64,000 bases of DNA from an uncultured Ignavibacteriota bacterium (GTDB taxonomy: Bacteria > Bacteroidota > Ignavibacteria > Palsa-1295). The notes under the pieces were generated by a model. It searched no databases, was not told the DNA's origin, and saw nothing but the letters and a program-made list of their open reading frames with translations. The translations under genes and the position numbers were made by a program. Positions 1-64,000 of the stretch are shown here, piece by piece; position 1 is the first letter of the stretch; each line of letters opens with the position of its first letter. The DNA is taken from contig CAIUMP010000008.1 of the NCBI GenBank assembly GCA_903900335.1, positions 1 through 64,000 on the forward strand. The letters run 5' to 3'.

Positions 1-2
1 AT

Positions 3-293
3 CCGGTATGTCCCGATAATATGCTGAGTGGTTTTGTCGGCACACACACGTTCACGATCGAGAGCATTGTGCCTAATCCGGCGCGCGATGAGATCGTAGT
101 TAGGGTGCGGGGTTCGGGGTATGGGGTATCGCTTGTGATGTCTGACGTGCTGGGACACGCCGTACTAACGACGCAGCAAAGCGCAACCAATGCGATCAGC
201 TTGGATGTCTCCAGGTTGGCGGAGGGCTCCTATTATCTTCGCGTCAGTTCAGCGAGCTCCGTTGTCTCGCGAAGAGTGGTGATAGCGCGATAG
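3..293 (+). CDS. C-terminal fragment of a T9SS-secreted protein (partial)
   Basis: The reading frame is open to the left window edge, so this is the 3' end of a larger gene. The visible residues form a Por/type IX secretion C-terminal sorting domain: a 'VPNPARDEIVV' entry motif, a 'DVLGH' turn, an 'LAEGSYYLRV' strand and a short basic end (SRRVVIAR). In this family the domain is recognised by the T9SS at the outer membrane and usually cleaved or used for anchoring. Nothing can be said about the N-terminal functional part. The same type of tail ends the genes at 47563-49146 and 49166-51229, which supports the call. Confidence 0.8.
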   Translation, partial: PVCPDNMLSGFVGTHTFTIESIVPNPARDEIVVRVRGSGYGVSLVMSDVLGHAVLTTQQSATNAISLDVSRLAEGSYYLRVSSASSVVSRRVVIAR

Positions 294-362
294 GTGAGTA
301 AGTGCGTTTTGCCGTCCATGGGCGAAGACACCCAACGTTGCGCTCGTTTTTCTTCCGCGCCG

Positions 363-370
363 TAAAGTTA
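363..370 (+). promoter_or_regulatory. Candidate -7 promoter box for the dihaem cytochrome gene
   Basis: TAAAGTTA sits 45 bases before the ATG at 415, at the same spacing and after the same T-rich/CG context as the better TAnnTTYG boxes elsewhere in the window. It has mismatches to the Bacteroidota TAnnTTTG consensus, so it is a weak candidate. Confidence 0.25.
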
Positions 371-414
371 GGTGCCTCAACGGATTTCTCTTTGGCATTT
401 AGATCACGACGAGT

Positions 415-1185
415 ATGTTCCTTCAATCACTTACTGTAGTGCTTGCTGTTGGCCTCGCAGTTGGTTCTACGCTCCAGATCCATCCGGCGAGCAGCGAGAC
501 TCCTGCATCGAATCCTGTATCTGCCGAGCTCCTTGCACAAGGGAAGGCCGTCTTCGACATCGCCTGCGCGCCGTGTCATGGGCTTGGTGGCTCGGGCAAC
601 GGACCACTCTCGGAAAACTTCCGCACACGACCCCGCGACCTGACAAAGGGCGTCTATAAGAATCGCTCCACTGCCAGCGGACAGCTTCCGACCGATGACG
701 ATTTGGACGATTCGATCACCGCAGGCATTCATAGTAGCACTATGCCGGGTTATGCGCGGATGTCTCCCGAAGATCGCGGCGCCGTGGTGCAATACCTGAA
801 GACGCTTTCACCGAAATTTCTCGATTCGACGGAGTATCCACTTGAAGTGTTGCAACCGACGCAGCCGATCATTCCAAGTCCGCAGAGCATTGCGCGGGGA
901 CAGGCCATCTATCTCAAGATGCAGTGCGACGCCTGCCACGGCAAGCGCGGTAAAGGCGATGGCATTTCTGCTGATGTGCAGCACGATGATTTCGGCAGCT
1001 TCGTGCATACCACCGATCTCACAAAAGCATCCGATTTCAAATTCGCGCAGTCAGCACAGGATGTCTATCGCATTTTCTCAGCGGGGATGAACGGAGTACC
1101 AATGCCGTCCTATGCCTCCACATTGCAGGACTCCGACCGATGGCATTTGGCGAATTATGTATGGAGTTTGCATAGCAGCCAGTGA
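415..1185 (+). CDS. Dihaem cytochrome c, exported
   Basis: This 256-residue protein has an N-terminal hydrophobic export signal (residues 1-27) and two class I cytochrome c domains. Haem attachment motifs are CAPCH (residues 51-55) and CDACH (171-175). The likely axial methionines are M110 in TMPGY and M230 in VPMPSY. It should act in the periplasm or at the outer face of the inner membrane as an electron carrier, comparable to small cytochrome subunits that serve terminal oxidases or alternative complex III. No oxidase genes are visible here, so the redox partner is unknown. The ATG at 415 is chosen because the signal peptide follows it directly. The next gene on the same strand encodes a Met-rich lipoprotein. 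Confidence 0.88.
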   Translation: MFLQSLTVVLAVGLAVGSTLQIHPASSETPASNPVSAELLAQGKAVFDIACAPCHGLGGSGNGPLSENFRTRPRDLTKGVYKNRSTASGQLPTDDDLDDSITAGIHSSTMPGYARMSPEDRGAVVQYLKTLSPKFLDSTEYPLEVLQPTQPIIPSPQSIARGQAIYLKMQCDACHGKRGKGDGISADVQHDDFGSFVHTTDLTKASDFKFAQSAQDVYRIFSAGMNGVPMPSYASTLQDSDRWHLANYVWSLHSSQ

Positions 1186-1211
1186 TTTAGTCTCGGCCCT
1201 CGTTTTGTTCG

Positions 1212-1219
1212 TAAATTTG
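1212..1219 (+). promoter_or_regulatory. Candidate -7 promoter box (TAAATTTG)
   Basis: TAAATTTG is an exact match to the TAnnTTTG consensus used by the Bacteroidota primary sigma factor. It is preceded by a T-rich run and TTCG, and lies 35 bases before the ATG of the lipoprotein gene at 1254. No clear -33 TTTG box at the usual spacing was seen. Confidence 0.45.
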
Positions 1220-1253
1220 GAAGCTGTATGACAGCAATATAAATGACCTTACT

Positions 1254-1979
1254 ATGCTTCACGTTCGACACATCGCTTCCATACTTCTGCTTTTGTTGGT
1301 ATTTGGATGCAACTCCACTACAGCTACGAATCCGACCACATACACGGGTACACCGATCTCTATCGGTACAGGCACGGCGAACACCTGGGTGTACACCAAT
1401 GCATCCGGTAACCTGAGTGCGGTTGGGGTAACCATCTCCGACGCCGCACTTGCGAGCATCGGCACAAAGGACTCCATGTTTGAACTTCCCATGCCAGCCG
1501 GGGTCTCTTGTATCATCAAGAGCATTGCGTTAGATTACGCCACACACGATGCTGCTCCCTATAACAAGCCGCACATCGACCCCCATTTCTTCCTCCTGGA
1601 CATGAGTGCACGCATGAGCATGATGGGCGGAGGAAAAGACGGGAAGATGCCAACGAATATGATGATGCCCTCTGGCTATACGACCGACAGCGTGTTGGAG
1701 CCGATGATGGGCGTGCATTGGATGGATACTACGTCATCTGAATTTCATGGCACCCCCTTCCAATGCGCATTCGATTATGGCACTTCAATGGGCAGCATGG
1801 TCTTTTACGAAGTAATGTGCGACAAGTCCTCGCTCGAAGGACACAAGAGCATCACCAACACTATTCGCCAGCCCTCCATGATGGGCGGGGGGATGATGAT
1901 GACCTCAATTCCAGCATCCTACAAAGTAAGCTACGATGCTACCGCAAAGACGACAACGATCGAGCTGGATGGATTTTAA
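1254..1979 (+). CDS. Met-rich lipoprotein, possibly metal-binding (TTHB210-like)
   Basis: A 241-residue lipoprotein: hydrophobic signal followed by lipobox LVFGC with the lipidated Cys at residue 19. The body holds an unusual density of methionines in clusters (MSMMGGG, NMMMPSG, SMMGGGMMM) plus histidines (PHIDPHFF, GVHWMD). Such clusters are typical of periplasmic copper-binding proteins, but no copper protein family was recognised. The PHxDPHFF segment resembles the TTHB210/DUF5602 domain as I remember it; this would need a profile search. It lies 68 bases after the dihaem cytochrome gene, with its own candidate promoter, so a link to electron transfer or metal handling is inference only. 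Confidence 0.65.
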   Translation: MLHVRHIASILLLLLVFGCNSTTATNPTTYTGTPISIGTGTANTWVYTNASGNLSAVGVTISDAALASIGTKDSMFELPMPAGVSCIIKSIALDYATHDAAPYNKPHIDPHFFLLDMSARMSMMGGGKDGKMPTNMMMPSGYTTDSVLEPMMGVHWMDTTSSEFHGTPFQCAFDYGTSMGSMVFYEVMCDKSSLEGHKSITNTIRQPSMMGGGMMMTSIPASYKVSYDATAKTTTIELDGF

Positions 1980-2029
1980 GTGAGTACAATTTCGCTTGGG
2001 ACAGGCCAACTCGTCCTCCGAGAGCTGAG

Positions 2030-2548
2030 CTATATCCCAAGACTTACGACCGCCACAGCGCCAATTCCAGAAATTGGCGCGACTGTGTTCAACTCACCAA
2101 CGTAATTCACGCCGATCCCAATAGTGGCCACTCCTGTAACGATCTCGATCTGGTATAGGGCCTGGGCGTCAAAGATCAGCCCTCGGTAATCGATGGTTGG
2201 TGGCAGTGTCCCCAGGACGGCGGGTGATTGATATGTGGAAGTCCCCACACCTACAGCTCCGGAGATCATAAGATGCCAGACGGCAAAGTCCGCTCCGGCA
2301 AGGATGCCGCTTTCATGCACATAGGAGTTGTTGTTTCCCCAACTTGCATGCCGGATCTCAGCGAAAAAGTTAGAGAACGAGCCGCGAATGGCCAGGAATG
2401 TCCCACCGCCCACGCCATCTAAATTGGATTTCTGAACGCCGCCGAGCAGCGCCACGCTGAGGATCGAACCTGGCACCTGGGCCTGCGCTGAGGTGCCGGA
2501 CAGAATGAAGCATAGGAAGAGGGACGTCGCTAAGAAGGCTTTTTTCAT
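2030..2548 (-). CDS. Small outer-membrane beta-barrel-like protein
   Basis: 172 residues starting at the ATG whose codon reads leftward from 2548, followed by a clear signal peptide (MKKAFLATSLFLCFILSG... ending near AQA). The mature part is short alternating-hydrophobicity strands rich in Gly and aromatics, as in 8-stranded outer-membrane barrels. The longer open frame upstream overlaps the neighbouring gene in a different register and has a composition unlike protein, so it was not used. The gene is convergent with the Met-rich lipoprotein gene, with 50 bases between stop codons. No specific family was recognised and no catalytic residues are evident. Confidence 0.6.
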   Translation of the reverse strand: MKKAFLATSLFLCFILSGTSAQAQVPGSILSVALLGGVQKSNLDGVGGGTFLAIRGSFSNFFAEIRHASWGNNNSYVHESGILAGADFAVWHLMISGAVGVGTSTYQSPAVLGTLPPTIDYRGLIFDAQALYQIEIVTGVATIGIGVNYVGELNTVAPISGIGAVAVVSLGI

Positions 2549-2563
2549 TTGGAGTATCCGTGT

Positions 2564-2580
2564 GAGATCGTTAAGATCTC
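2564..2580. other. Small inverted repeat upstream of the barrel gene
   Basis: GAGATC-GTTAA-GATCTC is a perfect 6-bp stem with a 5-base loop, 16 bases before the start of the minus-strand barrel gene. It could be an operator or an RNA hairpin near the translation start; function not established. Confidence 0.3.
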
Positions 2581-2661
2581 CTTCTCCAAGAAGCGAGCCT
2601 ACCGGCGACCAGAAAGCAGACTCAACTGAAAATACACTCTTCTTTCGTTGGCACTCACTGG

Positions 2662-3258
2662 TTAGGCGAACGTCCCGATCCCCCACTCTTCCGGCGGGAC
2701 CTCGCCACGAAAGTGCTGGACGTACATCACATAGTTCGTCGCGCCAACACGGACGATCTCCAACTCGCGCTCCGACAACTCCTTCACCACCTTTGCTGGA
2801 ATTCCCGCCACCAACGAGCGCGGTGGGACAACCATCCCTGGCCGGACAACTGCCCCTGCGGCAACGAGAGACTGCTCCCCGATCACGGCGCGGTCCAGCA
2901 CAACGGCGTTCATCCCCACCAGCACGCCATCTTTGATCGTGCATCCATGGAGCACCGCCCCGTGCCCAACCGTCACATTTTCACCGACCCAGGTCGGGTT
3001 TGTAAAATTGGTGACGTGGATCGTCGCATTGTCCTGAATATTCGAGTTCTTGCCGATCCGCACACGCTCGACATCACCGCGAATGACCGTGTTGAACCAG
3101 ATGCTCACGTTCTCTCCAAGCTCCACATCCCCTATGACCCGCGAGCCTGCAGCGAGGAACACCGACGGATGGACAACTGGCGACTTGCCATTGAAGGAAT
3201 AGAGCTTTCCGGTCTCGGTGGCCGGCTCGATTAGGTACGTATTTGAGTCTGACATCAT
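2662..3258 (-). CDS. Gamma-class carbonic anhydrase-like hexapeptide-repeat protein
   Basis: 198 residues forming a left-handed beta-helix of hexapeptide repeats, from about residue 30 to 165. The signature block [17 protein letters not shown] followed by NIQDNATIH is diagnostic of the gamma-carbonic anhydrase/YrdA/PaaY branch. The three expected zinc histidines are present: H81 (TIHV), H99 (VGHG) and H104 (VLHG). Many members of this branch are metal-binding but have weak or no carbonic anhydrase activity, so catalysis is uncertain. Cytoplasmic, trimeric in the family. The start is an ATG-ATG pair at 3258/3255; the gene is divergent from parA. Confidence 0.85.
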
Positions 3259-3338
3259 TTCTTAATTCACTTTGTGGACAACACGCGCGAATACACCGGG
3301 CGGTTTCCTTGTTGTCTCCTCCCAATAACCAGAACACT

Positions 3339-4181
3339 TTGGGAAAGATTATCACCATAGCGAATCAGAAGGGCGGCGTTGGCAAAACGACGACGGCCGT
3401 GAATCTCGCGGCCTCGCTCGCCGTCGGGGAGTACCGCACGCTGCTGATCGACATCGACGCGCAGGCAAACGCCACGAGTGGACTCGGTGTCGAGTCCAAA
3501 GATCTTACGAAGACGATCTACGAAGTACTCATTAATGCCGTCCCCGCGAAAGAGGCAATTCTGGCCTCCAACGTACCCCATCTGGACCTGCTTCCTTCGC
3601 ACATCAATCTCGTTGGTGCTGAAGTTGAACTGATCGATCTGCCCGAGCGTGAATACATCATGTCGAAGGCACTCGCTTCTATCCGCGAGGATTACGACGT
3701 CATCATCATAGATTGCCCGCCATCGCTGAGCTTGCTCACGCTCAACGCACTCACCGCATCTGACAGTGTGCTCATCCCCGTGCAGTGCGAATACTACGCA
3801 CTTGAAGGATTAGGACAATTGCTGAACACGATCAACATCGTCAAGCGGCATTTGAATACGACGCTGGATATTGAAGGTGTGTTGCTAACGATGTACGATG
3901 GCAGGTTACGGCTTTCGAATCAAGTCGTTGCAGAAGTGAAGAAATATTTTGGAGAGAAGGTATTCGAGACCCTGGTCACGCGCAATGTGCGCCTGAGCGA
4001 AGCGCCGAGCTTCGGCTTGCCTGTCGTGCTGTACGATGCTGCTTCGAGCGGAACGAAGAATTACCTCGATCTCGCGGCGGAGATCATTCGCCGCAACCCA
4101 GCACTGATGACGAAGGATGGACTGGCGCGTGTGGCTGAAAGCTCAACAGTAAAGATCGCAAACGAAACGAGCCCCTCGTAG
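3339..4181 (+). CDS. parA: ParA/Soj-type chromosome partitioning ATPase (orphan)
   Basis: A MinD/ParA-family ATPase of 280 residues. The deviant Walker A motif KGGVGKTTT lies at residues 11-19, Walker A' in [11 protein letters not shown], and Walker B in [13 protein letters not shown]; the C-terminal [15 protein letters not shown] block is typical of Soj. Such proteins bind DNA non-specifically as ATP dimers and segregate origins together with ParB. The TTG at 3339 is chosen because it places the Walker motif where Soj proteins have it. An upstream in-frame TTG at 3243 would overlap the divergent gene by 16 bases. About 25 residues after the conserved end form a variable tail. No parB is adjacent, which is unusual for a chromosomal Soj. 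Confidence 0.88.
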
Positions 4182-4194
4182 TCGAAGGGCTCGT
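4167..4194. terminator. Hairpin at the parA stop, possible terminator
   Basis: An 8-bp stem, ACGAGCCC (4167-4174) with GGGCTCGT (4187-4194), encloses a 12-base loop that includes the parA stop codon. It lies between the convergent parA and Spy-like genes. There is no T-tract, so it may be a weak or factor-assisted terminator or a 3' stabilising hairpin. Confidence 0.4.
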
Positions 4195-4223
4195 AAGTAT
4201 CGCCTCAGCTTTTGGGTTCGGGC

Positions 4224-4646
4224 TTACTTATGATTCAGTATCCTCTCCTTGCGGCGCTCGAGTCTTTCCTGTTTGCGCTCGATGTTCTGAACCATCATCT
4301 TCTTGAACTGCTCGCGTTGCGCAGGTGTGAGGACCGCTCCCATCTTTTCCATCATCGCCTGGCGATCGGATTGTAGCTGCTTCGCGGCCTCTTTCTTCGC
4401 GCCATTTCCTGGCACGGCGTTCTTGAGCGCTTGTCTGTCAGCCATTAACTGCTGCTGGTTTTGCTGGAAGATCGCCTTCAGCTGGGCGGCCTGATCGTCC
4501 GTCAGTCCCAATCGCTTTTGGATGTGGGCCAGTCGCTTTTCGATCTTTTGTTCTGGTGTGAGGGTCGGTGTTTGCGCACTGGCAACGCTTGCAAACGCTA
4601 GCGAGACACCGAAGAGGATTGCGAGAATAAGGTTTTTGTGTTTCAT
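4224..4646 (-). CDS. Spy/CpxP-like periplasmic protein (LTXXQ motif)
   Basis: 140 residues with a signal peptide ending near residue 24 (ASVASAQ). The mature part is almost entirely helical and highly charged, with an LTPEQ segment near the N-terminus, LGLTDDQ in the middle and LTPAQREQ towards the end, the spacing seen in Spy/CpxP/Zra proteins. These act as periplasmic chaperones or stress sensors. Gln and Lys are abundant, as in Spy cradles. The gene is convergent with parA and stands alone; no two-component pair is next to it. The role is inferred from family resemblance only. Confidence 0.7.
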   Translation of the reverse strand: MKHKNLILAILFGVSLAFASVASAQTPTLTPEQKIEKRLAHIQKRLGLTDDQAAQLKAIFQQNQQQLMADRQALKNAVPGNGAKKEAAKQLQSDRQAMMEKMGAVLTPAQREQFKKMMVQNIERKQERLERRKERILNHK

Positions 4647-4796
4647 TGTTGTATCTCCATTATTTGGGAGTCTGCCTTATAGAGTGCGGCATTCATCGTT
4701 CGGTTTAATGCACCGCTCTGAAATATCCCCGCAGTTGCCTTGCGCGCAATATTCAACAATATTATTTTGGCGCGAAGTTTGTTTAGTAGTCAGATC

Positions 4797-5108
4797 ATGA
4801 GCACATCTATCACCTCTTTCGACGAACTTCTTCGCACGACCACACTCCCGATCTTCGTGGATTTCTGGGCCGAGTGGTGTGGGCCGTGCCGCACGCTTGC
4901 TCCGGCCGTGAAGCAATTGGCCGTCGAGTTCAAAGGGAAGCTCCTCGTTATTAAGATCAATGTGGACGAGCGGCCCCAGATCGCTGCGCAGTATGGAATC
5001 CAATCGATCCCGACACTCATGATATTCAAAAACGGCAAGCCGGTGTGGCGTACTGCGGGAGCGGTGCCGTACGAACAACTCAAATCGCAAGTGATGTCGC
5101 AGCTTTAA
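4797..5108 (+). CDS. trxA: Thioredoxin
   Basis: A 103-residue single-domain thioredoxin with the canonical active site WCGPC at residues 27-31, the cis-proline loop IQSIPTLMIF, and no export signal, so it is the cytoplasmic disulfide reductase. The ATG at 4797 gives a standard-length protein; an upstream TTG at 4740 would add 19 residues unlike the family. Its 3' end overlaps the end of the convergent NamZ gene by four bases. A TTATTTTG sequence at 4762-4769, 28 bases upstream, is a weak promoter candidate. Confidence 0.92.
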   Translation: MSTSITSFDELLRTTTLPIFVDFWAEWCGPCRTLAPAVKQLAVEFKGKLLVIKINVDERPQIAAQYGIQSIPTLMIFKNGKPVWRTAGAVPYEQLKSQVMSQL

Positions 5109-6352
5109 TGGTAGAGGAGGTACGGCTTCCGCTCTTCGCGGAATTTCTCTGCGTCTCGCTTCCACTGTGTGAAGAGCGGTTCTAGATCTTTGCAGCGTTT
5201 GAGTGTGTCCAGAAGTCCGTGCATACCGGTAACCTTCTCAAACATGGTATTGACCGAGAAGGGCAGCGCATCGAAGCTGGCGCGGAATGCCGTATCATGC
5301 AGCATGGATTCCAGCATTGTGAATTGCCCCTGGTATAGTGGTGTGAGCTTCGCGAGCTCACGCGGAAGATCAAAACCAACACCATGATAGGTCTTTACAC
5401 CAGCACTTGTTTCGGCTTTGAAGTCTTCGGAGGAAAGCCTGAGCGCGGTCGGCAGAGATGCTGAGACCATTCCGAGAAGCTCCTCCTTTGCCAGCAACGT
5501 AGAACCCACCCGAAGAAATTGCTTGTCACTTCCGACTCCCACCGATAGCAAGCCTAACTCACCTGTCGCGCCAAGCATTGCAAGCCCAACGGCGTTCTCG
5601 AATCGTGGGACATTGGGACTGGGTGGCGTCCACGTTAGGCCAGTCTCGGTCCAATACATCGACCGTTTCCAACCCTTCATCGGGATGACCGTCAGCTTAA
5701 GTTTTGCAGCCTTGTTGAACCACCCCTTTGCTTTGGCCATCAGGGCAAGCTCCCCTAACGTCATGCCGTGGATGTAGGGAACAGGTACTTGACCTACGAA
5801 ACTCTTGAGGCTATTATCCAAAATGTTGCCTTCAATCCTGTCACCCGACAGCGGATCAGGACGATCCAACACATAAAATGGAATAGACTGCTCCGCTGCG
5901 GCTTCCATTGCCAGGATCATCGTCGAGAGAAATGTGTACGGGCGAACGCCAACATCTTGAATATCGAAGACGAGAGCATTCACTTCCTTCAGTATCGCCT
6001 TCGTTGGCTTGCGCGTGGAGCCATAGAGCGAATAGACCGGCACACCTTCGTAGCGCTCCGATGCGTCACTCGTAACACCTGCTTTGCGATCACCAAAGAT
6101 GCCGTGCTCTGGACCATACAATGCAACCAGTTTCAACGCCTTCGAACCAGCGAACGCCTGCGCTCCCGGTTGGCCGCTTCGAGTGACTCCGGTCTGATTT
6201 GTGATAAGTCCGACATGCTTTCCCTTGAGAGGAGCCCATTGCTCGGCGATGAGGTTATCTAGACCGGTGGTAACTTGACCGGTGGCGTTGTCAATACCCA
6301 GCGTTAAGCAGATAAATAGAAGCGCCGCAGAAAGTCCGTATTTTAAAGGCAT
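5105..6352 (-). CDS. namZ: Exo-beta-N-acetylmuramidase NamZ family (DUF1343), exported
   Basis: 415 residues with a signal peptide (MPLKYGLSAALLFICLTLG) and a full DUF1343 domain: VGLITNQTGV, LYGPEHGIFGD with the invariant Glu, VFDIQDVGVRPYTF, FYVLDRPDP and TWTPPSPNVP. DUF1343 proteins were shown to be NamZ exo-muramidases, which release MurNAc from the non-reducing ends of peptidoglycan fragments. Here the enzyme is predicted to be periplasmic or outer-membrane-associated, serving wall turnover and recycling. Start: the ATG reading leftward from 6352 directly precedes the signal sequence. That ATG overlaps, by two bases, the ATG of the divergent gene at 6351 (shared CATG). The longer TTG start at 6400 is less likely. 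Confidence 0.87.
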   Translation of the reverse strand: MPLKYGLSAALLFICLTLGIDNATGQVTTGLDNLIAEQWAPLKGKHVGLITNQTGVTRSGQPGAQAFAGSKALKLVALYGPEHGIFGDRKAGVTSDASERYEGVPVYSLYGSTRKPTKAILKEVNALVFDIQDVGVRPYTFLSTMILAMEAAAEQSIPFYVLDRPDPLSGDRIEGNILDNSLKSFVGQVPVPYIHGMTLGELALMAKAKGWFNKAAKLKLTVIPMKGWKRSMYWTETGLTWTPPSPNVPRFENAVGLAMLGATGELGLLSVGVGSDKQFLRVGSTLLAKEELLGMVSASLPTALRLSSEDFKAETSAGVKTYHGVGFDLPRELAKLTPLYQGQFTMLESMLHDTAFRASFDALPFSVNTMFEKVTGMHGLLDTLKRCKDLEPLFTQWKRDAEKFREERKPYLLYH

Positions 6353-7457
6353 GAAGAGAATCGCAGTAGTAGCAATATTGGTCCTGTTCGTTTCCAGCAA
6401 TGCCCTTCACGCTCAAAAGAAACTCTGGGCAGATAGGCTGGTTGCTACGAACGAATACATGCAGAAGCACATGTGGAACGCTGCCTCGAGCAACTTCGTC
6501 CGCAGAGCCGACCAACCAAATGCTCCTGGCAGTGACGCATGGGGTATCACTATTGTGCTCGACGCCTATGCCTACATGGTCGAAGGTGGCCTTCTGAAGC
6601 CAGCCGACTTGAAACGGTATTTTCTTAGCTCGTCCGCCCTTTACGAGAAGACCAACGGCTCACACGGCAACCGCATTCTCGCGCGACAAGGAAGCCAGTT
6701 CTATGTTGGCGGAGACGACGACCTGCAATGGTGTGCAGCGCTGGTACATTGCTTCGCGGCCACGAAGGACAGCGAATACCTCAATGCGGCGAAGTTTGCG
6801 TTCAACGGGCTGGTAGAGCTCGGCTTTTGGAAAGACGGAACACAGGATGCTTCCGGAGCGAAAGGATGGTCATGGAATTCGAATGACAGAAGACCCAACG
6901 GAGTGAGCACTGCCTATGGTGCACTCTCCGCTGCGCGGCTCTTCAAGGTAACCGGGGACAAGATCTATCAACAGTGGGCGCTCGCTTCGCTAAACGCGCT
7001 TGAAACACCGCAAGTCGGCTTCTTCCCGCGCGACATGATGGTGGCGGCAGATGCAGCGTTGACCATTTTCGAAGTAACGAAGGAGATGAAGTGGCGAGTA
7101 GCTGCAGAGAACTTCTATGCTGCCGCAACGATGAACGCCTTCTCAAAGGCCAATGCCATCCCCAATTACAATCCGACGGACGTTGGCGATATTGCAGATG
7201 GGATGCTTCACTTTGCTGCTGTTCTCCCTAAAACCAAATATGCAAAGACAAGGGCCCTGATTCCGATCAACACATTCCTTCACGATCGCACGAACGAGGA
7301 CATTGCTGAGCATGGCTTCTACTCAAAATACGATACAAAGGGTCACGCGATCACAACGGCAGGCCAATCCTATCTCGGCGTTCCGCTGAATGTGCCCTAT
7401 CTCCCAGAAGTCGCGGAGATGCTGAAGCTGTTTGCGATAGCATATAAGCTTGGATAG
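6351..7457 (+). CDS. Exported (alpha/alpha)6 glycoside hydrolase, GH76-like
   Basis: 368 residues, signal peptide residues 1-21 (ending ALHAQ). The rest is regular helices with the pattern of GH76-type toroids: GGDDDLQWCAALVHCF at about 120-135, with the acidic DDD cluster where GH76 has its catalytic Asp pair, then KGWSWNSNDRRPNGVSTA followed by AALSAARLFKVTGD-type helix repeats. GH76 enzymes cleave alpha-1,6-mannan; the substrate here cannot be told from sequence and may be a different envelope glycan. The start codon overlaps that of namZ in a head-to-head arrangement, suggesting coordinated expression and a shared envelope or glycan role. Confidence 0.7.
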   Translation: MKRIAVVAILVLFVSSNALHAQKKLWADRLVATNEYMQKHMWNAASSNFVRRADQPNAPGSDAWGITIVLDAYAYMVEGGLLKPADLKRYFLSSSALYEKTNGSHGNRILARQGSQFYVGGDDDLQWCAALVHCFAATKDSEYLNAAKFAFNGLVELGFWKDGTQDASGAKGWSWNSNDRRPNGVSTAYGALSAARLFKVTGDKIYQQWALASLNALETPQVGFFPRDMMVAADAALTIFEVTKEMKWRVAAENFYAAATMNAFSKANAIPNYNPTDVGDIADGMLHFAAVLPKTKYAKTRALIPINTFLHDRTNEDIAEHGFYSKYDTKGHAITTAGQSYLGVPLNVPYLPEVAEMLKLFAIAYKLG

Positions 7458-7467
7458 ATGATTACAA

Positions 7468-9066
7468 TCATTTAAGATCGCGCAGTACTTTCGCCAGATC
7501 CTGACCACGCTTCAGCCCAAGTTTCTTTCGCAGATTCAGCCGATGAAATTCTACTGCGCGTTCGGTCACGCAGAAGAGGCGCGCGATGTCGAAGGATTTC
7601 AATTCCATTCGCAGCATCGCGGCGATGCGCTGCTCCATTTGTGTGAGGTCGGGATACTTCGCGGTGAGCGTGCGGAGGAAATCCGGATGTACTTCGCGGA
7701 ATTCCTTTTCGAACTCCTGCCAATTCAGCTCCTCCTCGGTGAAGGAGCTTAACCGTGCGCGGATGTCCTTCACATACGGATCATCCGAGGGCGAGCGGCG
7801 CACGAGCGAGCGGAGATCATCGCGGAACTGCCGCACTGCCTCAGCCTGACGCAGCAAGTGCCGGATCTTCTCCGTCAGCTCACGCTCTTTGTAATCGAGT
7901 TTGATACGCAGCAAGTCGGACTGTTTCGTCTTCTCTTCCGACTTGACTTTCTCTTTTTCATATTCGCTTTTCAAGGCATGGTACTCCAATCTATTCTTCA
8001 AGAGCGCAGTGTCGCTCTCGACTACAAGTGCATTATATCGTTCGAGGTACTCGTGCGCCTCTTTGTACTGACCGAGTGCTTTGTAGCAATCGTGAACGCA
8101 GCGCAGGGCTTCTTTGCGCACGTAGGAGTCCTGCGCGGTCTCGGCATCCGAGAGCGCGGCGAGTGCTTCTATTAGCGCGGCTTCGGGCTTCTTGGTCTTG
8201 AGATAGAGCTCGGCTAAATGCGTATGCACGTTCGAGCGCACGCGCTCTGCATTCACATAATCCGCCAGCGCAAGCGCCGCGCGAAATTCCGTTTCAGCCT
8301 TGTCGTATCGCCGCTTCGCCTCGTGGACTTTGCCCATCAGCGTGTGGGTGACGCACCAGAGCGAGTGGTTCTCGGGGGGGAGCACCCCTCTCACTTGTTC
8401 AATGAGATCGATGACCTGGGTTAGGTCATGTTGCTCGAGAGCAATACTTCCGAGTCGTAATTTAACCTTAAGCAGTTCTGACTCAAGTCCAATACTTTCG
8501 GAAATATTCCGTGCACTCAAGGCATGCTCGCGAGCCTTATCCAGTTCACCTGACATGAGGAGAAGCACCGATATATCAGATTCGATTATCGCTCGAAGCT
8601 TGAGGTAGCCATTTAATTCTGCAAGTCTTATTGCACGATTCAAATAGTCGATCCCTGTCTCCATTGATCCGAAGCTCAATGAAATGGTTCTTAGAAGTGA
8701 TTTAGAAGATGCTTCACAATGTGCGTGCCCACATGCGAATGATATCCTTTCTGAGTTGGTAGCGAGTCTAAGACTATCTGACAATCTCCCGCTCAGAAAA
8801 GCAATTTTTGCCTGCCCTAAAATACTGTCCGAAAGTATCTTCCTATCATTAACTCTATTGCCAATCCGGAATGCCTCTTCGTAGAGCTTTGCAGCCGTCG
8901 CATTTTCTCTGGTTTCGAAATAGGTCCCCAGAAGCACCGATACTCTAGCCCTGTCAGATGAACCCTTGCTAGTGGTTGAGTAAAGCCTCTGTAACTCAGG
9001 GTAAAGCCGGTCGATCGGCATCACTGTGTAATGTTTTTGCTCAATTTCGTCGATGGAAGTGACCAT
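7468..9066 (-). CDS. TPR-containing LuxR-type transcriptional regulator
   Basis: 532 residues starting at the ATG reading leftward from 9066; a TTG five codons upstream is the alternative. The N-terminal 350 residues are tandem tetratricopeptide repeats. A Lys/Glu-rich coiled coil follows at about 355-430, then a C-terminal helix-turn-helix with KYPDLTQMEQRIAAMLR and SFDIARLFCVTERAVEFHR, typical of the LuxR/GerE fold. No transmembrane helix was seen, unlike many Bacteroidota TPR-LuxR proteins that carry one before the coiled coil. No signal or target is known. It is a clear paralogue of the protein at 25641-27269 and is convergent with the GH76-like gene. Confidence 0.82.
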   Translation of the reverse strand: MVTSIDEIEQKHYTVMPIDRLYPELQRLYSTTSKGSSDRARVSVLLGTYFETRENATAAKLYEEAFRIGNRVNDRKILSDSILGQAKIAFLSGRLSDSLRLATNSERISFACGHAHCEASSKSLLRTISLSFGSMETGIDYLNRAIRLAELNGYLKLRAIIESDISVLLLMSGELDKAREHALSARNISESIGLESELLKVKLRLGSIALEQHDLTQVIDLIEQVRGVLPPENHSLWCVTHTLMGKVHEAKRRYDKAETEFRAALALADYVNAERVRSNVHTHLAELYLKTKKPEAALIEALAALSDAETAQDSYVRKEALRCVHDCYKALGQYKEAHEYLERYNALVVESDTALLKNRLEYHALKSEYEKEKVKSEEKTKQSDLLRIKLDYKERELTEKIRHLLRQAEAVRQFRDDLRSLVRRSPSDDPYVKDIRARLSSFTEEELNWQEFEKEFREVHPDFLRTLTAKYPDLTQMEQRIAAMLRMELKSFDIARLFCVTERAVEFHRLNLRKKLGLKRGQDLAKVLRDLK

Positions 9067-9121
9067 TGTTCGAATACTCAATTTGAAATTCTAAAATCGT
9101 AGGCCCGCGTGGAGTCTTTCG

Positions 9122-9129
9122 TATATTTG
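9122..9129 (+). promoter_or_regulatory. Candidate -7 promoter box (TATATTTG)
   Basis: TATATTTG matches the TAnnTTTG consensus exactly, preceded by CTTTCG, 53 bases before the ATG of the lipoprotein gene at 9182. It lies in the divergent spacer with the TPR-LuxR gene. Confidence 0.5.
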
Positions 9130-9181
9130 TTAGTTCACAAGTGATTTGATCAACAGCAGTAACGAACACCATTCAAACATC

Positions 9182-9754
9182 ATGATACTCCCCACTAAAT
9201 TGTGCCGATCATTTTCGATATACCTAACACTGACACTAATCCTTCTGAATGGGTGTGCCAAAAGTCCCGGTTCCGGGGGAACACAAGACTCTAGTCATCC
9301 TGCTGTTGTAGCAGCTAAGGCTCCATTTTGTAAGGTATTGTATTGGGGTGCACCTTCAGTACAAGCGGTCTGGATCTACTACGAGGATGCTCCTGGACAC
9401 GCTGCAGGTGGGTCACCTCAAAAGAAGTATCTTGACCCGAATCTGAATTCTCAGAGCTGGTCTGTTCCTGATACCGGCGCTCCTGCCAGCAATGTGAGAA
9501 CGATTTCGTTATTCTCCGATTCGGCTGGAACACATTTGACTGCTAAGTACACCTTACCTGATCCCAATCCAGCTGACCTAACCACCCATCTCGTTGAAAT
9601 GCAGGACGGTCAGTCCAAACCAGCTGGGTATTATATGGATTATAACGGGCACGCAAATGCTATCGTTATCACGGACCATACAATCGGCGGTGTTGATGCT
9701 GGTAATTTCCTTAAGCTCCATTTAGATTCCGTACTTCGAACTCTCTACCATTGA
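9182..9754 (+). CDS. Putative lipoprotein of unknown function
   Basis: 190 residues. The ATG at 9182 is followed by a positively charged n-region, a long hydrophobic stretch and the lipobox LLNGC, so the product should be a lipidated envelope protein. After a Ser/Gly-rich linker the body is beta-rich with Asp/Asn/Pro turns; no domain was recognised. An upstream TTG at 9146 would add 12 residues before the signal and is unlikely. The 3' end overlaps the convergent methyltransferase gene by 44 bases. AT content and codon use are a little higher in A/T than in neighbours. Confidence 0.6.
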   Translation: MILPTKLCRSFSIYLTLTLILLNGCAKSPGSGGTQDSSHPAVVAAKAPFCKVLYWGAPSVQAVWIYYEDAPGHAAGGSPQKKYLDPNLNSQSWSVPDTGAPASNVRTISLFSDSAGTHLTAKYTLPDPNPADLTTHLVEMQDGQSKPAGYYMDYNGHANAIVITDHTIGGVDAGNFLKLHLDSVLRTLYH

Positions 9755-10706
9755 TCGGACTACTCGTCGAAGGGTCGCTACTTAAATCTTGCTGAGCCCT
9801 CAAAAAAATACACACACCCAGCGGCTCCCGGTCGATCGTGATGCGATCGGCTGGGATGCCTGCTTGGATGCCGAGTTCGCGGAGTTCGTCCTCGGTGCGG
9901 TGGATGAGAATCCAGTCTAAGCACCACTCCATGTAGTTGCGCGTGGGGTTGCTCGGATGGAAATTGCCGACGATCATCTGTCCCCCTTCAGCTGTCAACG
10001 ACCACATCTTTGCGATGAGCGCTGTTGCCAATCGGTCGTTCAGGTAATCGAATAGCCCCGCCGACCAGACAAGATCGTACTGCTCATCCGAGCGGAATCG
10101 GAAGACATTCGCGCACTCCCACCGGAAGTTCACGAGCTGTGCGTATGGGCGAGTGACCTTCTGTGCATACTCGATGGCCTTCGGTTCAATATCGACGCAA
10201 TGGAAGGTGCTTCCATGTGCGATGTCTCCTGCTGTGTCGATCGCTTCAGCAAGATCGCGACACGGTCCGGAGGCAAGATCGAGCACGCGGATCGGCCCGC
10301 CCTTGTGGCGGACCGATTCCTCTAACGCCCGGATAAAGAACTCCTTCCGATTGCAGACGCCCGCACCCGCTTCCTGCCGATGACAGAAGTCATCCCAGAA
10401 TCCGTTCTCGACATCGGTATCGATGATGCGCTTGTACATGTAGTCGATCACACGGAAGTCGCCCGCGTATCCGAATGGCTTCTGCCTCATTTGGCTATTC
10501 ATGTATCCCTTCTCGATCTCGTTTTCGATGCGCTCGAACAACTGCTGCCGAAACGACTCCCGCTGCTGCGGGAAGCTGTCACTCATTGCGACAATACCAT
10601 TCAACCGCGCATGAATCTCCTTCTCGAATGCCGATAACGGCATCTCCTGAATCCGTGGCAAGAACGCCGCGAAGTTTTCGATCTCTTGTTGGATTTCGTT
10701 GTGCAT
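9711..10706 (-). CDS. Class I SAM-dependent methyltransferase
   Basis: 331 residues. The AdoMet-binding motif I is VLDLASGPCRD at about 141-151, motif II acidic strand is FHCVDIEP, and the YDLVWSAGLFDYL and GGQMIVGNFHPSNP segments follow in the order of a Rossmann-type methyltransferase. A helical N-terminal region precedes it (SFRQQLFERIENEIEKGYM, KPFGYAGDF). This architecture resembles methyltransferases linked to fatty-acid methyl ester or cyclic-nucleotide-type proteins, but the substrate cannot be named. It is the last gene of a minus-strand run that starts with the small HTH gene at 12671; the gap to the collar-domain gene is 8 bases, so co-transcription is likely. Confidence 0.75.
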   Translation of the reverse strand: MHNEIQQEIENFAAFLPRIQEMPLSAFEKEIHARLNGIVAMSDSFPQQRESFRQQLFERIENEIEKGYMNSQMRQKPFGYAGDFRVIDYMYKRIIDTDVENGFWDDFCHRQEAGAGVCNRKEFFIRALEESVRHKGGPIRVLDLASGPCRDLAEAIDTAGDIAHGSTFHCVDIEPKAIEYAQKVTRPYAQLVNFRWECANVFRFRSDEQYDLVWSAGLFDYLNDRLATALIAKMWSLTAEGGQMIVGNFHPSNPTRNYMEWCLDWILIHRTEDELRELGIQAGIPADRITIDREPLGVCIFLRAQQDLSSDPSTSSPINGREFEVRNLNGA

Positions 10707-10714
10707 GATCTCTC

Positions 10715-11269
10715 TTAGTTCTTAACTTTGATTAGGTAATAGACGTAGGCGTTTTTGGGGCGGGTTTCCTTCCCGGCACCCGTGTTTGGCTGGGTAGTCT
10801 CATTATCGTAGGAGTCTGGGACAGTTATACCACCACCGGAGTTGCCAGTGATGGCCCCTACGTGTTTTACCATTTGGTACTCATGGGTGTGCGATTTTAT
10901 TGCATCATCTTGCAGACTACCCACGTTATTGCCAGGTCTTCCACCATGCGTTGCCTTCCGGATGGTGGTGTCATTTGCATCGGGATCTGAGTAACTATCA
11001 CCTCTGGCCCCGTTAACTCCACGTAGGAACATTCCCCTCAAGTCGGGAAGATTAAACTTCCCGGCCCCTGAACTTCCCCAAGCTGTGCCAATCGCCTTCG
11101 AAAGCTCAGGGTACTCCTTCGTCGGATACTCCTTGCCATCGCAGACTAGGTAGCCTTTTGGCACACTGTTTATTTCTCCGGCAAAGGCAATAATTGTCCC
11201 TATTGGTTGGGCCCGTGCGGAGTTGACGACTAGGACGAGCATAGCGATAAAGAACATTAGCCTCTTCAT
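10715..11269 (-). CDS. Exported phage tail-collar domain protein
   Basis: 184 residues with a signal peptide (residues 1-20, ending ARAQ) fused to a tail-collar (Collar, Pfam PF07484-type) domain: PIGTIIAFAGEINSVPKGYLVCDG, then NLPDLRGMFLRGV, and SHTHEY with the C-terminal RPKNAYVYYLIK. In phages this domain sits in tail fibres; signal-peptide versions occur in bacterial surface proteins. Here no other phage gene is near. It is the third gene of a four-gene minus-strand unit (HTH, barrel, collar, methyltransferase), which suggests a cell-surface rather than a phage role. The exact role is unknown. Confidence 0.8.
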   Translation of the reverse strand: MKRLMFFIAMLVLVVNSARAQPIGTIIAFAGEINSVPKGYLVCDGKEYPTKEYPELSKAIGTAWGSSGAGKFNLPDLRGMFLRGVNGARGDSYSDPDANDTTIRKATHGGRPGNNVGSLQDDAIKSHTHEYQMVKHVGAITGNSGGGITVPDSYDNETTQPNTGAGKETRPKNAYVYYLIKVKN

Positions 11270-11326
11270 GGTCTAATTCTCCTGATTGATTCGTTGTGTG
11301 TATATTGAAAGATCGAAAGGCGATTT

Positions 11327-12421
11327 CTAACTTGCCACATTGAAACTGAACCCGAGTTTCACCCTTAGATTGCTTGCATCGATTTCCTTGGGTAGTATAT
11401 CGAGCGTGGTAGGAGTGATCGTCCCCCCTTGTAATGCTGGCGTGTAATCGAGGCCGCTAAAGACCTGGAATTTGTAGCTCAGATCAGCAAAGAAGTAGAA
11501 GCCGTCAGTGATCTTATAGGCATAGCCGAGCCCAATATCTGGCGCAAAGGATACTGGTGAGTTTACCTTTAATCTGGTTGTGTCACCAGCAGCCGACACA
11601 GATATTGCTCGAATATTTGTAAGCGTTGGGATCGACGCACCGAAGACTAGTGAAAGAGAGCTCTCGTTATCGGGTCCCCATCCCTTCAATGGTGTAATTG
11701 CTTCGAGGAATATTCCACTAATCGGGAAGGAGGTTGTGAATCCCGAGTTATCTCTGTAGTCGAAATTCGATGCAAAGGAATATCCCAGACTCAATGATAA
11801 GTGGTGAGCGGGTACGGAGTTTATCTCCACCCCAAGGTCTATGATTGCTGAGGGAATTGCCGGAGCCGTTGGAACTGGCGGAGTCCTTGGTGCCGGAGGT
11901 GGCGGAACAGCAGCATTGCCATAGGTTGCGTTGACCGACGTTGGAGGAACTCCGGCTGGTACGAGGGTACCTCCGGGGAAATTTACAACAGCAACGTAAC
12001 TGCACGTTGAGAGATATGTTCCAGTCCTATCCGTTCGGACAGTATCGAATTCAGCTGTGTATGAGGTTGATGCGCCAAGCTGACGATAATAAACAAAGAG
12101 GAATTTCAGTTTGTCTTTCGTCGGATCATGATCGACACCACCAAAATTGAGCGGCGCGAACTTGATGGAGTAGGCAAACACTTTTTGCGAACGGACTCCA
12201 AACTCCTGTGGAATTATCGCGTTATTTCCATTGGCGGTGTATGAGGGCCAAGCCATCCAAGCGTCAAATCCTGCGACAGACTTAAATGCCGAAGAGAATA
12301 CATCGGTGAGCTGCGCGCTACATGTTGATTCTTTTGCAAACAGGGATCCGATGAATATTGCCACTGAGAATACTCGCAGCCGCGCAGCGGACCAAACCTT
12401 CGATTCTACGTAATGAGACAT
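11327..12421 (-). CDS. Outer-membrane beta-barrel protein with a Pro-rich segment
   Basis: 364 residues. The N-terminus is basic-hydrophobic and ends in CSAQ, a signal peptide or signal-like segment. The middle has a proline-rich stretch (PPPPAPRTPPVPTAPAIP) at about 174-191, and the C-terminal half consists of amphipathic strands with aromatic girdles (LSLSLGYSFASNF, DIGLGYAYKITDGFYFFADLSYKFQVF) ending in LRVKLGFSFNVAS, the strand pattern of OmpA/OmpW-like barrels. The function is not recognised. It is 28 bases after the small HTH gene and 57 bases before the collar-domain gene on the same strand. Confidence 0.65.
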   Translation of the reverse strand: MSHYVESKVWSAARLRVFSVAIFIGSLFAKESTCSAQLTDVFSSAFKSVAGFDAWMAWPSYTANGNNAIIPQEFGVRSQKVFAYSIKFAPLNFGGVDHDPTKDKLKFLFVYYRQLGASTSYTAEFDTVRTDRTGTYLSTCSYVAVVNFPGGTLVPAGVPPTSVNATYGNAAVPPPPAPRTPPVPTAPAIPSAIIDLGVEINSVPAHHLSLSLGYSFASNFDYRDNSGFTTSFPISGIFLEAITPLKGWGPDNESSLSLVFGASIPTLTNIRAISVSAAGDTTRLKVNSPVSFAPDIGLGYAYKITDGFYFFADLSYKFQVFSGLDYTPALQGGTITPTTLDILPKEIDASNLRVKLGFSFNVAS

Positions 12422-12449
12422 GGGTTTACCTTTCGATTTTTGATATTAG

Positions 12450-12671
12450 TTACCTTACTTTTGATTTCTTCTTCTTCCCCATCCGATACCGATGATTCTC
12501 GATTGTGCGGATGGAGCAGTGGAAGAGATCAGCGATTTCGCGGCTTGTCAGGCCGCGCTCGGCGAGTGCGCGAATGCGGAGTTCGGTCTCCGTCAGCTCA
12601 GGATGCTCGCGCATCAGTCGGCAGAGGAGGTCGGCGTCTCGGTCGTCTATGAGATGTTTCCGTATTTGCAT
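12450..12671 (-). CDS. Free-standing LuxR/GerE-type HTH protein
   Basis: 73 residues consisting of little more than a helix-turn-helix: HPELTETELRIRALAERGLTS then REIADLFHCSIRTIENHR and a basic tail (RMGKKKKSKVR). The sequence aligns with the HTH ends of the two large TPR-LuxR proteins in this window (PDLTQMEQRI..., VTERAVEFHR), so it could be a regulator without a sensor domain or a remnant of a larger one. The ATG at 12671 is good, and there is no upstream coding extension. It leads the run barrel-collar-methyltransferase and may regulate that unit. Confidence 0.7.
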   Translation of the reverse strand: MQIRKHLIDDRDADLLCRLMREHPELTETELRIRALAERGLTSREIADLFHCSIRTIENHRYRMGKKKKSKVR

Positions 12672-12751
12672 CGCTCGTCGAAAAAGAACGATGCAAAATT
12701 ACAGGGAGGGGCTAAAAAGCCATTACGAGGTTCGGTACTAGGGTTTTAAAT

Positions 12752-12786
12752 GCAAAGAGGGCGGGTTACAAACCCGCCCTCTTTGC
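12752..12786 (-). terminator. Strong hairpin terminator after rpoN
   Basis: A perfect 16-bp stem with a 3-base loop: GCAAAGAGGGCGGGTT (12752-12767) pairs with AACCCGCCCTCTTTGC (12771-12786). On the minus strand it follows the rpoN stop by 17 bases and is followed by ATTTAAAA. It separates rpoN from the small-HTH operon. Confidence 0.85.
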
Positions 12787-12803
12787 TTAGGGGTATAGTC
12801 CGG

Positions 12804-14384
12804 TCACACCAGTTTCTTTCGGAGCCTCGCCACCGGGATATTCATTTGCTCGCGATATTTCGCGACGGTTCGCCGTGCGACATCGAAGCCTTCGGTGTTT
12901 AGCAACTGAACGATCTTTTCATCGGAGAGCGGCTCGTCGCCGAGCTCTGCGTCAATGATATCTTTGATGCGTGACTTCACCACTTTGTTTGCAACAGCTT
13001 CTCCTTCACCGTGATCGGTCGGGATGGACTCGCTGAAGAAGTACTTCAGCTCGAATACGCCGAAATCGGTTTGGCAATACTTACCATTGACGACGCGGCA
13101 GATCGTCGAGATGTCCATCCCAATATCCTCGGCGATGGTCTTATAGATAAGGGGCTTCAAGTACTTCTCCCCACCATCGAAGAACGGACGCTGATGCGTG
13201 ACGATAGAGTGCATCACGCGCATCATTGTCTCCCGGCGTTGGTAGATAGCCATGATGAAGAACTTCGCGGATTCGAACTTCTTCTTGATGAAGTCTTTTG
13301 CTTCGGCGTTGAGTGGTCGTCCGTGTTCGGGAGCTTGCTTGCGAATGAGATCCTTGTAGGCCGCATTCACCCGCAACGGAGGAATGCCTCGCTCGTTCAG
13401 CGTAATGACGAAATCCTTGCCATCGGAAGTTTTCTCAATATAGAAATCAGCAGTGATATATTTCGTGCTCTCGCTCAGCGCTCCGCTCGGCGCACCTGGC
13501 TTGGGATTCAGATGCTGAATAAGCTCAATGGCGCTTTTGAGTTCACCAGGTCCAAGATTCAAATGCCGGGTGAGCGCTGTATATCGCTTGTTGACAAAGT
13601 CATCAAAGCGATCGTGGATGATCCGCTTTGCAATCTCCCGGACGGGACTGTGATTTGGCATCACATCCAACTGGACTGAAAGGCACTCGCGCAAGTCACG
13701 AGCGGCGACGCCTACTGGATCGAGCTTTTGAATTCTACGTAAGATCGCTTCGGCCTCCTGAATGGTGTATTCATCTCCGTAGAATACACTCGCATCGCGG
13801 GCGATCTGGTCAAGGGGCACACGAAGATAACCGTCTTCATCGATAGAGCCAATGATCTCCTCGGCGAGAGCCCGAAAACGATCGGGCAAATTCAGCATCA
13901 CGATCTGACTGTAAAGCGATTCCGTAAAGGACTCGCTCGCGGCCTGAGGCATCTCCTCGCGATCTTCGTCGATGTTGTTCGAACTCGGTGATTTGAAACC
14001 CTCGGTGTCATCATTCATGAAGTCCTCGAATGTATAATCATTCGATGCTTCATCACGTGTGGTTTCTTCGCGCGCGAGCCGATCCTCTTGATCTGCCGTT
14101 CGCTGCATGTCATCACCCGTGCTCTGTTCAGTGGCGACCTCTGGGTGAGGTACGTCTGCACCGCTGTCTCCGAATTCTACGGATTCGGCAATGGGTTCGT
14201 CGTTGGAAAGCTGCTGAGGAATCTCTTCTTCTTCGTTGGACTCCTCCAACATGGGATTCTCTTCTATCTCCGACTTTATTCTTTGCTCCAGGGAAAGAAT
14301 AGGCAACTGCAATAACTTGAGGTATTGCACCTGCTGCGGCGTGAGACGCTGCTGAAGGGATTGACTCTGTCGAAGCTGAAGCAT
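12804..14384 (-). CDS. rpoN: RNA polymerase sigma-54 factor
   Basis: 526 residues with all sigma-54 regions: the Gln/Leu-rich activator-interacting region I (QSLQQRLTPQQVQYLKLLQLP), an acidic region II to about residue 145, the core-binding domain, the HTH, and the C-terminal RpoN box region (ARRTVAKYREQMNIPVARLR). It directs RNA polymerase to -24/-12 promoters and needs AAA+ enhancer-binding proteins, none of which is encoded in this window. The acidic region II is long, as is usual in this phylum. Single gene with a strong terminator; the 524 bases upstream are non-coding. Confidence 0.95.
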   Translation of the reverse strand: MLQLRQSQSLQQRLTPQQVQYLKLLQLPILSLEQRIKSEIEENPMLEESNEEEEIPQQLSNDEPIAESVEFGDSGADVPHPEVATEQSTGDDMQRTADQEDRLAREETTRDEASNDYTFEDFMNDDTEGFKSPSSNNIDEDREEMPQAASESFTESLYSQIVMLNLPDRFRALAEEIIGSIDEDGYLRVPLDQIARDASVFYGDEYTIQEAEAILRRIQKLDPVGVAARDLRECLSVQLDVMPNHSPVREIAKRIIHDRFDDFVNKRYTALTRHLNLGPGELKSAIELIQHLNPKPGAPSGALSESTKYITADFYIEKTSDGKDFVITLNERGIPPLRVNAAYKDLIRKQAPEHGRPLNAEAKDFIKKKFESAKFFIMAIYQRRETMMRVMHSIVTHQRPFFDGGEKYLKPLIYKTIAEDIGMDISTICRVVNGKYCQTDFGVFELKYFFSESIPTDHGEGEAVANKVVKSRIKDIIDAELGDEPLSDEKIVQLLNTEGFDVARRTVAKYREQMNIPVARLRKKLV

Positions 14385-14772
14385 GGGGTCAACGTAACTT
14401 CTTTAGCTGAGAAGGATCTTCAACGACCCTCTCACCTTTCTGTCCCCGCGGTGTCCTCAAACTATGGGACAAACCTTTGGGAGGCAATTTGAAACTGACA
14501 GCGGACGACGAATCATCCACGCAAGCTATCCGATGGCTAAGGCGCTCACCCGAGCATTCCGGTTCGACAAACTTTGGGAAATTTCGCCGTCCCGAAGCCC
14601 AAAGCAGAACTTCTTGTCCTTAGTAATTCGAATACCTCTATTATAGAATGTCAAAGAAGCACGTAAGAATTCCACACTTCAGCCGTAATGTTCAGCGAAT
14701 TTTGTGCCAAAAGGAAAAACCATTGAAATTCGACTTATTTCAAGGTTTTCAGTCGTCATGGAAGCGAACCCC

Positions 14773-14807
14773 GGGCGTGGTCCAATCAGAAGTGCATTGC
14801 CACGCCC
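14773..14807. repeat. GC-rich inverted repeat
   Basis: GGGCGTGG (14773-14780) pairs with CCACGCCC (14800-14807) across a 19-base loop. It lies downstream of the tlpA-like gene on the minus strand and just beyond the larger stem-loop at 14836-14890. It may be part of a composite 3' structure. Confidence 0.4.
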
Positions 14808-14835
14808 ACTGGTCGGGGGGGGGAGATAAAATGAA

Positions 14836-14890
14836 GAATCCCTTCAGTGTGGTTCACTCTTTCATGAGTCCGACCAAAATGAAGGGATTC
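14836..14890 (-). terminator. Long stem-loop downstream of the tlpA-like gene
   Basis: GAATCCCTTCA (14836-14846) pairs perfectly with TGAAGGGATTC (14880-14890). Inside lies a second small stem (ACTC/GAGT). On the minus strand the structure starts 18 bases after the tlpA stop and is followed by TTCATTTTAT, which makes it a plausible terminator or 3'-end stabiliser. Confidence 0.55.
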
Positions 14891-14908
14891 GAAACAAACA
14901 ATTCTGAC

Positions 14909-15487
14909 TTACTTCTCGGCGAGCAACGGCTTGAGCATTCCCTCGAGAACTGCCCTCTGTCGAAGACCCGTGTAGTTCTGTCGGATCATTCCCTTTCGGT
15001 CGATGACGAACGTAACAGGGATCGAGGTCATGTCACCGTAGCTGGCGACCACCTTGGTGTCCGGTAAGAGGATCGGGTAAGCGACCGGGTTCTTCTCCAG
15101 CCATGGCTTGACCTTCGCTGCACCTTCGTCATCAAGCGCAATGCCGATGAATTGAAGGCCCTCACCACCAAGCGTCTTTTGGAGCTCGCTGAAATCCGGG
15201 ATCTCCTTGCGGCATGGCGGGCACCACGTTGCCCAGAAATTCAGCACGACAACTTTTCCCTTGAAGTCAGAAAGATGCACGGTATTTCCTTGAAGGTCCT
15301 TCAACTCGAAGTCCGGAGCTGGGCGAACCTGCGTCGCCGGGTCATCGGTTGGGTCAGCAGCTACGGCAGCGCGAGCTGAGTCCGGGCTGAACGCCTGCGA
15401 CTGAGTGAGCTGATAGAACGCAATCGCAGCGATGGCGAAGAGACCCATCGCGATTGGCGCGAACAATTTGGACGATCGTGTTTTCAT
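14909..15487 (-). CDS. TlpA/ResA-like membrane-anchored thioredoxin
   Basis: 192 residues: an N-terminal membrane anchor (about residues 8-30), a short linker, then an AhpC/TSA-Redoxin domain with PAPDFELKDLQGNTVHLSDF and active site WCPPC at residues 88-92, and the cis-proline motif TSIPVTFVID. Such proteins face the periplasm and reduce disulfides, for example in apocytochromes during cytochrome c maturation; the dihaem cytochrome in this window is a possible client, which is inference. The start at 15487 is chosen because the membrane anchor follows directly; 22 extra upstream residues would be non-typical. Confidence 0.88.
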   Translation of the reverse strand: MKTRSSKLFAPIAMGLFAIAAIAFYQLTQSQAFSPDSARAAVAADPTDDPATQVRPAPDFELKDLQGNTVHLSDFKGKVVVLNFWATWCPPCRKEIPDFSELQKTLGGEGLQFIGIALDDEGAAKVKPWLEKNPVAYPILLPDTKVVASYGDMTSIPVTFVIDRKGMIRQNYTGLRQRAVLEGMLKPLLAEK

Positions 15488-15930
15488 AATTGTAGTGAAT
15501 CCTGTGATACAGGCAACCGAATGTGATAGACTAATCTTTCTCTGAATCGCCATCCTGGATCATGAATATCCGGATTGCCTGACACCTTCTTACGCCACTT
15601 TTTCCGGCGTGTAACAGGTGAATCTCGATTAATACAGCGTTTGACCGGTGAAGGGTTTCCGGTGGCGAAAAATATGTTCCACGTCAAGAGACCTGCCATC
15701 CGGGCCTTGAGAGTGGTTCGAAGGAATGACGCCACAGAAGGGCCTTGTTGAGCAACCCAATTGCCTGGGGCCGTGTTTGCTCCCCGGCTTATAGGCAGAC
15801 CGAAAGCCCCAACGCGCCCATGCAATGTTCACGCTGGGGTGATCGGATCATCGGGGATCCGCATCCCGAGCAGAAGCGGGCGGAGTTGTTCGCACGTTCG
15901 CAGGACCCCTTGTATTCCAACTTCATCACT
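15488..15930. other. Non-coding region upstream of tlpA and the lipoprotein gene
   Basis: 443 bases between divergent genes. No gene is supported; the open frames present have no family features. Two short hairpins can be drawn (ACCGG/CCGGT near 15642-15665 and CCCCA/TGGGG around 15808-15838). A segment TTGCTCCCC ... GACCGAAAG near 15776-15807 resembles the order of the same words in the xerC-hpf gap. No promoter could be assigned. Confidence 0.4.
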
Positions 15931-16338
15931 ATGCCTCGTTCCACACGCCTTATTCTCATTTCTGCGTGGCTTGCACTCGTTGCGGTCTCGTCCACGCTTG
16001 GCGGCTGTTCCGCCACGATGCCCTTCCACGGTTTCCCGAGTCAGGCAGCCCTTGACGAGAAGGACACCTACATCCTGAAGGAGTCCAGCGGCGGCGCGCT
16101 GGATCCCATGAACCTCGCGCTTGAGGATCAGCAATACGAACACAGCAAGATTGCCTACAGCCGCGTGGAAGAGGGCTATTACCAGTGGGGATATAGAATG
16201 TACAAGATGGGCTATCGTGACATCTACTACGTGAAGGACTTGGCACCGCACGCCTTCCGTCATGAATTGATGGACACCTATGACCATGCCCTCACGGCAG
16301 GGTTCGATGACGCACAGAAACAGGACGCAGCCCACTAA
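15931..16338 (+). CDS. Small lipoprotein of unknown function
   Basis: 135 residues starting at the ATG at 15931: hydrophobic signal and lipobox LGGC with the Cys near residue 26. The mature part is charged, Tyr/Met-rich (YYQWGYRMYKMGYRDIYY) and His-containing near the end. No domain was recognised. The longer frame upstream (from 15745) would place 62 residues before the signal peptide and was rejected. It ends 41 bases before the TPR protein gene at 16380, so the two may be co-transcribed. Confidence 0.6.
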   Translation: MPRSTRLILISAWLALVAVSSTLGGCSATMPFHGFPSQAALDEKDTYILKESSGGALDPMNLALEDQQYEHSKIAYSRVEEGYYQWGYRMYKMGYRDIYYVKDLAPHAFRHELMDTYDHALTAGFDDAQKQDAAH

Positions 16339-16379
16339 CGGGAAACTTCGCGATCACACAGCATTTTTAACACTACAGC

Positions 16380-18344
16380 ATGTCGAAGAAAAGCGCAAAC
16401 ACCGCCGGGGAAAAAGTGGAGAAGGCAGGAGCCGATACGGCATCCGGAACGACTCCACTGAGTCATATTCTTGAGAGCGGTGCAAAGGCATCCGGCCTCG
16501 GAAGCTTTATTGTCTCATCCAAGAATCCTGACGGAAAGATCTCTTTCGAACTTACCGAGACAGGCAAGGAGCTACAGCATACCTATGAGCAGGCGTTCCG
16601 CCTTGCGGAAGAATCGGGTCCCGATGACCGCGATGTACTTGCTCTGATCACAGAAGTCGAAGCCAAGTGGCCGTCGCATCCGGGCGTCGTAGAGAACGCA
16701 GTCAACGATGCCGTGGAAGCCGGCGATGCAGCAGCTGGAGTGGCTATTTGTGAATCAGCGCTAGCGAGCTGGGGTCGCGTATTTCTGGACGCGGGGGTAA
16801 AGGACACGAAGTCGCTTGCGAGTATCAGCGCAAAGGATGCCACTGCCGCGGAGTCCAAGTCTGCCTTGCCACTCTTTGTGCAATTGCTTGCGAACTACGA
16901 GTTTGCGCTCGAGCGCGCGGAGAAAGTTGAAGAAGCGCTTGGTGCGGCGTTGCTCTCCCGCGAGATCGACCCATCGGATCCAGAGAATGTACTTTCCTCG
17001 ATCGTCAGCCTTCAGATCCGCTCAGGCAATGCCATGGCGGCGCTGCGCGCGCTTGAAGACCTTCAGGACTCTTTGGCTCCCTACGTCCTATACGGCCGCG
17101 CGCTCGCGTACTATGCGCTTGGCCAGCAAGAAAATGCACGTGGCGCACTCCAAACTGCTCTTCGCCACTGGCCGCAAGTCGCGCAGGCGCTGGTTCGTCA
17201 GTGGAAGACCGGCACGCCAATGCCGAAGCCAGGTGAGGCGGTAAGTGAATTGCAGATCCTCTATGGATACTATGAAGTCTTTGGTGCAGCATGGAAATCC
17301 GTCGCAGGTTCGATCGAGTGGCTCCGCGAAGAAGAGCGCTCCTTCCAGCGCGCGGGCTCCAAACCGCAGCGCTATATTGGTCTCACTCGTTCGGGTCTCC
17401 GCACGGATGCACTCGGCAACATCATCCTTGAAGAAACAGAAGTCGGTAAGCAAACCGACGAAGAGCGCGCCGCAGAACAAGCGGAGTTCATCCGCAAGGC
17501 ACAGCTCATCGGCGAAGATGAATTCGTCCGATTCCTCGAAGTTGCTCCGAACACGTATGTCTATGAACTGACGGAGCGTGGCAAAGAGCAGGAAGAAGCT
17601 CACAAGGAGCTGTATCGCAAGGACATGAAGGTTGGCGCACGTATCGCCGCCATCGAGGAAATGCTTGTGACCTGGCCTGGCCACTCAGAAGCCGCAGTTG
17701 CGCTGGCACGCTACCATGCACAGAAGGATCGCTTCGAACAAGCGATCGAAATTCTCGAGCCCGTCATCTTCGACCTGCAGAAATTCTGGCCGGACGACCT
17801 CGTTGGCGCAGGACGCATCACGGCAGACTGGCCGGGCAACAAGCCGTTGCTTACGGCCTATGCCTACATGCTCCTCGAACTCAACGAGTCCGGCGACCGC
17901 GCGACAGCCAAGGCATATGCCGATGATTATCTCCAGTTCAATCCTGGCGACAACATGGGTATTCGTCAGAAGGCGATCGAGATCTATATCTCGGAAGGTC
18001 TCGCGGGGGACACTGCCGCGTTCCACACCGCACTGAAGCTTATCATGGAGGCCAACGATCAGCTTTCAGCGTACAACCTCTTCGGGCGTGCTCTCCTTGG
18101 CTATGCGCTTAAGACGAATGACATGGAGCTCGCACTCAAGAATGCCGTCGAAAGCCGTCCGCTCGTCTGGCGCGAATTGAATGCCGACAAGCACCGTATG
18201 CCTCACCAGTACAATCCTGCATTCGTTAAGTATTTCTCCGCAGAGGAGGCATACAATTACCAGCAGGTATGGTCCGGCCTCTGGCTGCGCACGTATGGGG
18301 CGCTCGCCTGGTTGAAGAAGGAAGGCAAGAAGTACGTTAAGTAG
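16380..18344 (+). CDS. Large TPR-like protein with an internal duplication
   Basis: 654 residues, helical throughout, without signal peptide or membrane segment. The N-terminal half (about 45-335) and the C-terminal half (about 370-654) are homologous copies: FELTETGKELQHTYEQAFR matches YELTERGKEQEEAHKELYR, LAPYVLYGRALAYYALGQ matches LSAYNLFGRALLGYALKT, and IEWLREEERSF matches LAWLKKEGKKY. The second copy has the YLQFNPGDNMGIRQ word known from TPR proteins of the ST7 type. It is likely a cytoplasmic scaffold; no function is known. It is followed by a hairpin (18367-18397), then by the cyclase-AAA gene. Confidence 0.7.
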   Translation: MSKKSANTAGEKVEKAGADTASGTTPLSHILESGAKASGLGSFIVSSKNPDGKISFELTETGKELQHTYEQAFRLAEESGPDDRDVLALITEVEAKWPSHPGVVENAVNDAVEAGDAAAGVAICESALASWGRVFLDAGVKDTKSLASISAKDATAAESKSALPLFVQLLANYEFALERAEKVEEALGAALLSREIDPSDPENVLSSIVSLQIRSGNAMAALRALEDLQDSLAPYVLYGRALAYYALGQQENARGALQTALRHWPQVAQALVRQWKTGTPMPKPGEAVSELQILYGYYEVFGAAWKSVAGSIEWLREEERSFQRAGSKPQRYIGLTRSGLRTDALGNIILEETEVGKQTDEERAAEQAEFIRKAQLIGEDEFVRFLEVAPNTYVYELTERGKEQEEAHKELYRKDMKVGARIAAIEEMLVTWPGHSEAAVALARYHAQKDRFEQAIEILEPVIFDLQKFWPDDLVGAGRITADWPGNKPLLTAYAYMLLELNESGDRATAKAYADDYLQFNPGDNMGIRQKAIEIYISEGLAGDTAAFHTALKLIMEANDQLSAYNLFGRALLGYALKTNDMELALKNAVESRPLVWRELNADKHRMPHQYNPAFVKYFSAEEAYNYQQVWSGLWLRTYGALAWLKKEGKKYVK

Positions 18345-18366
18345 TCTGTTCGTACGCGCCGAAACA

Positions 18367-18397
18367 GGAGTGCTGTGCGCCATGCGCCCAGCACTCC
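18367..18397 (+). terminator. Hairpin after the duplicated TPR gene
   Basis: GGAGTGCTG (18367-18375) pairs with CAGCACTCC (18389-18397), with a nested GCGC-CAT-GCGC stem. It begins 23 bases after the stop codon. There is no T-tract, so intrinsic termination is uncertain. Confidence 0.5.
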
Positions 18398-18416
18398 GCA
18401 CGATCGACCCTGATCC

Positions 18417-18452
18417 TCCTGGAATTCCTGGAACTTAACAGGGCTCCTGGAA
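18417..18452. repeat. Three direct copies of TCCTGGAA
   Basis: TCCTGGAA occurs at 18417-18424, 18426-18433 and 18445-18452, 135-170 bases before the cyclase-AAA start. The starts are 9 and 19 bases apart. They could be protein-binding sites; this is based only on repetition. Confidence 0.35.
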
Positions 18453-18586
18453 GCTGATTAGTGTCTTGCACAAGCGGTAATTGAATAGACACATCGCGAC
18501 TGCGTCCAACTACTGGCACGGTTCGTAGGTGTAGACTGTGACTTTTTTCTTCTGCAGTCGTTCCTACTTCTTATCCACCCATTTCC

Positions 18587-21500
18587 ATGAACTGTCCACA
18601 TTGTCACGCCTCCGTTTCGGAGAAGGCGAAGTTTTGCCCTGAATGCGGTACTTCGCTTCATGCCCGATGCAGCAATTGCGGCACCGAGAACCCGCACGGC
18701 GCGAAGTTCTGCGCGGAGTGTGGCAAACCACTCGCAGTCGGAGCAGCGGCCGCGGCTCCGCCGGCACCAACTCCCAAGCCAGTACCAGCGGAAGCCCCGG
18801 TGCCCGCTGATCCACTGTCGGCAGGTGAGCGTCGCCAGCTTACCGTGATGTTCTGCGATGTGGTGAACTCCACGGGGCTTTCCGAGCAGCTGGATCCTGA
18901 AGAGTTGCGGGACATTATGCGCTCGTATCAGGAGACCTGCTCAAAAGTCATACGTCGTTTCGATGGCTTCATTGCAAAGTACATGGGCGACGGCCTCCTC
19001 GTGCACTTTGGTTACCCTACCGCGCACGAAGATGATGCACAGCGCGCCGTGCGTGCCGGACTCGGGATGCTGGAGGCGCTTCGATACACTGAGTTTCGTA
19101 CCTCAACTGGCAAGCTCGTACCCGTTGACATTCGCATCGGAATACACACTGGCCTTGTGGTTATCGATCAGATTGGAGCCGAGTCTGAACGGAAGACGGA
19201 CATCATTGGCGAAACGCCGAATATCGCCGCGCGTCTTCAGAGCCTTGCGCAGCCGAACACACTCGTGGTAAGCTCCAGCACGTATCGGCTAATTGCCGGA
19301 TTCTTCGAAGAAGAAGATCTCGGCCCGCAGCCGATCAAAGGTATCTCACAGCCGATCGGAGTCTATCGAATTCTCCACGAGATCGCCGCACGAACCCGCC
19401 TGCAAGCACGCACGGAAGGCGGTATGACGCCAATGGTCGGTCGTGACGCGGAGATCTCGAAGTTCAAAGATCTTTGGAACAGCGTTATGGAAGGCGAAGG
19501 CCAGACGCTACTAATCTGTGGTGAGGCCGGTATAGGAAAGTCCCGCATTACGGAAGCGCTCAAGCTGCACGTCGCACATGAGCACGATGCGTGGCTCACG
19601 GAGACCGAGTGCTCTCCGTACAACCAGAACACTGCTTTCTACCCGGTATCGCGGCTGCTTCAGAATACTGTTCTTCAGTTTGGCGCGGAAGACAACGCAG
19701 AAGCGCGCTATGCCAAGCTTGAAGGATTTCTTGTGCAGAACGGCTTTGACCTAAATGAGAGCGTGCCGCTACTTGCCCCGATCCTTTCGTTACCAGCCAA
19801 TCCAAATTACGCACCGATCGACCCGCTTGCGCTGAGCACACGGCAAAAGACCCTCGGGCTTTTACTTAACATGCTGCTTCGCCGTGCAGCCGTGCAGCCA
19901 CTGCTCTTTATCGTGGAAGATCTGCACTGGGCTGATCCTTCTACACTCGATCTTTTGGGACTCATCATCAACCAAGCTCCTGGAACGCGGATGTTGGTCT
20001 ATCTCACATTCCGTCCAGAGTTCAAACCACCGTGGATCGCCTCGCAAAACGTTCAGCTCATTACACTCAACCGATTGGCGCAGGGCCAATCCCGCGAGAT
20101 GGTCAATCATCTCGTCGAGCAGAAGGGAATACCGGAAGAGATCGCGATCCAGATCCTCAAGAAGACCGACGGCGTACCGCTCTTTATTGAAGAGCTTACC
20201 CGAACCTTGATCGAAGGCGGCAACCTTGTCCTCGTCAATGGCGATCATTATGAGTTGAACAAGAAGCTGGAGGAGCTGACGATTCCGGCAACGCTGAAAG
20301 ACTCGCTCATGGCGCGTCTCGATCGCCTCTCGACGAGCAAGCTCGTCGCACAGATCGCTGCTACGATCGGACGCGAATTCAGCTACATGCTCCTGGAAGC
20401 CGTGGCCCAATTGGACGAAGCGGTCCTCCAGAAAGAACTCAACCAACTCGCCTCCTCTGGACTGATCTTCCAGCGCGGCCTGCCGCCAACTGCGACATAC
20501 ATCTTCAAACACGCGCTTGTGCAGGATGCCGCGTACGAATCGCAGCTCAAGAGCCGCCGCCAGGAAATGCACCGAACCATTGCTTCGATGCTTCTGAAAG
20601 ATTTTCCTGATCTGGCCGCGATCCAACCGGAAACACTTGCTATCCACTACACGGAAGCTGGTATGTTGATGGAAGCCGTCGCAGAGTGGCTCAGGGCTGG
20701 CCAGCAGGCCAGCGCGCGATCTGCATCGCAAGAAGCGATCACGGATTACCACAAGGGACTCGAGTTGCTAAGGCAGCTTCCTGCGGACTCTCCAGCACAA
20801 GCCTACGAATTGCCGCTACAAGTCTATGTTGGTATCGCGTTGTTGATGTCCCGCGGCTATTCTGCTCCGGAAGTCGCGGCGCCACTTTCACGCGCACGTG
20901 AACTCTGCGCAAGTGTGCCGGACTCTCCGGCCCTTCCGCTGATCTTATGGAGCTTGTGGGCATACCACGTTGTGCGAGCCGATCATAAGCAATCGTACCC
21001 ACTTGCCGAAGAGCTCTGGCGTGTTTCGCAGGAGCGCAACGATGAGGCTATCGTGATCGAGGCCTCCTTTCCGATGGGTTTCGAAGCGTTCTTACGCAAC
21101 GGAGACTTCAAACAATGCGTCGTGGAGATGAGCAGGATCCGAGCGCTCTACCGAGTGGAGAAGCATAGTGCGCCTGTCACGGGTTACGTGCAAGACGTGC
21201 TCGCGTGTGGACTCTCATGGGAGGGATGGGCAGAATTTATCCTCGGGCATCCCGGACAAGCCCGTGCGATCCTTGCACAGAACGTCGCACATCATCGCTC
21301 GCTCGGCCATCCATATAGCTCTGCCTATGCCGGCGTGTGCACTGGTGCACTCGCCGTGCTCATGGAGAACCTCGAAGGAGCGGAGGAATATGGCAATGAG
21401 GCAATGAAGGTATCCGTTGAACGCGGGTATCCCTTCTTCCTCGGAATTGCATCCTATGTCTTAGGATGGGCAAAGGGAAAAGCAGGTAATTTTGAAGAGA

Positions 21501-22030
21501 GCATGAGGCTCTTTGACCAAGGCATCACGGTGTGGAATGCCATGGGCTCCCTTGTGTGGCGGACGCTTCCCTATACGTGGAAGATCGATGTACATCTGAT
21601 GTTCGATGATTACGCCGGAGCACGAGAAACGCTGGACGCCGCTTATCGAGAAGTCGAACAAACACAGGAGCGCTTTGCGTTATCTCCGCTGTGGCGGCAG
21701 GAAGCCGATACGATCCTTGGGCTCGCCAGAACATCTGCAGATGCTTCGGAGACACTCTCCCAGGCAGGACCGTCTGTCGAACAACGCGCTGAGCAACTGT
21801 ATCGCGATGCAATTGCAAATGCGCGTGAGCGTGAAGCAAAGAGTTTTGAACTGCCGGCGTTGCTTCGGCTGTATGAACTCTTGAAGGGGTCGCCGAAAGC
21901 AGAGGAAGTGATCGCCGACATTCAGAAGGTGTACGACTCCTACCCGGATGGACACGAGTTGCCTCTGCTTCAGAGAGCGCAGTCCGTTCTGCAATCTGCC
22001 GGGGGCGTCGCTTCGAAAGTTTTACCATAG
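18587..22030 (+). CDS. Zinc-ribbon / nucleotidyl cyclase / AAA ATPase / TPR signalling protein
   Basis: 1147 residues. Order: two zinc ribbons (Cys 3, 6, 17, 20 and 28, 31, 42, 45), an Ala/Pro linker, a class III adenylate/guanylate cyclase domain at about 80-245 with metal-binding D92 (FCDVV) and D136 (YMGDG), an AAA_16/STAND-type ATPase with Walker A GEAGIGKS near 310 and Walker B LLFIVEDLHWADPS, then a long TPR array from about 650 to the end. This architecture is known in bacteria as a cytoplasmic multi-domain sensor, perhaps making cAMP or cGMP when the ATPase/TPR part is engaged; activity is not proven. It is flanked by hairpins on both sides, so likely monocistronic. Confidence 0.88.
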   Translation: MNCPHCHASVSEKAKFCPECGTSLHARCSNCGTENPHGAKFCAECGKPLAVGAAAAAPPAPTPKPVPAEAPVPADPLSAGERRQLTVMFCDVVNSTGLSEQLDPEELRDIMRSYQETCSKVIRRFDGFIAKYMGDGLLVHFGYPTAHEDDAQRAVRAGLGMLEALRYTEFRTSTGKLVPVDIRIGIHTGLVVIDQIGAESERKTDIIGETPNIAARLQSLAQPNTLVVSSSTYRLIAGFFEEEDLGPQPIKGISQPIGVYRILHEIAARTRLQARTEGGMTPMVGRDAEISKFKDLWNSVMEGEGQTLLICGEAGIGKSRITEALKLHVAHEHDAWLTETECSPYNQNTAFYPVSRLLQNTVLQFGAEDNAEARYAKLEGFLVQNGFDLNESVPLLAPILSLPANPNYAPIDPLALSTRQKTLGLLLNMLLRRAAVQPLLFIVEDLHWADPSTLDLLGLIINQAPGTRMLVYLTFRPEFKPPWIASQNVQLITLNRLAQGQSREMVNHLVEQKGIPEEIAIQILKKTDGVPLFIEELTRTLIEGGNLVLVNGDHYELNKKLEELTIPATLKDSLMARLDRLSTSKLVAQIAATIGREFSYMLLEAVAQLDEAVLQKELNQLASSGLIFQRGLPPTATYIFKHALVQDAAYESQLKSRRQEMHRTIASMLLKDFPDLAAIQPETLAIHYTEAGMLMEAVAEWLRAGQQASARSASQEAITDYHKGLELLRQLPADSPAQAYELPLQVYVGIALLMSRGYSAPEVAAPLSRARELCASVPDSPALPLILWSLWAYHVVRADHKQSYPLAEELWRVSQERNDEAIVIEASFPMGFEAFLRNGDFKQCVVEMSRIRALYRVEKHSAPVTGYVQDVLACGLSWEGWAEFILGHPGQARAILAQNVAHHRSLGHPYSSAYAGVCTGALAVLMENLEGAEEYGNEAMKVSVERGYPFFLGIASYVLGWAKGKAGNFEESMRLFDQGITVWNAMGSLVWRTLPYTWKIDVHLMFDDYAGARETLDAAYREVEQTQERFALSPLWRQEADTILGLARTSADASETLSQAGPSVEQRAEQLYRDAIANAREREAKSFELPALLRLYELLKGSPKAEEVIADIQKVYDSYPDGHELPLLQRAQSVLQSAGGVASKVLP

Positions 22031-22056
22031 CAGTAGTCGGTCGCTCGGCTACTGCT
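22029..22056 (+). terminator. Hairpin at the end of the cyclase-AAA gene
   Basis: AGCAGTAG (22029-22036) pairs with CTACTGCT (22049-22056) across a 12-base loop and overlaps the stop codon; TTTAGAGTT follows. It lies 40 bases before the MpaB-like gene and may terminate or attenuate read-through. Confidence 0.5.
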
Positions 22057-22095
22057 TTAGAGTTATCCGTACTGTTCACAAAAACTTGATTGATC

Positions 22096-23616
22096 ATGTC
22101 CACTACAACCAATGTCCCACTGCAGCCAAAAATAACGGCGATCGATGCCGACTCGCAGTTTGTAAATCAAACCTGGGCTGCGGACTACCTCGAGTCCTTC
22201 CTTGGTAAAGGGGATCCACTTGCCGACAAGATCATGGATATCCTCTATGCTGAAGGCCGCGCACTGGCGCTGCAGTCCGGAAATCCGGCGGATCGCCCCG
22301 GCCCGATCCTGCAGTTTCTGAGTTTGCTCATCAATCGGATGGTCATTCCCGACCCGGAGTCTCCGCACCCATTCGGAGAAGAAGATCCCAATTACAAAAT
22401 GTCGGACGATGTTCGGCAAGCACTCCGTGAATTCCTTGCGGGAGCGCGCAATTTACCAGCGTGGGTAGATTTCGATCTTGTACGCGTTGGGCAGAAGCTC
22501 TTCAAGGACAATCCTATCATTGCCTATCCGTTGCTCGCGTTCCTTTCACTTCCCGTGCTTTACACTTGCGGCAGAGGTGGCACCGAAGTTCTGATCCTGA
22601 CCGATCAGATCAATACGAAAGTTCGCCGCCGTGTTGTCGAGACCGGTGCGCTCATCATGCAGGTGATGCAGGCTGATAGCTTCACGAAGCTCCCGGAAAA
22701 ATCAAATCTCACCAATCCGGTGCCGATCGGCATTGAAGGAATTCTGCGGGTCCGTCTGCTGCACGCTGCCTCACGTACAGTGATCAATGAGTTCTGGCAG
22801 GACGGACTTCGTGATCGCGCGGCCGAAGCGAACAAGCCCGCCGATCAGCCGAGCAAAGTGCGTCAGTATCATGGTATGTCCGCAGACCAAATGTGGAAGA
22901 AGGAGTTTGGACTTCCGATCAATCAGCAGTATCTCGCCGGTACGCTGACCACATTTTCTTACATCGATCTTTTCGGTCTCGAAAAATTGGGGGTCATACT
23001 GAGCGACGAGGAGAAAAAGGGCTACATGCACGTGTGGAATGTGTTTGGGTATGTGCTTGGCATTGATGAGGAGCTTCTGCTCCGCCTCGACTTCCCGCGC
23101 ACCAATCAAGCAGTCTACGAGAACGGAGCGCCTGTCCATGCCGCGACCGGTAAGGAGATGGAGACGGCGGGCCGCGCGCTCTATACACAACTGATGAAGC
23201 TTAACCGCTCTGCAGATGCGGGTGCTGCGAACGGCGGGCAAGTCCTGACAAAGTCACTGGCGGACTACCTCGGTGATGTGCTCAAGCGCCGTGTGCCGCT
23301 CGGCAAGTACTTGCCCGTAGAGCGCTTGCCGATCGTGATGATGGGACTGTTGTTGACGGATGATGATCAGAAGCTTCTCAACATCAAGACGACGCTGATG
23401 GACAAGCTCCTCTTCCCTGTCATCATCCTTTTCTTCCGGCTCCGAGGCGTCGTGCAGAAGACGAATCCGTTGCTTGTCAATACCATCGCGAATCTCTTCT
23501 TCCATTATATGGAGCAAGAGAACAGCGCAGTCTACGATGAGCTCGAACAGAAGACAGGCGTTCGCTACAGCGGAATTCCGTTGGAGTTTCAGCAGAAATG
23601 GGGACTGGTAAAGTAA
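22096..23616 (+). CDS. MpaB/latex-clearing-protein-like oxygenase (DUF2236)
   Basis: 506 residues, no signal peptide. The region from about 95 to 350 carries the DUF2236/MpaB pattern: an all-helical fold with VRLLHAASRTVI (the His expected to coordinate haem), LPINQQYLAGTLTTFSYIDLFGLEKLG and the WNVFGYVLGIDEELL helix. Members include fungal MpaB, which oxidatively cleaves prenyl side chains, and bacterial Lcp, which cleaves polyisoprene; most bacterial members have unknown substrates. The ATG at 22096 is preferred over the TTG at 22090. The next gene, 43 bases on, is a fatty acid desaturase, so a shared role in lipid or isoprenoid modification is plausible inference. Confidence 0.78.
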   Translation: MSTTTNVPLQPKITAIDADSQFVNQTWAADYLESFLGKGDPLADKIMDILYAEGRALALQSGNPADRPGPILQFLSLLINRMVIPDPESPHPFGEEDPNYKMSDDVRQALREFLAGARNLPAWVDFDLVRVGQKLFKDNPIIAYPLLAFLSLPVLYTCGRGGTEVLILTDQINTKVRRRVVETGALIMQVMQADSFTKLPEKSNLTNPVPIGIEGILRVRLLHAASRTVINEFWQDGLRDRAAEANKPADQPSKVRQYHGMSADQMWKKEFGLPINQQYLAGTLTTFSYIDLFGLEKLGVILSDEEKKGYMHVWNVFGYVLGIDEELLLRLDFPRTNQAVYENGAPVHAATGKEMETAGRALYTQLMKLNRSADAGAANGGQVLTKSLADYLGDVLKRRVPLGKYLPVERLPIVMMGLLLTDDDQKLLNIKTTLMDKLLFPVIILFFRLRGVVQKTNPLLVNTIANLFFHYMEQENSAVYDELEQKTGVRYSGIPLEFQQKWGLVK

Positions 23617-23659
23617 GCCTCCCCATTTCAATCCAACTTCCAGCACGAGCATCGGAAGT

Positions 23660-24583
23660 ATGACCAAAGCCTTTACTCGACCAGTCTTTTATCGGTGGCT
23701 CATTCCAGTTCTTCTGGAGTGGGCCGCCATTATTGGTTTGTTCGCGATCGGTTTTGCAATGCACCATTGGCTGGTGTGGGTGTTCGTTGTCATCCTCTTA
23801 GGCAGCCGGCAGCAAGCACTTGGCTTGCTGGGGCACGATGGCTCCCACTACACGGCCTCTCGGAATATCCGCTTGAATGATTTCACCTCTGCGCTTTTTT
23901 GCTTTTGGCCGGCGCTCACGTCGCTCGGAGACTATCGCCGCTTACATCTCAATCATCATCGCTATCTGAACACCGAGCGGGATCCGGAGCTGATCTTCAA
24001 GACCAAGGTCTGCCCCCGTCAATGGCACGCGCGGGCCTCGCGCGGGCGCATCGCCGCCTTTTTCTTAAGTGATCTGTTCGGATTTGGACTGATCGAAGTT
24101 ATGCAGGCTCGAAATCTTCTGCGAATGCGAGGTCCATATTTCGCATACATTCCGGAAAACTCACGGCCCGCTGAATGGAAAAGTTGGGTGGGACCTATTG
24201 TTTGGTTGTTCTGTATAACCACTCTGCTATACCTGACGGGTTACCTCTTCGCGCTCTTGATCTGGTTCGCTGCGTTAGGGACTTCCTTCTGGGCCTTCCT
24301 GCGACTTCGCAGTTGGACGGAACATCCGCTGCCGACGACCGCTGGCAGCGCGGAGATAAAGGCATTCCCGCCGGAATCGGCAACGCACTTTGTCCGCCTC
24401 AATTGGTGGCAGCGGCTCTTCATCGCACCCCATAATTCGTGGGCACACTACGAGCACCACAAGCACCCGGGGGTGCCATTCTGGCGGTTGAAGGAAATTG
24501 GTAGGGATGACACAGGAAGAAGCTCCGATCCCCAGCGGACACAACGGCTGGGCGAACTCTTCGCCTCGTTTGAACGAAGCTAA
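23660..24583 (+). CDS. Membrane fatty acid desaturase
   Basis: 307 residues of the membrane-bound di-iron desaturase superfamily. Three histidine boxes are visible: GHDGSH (58-63), HLNHH (96-100) and HYEHHKH (263-269), separated by hydrophobic helices (about 15-50, 75-90, 185-215). It should insert double bonds into, or hydroxylate, acyl chains or related lipids at the cytoplasmic membrane. The closely preceding MpaB-like oxygenase gene suggests an operon. The stop codon lies at the base of a perfect palindromic terminator. Confidence 0.85.
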   Translation: MTKAFTRPVFYRWLIPVLLEWAAIIGLFAIGFAMHHWLVWVFVVILLGSRQQALGLLGHDGSHYTASRNIRLNDFTSALFCFWPALTSLGDYRRLHLNHHRYLNTERDPELIFKTKVCPRQWHARASRGRIAAFFLSDLFGFGLIEVMQARNLLRMRGPYFAYIPENSRPAEWKSWVGPIVWLFCITTLLYLTGYLFALLIWFAALGTSFWAFLRLRSWTEHPLPTTAGSAEIKAFPPESATHFVRLNWWQRLFIAPHNSWAHYEHHKHPGVPFWRLKEIGRDDTGRSSDPQRTQRLGELFASFERS

Positions 24584-24610
24584 AATCCCCAGTCGATCGA
24601 CTGGGGATTT
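24583..24610. terminator. Bidirectional palindromic terminator
   Basis: AAATCCCCAGTCGA (24583-24596) followed directly by TCGACTGGGGATTT (24597-24610) is a perfect 28-base palindrome flanked by A's on the left and T's on the right. It separates the convergent desaturase and zinc-binding small protein genes and can serve both strands. Confidence 0.85.
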
Positions 24611-24619
24611 TTCCTATAA

Positions 24620-24976
24620 CTACTTCTTCTTGGCGGGAGCCGGTGCGGGTGCAGGAGCCGCTTCCGGTGCTGCGGCTGGCGCTTCGGCCGCAGGAAGTTC
24701 TGCTGCAGGAGCTTCTGGGGCTGCTTCCTGCTGGAACTGCACAATTCCCGTGGTCAGTGGGCTAATGAAGAGGGTATGACCGCAGCCTGTGCAGGTCATC
24801 GAGAGAACGGGCTTGACGGCGCCAGCAGTGGAGAGGCCGCCACCATCGAACTCACGAAGCTCGAAGATCGAGTCCTCGATCTGCCAGTTGTTGTTGCCAC
24901 AGAGCGAGCATGGCTTGCGAAGAACATTTTGAAGGTGGCCTTGAAAACGAGCGCGGCCCTCGGCGTTTAATTGCAT
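24620..24976 (-). CDS. Small zinc-binding protein with an Ala/Pro/Glu-rich tail
   Basis: 118 residues. Two Cys pairs (C23-x2-C26 in CSLC and C62-x2-C65 in CTGC) form a treble-clef or zinc-ribbon-like site in the first 75 residues. The C-terminal 40 residues are low-complexity Ala/Pro/Glu and end in KKK. The ATG reading leftward from 24976 is preferred; the 21 residues of the upstream frame look unrelated. The protein is presumably cytoplasmic; no family was recognised. It shares the palindromic terminator with the desaturase gene. Confidence 0.65.
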   Translation of the reverse strand: MQLNAEGRARFQGHLQNVLRKPCSLCGNNNWQIEDSIFELREFDGGGLSTAGAVKPVLSMTCTGCGHTLFISPLTTGIVQFQQEAAPEAPAAELPAAEAPAAAPEAAPAPAPAPAKKK

Positions 24977-25100
24977 TGAATACCTAAGAATTAAGAAGTT
25001 GGAATTACGACACGTTTCAGTGAATGAACTTCCATCCACTGGTCATTACTTAGCTATTGCAGGAACGACCATTCGCTTTTCCTAATTCCTCATACGCGGG

Positions 25101-25586
25101 ATGCAATTCCAATTCGCGACGCAGTTTCTTATGCCTCAAAAACGCTTTTCCATTCAAGACAGGGTTCGATGGTCCGACGTGGACCGCGCCGGGATCATCT
25201 ATTTCGGAAGCTATGTCCGATTTTTCGAGATCGCAGAGACCGAGATGTACCGCGCCGTAGGCCTGCCCTACTCCACCATATTCGATGTGCTGGATATCTA
25301 CGCCGTCCGCGCGCAATTCCACTGCGATTTCAAATCGCCCGCGTTTCTGGATGATCTGCTCACGGTAGAATTGTGGGTCACCAATTTTGGCGAGACCTCG
25401 CTCCGATTGGAATTCGAAATTCACCGTGGACCCGGGCCGGATGAGCACGCCTACGCTGGCGTTCGGGACCTACTCGTAACCGGGCACTGCGTTCTCGTCA
25501 CTGTCGATCACGCTAAATACCGCCCCTGCCGCGTACCGGATAGACTTAGGGTTGCGCTTGCGGAGTTTTATCATGGCACGGAGTAG
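25101..25586 (+). CDS. Hot-dog fold acyl-CoA thioesterase (4HBT/YbgC family)
   Basis: 161 residues with the 4-hydroxybenzoyl-CoA thioesterase signature RVRWSDVDRAGIIYFGSYVRFFE; D28 is the expected catalytic aspartate. The ATG at 25101 is used; the internal ATG at 25131 (MPQKRF) would give a more standard N-terminus and may be the true start. YbgC-like enzymes hydrolyse short or long acyl-CoA or acyl-ACP, sometimes linked with the Tol-Pal envelope system, but no tol genes are nearby. Convergent with the TPR-LuxR gene that follows. Confidence 0.82.
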   Translation: MQFQFATQFLMPQKRFSIQDRVRWSDVDRAGIIYFGSYVRFFEIAETEMYRAVGLPYSTIFDVLDIYAVRAQFHCDFKSPAFLDDLLTVELWVTNFGETSLRLEFEIHRGPGPDEHAYAGVRDLLVTGHCVLVTVDHAKYRPCRVPDRLRVALAEFYHGTE

Positions 25587-25640
25587 GCGAGGGTGTTAGT
25601 CCCGAAGCTGGGACAAGCTACGTGGGTATCTCGCTTTCGC

Positions 25641-27269
25641 TCAAATTGTCCTCAAATACTCAGCCAGGTCCTCTCCACGTCCCAGCTTCATCTTCGCACG
25701 AACATTCACGCGGTGGAACTCCACGGTGCGATCCGATATGCACATGAGCCGCGCAATGGCAGGAGTTTTGAGATTGACGTGAATAAGCATACACATCTTC
25801 ACTTCCTGCGGTGTAAGATCGGGGTATTTCGTCTCCAACTTCGCGCGAAACTCCGGATGCACGGTGGCAAACTGCCCCTCGAACTTGGAGAAGTCGATCA
25901 TCTCGCACGGAAGCTCTTTCAGCTTCGCTTTTACTTGGCGGATAATGTCTTCCGGCTCGTAGCGGTCGGGACGCAGCACGATCTTCCGCAAATCCGCCCG
26001 GAAATTACCGAGCAGCTCCGTCTGCGCCGCAAGGGAGGATGCGGTGTTGGCGAGGTCGCGTTCTTTGAGGCGGAGGATTTCGGCGGTTTTTTCGGCGGAT
26101 TCTTTTTGGAGGATCTCCTGGTACTGCAACTGACCGGCAGAAATCAACTTTGCGTATGCTTGCTCAATAACGCGCTGCTTTTCCTTGAATTCGAAAGCCC
26201 TTTGGTGATTTCCAATCCCTACGAATGCTTCTGCAAGATATCGTGCCAACTCGATCTCATCCTTTTCAATTCGGGCTCCCTGAAATTCATCTGCTTTCAT
26301 CAAATACGTGAGAGCCTCACCGAATCTACGAGCGGCCACAAGAATTGCCGCCAGCGTGACCTGCTTCTGAGAAATTACCAGTTCATCCTCGCCCATAGCG
26401 ACTAAGTCCAGGGCTTCCCTTGCGGCTTCCTCTGCTTCGACAAGTCTCCCTAACATCTGGTTGACCTTGGCGAGACCAGAAAGTATTAGCGCGCGCTGCC
26501 CATTGTCCTTTGTGTCGTCAAAGATTTCTAGCGCTCTCTCAAAAAATTCCCGTGCTTTATCGTATTCAGCCAGGTCATAATAACAACCGCCTAACTCGTA
26601 ATAGCTGATAGCTTCGTTTATTCGATTGCCTAAGTCATGTGAAACAGACGCAGCCAGATGCTGATAAGAAATGGATTCTTTGAGCGAACCAATAATTCTA
26701 AATAGAACTGCGAGGAAATTCAAGAACTGCCCCTCCTCCTGCTTATCCCCAGCTAATCTTGCCAATCTTAGACCTATAAAACCCTCCTTGATGGCCTCAT
26801 CATATCTCTTGTCGTGCCAGAAAACTCTCGTGCGGATTTCTTGAAGTACCAGTTCATTGTGTGTATTGGGTGTTCTTTTGAGAACTCTTGCGGCATCGTC
26901 TAATTTTGTCATGGCCATGACATAATCTCGTTGGACAAAATGGTATGTTCCCTGAGTAATAAGGGCTACGGCCAAGTATTTGTCGCTTCCTAATGTAACT
27001 GAGATGCCAGTACACGTTGATGTCCACTGCTCTGCTTCATTGTACATCAGCAGGTTCAGACAAGCGATTGCTGCCAAGTGAGCTGCCCAAAACCTGTGGG
27101 CTAGTGGAAGCGACGCATCACTGAAAGCGTTATCGCATGCCAGGAGATGCTGCTGAGGGTCTTTGATGCCAGTCAATTTCGCCTTAAATACCAGTTCCAC
27201 TTGATCGAAATCCTGCTCAGTCGAGGCGGGTTCCGTTATATCCGTCCGTCCAGGGGTCTTGCTTGGCAT
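25641..27269 (-). CDS. TPR-containing LuxR-type transcriptional regulator (paralogue)
   Basis: 542 residues. Tetratricopeptide repeats fill roughly residues 30-390, then a coiled coil, and a C-terminal HTH with KYPDLTPQEVKMCMLI and TPAIARLMCISDRTVEFHR. The order of parts, the HPxFxxxLxxKYPDLT entry to the HTH and the RGxDLAxxLR end match the protein at 7468-9066, so the two are paralogues. As there, no membrane segment is seen, which suggests a cytoplasmic regulator responding to protein or peptide contacts. The target is unknown; it stands alone between a convergent thioesterase and a double-hairpin element. Confidence 0.82.
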   Translation of the reverse strand: MPSKTPGRTDITEPASTEQDFDQVELVFKAKLTGIKDPQQHLLACDNAFSDASLPLAHRFWAAHLAAIACLNLLMYNEAEQWTSTCTGISVTLGSDKYLAVALITQGTYHFVQRDYVMAMTKLDDAARVLKRTPNTHNELVLQEIRTRVFWHDKRYDEAIKEGFIGLRLARLAGDKQEEGQFLNFLAVLFRIIGSLKESISYQHLAASVSHDLGNRINEAISYYELGGCYYDLAEYDKAREFFERALEIFDDTKDNGQRALILSGLAKVNQMLGRLVEAEEAAREALDLVAMGEDELVISQKQVTLAAILVAARRFGEALTYLMKADEFQGARIEKDEIELARYLAEAFVGIGNHQRAFEFKEKQRVIEQAYAKLISAGQLQYQEILQKESAEKTAEILRLKERDLANTASSLAAQTELLGNFRADLRKIVLRPDRYEPEDIIRQVKAKLKELPCEMIDFSKFEGQFATVHPEFRAKLETKYPDLTPQEVKMCMLIHVNLKTPAIARLMCISDRTVEFHRVNVRAKMKLGRGEDLAEYLRTI

Positions 27270-27334
27270 GGTGCAATCAATTAGAAATTATCCTCCCGAA
27301 AAAAACAGGCGCGCGAATTAGTGCCGCCGTTCGA

Positions 27335-27400
27335 CGTGTAGCACCGGACCTTCAGGTCCGGCGAAAAGGTACACCGAACCTAAAGGTCCGGTGCTACACG
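27335..27400. repeat. Double-hairpin repeat element A
   Basis: A 66-base element with perfect 18-base terminal inverted repeats (27335-27352 and 27383-27400) beginning CGTGTAG and ending CTACACG. Each half also folds on itself: CCGGACCT-TC-AGGTCCGG on the left and CCGAACCT-AA-AGGTCCGG on the right. It starts within 66 bases of the TPR-LuxR start and ends 12 bases from the TolB-like lipoprotein stop. It is similar in plan to element B at 28465-28533. Confidence 0.8.
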
Positions 27401-27411
27401 ATATCAATAAT

Positions 27412-28431
27412 TCAATTGCGCTTCCACGCCGGCAACAACCCCGTCGTGTGAATCTGGCTATGACTGCCGCTCGAAACCTGCACGACTCTTGTGCCGGAGT
27501 TCGTGACCGAGGTGCTGTAGGCTATCTTCCAATCCGTTGGCGACCAGCTTGGGCTTTGCACACCGTTTGTTCCGCCGCTTAGGATCAGCGTTGGGGATGA
27601 ACCCGCTGCTGTGTCGATCGTGTACAGATTGCTCGACGCGCAATAGGCGATCTTGCCGCTCGTCCGCGACCAATCGATGTTCCCGACACTTGCAGAGAAC
27701 CCAATGGAATCGAGCAGGGTGCCGCTGCTGCTTACGATGAAGATAGAGTTGGTAGTGACACCATGGTGGCGTCCGCCGGAGGAGATCGCAAGCTTCGATC
27801 CGTCCGGTGACCAAGTGACACCGCGGAACGTCTCGCTATCGTGCGAGTAGATCAGACTCGGCGTCCCACCGTTCGATGAGACGACAAACAACCTAGTGTT
27901 ATTTACCATCGGCGATTGGTGGTGTATGTCCGTCGCGGTGTACGCAATCGTGCTTGCGGTTGGCGACCACGCGCATTGGTTGATGTTGATGCTGTCGGTT
28001 GGGACGGTCGTAACAATCGTCGAGATCGCCGTGCCAGTAGGTACGCCATTAACGACGCTGACACCGATTTTCGCAATATAGAAATTTCCGCCGTTGCCAC
28101 CGGACCAGCAGATCGCCGAGCCATCACCGGACCACGATGGCTGGTTACCGCCGCCATACGTCGCGGAATAACTGATGCACTTCCAATTAGCGCCCGTGGA
28201 GTCCATGACGTAAATAGCTGGGTAGGATGTTTTACCAATGGTAGTATCACCATGATAAGCGATTTCAGGGTGAGCATTCCAGGTTATCGATCCACCGCCC
28301 GCGCTGTTCTTAAATGCGAATGGCGTTCCGCTGCTGGTTGGCGATGATGGATCTTGCTGGCAGGCTGCGAGTGAAATAAGCGAGGCCGCCAGAAGAAATC
28401 CTCCGATGCGGCGAGAAAGTAGCTGGTTCAT
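27412..28431 (-). CDS. TolB-like beta-propeller lipoprotein
   Basis: 339 residues. Signal peptide and lipobox LAAC with the Cys at about residue 24; the mature part holds repeated propeller words (QPSWSGDGSAICW, CAWSPTASTIAYT, GVTWSPDGSKLAISS, NIDWSRTSGKIAY, SPSWSPTDWKIAY), each one blade of a TolB/WD40-type propeller. It is predicted to be a lipid-anchored periplasmic or surface protein. Propellers of this type mediate protein contacts; no pal or other tol gene is nearby, so it should not be called TolB itself. The gene is bracketed by the two double-hairpin elements. Confidence 0.78.
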   Translation of the reverse strand: MNQLLSRRIGGFLLAASLISLAACQQDPSSPTSSGTPFAFKNSAGGGSITWNAHPEIAYHGDTTIGKTSYPAIYVMDSTGANWKCISYSATYGGGNQPSWSGDGSAICWSGGNGGNFYIAKIGVSVVNGVPTGTAISTIVTTVPTDSININQCAWSPTASTIAYTATDIHHQSPMVNNTRLFVVSSNGGTPSLIYSHDSETFRGVTWSPDGSKLAISSGGRHHGVTTNSIFIVSSSGTLLDSIGFSASVGNIDWSRTSGKIAYCASSNLYTIDTAAGSSPTLILSGGTNGVQSPSWSPTDWKIAYSTSVTNSGTRVVQVSSGSHSQIHTTGLLPAWKRN

Positions 28432-28464
28432 GGTCGTAGTTGTGTTTTTGTATTCCGATGATCC

Positions 28465-28533
28465 CCCGTGTAGCGCAGACTTTAGTCTGCGCCCCCAGAC
28501 GGGGCACCCAGACTAAAGTCTGGGTTACACGGG
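28465..28533. repeat. Double-hairpin repeat element B
   Basis: A 69-base element: terminal CCCGTGTA/TACACGGG, a left hairpin GCGCAGACTTTAGTCTGCGC and a right hairpin CCCAGACTAAAGTCTGGG separated by a short spacer. The plan (GTGTA, hairpin, spacer, hairpin, TACAC) matches element A although the hairpin sequences differ. It lies 34 bases upstream of the TolB-like lipoprotein start. Confidence 0.8.
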
Positions 28534-28651
28534 AGTGTGTTAAATTCGAATACAAAGCTACGTGGTGACGGGGGTTTTTGGGTACGAGGTTTTGTACGAG
28601 GTTTGGGGAAATGTTGAGAAAAGTTGAGAGCGAAAGTCGGTGCCTCCGGCC

Positions 28652-28698
28652 CGACATCCCCTTCCCTTCGTCGTCACACCACCGGGGGCTGTCGGGCT
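28652..28698. repeat. Imperfect inverted repeat
   Basis: GCCCGACATCCCC-type and GGGGGCTGTCGGGC-type arms pair with one mismatch or bulge across about 20 bases. This looks like another dispersed intergenic repeat rather than a terminator. Confidence 0.4.
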
Positions 28699-28770
28699 GG
28701 ATGCCCTTCCTACGGGAAATTACCCTCAGAAATCTTTCGAAAGCTCTTGACTTTGGGTTTTGGATATGTT

Positions 28771-28929
28771 ATGTTATGGGTAATGAAACAGGCACCTGTT
28801 TTCAATCGGGAAGGCATTGTTAGGAAATTGGGAATGAAAGGCTGTTCATTAAATGAATACTCAATTGAGAGAATAGGGGCACCTGTTTTCAAGAAAGTGG
28901 TGTCTTTATTGAAAACAAACGAAAAATAA
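28771..28929 (+). CDS. Possible small protein in an AT-rich islet
   Basis: A 52-codon frame (alternative ATG at 28783 gives 48 codons). It is Lys-rich with a repeated GAPVF/QAPVF word encoded by a 15-base direct repeat. Codons such as TTA, ATA, AGA and AAA are common, unlike the GC-richer neighbours. No family was recognised; it may be a small gene acquired with the islet or a chance frame. Confidence 0.25.
   Translation: MLWVMKQAPVFNREGIVRKLGMKGCSLNEYSIERIGAPVFKKVVSLLKTNEK
28791..28892. repeat. 15-base direct repeat pair
   Basis: GGCACCTGTTTTCAA occurs at 28791-28805 and again at 28878-28892, 87 bases apart, inside the AT-rich islet. The first copy extends to a near-palindrome AACAGG-CA-CCTGTT. 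Confidence 0.7.
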
Positions 28930-29169
28930 TTGGTCGATCCTCCCCCACGGGATTCCTCGCAAGCTCGGAATGACAGGTCGTAGAGATATGGGATCTAAGG
29001 GAAGTTGTCCTGCTAAGTGTGCCGACCTATATCGGCTTAAGCTTTCAACTTTTCCCAATAAATGGAACTGCCTTAACGCCTCCGGGCTTTTCCTGTTCCG
29101 CCGTGGATGGGAGGAGGATCGGTCATCCCCAGGGCAACCACTCGGACTCATTTACACGGAAATACGAAT

Positions 29170-29177
29170 TACTTTCG
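29170..29177 (+). promoter_or_regulatory. Candidate -7 promoter box for S1 (TACTTTCG)
   Basis: TACTTTCG fits the TAnnTTYG pattern seen before several genes here and lies 17 bases before the chosen S1 start at 29194. If the real start is the ATG at 29215, the leader would be 38 bases. Confidence 0.35.
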
Positions 29178-29193
29178 CACTCAAGAAACGACT

Positions 29194-30555
29194 ATGGAGG
29201 ATCAGAATCCGCTTATGAATGAACATACAGTATCGGAGCATTCCGATGCAGTGGATACAACGGCACCACTAACTGCCGATACTGCCACTGCGGATAATAC
29301 ATCCATGTCAAGCGATAGCACTGCCCCAGCGGATTCTCAAGCGCCGAAGACACCACGTGCGCCGGATCCGTTCGAAGGCTTCCGCTCACAAATGCGTGAT
29401 CGGGTTTCGGTCATGGCGCGTGTCATCAAGTGGCAGCGCAATGGGCTTGAGGTCGAGCTCGAAGGCGGCGCTCTGGCGTTCATGCCGAATGAGATGATCG
29501 ACCGCGACCCCAATCGCAACGTCGCCAATTATTTCAGCAAGACGATCCCCGTCAAGATCACGAGCGTTCGTGCAAAGCCAGGTGCTACCTCGGCCGAGCT
29601 TGTTGTGAGCCACCGCGCAGTCATCGAAGAGGATCTGCGCACGGCCGGACGTGAAGCGATCCAGCAGTACAATGTTGGCGATGTCGTCGAGGGTAAGGTC
29701 AAGTCCTTCAGTAAGGACAATGTTGTCCTCGATCTCGGTCCCGGCATTGATGCCGTTATTCGTCCTCGCGATCTGGCATGGCAGCATGTGGATCATCCGT
29801 ATGAGATCCTGAAGCGTGGTGATACCGTGAAGGCGAAGGTTCTGAGCCTCGATCGTGGCCGCCGTCGCGTGCAGCTTGGTGTCAAGCAGCTGACGGAAGA
29901 TCCGGAAGTTTTGAAGTACGCAGAGTACAAGCCAGAGCAGCTTATTACCGGCAAGATCATCACGACCGGCCACTACGGTGCCGAGATGGAGTTGCCGAAC
30001 GGACTTGTCGCATTCCTGCCAATGTCCGAGATCACGTGGGATCGCATCAGCGCTGTGACGGATGCCGTGAACATCGGCGATGAAGTGGAAGTGAAGCTGT
30101 TGAAAGTCGATGCCGACGATCGCCGCATCACCGCGACGCGCAAACAGCTTGTGCCGAATCCCTTGAAGATCATCGAGAGCACGTTCCGCATGGGGACAGA
30201 TCACGATGGCACGATCAAGGAAGTCAATCGTGGTGGAGTTGTCGTAACGCTGGAGCACGGCGCCGAGGGCTTTATTCCGCGCCGCGAGCTTTCGCATGAT
30301 CGCATCGAACGTCTGGAGGATACCTTCAAGACCGGCAAGCCGCTCGAAGGACTTCGCGTGATCGAATATGATAATCGTCAGTCTGAGGGCAGTCGCGGTC
30401 CACGCATCACGATGTCGCTGATCGCCGCAGAAAAGGAAGCTCAGACGAAGACGCTTAAGAATTACAAGGCGACACCTCGTGCCTCCAGCTACTCTCTCTC
30501 GGACTCCCTGGCCGCGCTGAAAGAGCAGTTGCTGAAGCAGGAGAAGGGGGAGTAG
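29194..30555 (+). CDS. rpsA: 30S ribosomal protein S1
   Basis: 453 residues: an Asp/Ala/Thr-rich acidic leader (1-65) and four S1 RNA-binding domains at about 70-142, 162-232, 248-318 and 334-411, with the typical GDVVEGKVKSFSKDNVVLDLG and EGFIPRRELSHDR words. S1 helps ribosomes load mRNAs that lack Shine-Dalgarno sequences. It has four S1 domains rather than the six of E. coli. The ATG at 29194 is used; a second in-frame ATG at 29215 follows GGAGG by 14 bases and is an alternative. A longer frame from 29107 has no support. Confidence 0.88.
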   Translation: MEDQNPLMNEHTVSEHSDAVDTTAPLTADTATADNTSMSSDSTAPADSQAPKTPRAPDPFEGFRSQMRDRVSVMARVIKWQRNGLEVELEGGALAFMPNEMIDRDPNRNVANYFSKTIPVKITSVRAKPGATSAELVVSHRAVIEEDLRTAGREAIQQYNVGDVVEGKVKSFSKDNVVLDLGPGIDAVIRPRDLAWQHVDHPYEILKRGDTVKAKVLSLDRGRRRVQLGVKQLTEDPEVLKYAEYKPEQLITGKIITTGHYGAEMELPNGLVAFLPMSEITWDRISAVTDAVNIGDEVEVKLLKVDADDRRITATRKQLVPNPLKIIESTFRMGTDHDGTIKEVNRGGVVVTLEHGAEGFIPRRELSHDRIERLEDTFKTGKPLEGLRVIEYDNRQSEGSRGPRITMSLIAAEKEAQTKTLKNYKATPRASSYSLSDSLAALKEQLLKQEKGE

Positions 30556-30576
30556 CTTCCTTAGTCCTAAGAAATT

Positions 30577-30616
30577 GAAGAAGGCGAAGCTCAGTCAATT
30601 GAGCTTCGCCTTCTTC
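30577..30616. terminator. Bidirectional terminator between S1 and the patatin gene
   Basis: A perfect 17-bp stem, from GAAG at 30577 to TCA at 30593, pairs with 30600-30616 across a 6-base loop. It lies between convergent genes, 21 bases after the S1 stop and 19 before the patatin stop. Confidence 0.85.
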
Positions 30617-30634
30617 ACCTACGGTGACAAAGTA

Positions 30635-33600
30635 TTATGCGGATGCGGTTGAAACCTCCCGAATCGCCGCTAGCTTCTGTTCACGTGTCGTGCCTTCGTA
30701 GTTCTTTTGTCCGAAGGCGGTCTGTGCGCTCCAGAATCCTAAGCGGCGGTAGCTTTCGAACTGATTCTCGGTAAACCATTGGTTCGCGGTGGATTGCTGC
30801 GGGAAGTCAGCATGCTGTAGGCCATACTGTAACACGTCGGCTGGTTCATCACCTAGCACAACGGGCTTAAGAATGAGGATGGTGCCTGTGCGGTATTTCT
30901 CGCGCTCTGCGTCGCTCATGCCTTGGTCCCAATCCGGGCCCCAGATCGTGCGGAGATGTTGCTTACTATATGTAACCGTACCACGTAGCCAATGTTGTCG
31001 TGTGCTGCCGGTCGGCGCAGCGAAACCCGTCATTTCGCGTAGGCCTTCTTGGTCGAACTCGACACCAAAATCGATGCGGCAACGTCGGAAGGCATTGCCA
31101 ATATCATTGAAGTGGGTCATCGGGTCTGCGCCATTATCGCAGACGACAATGTATCGGCATGCGCGCTCAATGAGCGGATAGAGTCCGGTGTTATCGAAGT
31201 GTCCGCCGTCGGTCAAGTAGCAGAATGCTCCGAGGCCAGTCGTTTTGCTGAGTGACTCCATGATGAGGTAGTAAGGCCAAAATCTCGGCTGCGCATCGCG
31301 CCAGCGCGATCCCATCGGATTTGGCGCCCAGTATCCCAGGCGGATATTGAGCAAGCTCATCAGCATCGTCACTGCGCCCGATTGTGTTGCGCTTCCCATA
31401 TTCGGGCTTGCCGCTGCGCCGGAAATCGCGACCGCGGTGCCAAGGGTCATCTCGCCCGACATATACTCCTCGGTGCGCCGGTAGCCAGTGGTCACGGAGC
31501 CGCAGTAGTTCTTGCTCATGATAAAGTTCGAAGCATGACGTTGTGCGGCCTCCAATGACTTCGTACCTAGTAGGTTTAGCGTCGTATTCACGATATGATA
31601 AGGTGCGCCGTTGGTGACGTTGCTCAGCCGCGAAAGAGCGATGTCATCATTCGGATGAACTTCGCTGACAGAGGCCCTGCCGCGAAGCCAGTTGGACGCA
31701 CCAAGATATGCTCGCACGATGCGGGCACGATAGAAGGTGTGGATGGACAACGCATTCGGATCGAGCCTCCAGCCTATGTATATGACCAAACCAAGTGCAA
31801 CTGAAACCAACGTTGCCAACACGTGGGTGATACCAAGGTGCGGGTCTTCGGACAAAGTGGGGATGAATAGAAAGAGGGTACACATCGAGATCACTCCGCC
31901 CAACAGAATACGAGCCTCCCTATTTCCGCTGCCTCCCCAGATCAACTCGCACAACAGCACACTCGTGCTAACGGCGATTCCCATCAAGTACGGCCAATGG
32001 AATGGCATCTTCGCTTCTACCAGCATCATCCCTGCCGTTATCAGAACGGCCTGTGATAAGACAAGTATCACGATCATGGTACCGACCATCGCACCGATAG
32101 TCTTCACCCCACGCGCGGATTGTGTTTGCGCCCTGCTGGGTTCCGCTGGACGATCGGTATTCCTGCTTCCGCTTTCTTTGTCTGAGGCACTACGAAGCTT
32201 CTCTTCTTGGCGCTTCTCTCGTTTCGTTTGTCGTACAATTGCAAGCCAAGCCAGAGCGGTGATAGTGATAGCGACCCATCGGAAACCATCGATGAACTCG
32301 TAGTTATGCAATTCGATGAGCGATATCGCGCTGATTCCGATTTGAACGCCTAATAAGATGCGCCGGATCAGATGGCTGCCCTTACGGAACTTGAACTCCT
32401 CGATGACATAATAGATGGCCGCCCCAGCAAAGAGCCAGGTGAATAGAATGATCGTGATAAGATTCCGATTGGAATGATCCTCGGTCCGAAAGACAACCGA
32501 CTGCAACACCCAATGCCCGATCCACGAGATCCCACAGACGAGGATGAGCAGGATCAGCGGCGGCGCGAAGGACATCAGCATTCCCTTGATCTTGCTTGGC
32601 TTCGGCGCATCCTTGCGATCGGCACCAGAGGACGGCATAGAACTCTTAGCGGCGAATGCCGATCCGGTCAACGCGCTGATGACAACCGCAACGGAGGAGA
32701 GCCGAATGAGCCATTGCCAAAGATCACCTGTTGAATCCGATCGGAGGGGGTGGTAGTTGAACAGGTAATTGATAAGCTCATGCCCAAACCCGCCGAAGAG
32801 AAGCCAGACGGTGACAATGAATGTTGTAAGCAGGAGACGCTCATGAGAAAGTAGAATGCGAGTTCGACGAACTTCAAGTAATCGCGCCAGCTCTTGCTTT
32901 GCAGAAATGGAGTCCCCAGTTTCCGCAAGGATGATCGCACGATGGCCCTTCCAATAGCGGTGGGCTTCGTCCCAGATCACTCGGCTCAGCAAGCCAAGCG
33001 CAATCACCGCCCACGAAACGGACATTAACGTTAGTGCATCCCAACTAGGTGTTGCAGATTCCCCTAGCAAAAGAGGGAATCCAGCCAGCATTCCCCAAAA
33101 CGACAACAATCCAACTACGTACGCGAAGCTTCCTTGCAGAATGTTGCCTCCAGCAGGTGCGTTACTAACATTCGCCATCCAGAGCGTGATGAACATGATA
33201 ACCCACGCCATAAGAGCAATGGGAAGATAGCTTACGGTTAGCAACCGCTTTGTCAGGTAGTGTAAATGTGTTGGGTTGAAGAGCCATGCATCGCGTTCTT
33301 CCCATCGGTGGCGCACCAGGGCCGACTGCATCTCCCGCAACTTCGTATGCACGGTATCAACCTCTTCGATCAAGTCTTGTCGCAGGGCCTTTCTGGCGGA
33401 GTCTGCAGCGGGAGTATTTTGCGTCCCAGCCAAAGCATGAAGCGAATCCATTGCCCGCAGTTCGCGTGCGAAGTGATCGACGGAATCTATCTCCGTGCTC
33501 AGATGCTTGAAGTTGTCCGCCTCGCCGATCGAAGCAGAGACCGCGCTATCCGCACGCTCGTCCTTCTGCAATGAGTCTGTCACGTTATCAATCGCTCTGC

Positions 33601-34510
33601 TCTGTTCGACCCGAAGTCCTGGTGCTTCCTCTCGAAGACGATCAAGAGAGATCCCAGATCTTGAGGCCGAATCAGACCGATGCACGATCAGTTCGAGATC
33701 GGTTGCTGCTTTCATCTCACGTTGTAATTTCGCATTCAGCTCCTTGTCCTCCTGGATGTGTGAATACGGATAGAGGAACTCTGTTTCGGAGTCGGGCTGT
33801 AACGTGAAATACGCCTGAGCGATTAGCACGACCGCGAACAGCATTGGTAGCATTACCAGCCAAGTCAAGCTGAGATTTCGAGAGACGACCGTGATTGCAC
33901 GCCATGTGTCGCTGCTCATCAGACCCTTCGAAGGAGTGAGATAATTGCTGAAGAGCCGAAGGTGATGTGCGGGATCGGAGGCTTCCCTTCGCTTCCGACT
34001 AACTTCCGGTGTAGGCGAGAAGTCTATGTCACTGCCTTCCGCGCGGGCATCTCGTGCATCGCCGGTATCCTGTTCATCGCGTTCAGGTTGCGTGCGCTCC
34101 GGCGGAGGAAAGAACTTGTCATTCGCTGTTGCAGCGGAATCGAAATTTCGCGAAGTCCAAGCGCTCCACCATGATCCCGTAAAGCCTCCACCCGAAACTG
34201 TGGAGAGGTAATCGAAGACAGGCAGGATCCCCATCTTGCGGAGAGCCTGCAATGCGCCGAGTGAGGACGTCGCGCTACGGATGCCTCCGCCTGAAAGCGC
34301 GAGGCCCGCTAGATTCTTCGGATCAGCGGGTGGTGTCTGTGCATCCGCGCTGCCGTGGTCCTGCTCCGCTTGGCCGTGATCATCATTGCTCTCGAGCCTT
34401 GCCTTGGATTGCCGAAGGCCGATCTCGATCAGCTCGGATGCGAACACTTCGGCAAATTCATTCGCGTCCGGAATGTGCCGGGTTGGATCAACGGGTAACT
34501 GAGGAGTCAT
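30635..34510 (-). CDS. Giant patatin-like phospholipase with an integral membrane domain
   Basis: 1291 residues. The patatin oxyanion motif GGGIRSA (74-80) and the nucleophile region STVSGGGF with S106 lie at the N-terminus; the dyad aspartate motif DGGHFDN with D1101 lies near the C-terminus. Between them are one membrane segment (about 215-235), a 170-residue charged helical, probably extracytoplasmic, region, and around a dozen further hydrophobic segments (about 430-950). The lipase core is therefore split around a polytopic membrane domain, and the usual GxSxG is SVSGG-like (T-V-S-G-G). Expected activity is acyl hydrolysis of membrane lipids on the cytoplasmic side. Start at the ATG reading leftward from 34510. 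Single gene, convergent with S1. Confidence 0.85.
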   Translation of the reverse strand: MTPQLPVDPTRHIPDANEFAEVFASELIEIGLRQSKARLESNDDHGQAEQDHGSADAQTPPADPKNLAGLALSGGGIRSATSSLGALQALRKMGILPVFDYLSTVSGGGFTGSWWSAWTSRNFDSAATANDKFFPPPERTQPERDEQDTGDARDARAEGSDIDFSPTPEVSRKRREASDPAHHLRLFSNYLTPSKGLMSSDTWRAITVVSRNLSLTWLVMLPMLFAVVLIAQAYFTLQPDSETEFLYPYSHIQEDKELNAKLQREMKAATDLELIVHRSDSASRSGISLDRLREEAPGLRVEQSRAIDNVTDSLQKDERADSAVSASIGEADNFKHLSTEIDSVDHFARELRAMDSLHALAGTQNTPAADSARKALRQDLIEEVDTVHTKLREMQSALVRHRWEERDAWLFNPTHLHYLTKRLLTVSYLPIALMAWVIMFITLWMANVSNAPAGGNILQGSFAYVVGLLSFWGMLAGFPLLLGESATPSWDALTLMSVSWAVIALGLLSRVIWDEAHRYWKGHRAIILAETGDSISAKQELARLLEVRRTRILLSHERLLLTTFIVTVWLLFGGFGHELINYLFNYHPLRSDSTGDLWQWLIRLSSVAVVISALTGSAFAAKSSMPSSGADRKDAPKPSKIKGMLMSFAPPLILLILVCGISWIGHWVLQSVVFRTEDHSNRNLITIILFTWLFAGAAIYYVIEEFKFRKGSHLIRRILLGVQIGISAISLIELHNYEFIDGFRWVAITITALAWLAIVRQTKREKRQEEKLRSASDKESGSRNTDRPAEPSRAQTQSARGVKTIGAMVGTMIVILVLSQAVLITAGMMLVEAKMPFHWPYLMGIAVSTSVLLCELIWGGSGNREARILLGGVISMCTLFLFIPTLSEDPHLGITHVLATLVSVALGLVIYIGWRLDPNALSIHTFYRARIVRAYLGASNWLRGRASVSEVHPNDDIALSRLSNVTNGAPYHIVNTTLNLLGTKSLEAAQRHASNFIMSKNYCGSVTTGYRRTEEYMSGEMTLGTAVAISGAAASPNMGSATQSGAVTMLMSLLNIRLGYWAPNPMGSRWRDAQPRFWPYYLIMESLSKTTGLGAFCYLTDGGHFDNTGLYPLIERACRYIVVCDNGADPMTHFNDIGNAFRRCRIDFGVEFDQEGLREMTGFAAPTGSTRQHWLRGTVTYSKQHLRTIWGPDWDQGMSDAEREKYRTGTILILKPVVLGDEPADVLQYGLQHADFPQQSTANQWFTENQFESYRRLGFWSAQTAFGQKNYEGTTREQKLAAIREVSTASA

Positions 34511-34699
34511 GATGCAAGAAAAAGATGCTCTTGGGAGAAGGGATAATAATTCTCATTCGACACACGTGAGCAACCACGAGCGGCGAACGTGGAGCCCGGC
34601 CGCGCTGCAACACAAGTACCGGCGCGAGTTCGCTTGAGACGATGTAGCTTCAGGCGACGAATATACTACAATATACACCACTGGCCTTGTTTTTTGCCG

Positions 34700-34707
34700 T
34701 ATTTTCG
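34700..34707 (+). promoter_or_regulatory. Candidate -7 promoter box (TATTTTCG)
   Basis: TATTTTCG preceded by TTTTTTGCCG lies 46 bases before the ATG of the M1 peptidase gene, the same context and spacing as the boxes before recA and the lipoprotein at 9182. Confidence 0.45.
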
Positions 34708-34752
34708 CATGAGATTCGCCGTCATAATCATTTGGTCAGATCTTCTTATTCT

Positions 34753-37700
34753 ATGCGTCTTCGTACTTTCATTGTTGCATTCGTCACGCTGTGGGCATTC
34801 GCTCTTTCAACTGCTTCGCTTCACGCACAGACTGCCGCCACGGGCATTCCCTACTTCCAACAACATGTGCATTACACCCTCTCTGCGACGTTTGAAGACG
34901 ATTACTCTTCGCCAGCGATCACCGGGAGCGGATCGCTTGAATACACCAACAACTCGCCGGACACCTTGCGCGAACTCTATTTCCATCTTTATTGGAATCT
35001 CTTCACGAACGGCAGCTATGGAGAGCGCGCCCCGAATCGCGACCATTCACCGGACTCCAAATATGGTCATGGAGGTGTAGATATTCTCTCTCTCTCCGCT
35101 GGGGAAACTGGGAAAACCCATCAGGCAACGAAATACAACATCGACAACACGATCATGCGCGTCTGGCTTAACGAGCCACTGTTGCCCGGTGCTAAGACCA
35201 CTGTTCGGTTCAACTGGCATGGCATTCTTCCGAATTATGGCATTCGATCCACATGGGGCTGGCGCGACGGGGCGGCACGTAATTTCTCAACGGCCCAATG
35301 GTATCCACAAGTGTGTGTGTATGACAATCACGGATGGCATCCCGATCAATATATTGGGATGGGTGAGTTCTATTCGGATTACGGTGAGTTCGACGTGTCC
35401 CTGACGCTGCCAAAGCGATTCTCCACTGTTGTGAGTACTGGGTTTCTGAAGAATGACAAGGAGGTCTTAACGGACTCCGTTCGTCAGCAACTTGCCTTCG
35501 CACGTTCTCATCCCGATTCGATCATTCGCATTGCGGATTTCTCGAAGTACCACTACATAACTATCAGCAAGGACGCCCCGACGAAGACCTGGCAGTTCCA
35601 CGCCGATAGTGTCCGAGATTTCGCCTGGTGCGCGGATGAAGCCTATATCTGGGACGCTGTCTTCGACAACGGCATTATGCACCACGCTCTCTATTGGGAT
35701 AACTCCCGCGACTTCTGGTCAAAGGAGGCGGCGAAGATCGTACTGCTGACCATCCAAACGAACTCGAAGTTCGCAGGACAATACGCATACCCAAATGCCT
35801 TCATGTGTGAGACATACGAAGGAGGCATGGAGTATCCCGGCATCGTCTATATCGGACCGTATGAGAATGGCACCGAGCACCACTACCCGCAGAACACGAT
35901 GATGCACGAACTCGGGCATGAGTGGTACCCTATGATGATGGGCTCGAACGAAACCGATTACGGTTACATGGACGAGGGCTTTAATACATTTATCACAACC
36001 TTCGTGCAGGAGAAATATTTCGGCCGGTGGAATAACTCCAACGGTCCCGGACTTGGATATAACGATGACGAGCGTACATCGAATTATCGCGGTGCACTTA
36101 TTCAGCAACTCTCCGGCAATCAGGAGCCGAGCAAGCAGAAGGCCGATGTATATTTCGGATACCACGATTATGCGGAGGCAACGTACCCACATACATCGAC
36201 CGTCCTTTTCATGCTGCGCTACACGATGGGCGATAAGGCGTTCGAGGATTTCATGCATCTATATTACGAACGCTGGCGCTTCAAGCATCCGTACCCCGAT
36301 GACCTGATGAATGCCGCCGAGGACATCGAACGGCGTGAGGGCGACACGAACCGCGTTCGCGCGCGCGGGGACTTGCGCTGGTTCTTCAACGAGTGGTTCG
36401 ACCAGACGTGGAAGCTGGATTATGCCATAGAAGCTTTCAAGCCTGACGGTAACACCGCAACAGTTACCATCGAACGTAAGGAGCGCGCCGTCATGCCACT
36501 CGATCTCGTCTTCACTTTCGAGGACGGTTCCACGGAGCAGAAGTGGATCGCTGTGGATGATTGGCTTCGCACCGTCGCCGATGAGCGGACCTATACCTAC
36601 ACATTCTCGAAGCATCCGTGCAAGGTAGAGATCAATCCGTCGCTTGAATTGCTGGATGTGAATCGACTGAACAATACGAGCCGTTGGTTGCCGCCTATGG
36701 ATGTAAGTCTTATTCCGAAGATCTATGGTGATGTGAAGCCAGTTGATCAGTACTCTCTTCGGTCGGCACCGTTCGTCGCTCCCTTGGATGCTAATTTCAA
36801 GGATGGTACTTCCTTAGGTTGGACGCTCATCGGAGGCTACCTTGATAGAAATGATCGAATGGCAATCGGACTACGAGAAAGCGTTGGTCCCAACCTGGGT
36901 GACCGGCTCTCCGCAGTAATCCAATATCATAGCGTCTTCGATCTCTTCTCCCCGTTTAGCGATGTAGATGTTCTGCTGACGACTCCTGGCACAAATGCAT
37001 TCTACGGTTTCCGGTATGCGCATATGGTAATCGAACCAGGCTCGACCAATCCCCTCCACATCATCGAGTCGGGATATGACCTTACTGGGGATGTCTTTGG
37101 CAGCGCGACAGGACGCGCGCCCGCGCTGAACCGAGCGTATGCTGCTTATACTTTCCATCATGATGTAGGAGCGAACGATCTTAACTTCGCAACGCAAGTG
37201 GAAGAAGGACTGGGCGATCCTCGCACGACATACACGAAGATTGCTGCAACAGTAAACGATCGTCTGGACCTTTCCAGCAATTGGAACGCCTACCTCCGTC
37301 TCTTCGGCGGAAGCATGCAGCCCATCGGAGGTGCAGTTCCGACACAAACGCAATTCCAACTCGCAAGCCCGAGCGATGTGGATCACATTAGCGACCTCTA
37401 TGGCTCTAATTTTGGCATGGGTGTGCGGGATAAGATTCGCAACGCTGCGGTGTCCGGCCCGCTGGTGCGCGGATATTTCGGCAATGCAAACACCATGGGA
37501 CGTGCGGCGGCGAGTGCGAGCTTCGAGCTGGGCAATCGCTCCCTGTTCCCATTCAATATCTTGAAAGCAATTCCCTATCTCGGCACCGCTTTGGAAACGT
37601 GCGGACTAACCTTGTTCGCAGACGCGGGTGTCGTAACCAACAACTTCAACACCAACACGCTAAAGGATGAGATCCAGAGCGATGCTGGCGTTGGACTGCG

Positions 37701-37857
37701 ATGGTTCGGCTTCAGTGATCGCAAGAACCGCGCATTTGGCCTCGACTTAGACCGCATGGATGTCCAACTGGATTTCCCGCTCTATCTCGACAAGCCCTCT
37801 AATGGTGAGAAGAACTTTGGCTTTAGGATGGTGGGGATGATTCGGCAGAATTTTTAG
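34753..37857 (+). CDS. Exported M1-family (gluzincin) metallopeptidase
   Basis: 1034 residues with a signal peptide (residues 1-25, ending HAQ). The N-terminal beta domain (about 35-270) is that of M1 aminopeptidases; the catalytic domain contains GGMEYPG (exopeptidase-type motif), the zinc site HELGH (H385, E386, H389) and the third ligand E408 in YMDEGF, exactly 18 residues after the second His. The C-terminal third (about 670-1034) is beta-rich and ends with barrel-like strands, so it may be membrane-associated. It probably degrades peptides in the periplasm. The TTG at 34687 would put 22 residues before the signal peptide and was rejected. Confidence 0.88.
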   Translation: MRLRTFIVAFVTLWAFALSTASLHAQTAATGIPYFQQHVHYTLSATFEDDYSSPAITGSGSLEYTNNSPDTLRELYFHLYWNLFTNGSYGERAPNRDHSPDSKYGHGGVDILSLSAGETGKTHQATKYNIDNTIMRVWLNEPLLPGAKTTVRFNWHGILPNYGIRSTWGWRDGAARNFSTAQWYPQVCVYDNHGWHPDQYIGMGEFYSDYGEFDVSLTLPKRFSTVVSTGFLKNDKEVLTDSVRQQLAFARSHPDSIIRIADFSKYHYITISKDAPTKTWQFHADSVRDFAWCADEAYIWDAVFDNGIMHHALYWDNSRDFWSKEAAKIVLLTIQTNSKFAGQYAYPNAFMCETYEGGMEYPGIVYIGPYENGTEHHYPQNTMMHELGHEWYPMMMGSNETDYGYMDEGFNTFITTFVQEKYFGRWNNSNGPGLGYNDDERTSNYRGALIQQLSGNQEPSKQKADVYFGYHDYAEATYPHTSTVLFMLRYTMGDKAFEDFMHLYYERWRFKHPYPDDLMNAAEDIERREGDTNRVRARGDLRWFFNEWFDQTWKLDYAIEAFKPDGNTATVTIERKERAVMPLDLVFTFEDGSTEQKWIAVDDWLRTVADERTYTYTFSKHPCKVEINPSLELLDVNRLNNTSRWLPPMDVSLIPKIYGDVKPVDQYSLRSAPFVAPLDANFKDGTSLGWTLIGGYLDRNDRMAIGLRESVGPNLGDRLSAVIQYHSVFDLFSPFSDVDVLLTTPGTNAFYGFRYAHMVIEPGSTNPLHIIESGYDLTGDVFGSATGRAPALNRAYAAYTFHHDVGANDLNFATQVEEGLGDPRTTYTKIAATVNDRLDLSSNWNAYLRLFGGSMQPIGGAVPTQTQFQLASPSDVDHISDLYGSNFGMGVRDKIRNAAVSGPLVRGYFGNANTMGRAAASASFELGNRSLFPFNILKAIPYLGTALETCGLTLFADAGVVTNNFNTNTLKDEIQSDAGVGLRWFGFSDRKNRAFGLDLDRMDVQLDFPLYLDKPSNGEKNFGFRMVGMIRQNF

Positions 37858-37997
37858 TCTGGGCGCCCGGTGGTGGCATCAGCCAGTGCCGCTTGCTCCC
37901 GCTCATACCGCCTGTTGTTGATCCATGCTTTGAGTACGATGAGCGATGATCCTCCAAGGAAGACGAGGAGAAAGAATAGGACGAAAAAGGCTTCCAT
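37854..37997 (-). CDS. Small single-pass membrane protein
   Basis: 47 residues: MEAFFVLFFLLVFLGGSSLIV makes one transmembrane helix at the very N-terminus, followed by a basic, then charged tail (NNRRYEREQAAL...). Its stop overlaps the M1 peptidase stop by four bases in convergent orientation. The start is the ATG reading leftward from 37997; the longer upstream frame has no protein-like features. No family was recognised, but the layout is that of many real small membrane proteins. Confidence 0.5.
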   Translation of the reverse strand: MEAFFVLFFLLVFLGGSSLIVLKAWINNRRYEREQAALADATTGRPD

Positions 37998-38112
37998 AGA
38001 AGTTGTGGAATGGCGATGAATACTAGCGGCCAATACGCCGATTGGCCTGGAAGGATTCGCTCCAGCTTCCCTGAATTTTAGCGGAATTCGATTCCGGGAA
38101 TCGGCGTTGTGA

Positions 38113-38136
38113 GCGGGTGCCGAAAACGGCACCCGC
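38113..38136. other. GC-rich hairpin upstream of recA
   Basis: GCGGGTGCCG (38113-38122) pairs with CGGCACCCGC (38127-38136) around an AAAA loop. It is followed by GCGTTTTTCTTCG and lies upstream of the recA promoter box, between two divergent genes. It is not after any gene end, so it is either an operator-like palindrome, a structured leader of the small membrane gene, or a dispersed repeat. Confidence 0.5.
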
Positions 38137-38157
38137 CGGAAGCCGCGTTTTTCTTCG

Positions 38158-38165
38158 TATATTCG
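38158..38165 (+). promoter_or_regulatory. Candidate recA -7 promoter box (TATATTCG)
   Basis: TATATTCG preceded by TTTTTCTTCG lies 53 bases before the recA ATG. The context is nearly identical to the box at 9122-9129. No LexA-type palindrome was identified. Confidence 0.5.
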
Positions 38166-38217
38166 CATCACGGCAACCGAGTAAACGCCGATCTTCACAT
38201 TTGAGCAACCACCCATC

Positions 38218-39321
38218 ATGAACCAAGACCAAGCCACCCGAGACGCCCGCAAGAGAGCACTAACCATCGCTATGGACGCGATCGAGAAGAACCACGGTAA
38301 AGGCTCCGTCATGCGCTTGGGCGATCAGCCACACGTGAAGGTGGATGTCATTCCGACCGGCTCCCTATCTATTGATGCCGCGATCGGCATTGGTGGCGTT
38401 CCGCGCGGGCGTGTGATCGAAATCTTCGGACCGGAATCCTCCGGCAAAACGACGCTCTGCCTTCACATCATCGCAGAGGCGCAGAAGCGCGGCGGCAATG
38501 CCGCCTTCATTGACGCCGAGCACGCGCTCGATGTTGCGTATGCCAAGCGTCTTGGCGTCAACGTCGATGAACTCATTCTCTCTCAGCCAGAGTTCGGCGA
38601 ACAGGCGCTCGATATTTTGGAGCAACTTGTTCGCTCTGCTGCACTTGATGTCATCATCGTCGATTCGGTCGCCGCGCTGACACCCCGCGCAGAGATCGAA
38701 GGCGAAATGGGTGATGCACAGATGGGCTCACACGCGCGCCTCATGTCACAGGCCATGCGCAAGATCACTGCGGTTATTGGCAAGTCCGGCACAACGGTTA
38801 TCTTTACGAATCAGCTTCGTTCAAAGATCGGTGTGCTTTATGGCAACCCAGAGACGACGACGGGCGGCAACGCGCTCAAGTTCTACGCGTCGGTTCGCTT
38901 GGATATTCGCCGCCGCGATGTGATCAAGGATGGTACGGAGATCATCGGCAACCGCGTGCGCGTGAAGGTTGTGAAAAATAAACTTGCGCCGCCGTTCCGC
39001 GAGGTGGAGTTCGACGTGCTCTATAATGAAGGCATCTCGAAGATGGGTGACATGATCGATGTCGGTATCGAGAATGACATCATCCAGAAGTCCGGCTCGT
39101 GGTTCTCGTTCGATGGAGAGCGCATCGGTCAGGGCCGCGAATCTGTCAAGGCGTTCCTGAAGGATAATCCGGATGCCTTCGCCAAGGTCGAGAAAGCCGT
39201 CCGAAAGAAGTTGGGTATCGAGATCGAGGGATTGTCGGATGGACCAGTGGCAAGCAATACCAAGGCAAATCAGCTTGCGGCGGGTGGAGTCGTGGAGGAG
39301 AAGCCAGCGAAGAAGAAGTAG
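38218..39321 (+). CDS. recA: Recombinase RecA
   Basis: 367 residues, full-length RecA: Walker [10 protein letters not shown] near residue 73, Walker [15 protein letters not shown], the L1/L2 DNA-binding loops ([17 protein letters not shown] and [21 protein letters not shown]) and a short Lys-rich C-terminus (EEKPAKKK) in place of the acidic tail of E. coli. It catalyses strand exchange and SOS co-protease activity. It heads a plus-strand series with two lipoprotein genes, recX, ybbR and an exonuclease/GIY-YIG gene. Confidence 0.98.
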
Positions 39322-39384
39322 CGCCGCTACTGGACTTCAATGAATTAGGAGCATCCGTGGGAGTGCTTAAGTTAAGACAATGCT

Positions 39385-39906
39385 ATGAAAGTAATTTTCC
39401 CGGCAATCGCCATCGTTCTTTTACTTTCCTCCTGCGGGCCATCGAAGTACATGGCCAAAAGCGACAATTGGCTAAAGATGTATGGGTACGACGAAATGCC
39501 CATGGATAGCACGACGTATCAAGTCACCTACAATGGTGATGATAACACGCCCGCCGAGGTCGTTGATCGCTACGCACTCTTCCGCTCAGCGGAGCTGACC
39601 GTAGCAAAGGGCTTTACCTATTTCATCGTCATGGATGGCACCGCAAACACGAATACCTCAACGACAACGTTGCCGGGCGCGGAAACGCACAATACCTCCA
39701 TCGAGCATGCACTGGATCCGCAGACGGGCCAGATGATCCCTGTCGGTGTAACAACAACACACCGGGACTACATGACAATGACACACACAGCGCACACCGT
39801 GACAAAGACAATACGCATGTACAAGGGCGAGCGGCCCAGCGACAATGCTCACGCTTTTGATGCACAGTCCATGATTTCGGTAATGGGCCCGGCGATCAGC
39901 CGCTGA
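39385..39906 (+). CDS. CC0125/CC1285-type lipoprotein (first of tandem pair)
   Basis: 173 residues with lipobox SSCG-type cleavage (LLLSSC, Cys near residue 17). The mature part has the words YGYDEMPMDSTTYQVTYNG, VVDRYALFRSAELTVAKGF and YFIVMD that I associate with the CC0125/CC1285 lipoprotein family. A Thr/His-rich insertion of about 40 residues separates this from the C-terminal KTIRMYKGERP...AQSMISVMGP block. The function of the family is unknown. The next gene is a homologue lacking the insertion; both lie between recA and recX. Confidence 0.7.
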   Translation: MKVIFPAIAIVLLLSSCGPSKYMAKSDNWLKMYGYDEMPMDSTTYQVTYNGDDNTPAEVVDRYALFRSAELTVAKGFTYFIVMDGTANTNTSTTTLPGAETHNTSIEHALDPQTGQMIPVGVTTTHRDYMTMTHTAHTVTKTIRMYKGERPSDNAHAFDAQSMISVMGPAISR

Positions 39907-39994
39907 CCTGGACCGCAGTTGAGACGGAACTGGAATTACGACTCCAGGCTTGCATCCCTGGTCAGATACTCAATCAGAATAGCTTCATCGATCC

Positions 39995-40432
39995 ATGAAG
40001 AAAACACGCGCACTCCACTCAGGCAAAGCACTTCTCGCCGCCATGCCTTTGTTTTTTCTCATTGCCTGCTCCGCGCAATCACTGTACGCCCCCGATCCTG
40101 AGCCAGGCCTGGGGCACTACGGTTACAGCGAATTACCGATAGACTCATCACGCTACGAGGTGACCTTCACCGGGAATTGGGATACTCCGACTCAGACCGT
40201 CGATCAGTACGCTCTCTACCGTTCGGCAGAATTGACGGTTGACCACGGATTCGATTACTTTATCGTCGAGCATACTCGCCATTGGACAATGAAGTACAAA
40301 CATAGAACCGAGTTGGTTACGACCTACAAAATGCGGATGTATCACGGTACTCGACCGGATCGTAATTCAAACTCCTACGACGCGAAGTCGATGTTGGCCG
40401 TAGCCGGACCAACGATCAAGCGAGGCAATTAG
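39995..40432 (+). CDS. CC0125/CC1285-type lipoprotein (second of tandem pair)
   Basis: 145 residues with a lipobox (FLIAC, Cys near 25). YGYSELPIDSSRYEVTF, TVDQYALYRSAELTVDHGF and the C-terminal YKMRMYHGTRP...AKSMLAVAGP match the preceding gene throughout, so this is a tandem duplication that has diverged. The stop codon TAG is immediately followed by the recX ATG (TAGATG), so translation coupling with recX is likely. Confidence 0.7.
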   Translation: MKKTRALHSGKALLAAMPLFFLIACSAQSLYAPDPEPGLGHYGYSELPIDSSRYEVTFTGNWDTPTQTVDQYALYRSAELTVDHGFDYFIVEHTRHWTMKYKHRTELVTTYKMRMYHGTRPDRNSNSYDAKSMLAVAGPTIKRGN

Positions 40433-41158
40433 ATGGAAGGCACAATCACTGCAATTCTCCGCCAAAAGAACGACAAGGCCCGCGCATCCATCTATCTCGA
40501 CGAAGCGTTCGCCTTCGGACTGAATGAACAGACCGTCGAGCAATTCCGCATCCGTAAGGGCGATTATCTAGACCGTGAGCTCCATGAGAAGATCGTAGAA
40601 TTTGATTTCTTTATTGATGCCAAACGCATCGCACTCGCCTTCCTGAATTATCGCGCTCGAAGCGAGAAGGAGATACGGGATCGGTTGAAGCGCGAAGACA
40701 TCCCTGAAGGAGTGACGACGCGCGTTTTGGAATTCCTCGGTGAATATGGATTGGTTAACGATGGTGCGTGGTCCAAGGCGTTCGTCAATGACAAGCTGAA
40801 CCGCAAGCCAGTCTCCGCCAAACAATTGGAAATCGCGCTATCACAAAAAGGCGTATCCAAGGAAGTGATCGGACAGACACTCGAAGAGCTGAATAGCCGT
40901 CAAACCGACGAGGAACGCGCGATGCTGGCCGCCGAGAAACGGTGGCAGCGAATTCTCCGAACCGAGAGCGATGCCCGTAAGCAAAAACAGAAGCTGTACA
41001 CGTTTTTGGCCAGCCGCGGGTTTTCCTTTGCGATCATTGAACAGACGTACAAACAGATCGCACCCGGCGTCGAGCTTGACGAAGAGATGCTGGAAGAGGA
41101 GCCTCCCACCCCGACGTTTCAACTCCGCAAGCGAGCCATTCCTGAATCAGAAGGTTGA
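40433..41158 (+). CDS. recX: Regulatory protein RecX
   Basis: 241 residues built of RecX three-helix repeats: ALAFLNYRARSEKEIRDRLKRE, VLEFLGEYGLVNDGAWSKAFV, and KLYTFLASRGFSFAIIEQTYKQ. RecX binds the RecA filament and inhibits it. The first 55 residues form the extra beta-rich N-terminal part found in many Bacteroidota RecX. The start abuts the preceding stop. Location just downstream of recA, separated only by two lipoprotein genes, supports the call. Confidence 0.9.
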   Translation: MEGTITAILRQKNDKARASIYLDEAFAFGLNEQTVEQFRIRKGDYLDRELHEKIVEFDFFIDAKRIALAFLNYRARSEKEIRDRLKREDIPEGVTTRVLEFLGEYGLVNDGAWSKAFVNDKLNRKPVSAKQLEIALSQKGVSKEVIGQTLEELNSRQTDEERAMLAAEKRWQRILRTESDARKQKQKLYTFLASRGFSFAIIEQTYKQIAPGVELDEEMLEEEPPTPTFQLRKRAIPESEG

Positions 41159-42111
41159 CATTCACCCGCACCATACTGATATTCCTCGTATCGCTGATAT
41201 TCTCGGCGTTGCTGTGGTCCTATGTTCGACTTTCTTCTGCATACGAAGCGGATGTTGATCTCCCCATTAAGCTGACGGCACCAAAAGGCTACGCACTCGC
41301 CTCAGGCTTGCCGACAAGCCTTCACGCACGGGTGCGTGGCGCGGGATGGCAAATTCTGGTCATGAACTTCGCCAAGAATGCGATCTTCCAATTCGACCTC
41401 GCGGAGCGCGCAGTTCCAATGAATGCGCCCTTCATCATTCACTCCGACGAGATCACACACTCGGCATTGATGCCGAGTGAACTTCGCATTCTCAAAGTGG
41501 AGCCGGACTCCCTCAGACTGTTCTTTGGCAACGCCGTCGAGAAACGTATTGCAGTCAAACCAAGAGTGGACGTGCAGCCAGGCAAAGGCTATGTCGTCGT
41601 GGGTGCTGCTCGTGTCTCTCCAGCGTTCGTAACCGTTATGGGTGCTCGTGCTGTCCTGGATTCCCTGGACTTCATCTCAACCAAAGCACTAGAGGCAAGC
41701 GACGCGAAAGAGGATGTTGATCGAACGGTTGAACTAAGCGATAGTTTGTCAAGCTTCATTACCATACCCAACGCGCCGAAGATCAACGTACATATTGAAG
41801 TTCAAGCCATAGGCGAGAAGACCATACCGGCTATACCAGTGGCAGTAGAGGCGCTCCCCCCGCAGTACGAGATGCTCGTCATTCCTGGCACCGTAAGCGT
41901 CACTGTTCGCGGTGGTGTCGACGAACTTGCGAAGCTCACTCCGGCATCCTTCCATGCGCGAGCCTTATACGACCCTATGATCTTCGACACAGCACACACC
42001 TTCACACCGCAGATCGAGCTTCCCAAGTCGATCAGGTTCCTTTCCACCGATCCGCCTCGGCTTAAATTCATCATGCGGAGAAAGCCGTCCACGCCCAATG
42101 CAACTCGCTGA
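41155..42111 (+). CDS. YbbR-domain membrane protein
   Basis: 318 residues from a TTG that overlaps the recX stop (TTGA). One N-terminal transmembrane helix (about 5-24) is followed by YbbR-like repeats of about 80-90 residues: KLTAPKGYALASGLPTSLHARVRG, then VKPRVDVQPGKGYVVVGAARVSP, then VAVEALPPQYEMLVIPGTVSVTVRG. In Firmicutes YbbR (CdaR) regulates the di-adenylate cyclase CdaA; here no cdaA is next to it, so the role is open. It is presumably anchored with the repeats outside the cytoplasm. The next gene starts 14 bases before its stop. Confidence 0.8.
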   Translation: MTFTRTILIFLVSLIFSALLWSYVRLSSAYEADVDLPIKLTAPKGYALASGLPTSLHARVRGAGWQILVMNFAKNAIFQFDLAERAVPMNAPFIIHSDEITHSALMPSELRILKVEPDSLRLFFGNAVEKRIAVKPRVDVQPGKGYVVVGAARVSPAFVTVMGARAVLDSLDFISTKALEASDAKEDVDRTVELSDSLSSFITIPNAPKINVHIEVQAIGEKTIPAIPVAVEALPPQYEMLVIPGTVSVTVRGGVDELAKLTPASFHARALYDPMIFDTAHTFTPQIELPKSIRFLSTDPPRLKFIMRRKPSTPNATR

Positions 42112-43933
42112 TGCATCGTTTGTCGTTGTCGATGTCGAGACAACAGGCTTAAGTGCGGCCTCGAACCGCATAACGGAGATCGCCATGGTGCGCGTCACCG
42201 GCGGCGCGATCGCGGATTCCTTTCAGACGCTGATCAACCCGGAGCAATACATTTCCCCCTTTATCACCCAGCACACTGGCATCACGAACGCGATGGTCTA
42301 CGGCAAGCCCACATTTCGCGATGCCCTGCCGGACATAAAGCGATTCCTCGCGGAATCGGACACTCCGGTGATCGTTGGACACAATGTCAATTTCGACCAC
42401 GGCTTTATCTCCCACTCTTTCGCCAGGGCCGGTGAGGACTTTGTCCTTGCAAGCACGGAAGACACAGAACATCTTCTATGCACGTGTAAGCTGGCTCGAC
42501 GTCTTCTGCCAAAGCTGCAGCGGCGCTCGCTGAAACATGTGCAAGATTATTTCGGAATCAAGAACGTCCGGCAACACCGTGCGATGGGTGACGCCGCCGC
42601 AACAGCGAAGATCCTCTTGCGGTTTTTGGAGATGGCCGAACAAATGGATATCGACTCACTCCAGGACTTTCTTCGAATGCAAAACGCACGTCCAAACTAC
42701 GGACGAAGAAAGACAAAGAAACAGATATCGCTTCGCGAAGAGGTGAAATCATTTCCAGAAAGGCCCGGAGTATATACGATGCGGGCAGCCAAAGGTGAGG
42801 TGATGTATGTCGGGAAGGCGAAGAACCTCCATCACCGCGTTGCCTCGTATTTTGCCGAGTCACACACGGCAGGTACGAAGCTCACGCAGTTGATGCGAGT
42901 TGTCAAAGAGATCAGCTACGAAGAGACAGGCAGCGAGCTTTCGGCATTGCTCTTAGAGAGCCGCAGGATAAAGGAGTTAGGCCCTCGCTTTAATTCTTTG
43001 GAGCGCCGGTACAAGAGTCAGTCATTTCTCAAGCTCGATATTCAGAATCCCTTCCCGAAGCTCTCCTTCTCTCGTGAGCCTGGACAGGATGGCGCAGAAT
43101 ATTATGGCCCGTTTCGCTCTCGCGAGAGCACGGAAGCATTGATCGAGGTATTAAATCGCTCCTTCACGTTGCGCGAGTGCAAAGATAACTTCCCCATCGG
43201 CCCCGACGTAAAGCCCTGCTTTTACCACGACATCCACCGATGCAATGCACCGTGCGCACTGCTGGAGTCCCGAGATGAGTATCGTATTGAGGTTGAGCGG
43301 CTGCGGCAGTTCCTTGCCGCTGGAGAAGAAGGCGTGCTGGCGCTGGTCGAACAGATGATGCTTGGGGCCGCCGAACGCCTTGACTTCGAAGAAGCGCAAT
43401 TCCTGAAGATTCGGCTGCTTGAACTTCGCCGCGTACTAGGTCGCGGAGAACGGACGCTCGCGAGCATCAATGCGAACGATCTGGTTATCTTAAACAAGAC
43501 GACCGTTGGTCACTGTGAGGTGCTTTTCGTTCGTTTCGGAATGCTCGCGAAGCAGATCGTGCTCAGCCACTCCAATCTTGACAACGTAGAGGAGTGGTTC
43601 TTTCGTCAGCTACGCCTCTACTACTCCGCAACACCAGCCACAGCTTCAACGGCCGGCAAACCGGAGATCGACGAGATGCGCATCATCTCCCACTGGCTTG
43701 AACAAAGCCGGAAGAGGGGTAGCCGAGTGGTTTATCTCGGAGATAATTGGGAAGACGCCGTGATGAGAGTTGTCAGGGAGTTGAAGGAAGTGCTGGGGCC
43801 GAAACAGGAGATAGTGGATGCACCTGGTGCCACACCGGGATCAATTGCGGTGCCGATCAAGGAAACTGCTAAGCCAACTGTCACTGCATCAACAAGACCA
43901 AAGCGTATCGTTCTCAAACCCATGAAGGCATAA
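42098..43933 (+). CDS. DEDDh exonuclease fused to a GIY-YIG (UvrC/Cho-like) nuclease
   Basis: 611 residues. The N-terminal DnaQ-like 3'-5' exonuclease (1-185) has D12/E14 in VVDVETTG, VGHNVNFDHGF and HRAMGDAAAT. A UvrC-type GIY-YIG domain follows (about 215-305: PGVYTMRAAKGEVMYVGKAK), then the Cys-bearing YYGPFRSRES...CFYHDIHRCNAPC segment and a UvrB/C-like helical part at about 410-445. The RNase H-like and HhH domains of full UvrC are absent. Such epsilon-GIY-YIG fusions occur in several phyla and probably act in DNA repair like Cho. It overlaps ybbR by 14 bases within the recA series. Confidence 0.88.
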   Translation: MQLADASFVVVDVETTGLSAASNRITEIAMVRVTGGAIADSFQTLINPEQYISPFITQHTGITNAMVYGKPTFRDALPDIKRFLAESDTPVIVGHNVNFDHGFISHSFARAGEDFVLASTEDTEHLLCTCKLARRLLPKLQRRSLKHVQDYFGIKNVRQHRAMGDAAATAKILLRFLEMAEQMDIDSLQDFLRMQNARPNYGRRKTKKQISLREEVKSFPERPGVYTMRAAKGEVMYVGKAKNLHHRVASYFAESHTAGTKLTQLMRVVKEISYEETGSELSALLLESRRIKELGPRFNSLERRYKSQSFLKLDIQNPFPKLSFSREPGQDGAEYYGPFRSRESTEALIEVLNRSFTLRECKDNFPIGPDVKPCFYHDIHRCNAPCALLESRDEYRIEVERLRQFLAAGEEGVLALVEQMMLGAAERLDFEEAQFLKIRLLELRRVLGRGERTLASINANDLVILNKTTVGHCEVLFVRFGMLAKQIVLSHSNLDNVEEWFFRQLRLYYSATPATASTAGKPEIDEMRIISHWLEQSRKRGSRVVYLGDNWEDAVMRVVRELKEVLGPKQEIVDAPGATPGSIAVPIKETAKPTVTASTRPKRIVLKPMKA

Positions 43934-43937
43934 GAGT

Positions 43938-44651
43938 ATGAACCACTCCCAACGTCTCGTCAACAACGCAGGTGTACAGATTCACTGCCTTGAGTTCAAT
44001 ACAACTTCGACGGGCATACCGTTAATTGTTGTCCCAGGTATGATCAATTCTGCCGAGCAGGTGGCCGATGAGATCGGGCAATACTTGACTGGAAGAACGA
44101 TCATTCTGAGTTTGCGAGGACGTGGCAAAAGCGACTCTCCCATATTTGGATGGACTCTGGACGATCAGGCGTCAGATGTAACCGCCGTTATCGCAGCTTA
44201 TGGTTTTGACCAGGTGATCCTGTTCGGACATTCTGCGGGCGCATCTATCGCGGCCAGATCGCTTCCTTCCATCAAGGCCCGTGTCGCTGGATTTGTGATT
44301 GGGGACTTCGCACCATTTTATCCTCCGTACCATGAACAGTGGAAGCAGCACATTATGGGACTTCCTGAACGTCAAATATCAGACGATGCATTGGAGGGGA
44401 TTGTTCGAGATGCAAAATATGAGGACGTAATGGCTAACTTGCAACAGAGTGCTGCCAGTATCTTAGTTATAACGGGCGAACCGGAGCGCTCAGCGCTTCG
44501 GCCCGAAGAGATCGAAAAGATGAAGGAAAGACTCCCGCGTGCGGAAGTAAGCGTTCTCGCAGGTTGCGGTCACGAATTTCTCTCCGATGACCCTGCACGC
44601 GCTGTCGAGATCCTTGAGCGATTTACGGCCGGGTTGGAGAGCGCCAGCTAA
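43938..44651 (+). CDS. Alpha/beta hydrolase
   Basis: 237 residues of the alpha/beta hydrolase fold. The nucleophile elbow GHSAG has S99; the oxyanion region is VVPGMINSAE, the SLRGRGKSD turn follows strand 4, and the catalytic His is in the C-terminal GCGHEF. No signal peptide. Substrate is unknown; short-chain ester or lactone hydrolysis is typical. It starts 5 bases after the nuclease gene and is the end of the recA series, convergent with the pepP gene. Confidence 0.82.
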   Translation: MNHSQRLVNNAGVQIHCLEFNTTSTGIPLIVVPGMINSAEQVADEIGQYLTGRTIILSLRGRGKSDSPIFGWTLDDQASDVTAVIAAYGFDQVILFGHSAGASIAARSLPSIKARVAGFVIGDFAPFYPPYHEQWKQHIMGLPERQISDDALEGIVRDAKYEDVMANLQQSAASILVITGEPERSALRPEEIEKMKERLPRAEVSVLAGCGHEFLSDDPARAVEILERFTAGLESAS

Positions 44652-44689
44652 GATGCAATATGGGACAGGCTTAAGCATGTCCCATACCG

Positions 44690-45766
44690 CTATAACACTC
44701 GCATTTCTTTCGTCGAAGTCGTGAGCACCTCGCAGCCATCCTTGCGCACGACGACATCATCCTCGATGCGAACGCCGCCAATTCCCTCTAAATAAATACC
44801 AGGTTCAATGGTGATGACCATGTTCGGTTCGAGCTTATACTTCTCACCTTTCTGGTTGATCGTCGGAAGCTCATGGACCTGAATACCGATACCGTGTCCC
44901 GTGGAGTGACCGAACTTTGAGCCATAGCCGTGCAGTGTGATATAATCGCGCGCGATCGTATCCAATTCGCGTGCGTTCATACCAGCGTGCAACTTGTCTA
45001 TCGCGCGCTGCTGGGCGATCTTCACGATCTCGTAGATCTTTTGAAGTTCGGTAGAGATCTTTCCGAGCGCGATCGTGCGCGTCATGTCGGAGTTGAATCC
45101 GTTAAAGACACAGCCAAAATCCAACGTTACGAGTTCACCCTTGCGCAGCTTCTTCGAAGACGCTGTTCCATGAGGTAACGCGGAACGCTCACCGCTTGCA
45201 ACAATAATGGTGAAGGCGTCGCGCTCACCACCGTTGAGCCGTGTGTGGTAGGCGATCTCGGCGGCAACATCCAGCTCTGACATGCCAGGTTTGATGATCT
45301 CGCAAACCTTCTCGAAGACCTTGTCGCCGATCATGGCCGCTTGCTTGATCATGCTGATCTCGTCTTCCGACTTGATCATGGTCAGCTTTTCGACCATCTC
45401 GATCTCCGGATCGAGTTTCACATGCCGGAATTTCGTGCGAAGAAAGTCGTAGAGTGAATAACTGATGTGGTTCTTCTCGAAGGCCAGATGGTCGTAGTCC
45501 GAAAAGAGCTGCTTCTCGACGAACGAGTCAGGGATGTTACGGTCCCGGTCAATGATCGAGATCTTCGCACCAGCGACCTCCAACTTAACCTGGGCCTTGT
45601 ATCGAAAATCAGTAAAGAAATGGGGCTTACCTTGAGCTGGGACGAGCAGCATCCCATTCGATCCGGTGAAGCCGATGAGATACTGAATGTGCGGTAGATG
45701 GGTAACGAGAAGAGCGTCAAGCCCTTTGTCCTTCACCATCCGCTGTAATTTTGCTAATCGTGCCAT
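44690..45766 (-). CDS. pepP: Xaa-Pro aminopeptidase (M24B)
   Basis: 358 residues. N-terminal creatinase-like domain (1-130) and C-terminal pita-bread metallopeptidase domain with all five metal ligand words: LDFGCVFNGFNSD (two Asp), HSTGHGIG (His), ITIEPGIY (Glu) and VRIEDDV (Glu). It removes N-terminal residues before proline in the cytoplasm. The length is typical of short PepP/PepQ proteins. It is third in a minus-strand series after xerC and hpf; the 186 bases upstream hold a structured leader. Confidence 0.93.
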   Translation of the reverse strand: MARLAKLQRMVKDKGLDALLVTHLPHIQYLIGFTGSNGMLLVPAQGKPHFFTDFRYKAQVKLEVAGAKISIIDRDRNIPDSFVEKQLFSDYDHLAFEKNHISYSLYDFLRTKFRHVKLDPEIEMVEKLTMIKSEDEISMIKQAAMIGDKVFEKVCEIIKPGMSELDVAAEIAYHTRLNGGERDAFTIIVASGERSALPHGTASSKKLRKGELVTLDFGCVFNGFNSDMTRTIALGKISTELQKIYEIVKIAQQRAIDKLHAGMNARELDTIARDYITLHGYGSKFGHSTGHGIGIQVHELPTINQKGEKYKLEPNMVITIEPGIYLEGIGGVRIEDDVVVRKDGCEVLTTSTKEMRVL

Positions 45767-45845
45767 TTCCTGTCTATACTGTTTTTCAAGTTCCGGCGCT
45801 TAACAGAAAGCCCCGCAAGAAAGCTTCATTCTGCGCAGCCAAAAT

Positions 45846-45909
45846 GGCATAGAGAAAGCTACCTTCCAGGCTCCACTAACCTAGTTAGCTTCCTATGCCA
45901 AACGGCATA
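45846..45909 (-). promoter_or_regulatory. Competing hairpins in the hpf-pepP gap
   Basis: GGCATAG (45846-45852) and AAGCTA (45856-45861) pair with TAGCTT (45886-45891) and CTATGCC (45893-45899). The same right-hand TATGCC (45894-45899) can instead pair with GGCATA at 45904-45909 around an AAAC loop. The two folds exclude each other. On the minus strand the element lies after the hpf stop and about 80 bases before pepP. Confidence 0.45.
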
Positions 45910-45952
45910 CGTGATCATACGAGAATCAGCGCCGACGGAGCGCTAACCGTTG

Positions 45953-46294
45953 TTAGTCCTCAACATTTGCGGCTCGTTCTACCTTGTGCCGGATTTGGCT
46001 ACCTGGTTTCTGATGCGTTTCCTTATGTTTTTGGAGCAGTCGTTCAACAATCTTCAATGCCGCATCCACTGCGACATGAGCTTCGTCCGCGCTTTCCTTG
46101 ACTGTGATCGTATCCCCTGGTACATGCAGTATCGCTTCGAATGTTTTTAGGTGCCCATTGCTACCCTCCTGATCGACGATGCACTCGGCCGAGATCACCT
46201 CGTGAGCCAGCCGGAGCTGATCGAACGCAGAGTGGATATACTTCTGTATGCTTTCTCGTGCTGCTTCGTGACGGACTTGAATTCGAATGTTCAT
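45953..46294 (-). CDS. hpf: Ribosome hibernation promoting factor (short HPF/RaiA)
   Basis: 113 residues, the length of short HPF proteins. MNIRIQVRHEAARESIQKYI, the beta strand with ECIVDQ, and KTFEAILHVPGDTITVKESADEAHVAVDAALKIVERLLQKHK match the S30AE family fold. It binds the 30S decoding centre in stationary phase and stabilises 100S or inactive 70S ribosomes. The order xerC-hpf is a common arrangement in Bacteroidota. It is separated from xerC by a 200-base structured region. Confidence 0.92.
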   Translation of the reverse strand: MNIRIQVRHEAARESIQKYIHSAFDQLRLAHEVISAECIVDQEGSNGHLKTFEAILHVPGDTITVKESADEAHVAVDAALKIVERLLQKHKETHQKPGSQIRHKVERAANVED

Positions 46295-46322
46295 AATGCT
46301 GGGTTATGGTATTAAGGCGTTG

Positions 46323-46389
46323 CTCCCCAAACAGCCGATGCTACCGGCCGACCGAAAGGCGGTCAGGGTGGACCTAACGTGCCGGGGAG
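46323..46389 (-). ncRNA. Structured intercistronic RNA between xerC and hpf
   Basis: The outer stem CTCCCC (46323-46328)/GGGGAG (46384-46389) encloses an inner hairpin GACCG/CGGTC (46350-46354 and 46360-46364) and more unpaired GC-rich sequence. On the minus strand it ends about 30 bases before the hpf ATG, the place of a leader element. It does not match SRP RNA, tRNA or a riboswitch class I know. It may be an hpf leader. Confidence 0.3.
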
Positions 46390-46463
46390 AGGATGTAGGC
46401 AATGTGCGAGAATTCAATAATTCTTAGGTATTGCAATATACTGCCAAAAGCACGAAATTGTAA

Positions 46464-46487
46464 CCGAAAAAGAAAAGAATTTTTCGG
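46464..46487. terminator. A/T-rich hairpin after xerC
   Basis: CCGAAAAA (46464-46471) pairs with TTTTTCGG (46480-46487) with an 8-base loop, only 8 bases after the xerC stop on the minus strand. It may be a weak terminator separating xerC from hpf. Confidence 0.4.
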
Positions 46488-46494
46488 AATTCCC

Positions 46495-47466
46495 TTATTC
46501 GCGGCCGCTGCGCGGATGAGCCTTGTCATAGACCGACTTCAGGCGGTCCACAGTCAGGTGGGTGTAGCGCTGGGTTGTTCGGAGCGACTCGTGGCCGAGG
46601 ATGTCCTTGACCGCGCGGAGGTCCGCGCCGTGATCGAGGAGGTGAGTTGCTGCCGTGTGTCTAAGCATGTGTGGATGTGCTCGTGGAACATCGCTGGCAT
46701 GAGCAAATGTATTCGACACGATGTAATATACCATGCGCGGGGTAAGCCGTTTCCCATTTTTCAATAAGAACAGCGCATTTCTGTCCTCAATCGGGATGAT
46801 CCTTCCAGACCGTTCCTGAAGATAGCCACCAATCGCCTCGATCGCTTTTGCGCCGATCGGCACAACGCGCTGCTTGGAACCCTTGCCCGTTACGCGAACG
46901 GTCCCAGCACTTCTATCAAGATCTTGCATGTCTATTGAGCACAATTCCGAGCGGCGAAGCCCGCTGGAATAAAGCAGTTCGATGACTGCCTGGTCGCGTA
47001 GCATCTCGAATTGACTCCGTGCGGCGCGGGGGGTCCCGCCTGCTCCTCCTTCACGAACTGGCGGTGAAAGTATATCTGCCATGGTCCGCTCTGAGACGAC
47101 ATTTGGCAATCGCTTCTCCGATTTCGGCGTCCGCACTAAGCGAGCGGCATTGAATGAGAAGACTTCTCGCTTTACCAAAAACTTTACAAATGACCGCACT
47201 GCAGCAAGCTTCCGTCCGATTGAACTTGCCTTCATCCTGCCGTCATTGGCCATCAACTCTCCGGAAAGCACTTCGAGGTAGCGCCGTAATACTTTCAGGT
47301 CATCATGCGACCCTTCAAGTACCAAGCCCTCCGATTTCAGTATTCGATACAGGTCAACGAGGTCGCCCTCGTATGCCTCGATCGTGAGCGGACTCGCTTC
47401 ACGCTCGTGTTCGAGGTACTCTAAGAAGGCACGAAGCCAATGGGGGAAGTTATCGTAGAAATCCAC
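46495..47466 (-). CDS. xerC: Tyrosine recombinase XerC/XerD
   Basis: 323 residues. SAM-like N-terminal DNA-binding domain (about 5-105: FLEYLEHEREASPLTIEAYEGDL) and catalytic domain with the conserved residues: Arg in SSGLRRSEL, Lys in TGKGSKQR, HMLRHTAATHLLDHG (His, Arg), LGHESLRTTQRYTH (His and nucleophilic Tyr). A Gly/Pro-rich loop (SPPVREGGAGGTPRAA) of about 20 residues interrupts the region before the catalytic Arg. It resolves chromosome dimers at dif; only one Xer is in this window. Start is GTG at 47466. XerC versus XerD cannot be decided from sequence alone. Confidence 0.9.
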   Translation of the reverse strand: MDFYDNFPHWLRAFLEYLEHEREASPLTIEAYEGDLVDLYRILKSEGLVLEGSHDDLKVLRRYLEVLSGELMANDGRMKASSIGRKLAAVRSFVKFLVKREVFSFNAARLVRTPKSEKRLPNVVSERTMADILSPPVREGGAGGTPRAARSQFEMLRDQAVIELLYSSGLRRSELCSIDMQDLDRSAGTVRVTGKGSKQRVVPIGAKAIEAIGGYLQERSGRIIPIEDRNALFLLKNGKRLTPRMVYYIVSNTFAHASDVPRAHPHMLRHTAATHLLDHGADLRAVKDILGHESLRTTQRYTHLTVDRLKSVYDKAHPRSGRE

Positions 47467-47502
47467 GCTGGTAGAAGAGTCTGGTGCTCACTTTAGTTTG
47501 CA

Positions 47503-47518
47503 TTAGGATTAATCCTAA
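47503..47518. promoter_or_regulatory. Perfect 16-base palindrome
   Basis: TTAGGATTAATCCTAA is a perfect palindrome 37 bases from the xerC start and 45 bases before the start of the sialidase-like gene, in a divergent spacer. The symmetry suggests an operator for a dimeric regulator. Confidence 0.5.
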
Positions 47519-47562
47519 GATTGTGTTCGTTCATCTATAGGTAGTCGCACCAACAAGATTCT

Positions 47563-49146
47563 ATGAAACTCCGCACAATTCTATTCCTTGTACTGCTCCC
47601 CCTACTTGCGCAAGCGCAGCCACCCAACCAAGAGCTATCGAAGACCTTGCTCTTCAACAGCGAGCCCTATATAGCGATGAACCCAACGAACACAAGCAAT
47701 CTCACCGTCGCCTGGATGTCTCTGACGGCCGCGACGCTCACGATAGAGATCCGTACTCGCACGAGCTTTGATGGAGGCGTCACCTGGAGCGAGCCTGACG
47801 TGCTGCCACACCAAAATGCCCGGTATACATCGGCCGATGTTTCTATGGCGTGGCGTAATGATGGCGTGCTGTTTCTTAGTTACGTTGATTATCTTGACAA
47901 TCATGATTCCTCCTCCGGCGGGGTGTATGTTGTTTCTTCGACAAATAGTGGATTGAATTGGTCCGCCCCCGTAAAGGCAATTGATGCAAATGAGAATACC
48001 GATATTCCCATCGACCGACCGTGGATCGTTGTAGATAACGGTACAACGGCAAGCGCGGGCCATCTCTACATCACTTCGAAACCCGCGCCGTGGAATCCGT
48101 TGCCGAATCATACCTATGTCACGCGCTCGCTCGATAGTGGCAGAAGTTGGAGCCCGCTTACCACGCTCGATACAACAGGGTATTCTGCTCTCCTCCTCAA
48201 AGCGCCAATGAGTTCTCCCACTGTCGCCAATGATGGGATGTTGAACATCGTTTTCCCATATATCGGAAATTCAAGTGGCGGATTTGCGCTTGCAACATCA
48301 ACGAATGGCGGCGCCACGTTCTCGCGCTCCAAAGTGCTACGGCCAACGTTTACGGGAGATACGCTCTACAAAGATGGGTACCGACTTATCGCCGATCCAT
48401 CGAACGCACCGCATCTCGTGCTCGTGTGGCCCGACGTGCGTGATGGCGATAACGATGTTTATTCTTCGACATCGTTCGATGCGGGAGCAACGTGGTCTGT
48501 TCCTCTGCGTGTCAATGATGATGCTGCGGGCAACGGCGTGGTGCAGGATATGCTCTGGCCAACGTTCGCGAATGATGGGACGCTCGCCGTTGTGTGGCGA
48601 GATAGGCGAAATGGTGTTGGCACCGGATATTCATCATCCACCAATACCTATTACGCCTACTCTCGTGATGGCGGCAGAAGCTTCTCGAAGAATTTCCGGA
48701 TGAGCGACTCCACCGCACCGCACGAAACAGCGTTGGATCAAGCTGGCAACGACTTCATGTCGGCCGTACTCCAGAACGACACGCTCTACGCCGTCTGGGG
48801 CGACACACGCACGACCCGCGTGCAAATCTATTTCGGGAAGGTTGAGCTTGGTGGGAAGAGTTGGGTGGAGATGCAATCGCTCAGTGAATCACCACATTCA
48901 CTAACGCTCTCGCCGAATCCTACTACCGGCATCGAGACTCTGTCGTTTTACTTGTCGAAGCCATCAGAATGTAGGGTGCTCCTTTATAACTCAATCGGTG
49001 TGGTAGTAAGAACACTATCAAACGAATTGTATGAAGCCGGACATCACACACTCTCGTTTTCGACAGTGGGATTGGCCAAAGGGGACTACGTTGTGAACCT
49101 GTTAACTGAAGCCGAGATGCAATCTGCAAACGTCGCTATAAGGTAG
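47563..49146 (+). CDS. Sialidase-like Asp-box propeller protein with a T9SS sorting domain
   Basis: 527 residues: signal peptide (1-19), a propeller with six Asp-box motifs of the S-x-D-x-G-x-x-W/F type (SFDGGVTW, STNSGLNW, SLDSGRSW, STNGGATF, SFDAGATW, SRDGGRSF), and a C-terminal T9SS sorting domain (about 445-527: LSPNPTTG, LLYNSIGVVV, GLAKGDYVVNL). It is secreted through the type IX system and displayed or released. The six-blade propeller is that of sialidases, but the Arg triad was not confirmed, so enzymatic function is open. It is convergent with the next gene, with 19 bases between stops. Confidence 0.8.
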   Translation: MKLRTILFLVLLPLLAQAQPPNQELSKTLLFNSEPYIAMNPTNTSNLTVAWMSLTAATLTIEIRTRTSFDGGVTWSEPDVLPHQNARYTSADVSMAWRNDGVLFLSYVDYLDNHDSSSGGVYVVSSTNSGLNWSAPVKAIDANENTDIPIDRPWIVVDNGTTASAGHLYITSKPAPWNPLPNHTYVTRSLDSGRSWSPLTTLDTTGYSALLLKAPMSSPTVANDGMLNIVFPYIGNSSGGFALATSTNGGATFSRSKVLRPTFTGDTLYKDGYRLIADPSNAPHLVLVWPDVRDGDNDVYSSTSFDAGATWSVPLRVNDDAAGNGVVQDMLWPTFANDGTLAVVWRDRRNGVGTGYSSSTNTYYAYSRDGGRSFSKNFRMSDSTAPHETALDQAGNDFMSAVLQNDTLYAVWGDTRTTRVQIYFGKVELGGKSWVEMQSLSESPHSLTLSPNPTTGIETLSFYLSKPSECRVLLYNSIGVVVRTLSNELYEAGHHTLSFSTVGLAKGDYVVNLLTEAEMQSANVAIR

Positions 49147-49165
49147 CGAAATAATTTTGCGAAAT

Positions 49166-51229
49166 TCAACGAAGGACCATCACGGGCTTCTGGGCAAGTT
49201 TCGCACCACACCGCAGTTGCAGCATGTACATTCCCGCTGGCAACGGTAGCATATTCAGCGAAGCGTTTCCCGTGCCCTCCGCTTGACACGATAACATTCG
49301 CTCACCGAGGGCATTGTAAAGCGTTAACATTCCCTTCTCATCGCCAGAGTCATAAGTCAACGTGATTTTCTCACTTACTGGATTCGGTCGTACTTGAAGT
49401 GACATGGCTGACTTTTCTGACGAATGAACCGCGACAGCACTATTCGCCCAGGAAATATCCGCACGATAGACACCACCGCTCTTTGTGCCCGCAAAGAGTT
49501 CTGTCCCAATCACACCAAGTGCATACACGGATGAATCACGTAGGCCATCGTTTGCTTGGGTCCAGGAATCACCCTTGTTGCCTGAGAAATAGACACCGTT
49601 CTGGGTTCCTGCAAATATCGTCGATCCGAAATTAATAATTGAACTCACAAGTTTGGGCCCGATCTTGACGATGGTCCACGTCCTTCCGCTATCGGACGAA
49701 CGATGAATTCCACCGATACCTGCGAAGAGGCTTCCATTGCAAAAATCGAGAGCATGTACGTACGAATCCTGTCTCGTCCAATAATTTGCGCTCCATGAGA
49801 TACCATTGTCCGATGAGAAGTCAGTACCATTGACCGTTCCACCGAACACGAAAGGGCCAAAGTCAACAAGAGAGACTATTTCATTTAGGGAATCCACGCG
49901 TATCCAGTCTTTGCCGGAATCAGCCGATCGCTCCACACCATCAGAGGTTCCAGCGAACAGCACATCGGCAACCACGAGAAGCGCTGACACTCGAGTATCA
50001 TAAGTGCCGAAACCTCTCACGTGCGTCCATGGAGTTGAAAACCCTGTACTGGCAAAAAGCCCACCTCCGTCAGTCCCAGCAAATACCACCTGACCCAACA
50101 CAGCAGTGGATCTCACATAGGTATTTCCTAAATTGACCCCTAATTTTTGCCAGTAGGAATTGTCACTGTAACCACGATACACACCTCCGCCGTACACTCC
50201 CGCATACAATGTATCACCAACGTTCACGAAGGCATCGACGTAAGAGAGGCAAATTCCGAGGCTCGAATTAGCCCAGGTAGCCCCAGAGTCAAAAGAACGG
50301 AAGACGCCACCATCCGTCGCTGCAAACATCGTTGACCCGAGCATTGCCGTTGCCCTTACAGACGGACTCGGTAAATTCAGCACACGCGACCACGTGTCCC
50401 CCAAGTCTGTTGAGTGGTATAATCCACTATCCCCAGCATCCATCGCAAATAGGGAAGCTCCATTTGCAGCAATCGCCAATGGCATGTGAATCGTCACAGA
50501 ACCAGGAATGGATTTCCACGAAAATCCAGAGTCAGATGAACGGTAGATACTGTCACCTCGGGAAATAGCAAAAATGGTAGTTCCTATGGTCATAATACCG
50601 GTGACTGGTACCCACGAATGCATTCCCTCCCCGGATCGCGACCAGGTGCCTCCATCATCCATTGAGCGCCAAACACCACCATACGCCCCGGCCATTTGAT
50701 CTCCTACCGTCCCCGCCAAAACGATATTGCCAACGACCGCTAGGCTGTAGATTTCCCAATTTATGAGCCCGGTATTGACTCGATCCCACGTATCGCCTTG
50801 ATCCCTGGAGCGATAGATTCCGCTGTCCTTCGTGCCAATGAATAGTGAGGAGGCGGAGTATGCAATTGAGGTAACGCACCAGTGCGTCAAAACAGTGTTC
50901 ATCCTCATCCAGGAATCTCCGCTCGACGTTGAACGGAATAAACCACTGTCGGTTGCCGCATACACAAAGTTGCCCTTCGCTTCAAGTGCGTTGACGGTGA
51001 TGCGATTCAGCCCACTGTCCGATTCGTACCAAAACGCACCGTTATTGGTCGAACGGTAAACACCGCCAGTAAGTAATCCGGCATAAACCCTAGGACTACT
51101 AACGGCGAAACACGAAATATTGCCTCCATACGGGCCATTAGTCTGCTGCCAATGGAGGGTTTGTCCCACGGCTGCCTTCGTAACGCAAGCGAGAGTAAGG
51201 AGAAGGGTCTTAGTAAGTAGTGATCGCAT
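49166..51229 (-). CDS. Large Asp-box (BNR/Ycf48-like) propeller protein with a T9SS sorting domain
   Basis: 687 residues: signal peptide (1-21), about eleven Asp-box repeats (for example SRDQGDTW, SMDDGGTW, SSDSGFSW, STDLGDTW, SADSGKDW, SSDSGRTW) alternating with a VFAGTxDGGVFRS-type strand word, and a C-terminal sorting domain (about 605-687: VRPNPVSEKITL, LYNALGERML, PLPAGMYMLQL). Such double-propeller or long BNR proteins are common T9SS cargo and bind glycans or proteins outside the cell. Its sequence is locally more A/T-rich than its neighbours. Last gene of the minus-strand envelope series. Confidence 0.82.
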   Translation of the reverse strand: MRSLLTKTLLLTLACVTKAAVGQTLHWQQTNGPYGGNISCFAVSSPRVYAGLLTGGVYRSTNNGAFWYESDSGLNRITVNALEAKGNFVYAATDSGLFRSTSSGDSWMRMNTVLTHWCVTSIAYSASSLFIGTKDSGIYRSRDQGDTWDRVNTGLINWEIYSLAVVGNIVLAGTVGDQMAGAYGGVWRSMDDGGTWSRSGEGMHSWVPVTGIMTIGTTIFAISRGDSIYRSSDSGFSWKSIPGSVTIHMPLAIAANGASLFAMDAGDSGLYHSTDLGDTWSRVLNLPSPSVRATAMLGSTMFAATDGGVFRSFDSGATWANSSLGICLSYVDAFVNVGDTLYAGVYGGGVYRGYSDNSYWQKLGVNLGNTYVRSTAVLGQVVFAGTDGGGLFASTGFSTPWTHVRGFGTYDTRVSALLVVADVLFAGTSDGVERSADSGKDWIRVDSLNEIVSLVDFGPFVFGGTVNGTDFSSDNGISWSANYWTRQDSYVHALDFCNGSLFAGIGGIHRSSDSGRTWTIVKIGPKLVSSIINFGSTIFAGTQNGVYFSGNKGDSWTQANDGLRDSSVYALGVIGTELFAGTKSGGVYRADISWANSAVAVHSSEKSAMSLQVRPNPVSEKITLTYDSGDEKGMLTLYNALGERMLSCQAEGTGNASLNMLPLPAGMYMLQLRCGAKLAQKPVMVLR

Positions 51230-51333
51230 GAGGTATTAACGGACAACTTCTCTATAGAAGAACCGCGAACCCTCAAAAGGTAACAGACAAAACTAGAATT
51301 TTCTTCGGGGCGGCTTTGCTGACCCCACAAGCA

Positions 51334-52215
51334 CTATTTCCCCCCGCCTGTGATCGTCGAGATCAACCGCTCGACGTAAGTCTTCTGCTCCCTTGGGACC
51401 TTCTCCTCGTTGGCGGTGATGGCGTTCTTGAGTTGAGCGCCGGTCAGGCCGAAACGGCGCTCGCGGCGTTGGTAATCACGGATGGCATCGTAGAGATTCT
51501 CGCGGCGGAAGTCGGGCCAGAAGGTTTTCGTCACGTGAATCTCGCTGTAGGCAAGCTCCCAAAGCAGAAAGTTCGACAGACGCATCTCGCCGCTTGTGCG
51601 AATGAGCAGATCGGGATCGGGAATCGCAGATGTTGTAAGATATGAACGGAAGATGTCGTCCGAAATATCTTCCGGGGAGATCTTCCCTCGGCGTACATCG
51701 AGCGCAAGCGATTGTATCGCGCGGACAATATCCCAACGTCCAGAATAACTTAGTGCAAGTGTGAGCGTGAGTCCCTTGTTTTGAGAGGTCTTCTCGATCG
51801 CTTCTCCCAACTCCTGTTGTACTATCGCCGGCAGCGCGTTTATCTGTCCGATGGCGTTCAGTCGCACACCATTTTCGAGCATCTCCTCCATCTCATCGCG
51901 GAGCATCTTCCGCAGCAGCCGGAAGAGCATCGACACCTCGCGCTTCGGGCGCTTCCAGTTCTCGGTGCTAAAGGCATAGACGGTGAGGAAGTCGATGCCC
52001 AACTCGCGGGAGGAGCGTGTCACGTCGCGCAGACTAACAATACCCGCCTGATGTCCCGCCGCGCGCGGAAGTCCACGCTCCTCGGCCCAGCGTCCGTTGC
52101 CATCCATGATGACTGCTATATGCTTCGGCAGTTTGCCCGTTGCGCGCAGTTCGTGCTGGACGATCTTGTCGTCGGGGTTTTGATGGTAATTGTCGGGTCC
52201 TAAGAATCTTCCCAC
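51334..52215 (-). CDS. uppS: Isoprenyl transferase (undecaprenyl diphosphate synthase)
   Basis: 293 residues from a GTG start. Cis-prenyltransferase motifs in order: HIAVIMDGNGRWAEERG (catalytic Asp), GHQAGIVSLRDV, TVYAFSTENWKRP, LALSYSGRWDIVRA and PDLLIRTSGEMRLSNFLLWE. It condenses isopentenyl diphosphate onto farnesyl diphosphate to make the C55 carrier for peptidoglycan. The N-terminal 30 residues are an extension before the core. It follows glmM on the same strand, 101 bases downstream, consistent with a wall-precursor group. Confidence 0.95.
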   Translation of the reverse strand: MGRFLGPDNYHQNPDDKIVQHELRATGKLPKHIAVIMDGNGRWAEERGLPRAAGHQAGIVSLRDVTRSSRELGIDFLTVYAFSTENWKRPKREVSMLFRLLRKMLRDEMEEMLENGVRLNAIGQINALPAIVQQELGEAIEKTSQNKGLTLTLALSYSGRWDIVRAIQSLALDVRRGKISPEDISDDIFRSYLTTSAIPDPDLLIRTSGEMRLSNFLLWELAYSEIHVTKTFWPDFRRENLYDAIRDYQRRERRFGLTGAQLKNAITANEEKVPREQKTYVERLISTITGGGK

Positions 52216-52316
52216 GATTGAACGGAATTAGTGCGTGAACTCACAGGGGCGTAGATGGGCTACGCAGAGACAAAGAATAAGTTGCGGTCGAAAAGAATGG
52301 TTCGAGCCCAAGCAGC

Positions 52317-53684
52317 TCACAGCGCAGCCTTCGCTTCTATGACAATCTGCTCTGCTTCCTCCCGCGTCGGTGCCTCCACGATAATCCGTATAATCGGCTC
52401 CGTATTGCTCGCCCGCGCGTGAAGCCACGACCGCTCGAAGTCAAAGCGGATGCCATCTTCGCTGTTTACTCTTTGAGCGCGAGGCGCGAACGTATTAGAT
52501 AACGCAGATAGAACAGACTTAACTTGATCGAGGCTCGTCAATTCTATCTTCGACTTCACGATCTCATACTGCGGCAACTCCTTCTTCTTCGCAGAGATCG
52601 GTCCATCAAACTCCGCGAGCGCAGAGAGCGCAAGTGCAACACCGACGAGCGAATCGCGCCCCAAATGAACACTCGGTAGAATCACTCCACCGCTGCCTTC
52701 GCCTCCGATAATTGCCTGAGTATCGCGCATCTTCTTCGCGACGTTGATCTCTCCGACCGGTGTGCGCAGCGCTGTCGCACCATGCTTCTCCGCCATATCT
52801 TCGACCGCCCGTGTCGTCGAAAGATTAACAACCACAAATTGCCCTCGCGAAGAATGCTTTAGTACGTGTTCTATGCATAGTACAATCGTATTCTCTTCAC
52901 TGAACGGCTCGCCGTTCTCCATCATCAGCACGAGGCGATCTGCATCAGGATCGACAACGATGCCAAGGTCTGCCTTCTCGCGGAGAATAGCTTGCTTTAG
53001 TGATGTGAGGTTCTCGGGTATCGGTTCGGGGCGATGCGGGAAGATGCCGGATGCATCACAATGCAGCTCGATGATATCTGTGACGCCGAGGCTTCGAAGT
53101 AAGCGTGGTTGAATGACTGAGCCAGATGCATTGACTGCATCGAGAACCACACGGAAGCTCTTCTTCGCAATCCTCTCTCGCTTGACGAAGGGAATATCAA
53201 GAACAGCTTGCAGATGCTCGTCGATGAAATTACGTCCATCTATCACATCCCCAAATTCTTCCGCGATGACTGGCTGCGCGGAGGACGAATCGTAGATGTC
53301 CCACAATCGCTTGTTCTCATCGGCATCCAGAAAAAGCCCGGTCCCCGCAATGAACTTCATTCCATTCCACTCGCCGGGGTTGTGGCTTGCGGTAATACTA
53401 ATGCCTCCGACGACATCCAATTTAAACTCCGCCGCCATCTGCACCGTCGGCGTCGGCACCATTCCGAGCGCCATTACGTCACAACCACACGATGCAAGCG
53501 TTTGAATGCACAACTCGTAAAAGTGAACACCGCCAAGCCGACCATCATAGCCAACCGCGACGGTGCCTTTGTTGTCATTGTATCTTGCGAAGCTTGCGGC
53601 GTAGCGCGCAACAACTTCAGCGGAAAGACCAGAGTCGTCCGTGCCAACAGTACCGCGAAGACCGGAGATGGAGCGTAAAAGCAT
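52317..53684 (-). CDS. glmM: Phosphoglucosamine mutase-family enzyme (GlmM-like)
   Basis: 455 residues of the alpha-D-phosphohexomutase family: N-terminal GLRGTVG, active-site serine loop GGISITASHNPGEWNG, metal loop GIVVDPDADR, sugar-binding loop GGEGSGGVILP and phosphate-binding loop ARASNTEPIIRI. GlmM converts glucosamine-6-phosphate to glucosamine-1-phosphate for UDP-GlcNAc; the neighbours (uppS, murI) support this, but phosphomanno/glucomutase activity cannot be excluded. The ATG reading leftward from 53684 is 2 bases after the DUF5615 toxin stop, so the gene is probably co-transcribed with the toxin-antitoxin pair. Confidence 0.88.
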   Translation of the reverse strand: MLLRSISGLRGTVGTDDSGLSAEVVARYAASFARYNDNKGTVAVGYDGRLGGVHFYELCIQTLASCGCDVMALGMVPTPTVQMAAEFKLDVVGGISITASHNPGEWNGMKFIAGTGLFLDADENKRLWDIYDSSSAQPVIAEEFGDVIDGRNFIDEHLQAVLDIPFVKRERIAKKSFRVVLDAVNASGSVIQPRLLRSLGVTDIIELHCDASGIFPHRPEPIPENLTSLKQAILREKADLGIVVDPDADRLVLMMENGEPFSEENTIVLCIEHVLKHSSRGQFVVVNLSTTRAVEDMAEKHGATALRTPVGEINVAKKMRDTQAIIGGEGSGGVILPSVHLGRDSLVGVALALSALAEFDGPISAKKKELPQYEIVKSKIELTSLDQVKSVLSALSNTFAPRAQRVNSEDGIRFDFERSWLHARASNTEPIIRIIVEAPTREEAEQIVIEAKAAL

Positions 53685-53686
53685 AA

Positions 53687-54037
53687 TTAGATGTCTCGGG
53701 AGCGGAGGCCACCCGGTGTGAGGACGGAGAAATGTCCAAGAAGTGCATCGCCCTCTGTTCGGACAATCGCACAAACGTGCTTTGCCCTTATTGGATAGGA
53801 CAAGTTATGAAGTCGCAAGAATAGCACCCCAGCGGATGGAAGGTGATGAGAAAATACTAGTTCTCCGAAATCCTTATCGTTCGTTATCAACAACGAATTG
53901 GCTTCCATCGCATCCATCAAGACACGCGGATCCTTGCTTCCCCGCACACCTTCTACGACCCAGGAAACCGTATGACCCTCCTCCAGAAGACTTCGAACCA
54001 CTGTGGTGCCGATATTTTCATCCGCGAAAATCCTCAT
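53687..54037 (-). CDS. DUF5615 PIN-like toxin
   Basis: 116 residues of the DUF5615 family of the PIN clan: MRIFADENIG with the first acidic pair, HTVSWVVEGVRGSKD, and ITNDKDFGELVF with the second acidic set. These proteins are the nuclease partners of DUF433 antitoxins. The start overlaps the antitoxin stop (ATGA), giving translational coupling. It lies between the antitoxin gene and glmM, almost touching glmM. Confidence 0.85.
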   Translation of the reverse strand: MRIFADENIGTTVVRSLLEEGHTVSWVVEGVRGSKDPRVLMDAMEANSLLITNDKDFGELVFSHHLPSAGVLFLRLHNLSYPIRAKHVCAIVRTEGDALLGHFSVLTPGGLRSRDI

Positions 54038-54267
54038 GCATAATTGAGGAAAACTGGCATCACGGCCTCATGACGAATGACGGCACGTGCATATTCAAGC
54101 GCAGCATCAACACCTTCCTGCGTAAGGGATGGATATTCCTCCAGCATTTCCGCTATCGAATGGTGTGCTATCTCGTCGAGGATGAACTCGACGCTCAGGC
54201 GAGTCCCTTCGATGGTCGGCTTACCTACGAGAATGTTTGGATCGCAAATAATGCGTGGATTTGTCAT
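54034..54267 (-). CDS. DUF433 antitoxin
   Basis: 77 residues from the ATG at 54267. Words typical of DUF433: PRIICDPNILVGKPTIEGTRLSVEFILDEIA (an HTH-like fold) and YPSLTQEGVDAALEYA. In such pairs the antitoxin binds the toxin and the operator; an inverted repeat (54310-54335) lies 43 bases upstream and is a candidate site or the floA terminator. The six codons upstream of this ATG have no support. Confidence 0.85.
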   Translation of the reverse strand: MTNPRIICDPNILVGKPTIEGTRLSVEFILDEIAHHSIAEMLEEYPSLTQEGVDAALEYARAVIRHEAVMPVFLNYA

Positions 54268-54309
54268 GCTACCGAATACGCACATTATGCTAAAACTGTT
54301 CCGATGCCG

Positions 54310-54335
54310 GGTAACGAGTCCAAATACTCGTTACC
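54310..54335 (-). terminator. Hairpin between floA and the toxin-antitoxin pair
   Basis: GGTAACGAGT (54310-54319) pairs with ACTCGTTACC (54326-54335) across 6 bases. On the minus strand it follows the floA stop by about 20 bases and precedes the antitoxin by 43 bases; it may act as terminator or as operator of the pair. Confidence 0.5.
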
Positions 54336-54356
54336 AGTTACTCATTCACTCGCTAT

Positions 54357-55376
54357 TTACGAGGATGTCTGCGTCGCGCCCGGCGAAGGTGTGGCACCCG
54401 AGTCCGGTGCGCCACCGTCGGCGATGGACTTGCGCATGTTGGTGTCGGCTTGCAGATTTTGCAGGTTGTAGTAATCGAGGACGCCGAGATGACCCGAACG
54501 GAATGCCTCCGCAATCGCCATCGGAATCTGCGCTTCGGACTCGACGAGCTTCGCGCGCATCTCCTGCACACGCGCCTTCATCTCCTGCTCGGATGCAACG
54601 GCAGCTGCGCGGCGCTCTTCTGCGCGTGAGCGCGCAATAATAAGCTCTGCCTGGGCCTGATCGCTCTGCAACTTTGCGCCGATGTTGTCGCCGATGAATA
54701 CATCCGCGATGTCGATGGAGAGGATTTCAAACGCGGTACCTGCGTCGAGTCCCTTGTCGAGCACAACTTTCGAAATCTTGTCGGGACGTTCTAATACTTC
54801 CTTGTGCGACTCCGCTGTGCCAATCGTGGTTACAATACCTTCGCCAACGCGTGCGAGAATCGTTGCTTCGCCAGCTCCACCAACGAGGCGATCCAGATTC
54901 GCACGCACCGTAACGCGTGCGACTACGCGAACCTGAATACCATTCTTCGCGACAGCCGGCACCTGAGGTGTTTCGATCACCTTTGGCGTGACCGAGAGCT
55001 TTACGGCCTCAAGCACATCACGTCCTGCGAGATCGATTGCGGCAGCGCGGTTAAAATCAAGTTCGATGTTTGCTTTGGCCGCACTGATAAGCGCGTTCAC
55101 GACACGTGGCACATTGCCTCCAGCGAGATAATGCGCTTCCAGCTTTGGTATCTCCACAGGTATTCCCGCTTTGAACGCGGTGATCTTCGATCGCACAATC
55201 GTATCCGGTGGCACTTTGCGTAAACGCATTCCAACGAGATCGGAAAAAATACGAACGTGGACACCCGACGACAGCGCCGTGATCCAGAGTCCGAGCGGAA
55301 TAAAGTATAAGAAGAGAACAAGGAAGAAAAGCGCTGCTACTACGATAAGTACCGCTGCTGGTCCGATGGCGTTCAT
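54357..55376 (-). CDS. floA: Flotillin-like protein FloA
   Basis: 339 residues. N-terminal membrane segment (about 5-30), FloA-type SPFH domain with [25 protein letters not shown] and [24 protein letters not shown], then Glu/Ala coiled coil ([20 protein letters not shown]) and a Ser/Pro tail. It organises functional membrane microdomains. Positioned in the wall-precursor series, as in other phyla where FloA is linked with wall synthesis. A TATTTTCG box lies upstream on the minus strand at 55419-55426. Confidence 0.95.
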
Positions 55377-55418
55377 GGGTGGAAGTGCAAAGTGCTGAAA
55401 TGCTGGAGTGAATTACTA

Positions 55419-55426
55419 CGAAAATA
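55419..55426 (-). promoter_or_regulatory. Candidate floA -7 promoter box (TATTTTCG)
   Basis: On the minus strand TATTTTCG, preceded by CCCG, lies 43 bases before the floA ATG, the same spacing and core as the boxes before recA and the M1 peptidase gene. Confidence 0.4.
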
Positions 55427-55472
55427 CGGGATTTCCTAACCCCGCATCCAAAAGCGAGGGGCACCCTTTGAG

Positions 55473-56312
55473 TCAAACTCGGCGCACGACCCACGATTCT
55501 TTCCACGTCACCAATCCGACCTCCGGCATCGGGCGACCCAAAAACCTCTCGCCGATCTGTTGGAATTTGCGGGGGACATCGCTAACAAGCATGGTGTGGT
55601 CGGGTATCGGGTGCGCGGTATCGGGCATGTGTGCTTTGATAGACAGCTCGGCAACGCGCTTTGCGGCAATAGCACCGGAATTTACCAAGGTTACCGTTGT
55701 CCCAATTGTCTTTTGGATTACATCCGCCAGAACCGGATAATGCGTACAACCCAATATCAAAGTATCCACCCCCGATTCGCGAAGAGCGCCAAGATACTCT
55801 TCCGCGATAAGACCCGTCGCCGCATGATTTGTCCATCCCTCCTCCGCGAGCGGTACGAACAGCGGACACGCGACGGTAAATGTCGTACAGGACTTACCCT
55901 GCTTCTTCCCCTCTTCCGCGATGGCGTGCTCATATGCGCCGCTGGCAATCGTTGCCTCTGTCCCCGCGATGCCAATTCGTCCATTCTTTGTAACGCGTAC
56001 CGCTTCTTCCGCCGCTGGACCAATCATACCAATCACCGGAATACCATGTGCTGTGCGCTCCACCTCTTCCAGAGCAGTCGCGCTGACGGTATTACAAGCT
56101 ATGACGATCATCTTGACGCCATACGAGAGCAACAACTCCGTGTCCTCACGTGCATAACGTTGAACGGTCTCGACAGACTTTCCGCCATAGGGCACCCGCG
56201 CCGTATCGCCAAAATACACGATAGGCTCAAACGGAACGGTCGTGAAGAGCTCCTTCACGACCGTTAATCCACCAATTCCAGAATCGAATACGCCTATTGG
56301 TTTCCGAAGCAT
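55473..56312 (-). CDS. murI: Glutamate racemase
   Basis: 279 residues. Both catalytic cysteines are present in ACNTVSA and GCTHYPVL; the N-terminal PIGVFDSGIGGLTV, DTARVPYGGKS and ANTVSATAL words are diagnostic. It supplies D-glutamate for the peptidoglycan stem peptide. The start is an ATG. It is preceded by the DUF2059 gene (17 bases between) and followed by floA. Confidence 0.95.
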   Translation of the reverse strand: MLRKPIGVFDSGIGGLTVVKELFTTVPFEPIVYFGDTARVPYGGKSVETVQRYAREDTELLLSYGVKMIVIACNTVSATALEEVERTAHGIPVIGMIGPAAEEAVRVTKNGRIGIAGTEATIASGAYEHAIAEEGKKQGKSCTTFTVACPLFVPLAEEGWTNHAATGLIAEEYLGALRESGVDTLILGCTHYPVLADVIQKTIGTTVTLVNSGAIAAKRVAELSIKAHMPDTAHPIPDHTMLVSDVPRKFQQIGERFLGRPMPEVGLVTWKESWVVRRV

Positions 56313-56329
56313 AGCGCGGGAATTCAGAG

Positions 56330-57010
56330 CTATCTCTTTGGGGAATCAGGGTTGCCGGCGGGTGGGGTAGTCGGTGGCGGCGTGCCCGGAGGTGCCGTTG
56401 GCGGAATCGGCCGGCCAAGGCTATCACGCATCATACCCGGAAGACCCGGACGATGTCCAGGCGTGCCCCCGAGCCTGTTGTTGGCACCGGCTGGGCGCTC
56501 GATCGGCTTCATCATTGGTCCGATCGTGGAAGATACACTTCGCTGCACGTAGGATGCAAGCTGGCTCTTGGCATTATTCAAGTGCTGCTCTACTTCAAAA
56601 TAGTGCTTTCCTGCCGGGCTCTTCATGAAGACAGTCACAGCTTTTAATTCTTCTGCTGTGAACTCCTTACGATAGGCGTCGAACATAAGCTTCTCGTCCA
56701 TCGTCGTGTCGATCTTCTTCTTGACAGAGTCCCACGCAACGGAAGAATCCACACCGCGTGCCTTGAAGTTGCGCGACATCTGTAAGAAGGTCTGCGTGGT
56801 GCGCTCACGAATACCTATTGGCGGCTTTATCAGCGCGTAGATCTCCTTGAATGCTTCCTTGAACTTTACGCTATCGGGGTAGCTTTTAGCCGGCGTTGCC
56901 GGTGCTGATGTGCGCCCTGGCGGTAGGCTAGTCTGTGGTTCCTTCGATGTCTGTGCCGAGCCACTCGACGACATCGCACACAGCACTAATAACATTGCAA
57001 GATACTTCAT
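56330..57010 (-). CDS. Exported DUF2059-type protein with a Pro-rich tail
   Basis: 226 residues. Signal peptide (1-19, ending SAQ), a helical domain with VKFKEAFKEIYALIK, DEKLMFDAYRKEFTAEELKAVTVFMKSPAGKHY (the DUF2059 signature, a C-terminal helix pair) and a Pro/Gly-rich C-terminus (about 175-226). DUF2059 proteins are periplasmic and poorly understood. The start is the ATG reading leftward from 57010; the 90-residue upstream frame looks non-coding. Likely co-transcribed with murI. Confidence 0.75.
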   Translation of the reverse strand: MKYLAMLLVLCAMSSSGSAQTSKEPQTSLPPGRTSAPATPAKSYPDSVKFKEAFKEIYALIKPPIGIRERTTQTFLQMSRNFKARGVDSSVAWDSVKKKIDTTMDEKLMFDAYRKEFTAEELKAVTVFMKSPAGKHYFEVEQHLNNAKSQLASYVQRSVSSTIGPMMKPIERPAGANNRLGGTPGHRPGLPGMMRDSLGRPIPPTAPPGTPPPTTPPAGNPDSPKR

Positions 57011-57150
57011 ATATGTTTGGCGAGTATGATAACTAAGGTCATTATGGAGTACGCGCTGAGGTGTCTGTCGGCACTGTGCCGTACGCCGTGTGTGGAAATG
57101 GCTTTCGGCGGAGAAAAGTTTAGACACATTGAGAATAGAACATAAACGCC

Positions 57151-57846
57151 TTACTCCGCATGCAGGGCGACCCACGCACCGCCGGAGCGGACCTCCAGAT
57201 TCGTCACCGGATGCACTTCCCATTGCGTCGCTCTGGACTTCCCTACCTCGTCCGGGTGTTCCTCGTCCCACATAAGCCAACCCGTTATGCGTAACTGCGC
57301 GTGCTCGTTCGATAATTTCTCAAGCGTGCGTAGCTGCCAATCCGCATGAACTGATTTCCATCGTGGCGTAATTTCGACGATCATTCCGTTCGATTTGTCG
57401 CTTGTTGGTGAATCGCTGATCCAGACATGAAAATCGTGAAGAACGTCGCTATACCCGTTGCAACTCTCGGCTCCCGATTCCTTCGCATGGATCAGGTATC
57501 CGACAACGCGCACACCGCGACGCTCTTCCTGCTCCACATAGTCCTCTGAAGCGGCGGGCCAGTTTGAGCGTTTTCGACGTCCCGATTCGCTTAGCAACGT
57601 GGAGGGAATGGCTTCTATTTGAGCGATAGTCTGGTCTTCTACATCAAGCGGTGCAGTGAAGCGATTCTTCTCTCGGTTGAGCATTCCGTCGCCACCCGAG
57701 CCTTCGACTCCAACGCCTCCGATTGTTTCCGGTGCAACCGCGACTTCGCGAAGGGGCGAAATCTTCTTCGTACTATTAACGTACCAGATAAGCGCGACAA
57801 TGAGCGCGATCAGCAACAGCAGTCCGAGCGTATTACGCGATTTCAA
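57151..57846 (-). CDS. Single-pass membrane protein of unknown function
   Basis: 231 residues from a TTG start (an in-frame stop lies two codons upstream). One N-terminal helix (LGLLLLIALIVALIWY), an unordered linker to about residue 95, then a conserved-looking domain with VVGYLIHAKESGAESCNGY, DFHVWISD, MIVEITPRWK, ITGWLMWDEEHP and RATQWEVHPVTNLEV. The latter words recall a family of secreted OB-like proteins, but I cannot name it. It is divergent from the small gene at 57862, with only 15 bases between the starts. Confidence 0.65.
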   Translation of the reverse strand: MKSRNTLGLLLLIALIVALIWYVNSTKKISPLREVAVAPETIGGVGVEGSGGDGMLNREKNRFTAPLDVEDQTIAQIEAIPSTLLSESGRRKRSNWPAASEDYVEQEERRGVRVVGYLIHAKESGAESCNGYSDVLHDFHVWISDSPTSDKSNGMIVEITPRWKSVHADWQLRTLEKLSNEHAQLRITGWLMWDEEHPDEVGKSRATQWEVHPVTNLEVRSGGAWVALHAE

Positions 57847-57861
57847 TGGTCAACTTATGCG

Positions 57862-58098
57862 ATGATGGAAAAATCGGATCCATACAAGAATATTCCTGAT
57901 GTCCGTGATGGCTTGACACGCCTGGAGCGCACGATTCTCAATGTGATGTACCATGCGCGCAAGGAATATGGCAACCGGATGATTCCGACCTTCCTCCTTT
58001 ATGGTCGCGTGGTGGAGGTGCTGGATGTCTCGCCAGAAGAATTCTCGCGAGCGTTAGAACGTGTGGCCGCTTCGGACACTCTGGGCTTATTCGATTGA
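57862..58098 (+). CDS. Small hypothetical protein
   Basis: 78 residues from an ATG-ATG pair. Sequence is helical and soluble: IPDVRDGLTRLERTILNVMYHARKEYG, FLLYGRVVEVLDVSPEEFSRALERVAAS. It looks like a small winged-helix-like or helical-bundle protein, but no family was recognised. Codon use matches the genome. It is followed by a hairpin with a downstream T-rich stretch. Confidence 0.55.
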   Translation: MMEKSDPYKNIPDVRDGLTRLERTILNVMYHARKEYGNRMIPTFLLYGRVVEVLDVSPEEFSRALERVAASDTLGLFD

Positions 58099-58123
58099 CA
58101 GAATAAACAGCCTAAAATAAAAA

Positions 58124-58158
58124 CCGCAGCGTGCCGAGAAAAGAAGACAGCGCTGCGG
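58124..58158 (+). terminator. Terminator after the small hypothetical gene
   Basis: CCGCAGCG (58124-58131) pairs with CGCTGCGG (58151-58158) across a 19-base loop; CTCTTGTTTTGTTTG follows. It starts 25 bases after the stop codon. Confidence 0.6.
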
Positions 58159-58318
58159 AGCTCTTGTTTTGTTTGCCCTAATTAGACCCTGAAAACCGAA
58201 GTGATCAGGATCAGTTCTAAATACGAAATTTCTCAGAGAAGCGTTTCCTGCTTTTAATGAAATGTTACGTGCTCGATCACCCTTTCCCTGCGGTGATGAG
58301 CCAAGCAGAGGAAGCTCA

Positions 58319-61300
58319 TTAGAAGGTCCACGGCGTCCAAAGCACTTTTGTAAGGAAGGACGGCTGCTGTCCCATAACCCCAGTACCTACACTCGGCGTC
58401 GGATGTATCTGGACCTCGACCGACATACTACGAACGAGTTGACTTGTGGTAAATGCACTCAGTGGGAAATCGAAGATGTAACTCTGCTGGAGGCCAGTCC
58501 CCTGAACGCCATTCGCTGGATTGGCCTCCGCGACGTTCGCTCGGAACGTGATATTACGGTAGGCAGCGGTGATGTCTGCACCCTTCGATCCGACGAACAT
58601 CAAGGATGCTTGCCGAATCGCGAACTCCGAGCTAGACGAACCGAGACCAAGCGTGCTCGAAAGGATGTTACTCACAACCTGACTTCCCAAGCTGTTATAC
58701 ACCTTCGTTAGAACTGGTGCCTGCTGCGCTGGCGTCTGATCCGACTTGAAATATCCACCTGCTGCGATGAAGTATATGGCATCATCAAATGCGGCCGAGC
58801 TTAGTCGTTCTTCCGTTGTGTTCGTCGCCGGATTCGTGACATAGATATGCGGCTTGAGATCAGGATTCGATTTTGTCCCTGTTACTACCAGCTCGATCTT
58901 AATTGCTTCGTAGGGGTCGATCGCATGCGTACCGGAATAATCCGCGATGATATGGATTTCCGGGTTGCTAAAATCATTCGTGAACTTGATCTGACCTTCC
59001 GTGATGGTAAATGGTTGATAAAAACGGAACGTAGAGTTCGAAGTCAAGTTGATCGTCCCGGCGACCTTAGAATCGAGATCGTCACCTCGGTCGATGGCAA
59101 TCGCCCCGCCAGGCTTAAGCTCGGCGTTCAATTCAGTACCCAGCATCCCGATCACCCCGGTGAAGGGCATCTGGAGTCGGACATTCCCTTGCACATTGAC
59201 CTGCAGGCTCATTCTCAATCTATCCGCAAAACTCGGACCCAGAACATTCGCACTGCTCTGTAAATCGGACTCCTGTTCCGCAGCATTTCCAAGAGTACCG
59301 TCGTCGTTCAAATAGATGTTCTTTAGGCGATTGGGGAAGAGGGAATCGTCCGCACGTGGGATGGAAGCATCGCCAGATCGAAGCGCAGAAACCAAGACGT
59401 CGCGTGCAGATGCACCGCGCAGTGTGTCTGTCCGTCCTTTGGTATCAGAGTTATCGCTGGAGATCGTACGATAGACAATTCCTTGTGTACTCGAGCTTTG
59501 ACCGATCTCATCCATCTGCGGGGAGGTGAGACTGCCGCTCAATATATTGATGGTGCCTTTTATCCAGGGCTCCTCAAATGTATGGAAGAAGCGGAAGTCT
59601 TTTCCGCCCGTGTTGATCACCAACGGGCCATAGATCATCTTGAGGGCGGCCTTGGAATCTTCCGACAGTACTTTTAGGTGATCAGAGCGAAGCTGGAGGT
59701 CAAAATTAGCAATGCTGAATCCCTTAAAGTCAAAATTGCCATTGACGACTGCTTGGCCTTGCGGATCGTCAGCATAGAGATTCTTCACGGCGATGTTTTG
59801 TAGCTTCAGCGAATTATCCGCAAAGACCAAACCTCCGTCGAAAAGATACCACATGCGGTTTCCATCCAGGAGGAATTGACCATCTCGAACGGTTGCTGAT
59901 CCACCATACTTGATGTGCTCCTGCGTTCCGGTTACTGCGAAGTTAATGTCGCCAGAGCCGTGCAACTCTCGGAATGCAGAAATGAAGGGAGCCGCAACGT
60001 CGATGGGAAAGTGAGAGGTGGTTACGCGGGCCGAGAGAGGACGCACTGCGACTGCCGTGCTATCGGAGGCGAAGTCTGGTCCGTGTTTGAATGCGATCAT
60101 CAGCGGGATGCTATCGATCGTCAGTCGCAGAGCACTTGTGGAGTCAAATCCGCTTGTGGACTGAGAGCCTTGCTGTCCGGTGTCGTGCGCGACATGAACT
60201 ACGACGGATCCTCGAAGCGCTTGATCTTTGTACGAAAGATCGACAAAGTTTGAATCGAACGAAAGCTGGTTGTTCTCTGGGCCATACGACATCGCGTCCG
60301 AATGAAGCCGCACCGCAAGCTCTGGTCGCTCGAGGGTGCCGTGCATACCCAGGGTTACATCTCTGACCTTCCCCCGGAAATCAGCGAAACCCAAGGACTT
60401 TGACCCTGGCTTGGTTATCAGGATCTCCGGCAATTTCTCTAAATAGAAAGAAGGCACAAATCCCCATGCATTAACGGAGTCGCCCTTGACGGTTCCACCC
60501 AGGTTCACTCGGAGTGCCGAAGCGTTGTGGGGATCAATGCCGCGGGTCAGCGGATGAATCAGCTTCAATGTGTCAACGGAGATCAGCCCATCTTTGGCAA
60601 CACGGACATGACTCGGACCATCATTGAAGATACGATACTCACGCAGTGAAGCTCTCGGCGAATGATTCAGGAGCGTCGCGTGAAGTGTATCGAGCACGAA
60701 ATCCAATGCACCTGCAGGAAAGCTCGCATCTCCTTTGAGTCGAATTCCGAGGGCGTCGTTATAGATCGTGGAGACATCGTAGTTCAGATGCTGATCTTTG
60801 AATCTCAATCCAAATCTTGGATGATAAAGCAGCGCGCTCCCCAAACGAATGACGGAGTCCGTTCGAAAGTCAAGTGAGGCATTCAGATGATCCATCACCT
60901 TCTTCGGATCATTTGAAAGGTTTTGTGCCACGAGACGGAAGCTGGTTGGCGTAAGATGGAGCCTCGGTGACCCACCCCCGAAGCGAGGGAGTGCAAGAGC
61001 TGCCGGACGCATGCTATCGGTCACGACCAACGAAGAATCTTTGTGCCGCAAGGCGCGATCCGCCTGCAGTAAGGCATCCATCACCTTGCGCGAAAGGGAA
61101 TCACGAACTGCAATCGAGTCTGAACTCGCAAGAGAAGCGCTGTCGACTCCTTCGCGATTACGCAGGATGAAGCCGAGGCTATCCCCTTCCATTGTAAGGC
61201 CAATGTCGCCGGCCGGACATCCTGATACATTGCCATAGATCATCCCTTCCCCAAGCAGAAACGTTTGCGGGACAAAACCTGCGAGCGGACGAAGGTCTTT

Positions 61301-63424
61301 GATCTGAACAGAGTAATCGAAATCAATCGAATCCGCACATTGTGTGATGAGCGGGAAATGCATCCCCGCCTCCGGGAAATCCCGTTCACGAATGGCTGTC
61401 ATCAAAACCGCGATGTGTTGCGGCACGGTGCGAATGAGATCCCCAAGGCGGAAACGGCGTTCGATCGAAATATTCGCCATTTCACTTCGCACACTAAGTG
61501 TGTTCTCCGAACTAGATTTCGGTGTGAGTGATAGCTCGGCATTCACATCAGAAAGCGCATGCCCTTGGTATTCCAAATCAAAAAGTCGTGCGCGCGCCGT
61601 TCCGCTAACCTCCTCGAAGTTCTTCGCCGTCCCACGCACTGTTGCCGTAAGATCGATGCGTGCTGGATTTCGGGTTGTTGGAGGAAGCACTTCGGCCAGA
61701 CGGAAATCATTGATCGTGCCGTCAAAGGTATAGGGCATCGCCGGCGCACCGAGATCGATCGTCGCGCGCTTCACATGCGCCACCGGCCCACCATCTAAAA
61801 CGGCGTCGAGTCGGCTTAGATCAGCAAACCCACGTTTCATCGTAGCAGCAAGATCCAAGTGCTGGATCTTGTACTTCGCGTAGCTTGATGGCGACGACGT
61901 CTTCAACTCGATCGCCGTGGTAAGCGTCTTCCACTCAGTGCCAGAGCCGGTGAGTTTCCCATCCAGGTTCAAGCTGGTCTTATCCAGCTTCGCATCGAAG
62001 GCCGCGATGTCCAGGTGGTCCGTCTGTAATCCCGTCCGATAATCAAAGTGATGATTTCGGAAATCGAGGAAGGCATCCGCAGCAACATCCCCGGCTCCGC
62101 TCGTTTTGGTTGTAAAGACAGTGTGGAAATTCTGGGGAATACCCGTGTACGTTAGCCTTGGGATATTGATCGTACCAAAGCGGCTAAGATTCGGAATATG
62201 CAAACCGGGCACATACTCATCGAGCGTTGCATTGGAAAGCTCCCTCGCTTCGAGCGCAAGATTCATCCAGAGCGAATCTGGCCGATCGAGATGATCCAGG
62301 TTTCCGGTGATCGTAATACCGCGTTTATTTCTGAAATCAAGCGCGATGCGCTTGACTTTGAGATTCCCAAACTCACCGGTAAGATCGAGATCAAGCCCCG
62401 GCGAGCCGCCCAGAAACCCGAGAGTCTTCGGCAGGATCTGCTTCAACTCGAATGTGCTTACGACAGGACCTTGCAGCGTTACATTCACCGGAGCGTGCTT
62501 GAGCGATGAGAAATTGCCGTTCCGCAAGAACTCCGGTGAAGCTATGTCGGCGGAGAGCCATAACGATGTGTTTCCTGTGGTGATCTTTGCTTCGTCGATG
62601 CGCGCCTGAATCGAATCCAAGTATCCGGAGAATCCAATGTGCTGCACGAAGAAGTCGCTTCGCTCTTCGTGGAAGCGAAGGTGATTCACCTTGACGGACT
62701 GCGCTGTCGAACCGTTGATATAGACACGGGTGTCGAGATCGATCCCCTTCAAAGAAACATCGGACCAGTCAATCTCATGGTTCGCAAGGCGACTTGCCGC
62801 ATCTAAACCAACGGCAGCGGATCGATCTGGGAAGTTGTAGTCTCGCACGACCATGCTTCCATTCTCCATTCGGAGACTCGAAACATCGATGATCGTGGAG
62901 AAGGGTAAAGCCGGCTGATTCGGTATTCTCGGCTTCGTCAGCATTGCGATGTTCCATTCGCTGTCACCAGCAAGCTTTACCACGTTGATGACCGGATGAT
63001 CGAGAACGACGCTGCTCGCACTGATCACATCGGTGCGCCGAATTAATTGGAGAAGTGAGAACCGAACAAGGATGTGATCAGCATGAAGTATCGGGATGGA
63101 ATCATATCGCCGATTATTCTTGAGCTTTACCGTGACGTCATCGAGCGTGAAGCCGTTCCACAAGTTTCCCTGTATAGCCCGAATGCTCAATGTCCCATTC
63201 GTGCTACCTTCCAGAAGACTAACAACCTCACTGATGACAAGCCCGCGGAACGTAGGGGTTTGAACGAATACTAACGCCGACAAACCAAGCGTCGCAACAA
63301 TGAACAGCAACCACGCGAGCACCTGACGGAAACGGGAGAAGACCGTCCGCTTCTTCGGGACAGCGGGTTTCTCCGCCGTCAGCGGCGTAGGTGCTTGCTC
63401 CTGTGGCGCTTGTTCAGGCTCCAT
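58319..63424 (-). CDS. tamB: TamB-like translocation and assembly module protein
   Basis: 1701 residues. One N-terminal transmembrane helix (about 30-52: VLAWLLFIVATLGLSALVFVQ), then a very long, repetitive beta-rich region of the AsmA/TamB type, and the C-terminal DUF490/TamB domain (about 1330-1680) with FRFYQPFTITEGQIKFTNDF and the short YIFDFPLSAF tail. It spans the periplasm as a groove that helps outer-membrane protein or lipid transport. Length is somewhat above the E. coli protein. Divergent from the serine-palmitoyltransferase-like gene. No tamA is in the window. Confidence 0.88.
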   Translation of the reverse strand: MEPEQAPQEQAPTPLTAEKPAVPKKRTVFSRFRQVLAWLLFIVATLGLSALVFVQTPTFRGLVISEVVSLLEGSTNGTLSIRAIQGNLWNGFTLDDVTVKLKNNRRYDSIPILHADHILVRFSLLQLIRRTDVISASSVVLDHPVINVVKLAGDSEWNIAMLTKPRIPNQPALPFSTIIDVSSLRMENGSMVVRDYNFPDRSAAVGLDAASRLANHEIDWSDVSLKGIDLDTRVYINGSTAQSVKVNHLRFHEERSDFFVQHIGFSGYLDSIQARIDEAKITTGNTSLWLSADIASPEFLRNGNFSSLKHAPVNVTLQGPVVSTFELKQILPKTLGFLGGSPGLDLDLTGEFGNLKVKRIALDFRNKRGITITGNLDHLDRPDSLWMNLALEARELSNATLDEYVPGLHIPNLSRFGTINIPRLTYTGIPQNFHTVFTTKTSGAGDVAADAFLDFRNHHFDYRTGLQTDHLDIAAFDAKLDKTSLNLDGKLTGSGTEWKTLTTAIELKTSSPSSYAKYKIQHLDLAATMKRGFADLSRLDAVLDGGPVAHVKRATIDLGAPAMPYTFDGTINDFRLAEVLPPTTRNPARIDLTATVRGTAKNFEEVSGTARARLFDLEYQGHALSDVNAELSLTPKSSSENTLSVRSEMANISIERRFRLGDLIRTVPQHIAVLMTAIRERDFPEAGMHFPLITQCADSIDFDYSVQIKDLRPLAGFVPQTFLLGEGMIYGNVSGCPAGDIGLTMEGDSLGFILRNREGVDSASLASSDSIAVRDSLSRKVMDALLQADRALRHKDSSLVVTDSMRPAALALPRFGGGSPRLHLTPTSFRLVAQNLSNDPKKVMDHLNASLDFRTDSVIRLGSALLYHPRFGLRFKDQHLNYDVSTIYNDALGIRLKGDASFPAGALDFVLDTLHATLLNHSPRASLREYRIFNDGPSHVRVAKDGLISVDTLKLIHPLTRGIDPHNASALRVNLGGTVKGDSVNAWGFVPSFYLEKLPEILITKPGSKSLGFADFRGKVRDVTLGMHGTLERPELAVRLHSDAMSYGPENNQLSFDSNFVDLSYKDQALRGSVVVHVAHDTGQQGSQSTSGFDSTSALRLTIDSIPLMIAFKHGPDFASDSTAVAVRPLSARVTTSHFPIDVAAPFISAFRELHGSGDINFAVTGTQEHIKYGGSATVRDGQFLLDGNRMWYLFDGGLVFADNSLKLQNIAVKNLYADDPQGQAVVNGNFDFKGFSIANFDLQLRSDHLKVLSEDSKAALKMIYGPLVINTGGKDFRFFHTFEEPWIKGTINILSGSLTSPQMDEIGQSSSTQGIVYRTISSDNSDTKGRTDTLRGASARDVLVSALRSGDASIPRADDSLFPNRLKNIYLNDDGTLGNAAEQESDLQSSANVLGPSFADRLRMSLQVNVQGNVRLQMPFTGVIGMLGTELNAELKPGGAIAIDRGDDLDSKVAGTINLTSNSTFRFYQPFTITEGQIKFTNDFSNPEIHIIADYSGTHAIDPYEAIKIELVVTGTKSNPDLKPHIYVTNPATNTTEERLSSAAFDDAIYFIAAGGYFKSDQTPAQQAPVLTKVYNSLGSQVVSNILSSTLGLGSSSSEFAIRQASLMFVGSKGADITAAYRNITFRANVAEANPANGVQGTGLQQSYIFDFPLSAFTTSQLVRSMSVEVQIHPTPSVGTGVMGQQPSFLTKVLWTPWTF

Positions 63425-63675
63425 TTGGAGAAAAGGAGGCGTGAGCCCTATTTACGATTCGACCCATAATTGCTATATTCCGTACAACTTACAGCACATA
63501 CGGCAAAGTTCGGGCCGGATAGCTATTAGAAAAGATTAATCCCTGAAAATTGTGCGCAGGGCTCCTTGCAAAGCCGGGGAGTTCAGCGGCGAATCTTTGC
63601 GTTAGCCTCTTTCCTGAGGTTGGCAGAACTGCATCAACCTAGTACGAATTACCCGAACAATATTCAAAATATCCT
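63425..63675. other. Divergent spacer between tamB and the SPT-like gene
   Basis: 251 bases without a supported gene. A TATATTCCG at 63474-63482 resembles the -7 boxes elsewhere, but its distance to the GTG start at 63676 would imply a 190-base leader. No clear hairpin was found. Confidence 0.35.
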
Positions 63676-64000
63676 GTGGACCTATTCCAAAAAGCTTACG
63701 ATTTCACGCGTGCTGATGAAGTCAAGGAAGCTGGCTACTACCCGTATTTCCGCGCTATTGAAGAGAATGAAGGACCTGTCGTCCAGATCGAAGGCCGCAA
63801 GGTCATCATGGCGGGATCGAACAATTATCTCGGCCTGACGGCCGACCCGCGGGTCAAGGAGGCAGCTATCAAAGCGATCGAGCGATATGGCACAGGCTGC
63901 TCTGGCTCCCGCTATCTGACCGGGACCGTTCGGCTCCACGAGGAATTGGAGCGGGATATGGCAGATTACTTCCAGAAGGAAGCCTGTCTCCTATTTTCAA
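63676..64000 (+). CDS. Serine palmitoyltransferase-like alpha-oxoamine synthase (partial)
   Basis: The gene runs off the right edge; 108 residues are visible from a GTG start. [60 protein letters not shown] and EACLLFS match the N-terminus of alpha-oxoamine synthases (2-amino-3-ketobutyrate CoA ligase/8-amino-7-oxononanoate synthase/serine palmitoyltransferase). The first 30 residues with YPYFR resemble the Bacteroidota serine palmitoyltransferases that make sphingolipid bases. The PLP lysine is beyond the window. The frame upstream is open only from 63643; the GTG is the best start. Confidence 0.75.

Follow-up and report, generated by a model that had tools for sequence, protein, structure and literature searches.

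The window, a stretch of 64,000 nucleotides from an uncultured Ignavibacteriota bacterium, encoded a predicted acyl hydrolase of the cPLA2 fold which was built round a membrane domain, and the family to which this protein belongs was widespread and apparently undescribed. The motifs, conservation, predicted fold, topology and gene linkage presented below were all determined by computation. In terms of function, we regard it as rather probable that the protein is an inner-membrane cPLA2-like acyl hydrolase freeing unsaturated fatty acids for haem oxygenases. The features of the gene and of the linked genes were displayed in Table 1.

Table 1. Features of the split phospholipase gene and of the linked genes in the window
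Feature	Positions	Strand	Basis
Split cPLA2/patatin-fold membrane protein, 1291 aa	30635..34510	-	ORF, ATG start; Pfam Patatin; family alignments
N-terminal catalytic half, residues 61-212	33875..34330	-	Identity in relatives and pLDDT
Oxyanion motif GGGIRS, residues 74-79	34274..34291	-	Gly and Arg invariant in 78-83 homologues
Nucleophile Ser106 in STVSGGG	34193..34195	-	Invariant in 78-83 homologues
First membrane helix, residues 213-231	33818..33874	-	Kyte-Doolittle 2.4; helix in AlphaFold2 model
Charged loop 232-427, predicted extracytoplasmic	33230..33817	-	Between TM1 and TM2
TM2-TM14, residues 428-910	31781..33229	-	Model helices with hydropathy >1.0; positive-inside pattern
C-terminal catalytic half, residues 911-1291	30638..31780	-	pLDDT and identity; no Pfam model
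Dyad Asp1101 in DGGHFDN	31208..31210	-	D, G, G, H, N invariant
Zinc-ribbon, class III nucleotide cyclase, AAA_16 protein, 1147 aa	18587..22030	+	Pfam
Lcp/MpaB-type haem oxygenase homologue, 508 aa	22090..23616	+	PF09995 1.4e-7
Fatty-acid desaturase, 307 aa	23660..24583	+	PF00487 1.7e-29

Catalytic motifs and family conservation

The oxyanion motif, Ser106 and Asp1101 were all located, and the spacing between the two dyad residues was 995 residues by the ORF, in agreement with the original prediction of a serine and an aspartate split about 1000 residues apart. The TVSGG sequence (residues 104-108), which had been pointed out in place of GxSxG, turned out to be a family-wide trait, as the serine motif was S-x-V-S-G-G-G in nearly every listed member, with I for V in a few. 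S106, G107-109, G74-76 and Arg78, together with D1101, G1102, G1103, H1104 and N1107, were invariant in 78-83 divergent aligned homologues, and judging from these alignments the conservation of catalytic residues was far beyond chance. The N half (61-212) shared 55-71% identity with near relatives and 44% with distant ones, and the C half (911-1291) shared 41-76% with relatives. The identity of the charged loop was 35% even inside the genus and 9% in the wide family, and that of the membrane domain was 14-20% outside the genus. The length of the insert between Ser and Asp ranged from about 390 to 1176 residues across relatives, with membrane segments in every case.

The Pfam Patatin model (PF01734) matched residues 70-122 with 31.4 bits against a cut-off of 27.7, the alignment covering only positions 1-51 of the 191 in the model. 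No Pfam family was detected on the C half at E<=0.1. PF01735 (PLA2_B) was found neither on the full protein nor on its C half, and its best score in the C-half search was 0.05, in 2 of 41 family members. The Pfam matches of the window protein included no C2 and no cyclic-nucleotide-binding domain, and a nucleotide-binding domain was not found in it. Matches to Piezo (22.2 bits, cut-off 28.8) and to a FUSC-like model lay under their cut-offs and were rejected.

With GGGIRS, the Ser106 elbow, DGGH and a predicted common fold, the protein shows the traits of the patatin/cPLA2 superfamily, and these motifs and the Pfam Patatin residues 70-122 are held in common with ExoU, VipD and PlpD, in which we know of no membrane insert. 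Group IV cPLA2 enzymes have GLSGS at the nucleophile, and most of the paralogues also bear a C2 domain at the N terminus. The window protein resembles the human alpha (1cjy) and delta (5iz5) forms in its predicted fold over both halves, in the sequence of its N half, and in its Ser-Asp dyad and glycine-rich oxyanion motif, but it is bacterial, has TVSGG and not GLSGS, has no PF01735 or C2 match, and holds a polytopic domain between Ser and Asp. It likewise departs from classical patatins in the partial PF01734 alignment and in the absence of GxSxG. The earlier name "patatin" is a loose term, since cPLA2 is the nearest fold and the Pfam Patatin model aligns over its first 51 of 191 positions only. 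A Ser-Asp dyad is described for patatin-like phospholipases (PMC5127104).

At least 573 family matches in genomes were obtained by an alignment-based scan; no match was returned with the single full-length protein as query, because its patterns fell in variable regions. Family matches were also present in 41 RefSeq plasmid records, the best one covering both catalytic halves. The RefSeq "patatin-like phospholipase family protein" entries of rhizobial and other plasmids belong to the same family; they carry this generic name alone, and an account of the membrane split was not found there. A foreign origin by composition was considered and rejected, the G+C and GC3 of the gene being in line with those of its neighbours.

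Predicted fold and membrane topology

The AlphaFold2 model of the window protein had a pTM of 0.75, and the catalytic halves were mostly at pLDDT 85-98. The N half was mostly at 82-97, with lower values at residues about 141-170, the C half was at 86-98 across most of its length, and the loop 232-427 was partly of low pLDDT. A compact homologue of 683 aa was modelled with a pTM of 0.82; plasmid rows were left out of the alignments used for the structure models. In both models Ser106 or its equivalent was flanked by a strand and then a helix, about 30 residues after the oxyanion motif.

In Foldseek, the compact homologue gave 10 matches at E<=0.001, all of them to human cPLA2 alpha or delta. 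The alignments to 1cjy and 5iz5 reached E values down to 3e-7 and ran over its whole length (about 690-740 alignment columns), with modest TM-scores of 0.35-0.42. VipD (4e-3) ranked well under cPLA2, ExoU and PlpD lower still, and AbCapV appeared at E about 1. For the window model the best match was cPLA2 delta (probability 1.0, E 5e-3), with TM-scores of 0.15-0.16 by the length of a query that is mostly membrane domain. An HMM of the N half also matched cPLA2 delta (4.8e-5). That of the C half found no relative among PDB sequences, and this half is tied to cPLA2 through the fold search alone. These models suggested that a common, cPLA2-like fold joins both catalytic halves. As to the distance between Ser106 and Asp1101, on which the split lipase had been staked, structure prediction yielded nothing to place them far apart, as judged from the cPLA2 match along both halves.

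Fourteen membrane helices were counted when the AlphaFold2 helices were scored for hydropathy, and 13 by Kyte-Doolittle, close to the dozen or so expected; the inner loops were rich in K/R. The family consensus of 38 members had 10 helices with the same positive-inside alternation. With an even number of helices and this pattern, both catalytic halves would be cytoplasmic and the charged loop would lie on the outer side of the membrane. The loop itself, noted earlier as 170 residues, does exist and is somewhat longer (196 aa, with 25 K/R and 35 D/E). Together with the conserved dyad and the cPLA2-like predicted fold, this topology supported the view that the lipase forms part of a large membrane protein.

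Gene linkage in the genus and in other phyla

The genes touching the patatin gene encode an S1-domain protein and an M1 peptidase unrelated to it. In other congeneric genomes these two flanking genes do not lie next to each other, which left no empty site to be read. The cyclase-AAA, oxygenase and desaturase genes lay 6-12 kb from the patatin gene in the window and adjoined it in congeneric genomes; the statement that no partner genes are adjacent was thus correct for the touching genes but missed this partner set. Within the seven congeneric genomes, the patatin, the oxygenase and a full-length cyclase-AAA protein occurred together and linked only in G000, G004 and G005, and a comparison of 60 kb revealed nothing else strongly common to these three patatin carriers. 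Only G004 and G005 had the full-length cyclase-AAA orthologue next to the oxygenase, and in G004 a desaturase orthologue adjoined the patatin gene. The window oxygenase is a remote relative of Lcp (0.0023 against PDB Lcp), which retains the R-x-x-H-x-x-x-R spacing and lacks an equivalent of the distal Lys167; the patatin carriers G009 and G052 had no such Lcp/MpaB-type oxygenase. A cyclase-AAA neighbour conserved across phyla, proposed from one locus, was rejected, as the match is confined to the AAA/TPR part (251-1138) and other genomes carry several copies of the family, so this linkage is claimed for congeneric genomes only.

Elsewhere, the neighbours of the family were di-haem RoxA-like proteins, fatty-acid alpha-dioxygenases and GMC oxidoreductases. 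The di-haem family was present in 16 of 50 patatin-bearing genomes and lay <=10 kb from the patatin gene in 9 of these 16 (chance about 0.4% each). Neighbouring peroxidases were identified as fatty-acid alpha-dioxygenases (E about 1e-97 to 1e-102), and a GMC-patatin fusion was found in Mesorhizobium. No alpha-dioxygenase or RoxA-like Pfam match was detected in the window genome, although the first control scan was empty in every genome. The phyla in which these two kinds of neighbour occurred were other than that of the window, a point against a supply role.

Proposed role and alternatives

As a rule, the phospholipases of the cPLA2/patatin superfamily are soluble enzymes which have to locate the membrane. 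For the window protein we propose an integral inner-membrane acyl hydrolase of phospholipase A type, in which the membrane domain would replace an internal loop of the cPLA2-like catalytic domain, the halves being encoded on its two sides. The cytoplasmic halves would fold together, so that Ser106 and Asp1101 make up a dyad lying at the inner leaflet. Through its membrane domain the enzyme would be kept on its substrate; this domain would probably also gate acyl-chain access, and the outer loop could relay a signal. We infer hydrolysis, substrate, gating and product oxidation from the computed features. The likely job would be to cut unsaturated fatty acids out of membrane lipids, and haem oxygenases would then oxidise the freed acids. 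In the window the oxygenase would be the linked Lcp/MpaB-type enzyme, with the desaturase supplying double bonds; elsewhere it would be an alpha-dioxygenase or a di-haem RoxA-like protein, in many cases accompanied by a GMC oxidoreductase. The oleate-diol synthase operon PA2077/PA2078 of Pseudomonas aeruginosa encodes di-haem fatty-acid oxygenases, and its description leaves phospholipase or lipase unmentioned (PMC4496055). By analogy, this operon may serve as a model for how the linked di-haem proteins act. RoxA-type enzymes are exported and the hydrolase is predicted to be cytoplasmic, so the product would need to cross the membrane.

Housekeeping or remodelling of membrane lipids (deacylation, lysolipid clearance or acyl transfer), with removal of damaged acyl chains and the oxygenase link reflecting oxidised-lipid stress, is a possible but clearly less probable role. 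Fold, topology and conserved dyad fit it equally, peroxiredoxin and catalase-like domains near one locus are compatible with oxidative stress, and many members have no oxygenase nearby (present at 13 of 82 loci). However, the linked alpha-dioxygenase, di-haem and Lcp-type oxygenases and the desaturase make oxidised chains and are not repair enzymes. Those same conserved lipid-oxidation neighbours argue against a membrane-damage effector triggered by stress or phage, in which, by analogy with CBASS CapV or Pycsar, a nucleotide-cyclase/AAA sensor would activate the phospholipase, and which we hold to be improbable. In Pycsar, a class III cyclase (PycC) stands next to an effector that has a cyclic-nucleotide-binding domain. 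The linked cyclase-AAA protein, in which the cyclase is fused to AAA and whose gene lies 8.6 kb from the patatin gene, does match the PADLOC PycC models (2.8e-19), a Streptomyces relative adjoins a PycTM protein, a cyclic-nucleotide-binding protein is encoded 684 bp upstream in G005, and distribution in the genus is patchy (3 of 7 genomes). But the fold of class III cyclases is a common one, and unrelated genomes carry several copies of this cyclase-AAA type. CapV, also a patatin-like bacterial lipase, is soluble, activated by cyclic nucleotides and neighbours a CD-NTase, whereas the window protein has S1 and M1 flanks, no nucleotide-binding domain, and no PADLOC or NCBIfam match, CBASS_lipase reaching only 0.044 in one member. 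Phage or defence-island context was absent, with no match in phage records and one viral contig match.

A scramblase-like device, suggested originally beside the defence effector, found no more support than the latter. The large, variable membrane domain and the nucleophile elbow deviating from GxSxG would suit a transporter, scramblase or pseudoenzyme whose cPLA2-like domain merely binds lipid, but this is very improbable, as the catalytic residues are invariant across phyla and the membrane domain diverges, the reverse of what a transporter would show, and the Piezo match was below threshold.

The preferred reading, release of unsaturated fatty acids for haem oxygenases, may be extended, tentatively and with considerable doubt, to a bacterial counterpart of the animal eicosanoid cascade, in which a cPLA2-fold enzyme and interchangeable haem oxygenases would yield lipid signals under cyclase/AAA control in the lineage of the window. 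The alpha-dioxygenase, which we take to be cyclooxygenase-related, would be one such oxygenase, and the others would presumably be di-haem RoxA-like and Lcp/MpaB-like; human cPLA2 is an enzyme of inflammation. Unlike its usual soluble relatives, the phospholipase predicted here has a polytopic membrane domain at its core, across which the dyad is split. The family is common in bacteria, yet Pfam has no model for one half of the protein and we found no description of the family. Its repeated linkage to fatty-acid oxygenases turns the idea that many bacterial phyla derive oxidised fatty acids from their membranes into a concrete case which can be tested.

The catalytic halves and the membrane domain

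The patatin gene was solitary between the genes of an S1-domain protein and an M1 peptidase. Its product carried GGGIRS (residues 74-79) and STVSGGG with Ser106 in the N half, and DGGHFDN with Asp1101 in the C half. The Pfam Patatin match (31.4 bits, cut-off 27.7) covered the first 51 positions of the model only, and no match to the protein was found among NCBIfam and PADLOC models. When 41 family members were scanned, the C half had no usable Pfam model, the best being PLA2_B at 0.05 in two of the 41. The window's genome contained a second Patatin domain, classical and full-length (104.7 bits).

Positions of the patatin gene, its neighbours and related loci
Feature	Source	Position	Strand	Remark
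Split cPLA2/patatin-fold membrane protein	window	30635-34510	-	ORF, 1291 aa
S1-domain protein gene	window	29107-30555		tail to tail with patatin gene
M1 peptidase gene	window	34687-37857		divergent from patatin gene
Zinc-ribbon/class III nucleotide-cyclase/AAA gene, Lcp/MpaB-like oxygenase, fatty-acid desaturase	window	18587-24583	+	in a row
Second Patatin domain	G000 (window's genome), contig C7, L001	34220-34804	+	
Hymenobacter plasmid relative	L016	7230-10861		annotated as two CDS
GMC oxidoreductase-patatin fusion	L140, Mesorhizobium onobrychidis plasmid pOM4	2709-7397		one 1562-aa CDS
Catalase-like N part, fatty-acid alpha-dioxygenase C part	L018	12629-15478		2 kb downstream of family member
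Streptomyces plasmid relative	L020	5964-9705		PycTM (Pycsar effector) protein gene directly downstream
Membrane/HEAT protein, C-terminal cyclic-nucleotide-binding domain	L023	3438-6983		
Relative of the L023 protein	L022	18475-19899		

AlphaFold2 models were made with family alignments. The model of the window protein (residues 61-1260) reached a pTM of 0.75, and most of its two catalytic halves scored pLDDT 85-98; that of a 669-residue stretch of a compact family member reached 0.82. In Foldseek searches against the PDB, the compact model had ten matches at E<=0.001, all of them to human cPLA2 alpha or delta, over about 690-740 alignment columns; the window model had the same top matches (human cPLA2), but weaker, because the membrane domain made up most of the model. 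cPLA2 delta was independently matched by the N-half HMM (4.8e-5). The Foldseek and HMM matches suggested that both halves together would form one cPLA2-like domain.

Scoring of the model's helices gave 14 TM segments, with 9, 6, 3 and 13 K/R in inner loops 4, 6, 8 and 10 and 0-2 in the short outer loops. Between the halves, the averaged hydropathy of 38 typical members showed 10 segments and the same alternation; two further peaks lay in the catalytic core. Both numbers being even, the two halves were placed on the cytoplasmic side and the charged loop of 196 residues outside.

Spread and conservation of the family

The window protein as a single query found no relatives, and the family was retrieved with conserved words of an alignment; 61 neighbouring genomes and 41 plasmid records supplied the relatives for it. 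At least 573 relatives were obtained with one genome per species, from Proteobacteria, Acidobacteria, Nitrospira, Planctomycetes, Gemmatimonadota, Rokubacteria and other phyla; phage records gave no match and viral contigs one. Many members are named "patatin-like phospholipase family protein" or "hypothetical protein" in RefSeq, and no description of the architecture was found in a literature search that mainly covered open-access journal papers.

Ser106, Gly107-109, the oxyanion glycines and Arg78 were invariant in 78-83 aligned members, as were Asp1101, Gly1102-1103, His1104 and Asn1107. Ser and Asp were separated by a stretch of variable length, about 390 to about 1176 residues, in which hydrophobic helices were always present, at least four. 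Compared with the window protein, relatives outside the genus showed 41-55% identity in the catalytic halves, whereas TM2-TM14 showed 14-20% and the charged loop 9-22%, which indicated that selection keeps the enzyme and leaves the membrane part free to drift.

Some gene models departed from this layout. The Asp half of the Hymenobacter plasmid relative was encoded by a separate ORF, in a different frame, which reflects either a frameshift or a truly split gene. At seven loci (L045, L083, L085, L099, L100, L041 and L050) the stop-to-stop ORFs extended far C-terminal of the catalytic half; Pfam scans of three such extensions gave a weak sub-threshold GNAT match in L100 only, and the extensions may be read-through of high-G+C frames.

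Oxidising enzymes near the patatin

In the window, the row of cyclase-AAA, oxygenase and desaturase genes lay 6-12 kb from the patatin gene. In the congeneric genome G004 the three directly adjoined the patatin and were convergent with it, and in G005 the oxygenase was 43 bp away with the cyclase-AAA gene beyond. Of seven congeneric genomes, three (G000, G004 and G005) had the patatin, and full-length relatives of the oxygenase and cyclase-AAA proteins were confined to these three; a desaturase relative occurred in G000 and G004. Weak matches apart, no further gene was common to these patatin loci within 60 kb. The membrane/HEAT protein of L023 and its relative in L022 were near the patatin in G005 and G004, and none was seen in the window. 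The window oxygenase retained an R-x-x-H-x-x-x-R motif, spaced as Arg195, His198 and Arg202 are in the haem site of Lcp (PMC5522427), and its RxxET may be the counterpart of Lcp Arg164/Lys167/Thr168 with Glu replacing the distal Lys. Histidine boxes were present in the desaturase.

At 13 of 82 loci, in other phyla, a GMC oxidoreductase or a protein of the di-haem RoxA-like or animal-haem-peroxidase-fold type was encoded within 9 kb of the patatin. By sequence, two of the peroxidases were fatty-acid alpha-dioxygenases (E 3.5e-102 and 3.1e-97), one gene overlapping the end of the patatin ORF, and a third (L087) fell in their sequence cluster. The di-haem family, almost always single copy, occurred in 16 of 50 patatin-bearing genomes and lay within 10 kb of the patatin in nine of the 16 (chance about 0.4% each, binomial 3e-18). 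The nine were in part related to one another, and 5 of 8 would still give 6e-11. Eight of the nine came from the locus survey; the ninth, L044, was placed by contig coordinates, and its di-haem protein had two CxxCH motifs. At L044, L054 and L059 di-haem, GMC and patatin genes followed in that order on one strand.

Enzyme signature, predicted fold, topology and linkage were established by computation, and the window protein is very probably an acyl hydrolase with both halves cytoplasmic. It would hydrolyse inner-leaflet phospholipid, with the membrane domain acting as a gate, and the released unsaturated chains would be used by the haem oxygenases. By analogy, the patatin-linked di-haem proteins may resemble P. 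aeruginosa PA2077/PA2078, known di-haem fatty-acid oxygenases (PMC4496055), and we give an even chance to the window protein feeding fatty-acid oxidation.
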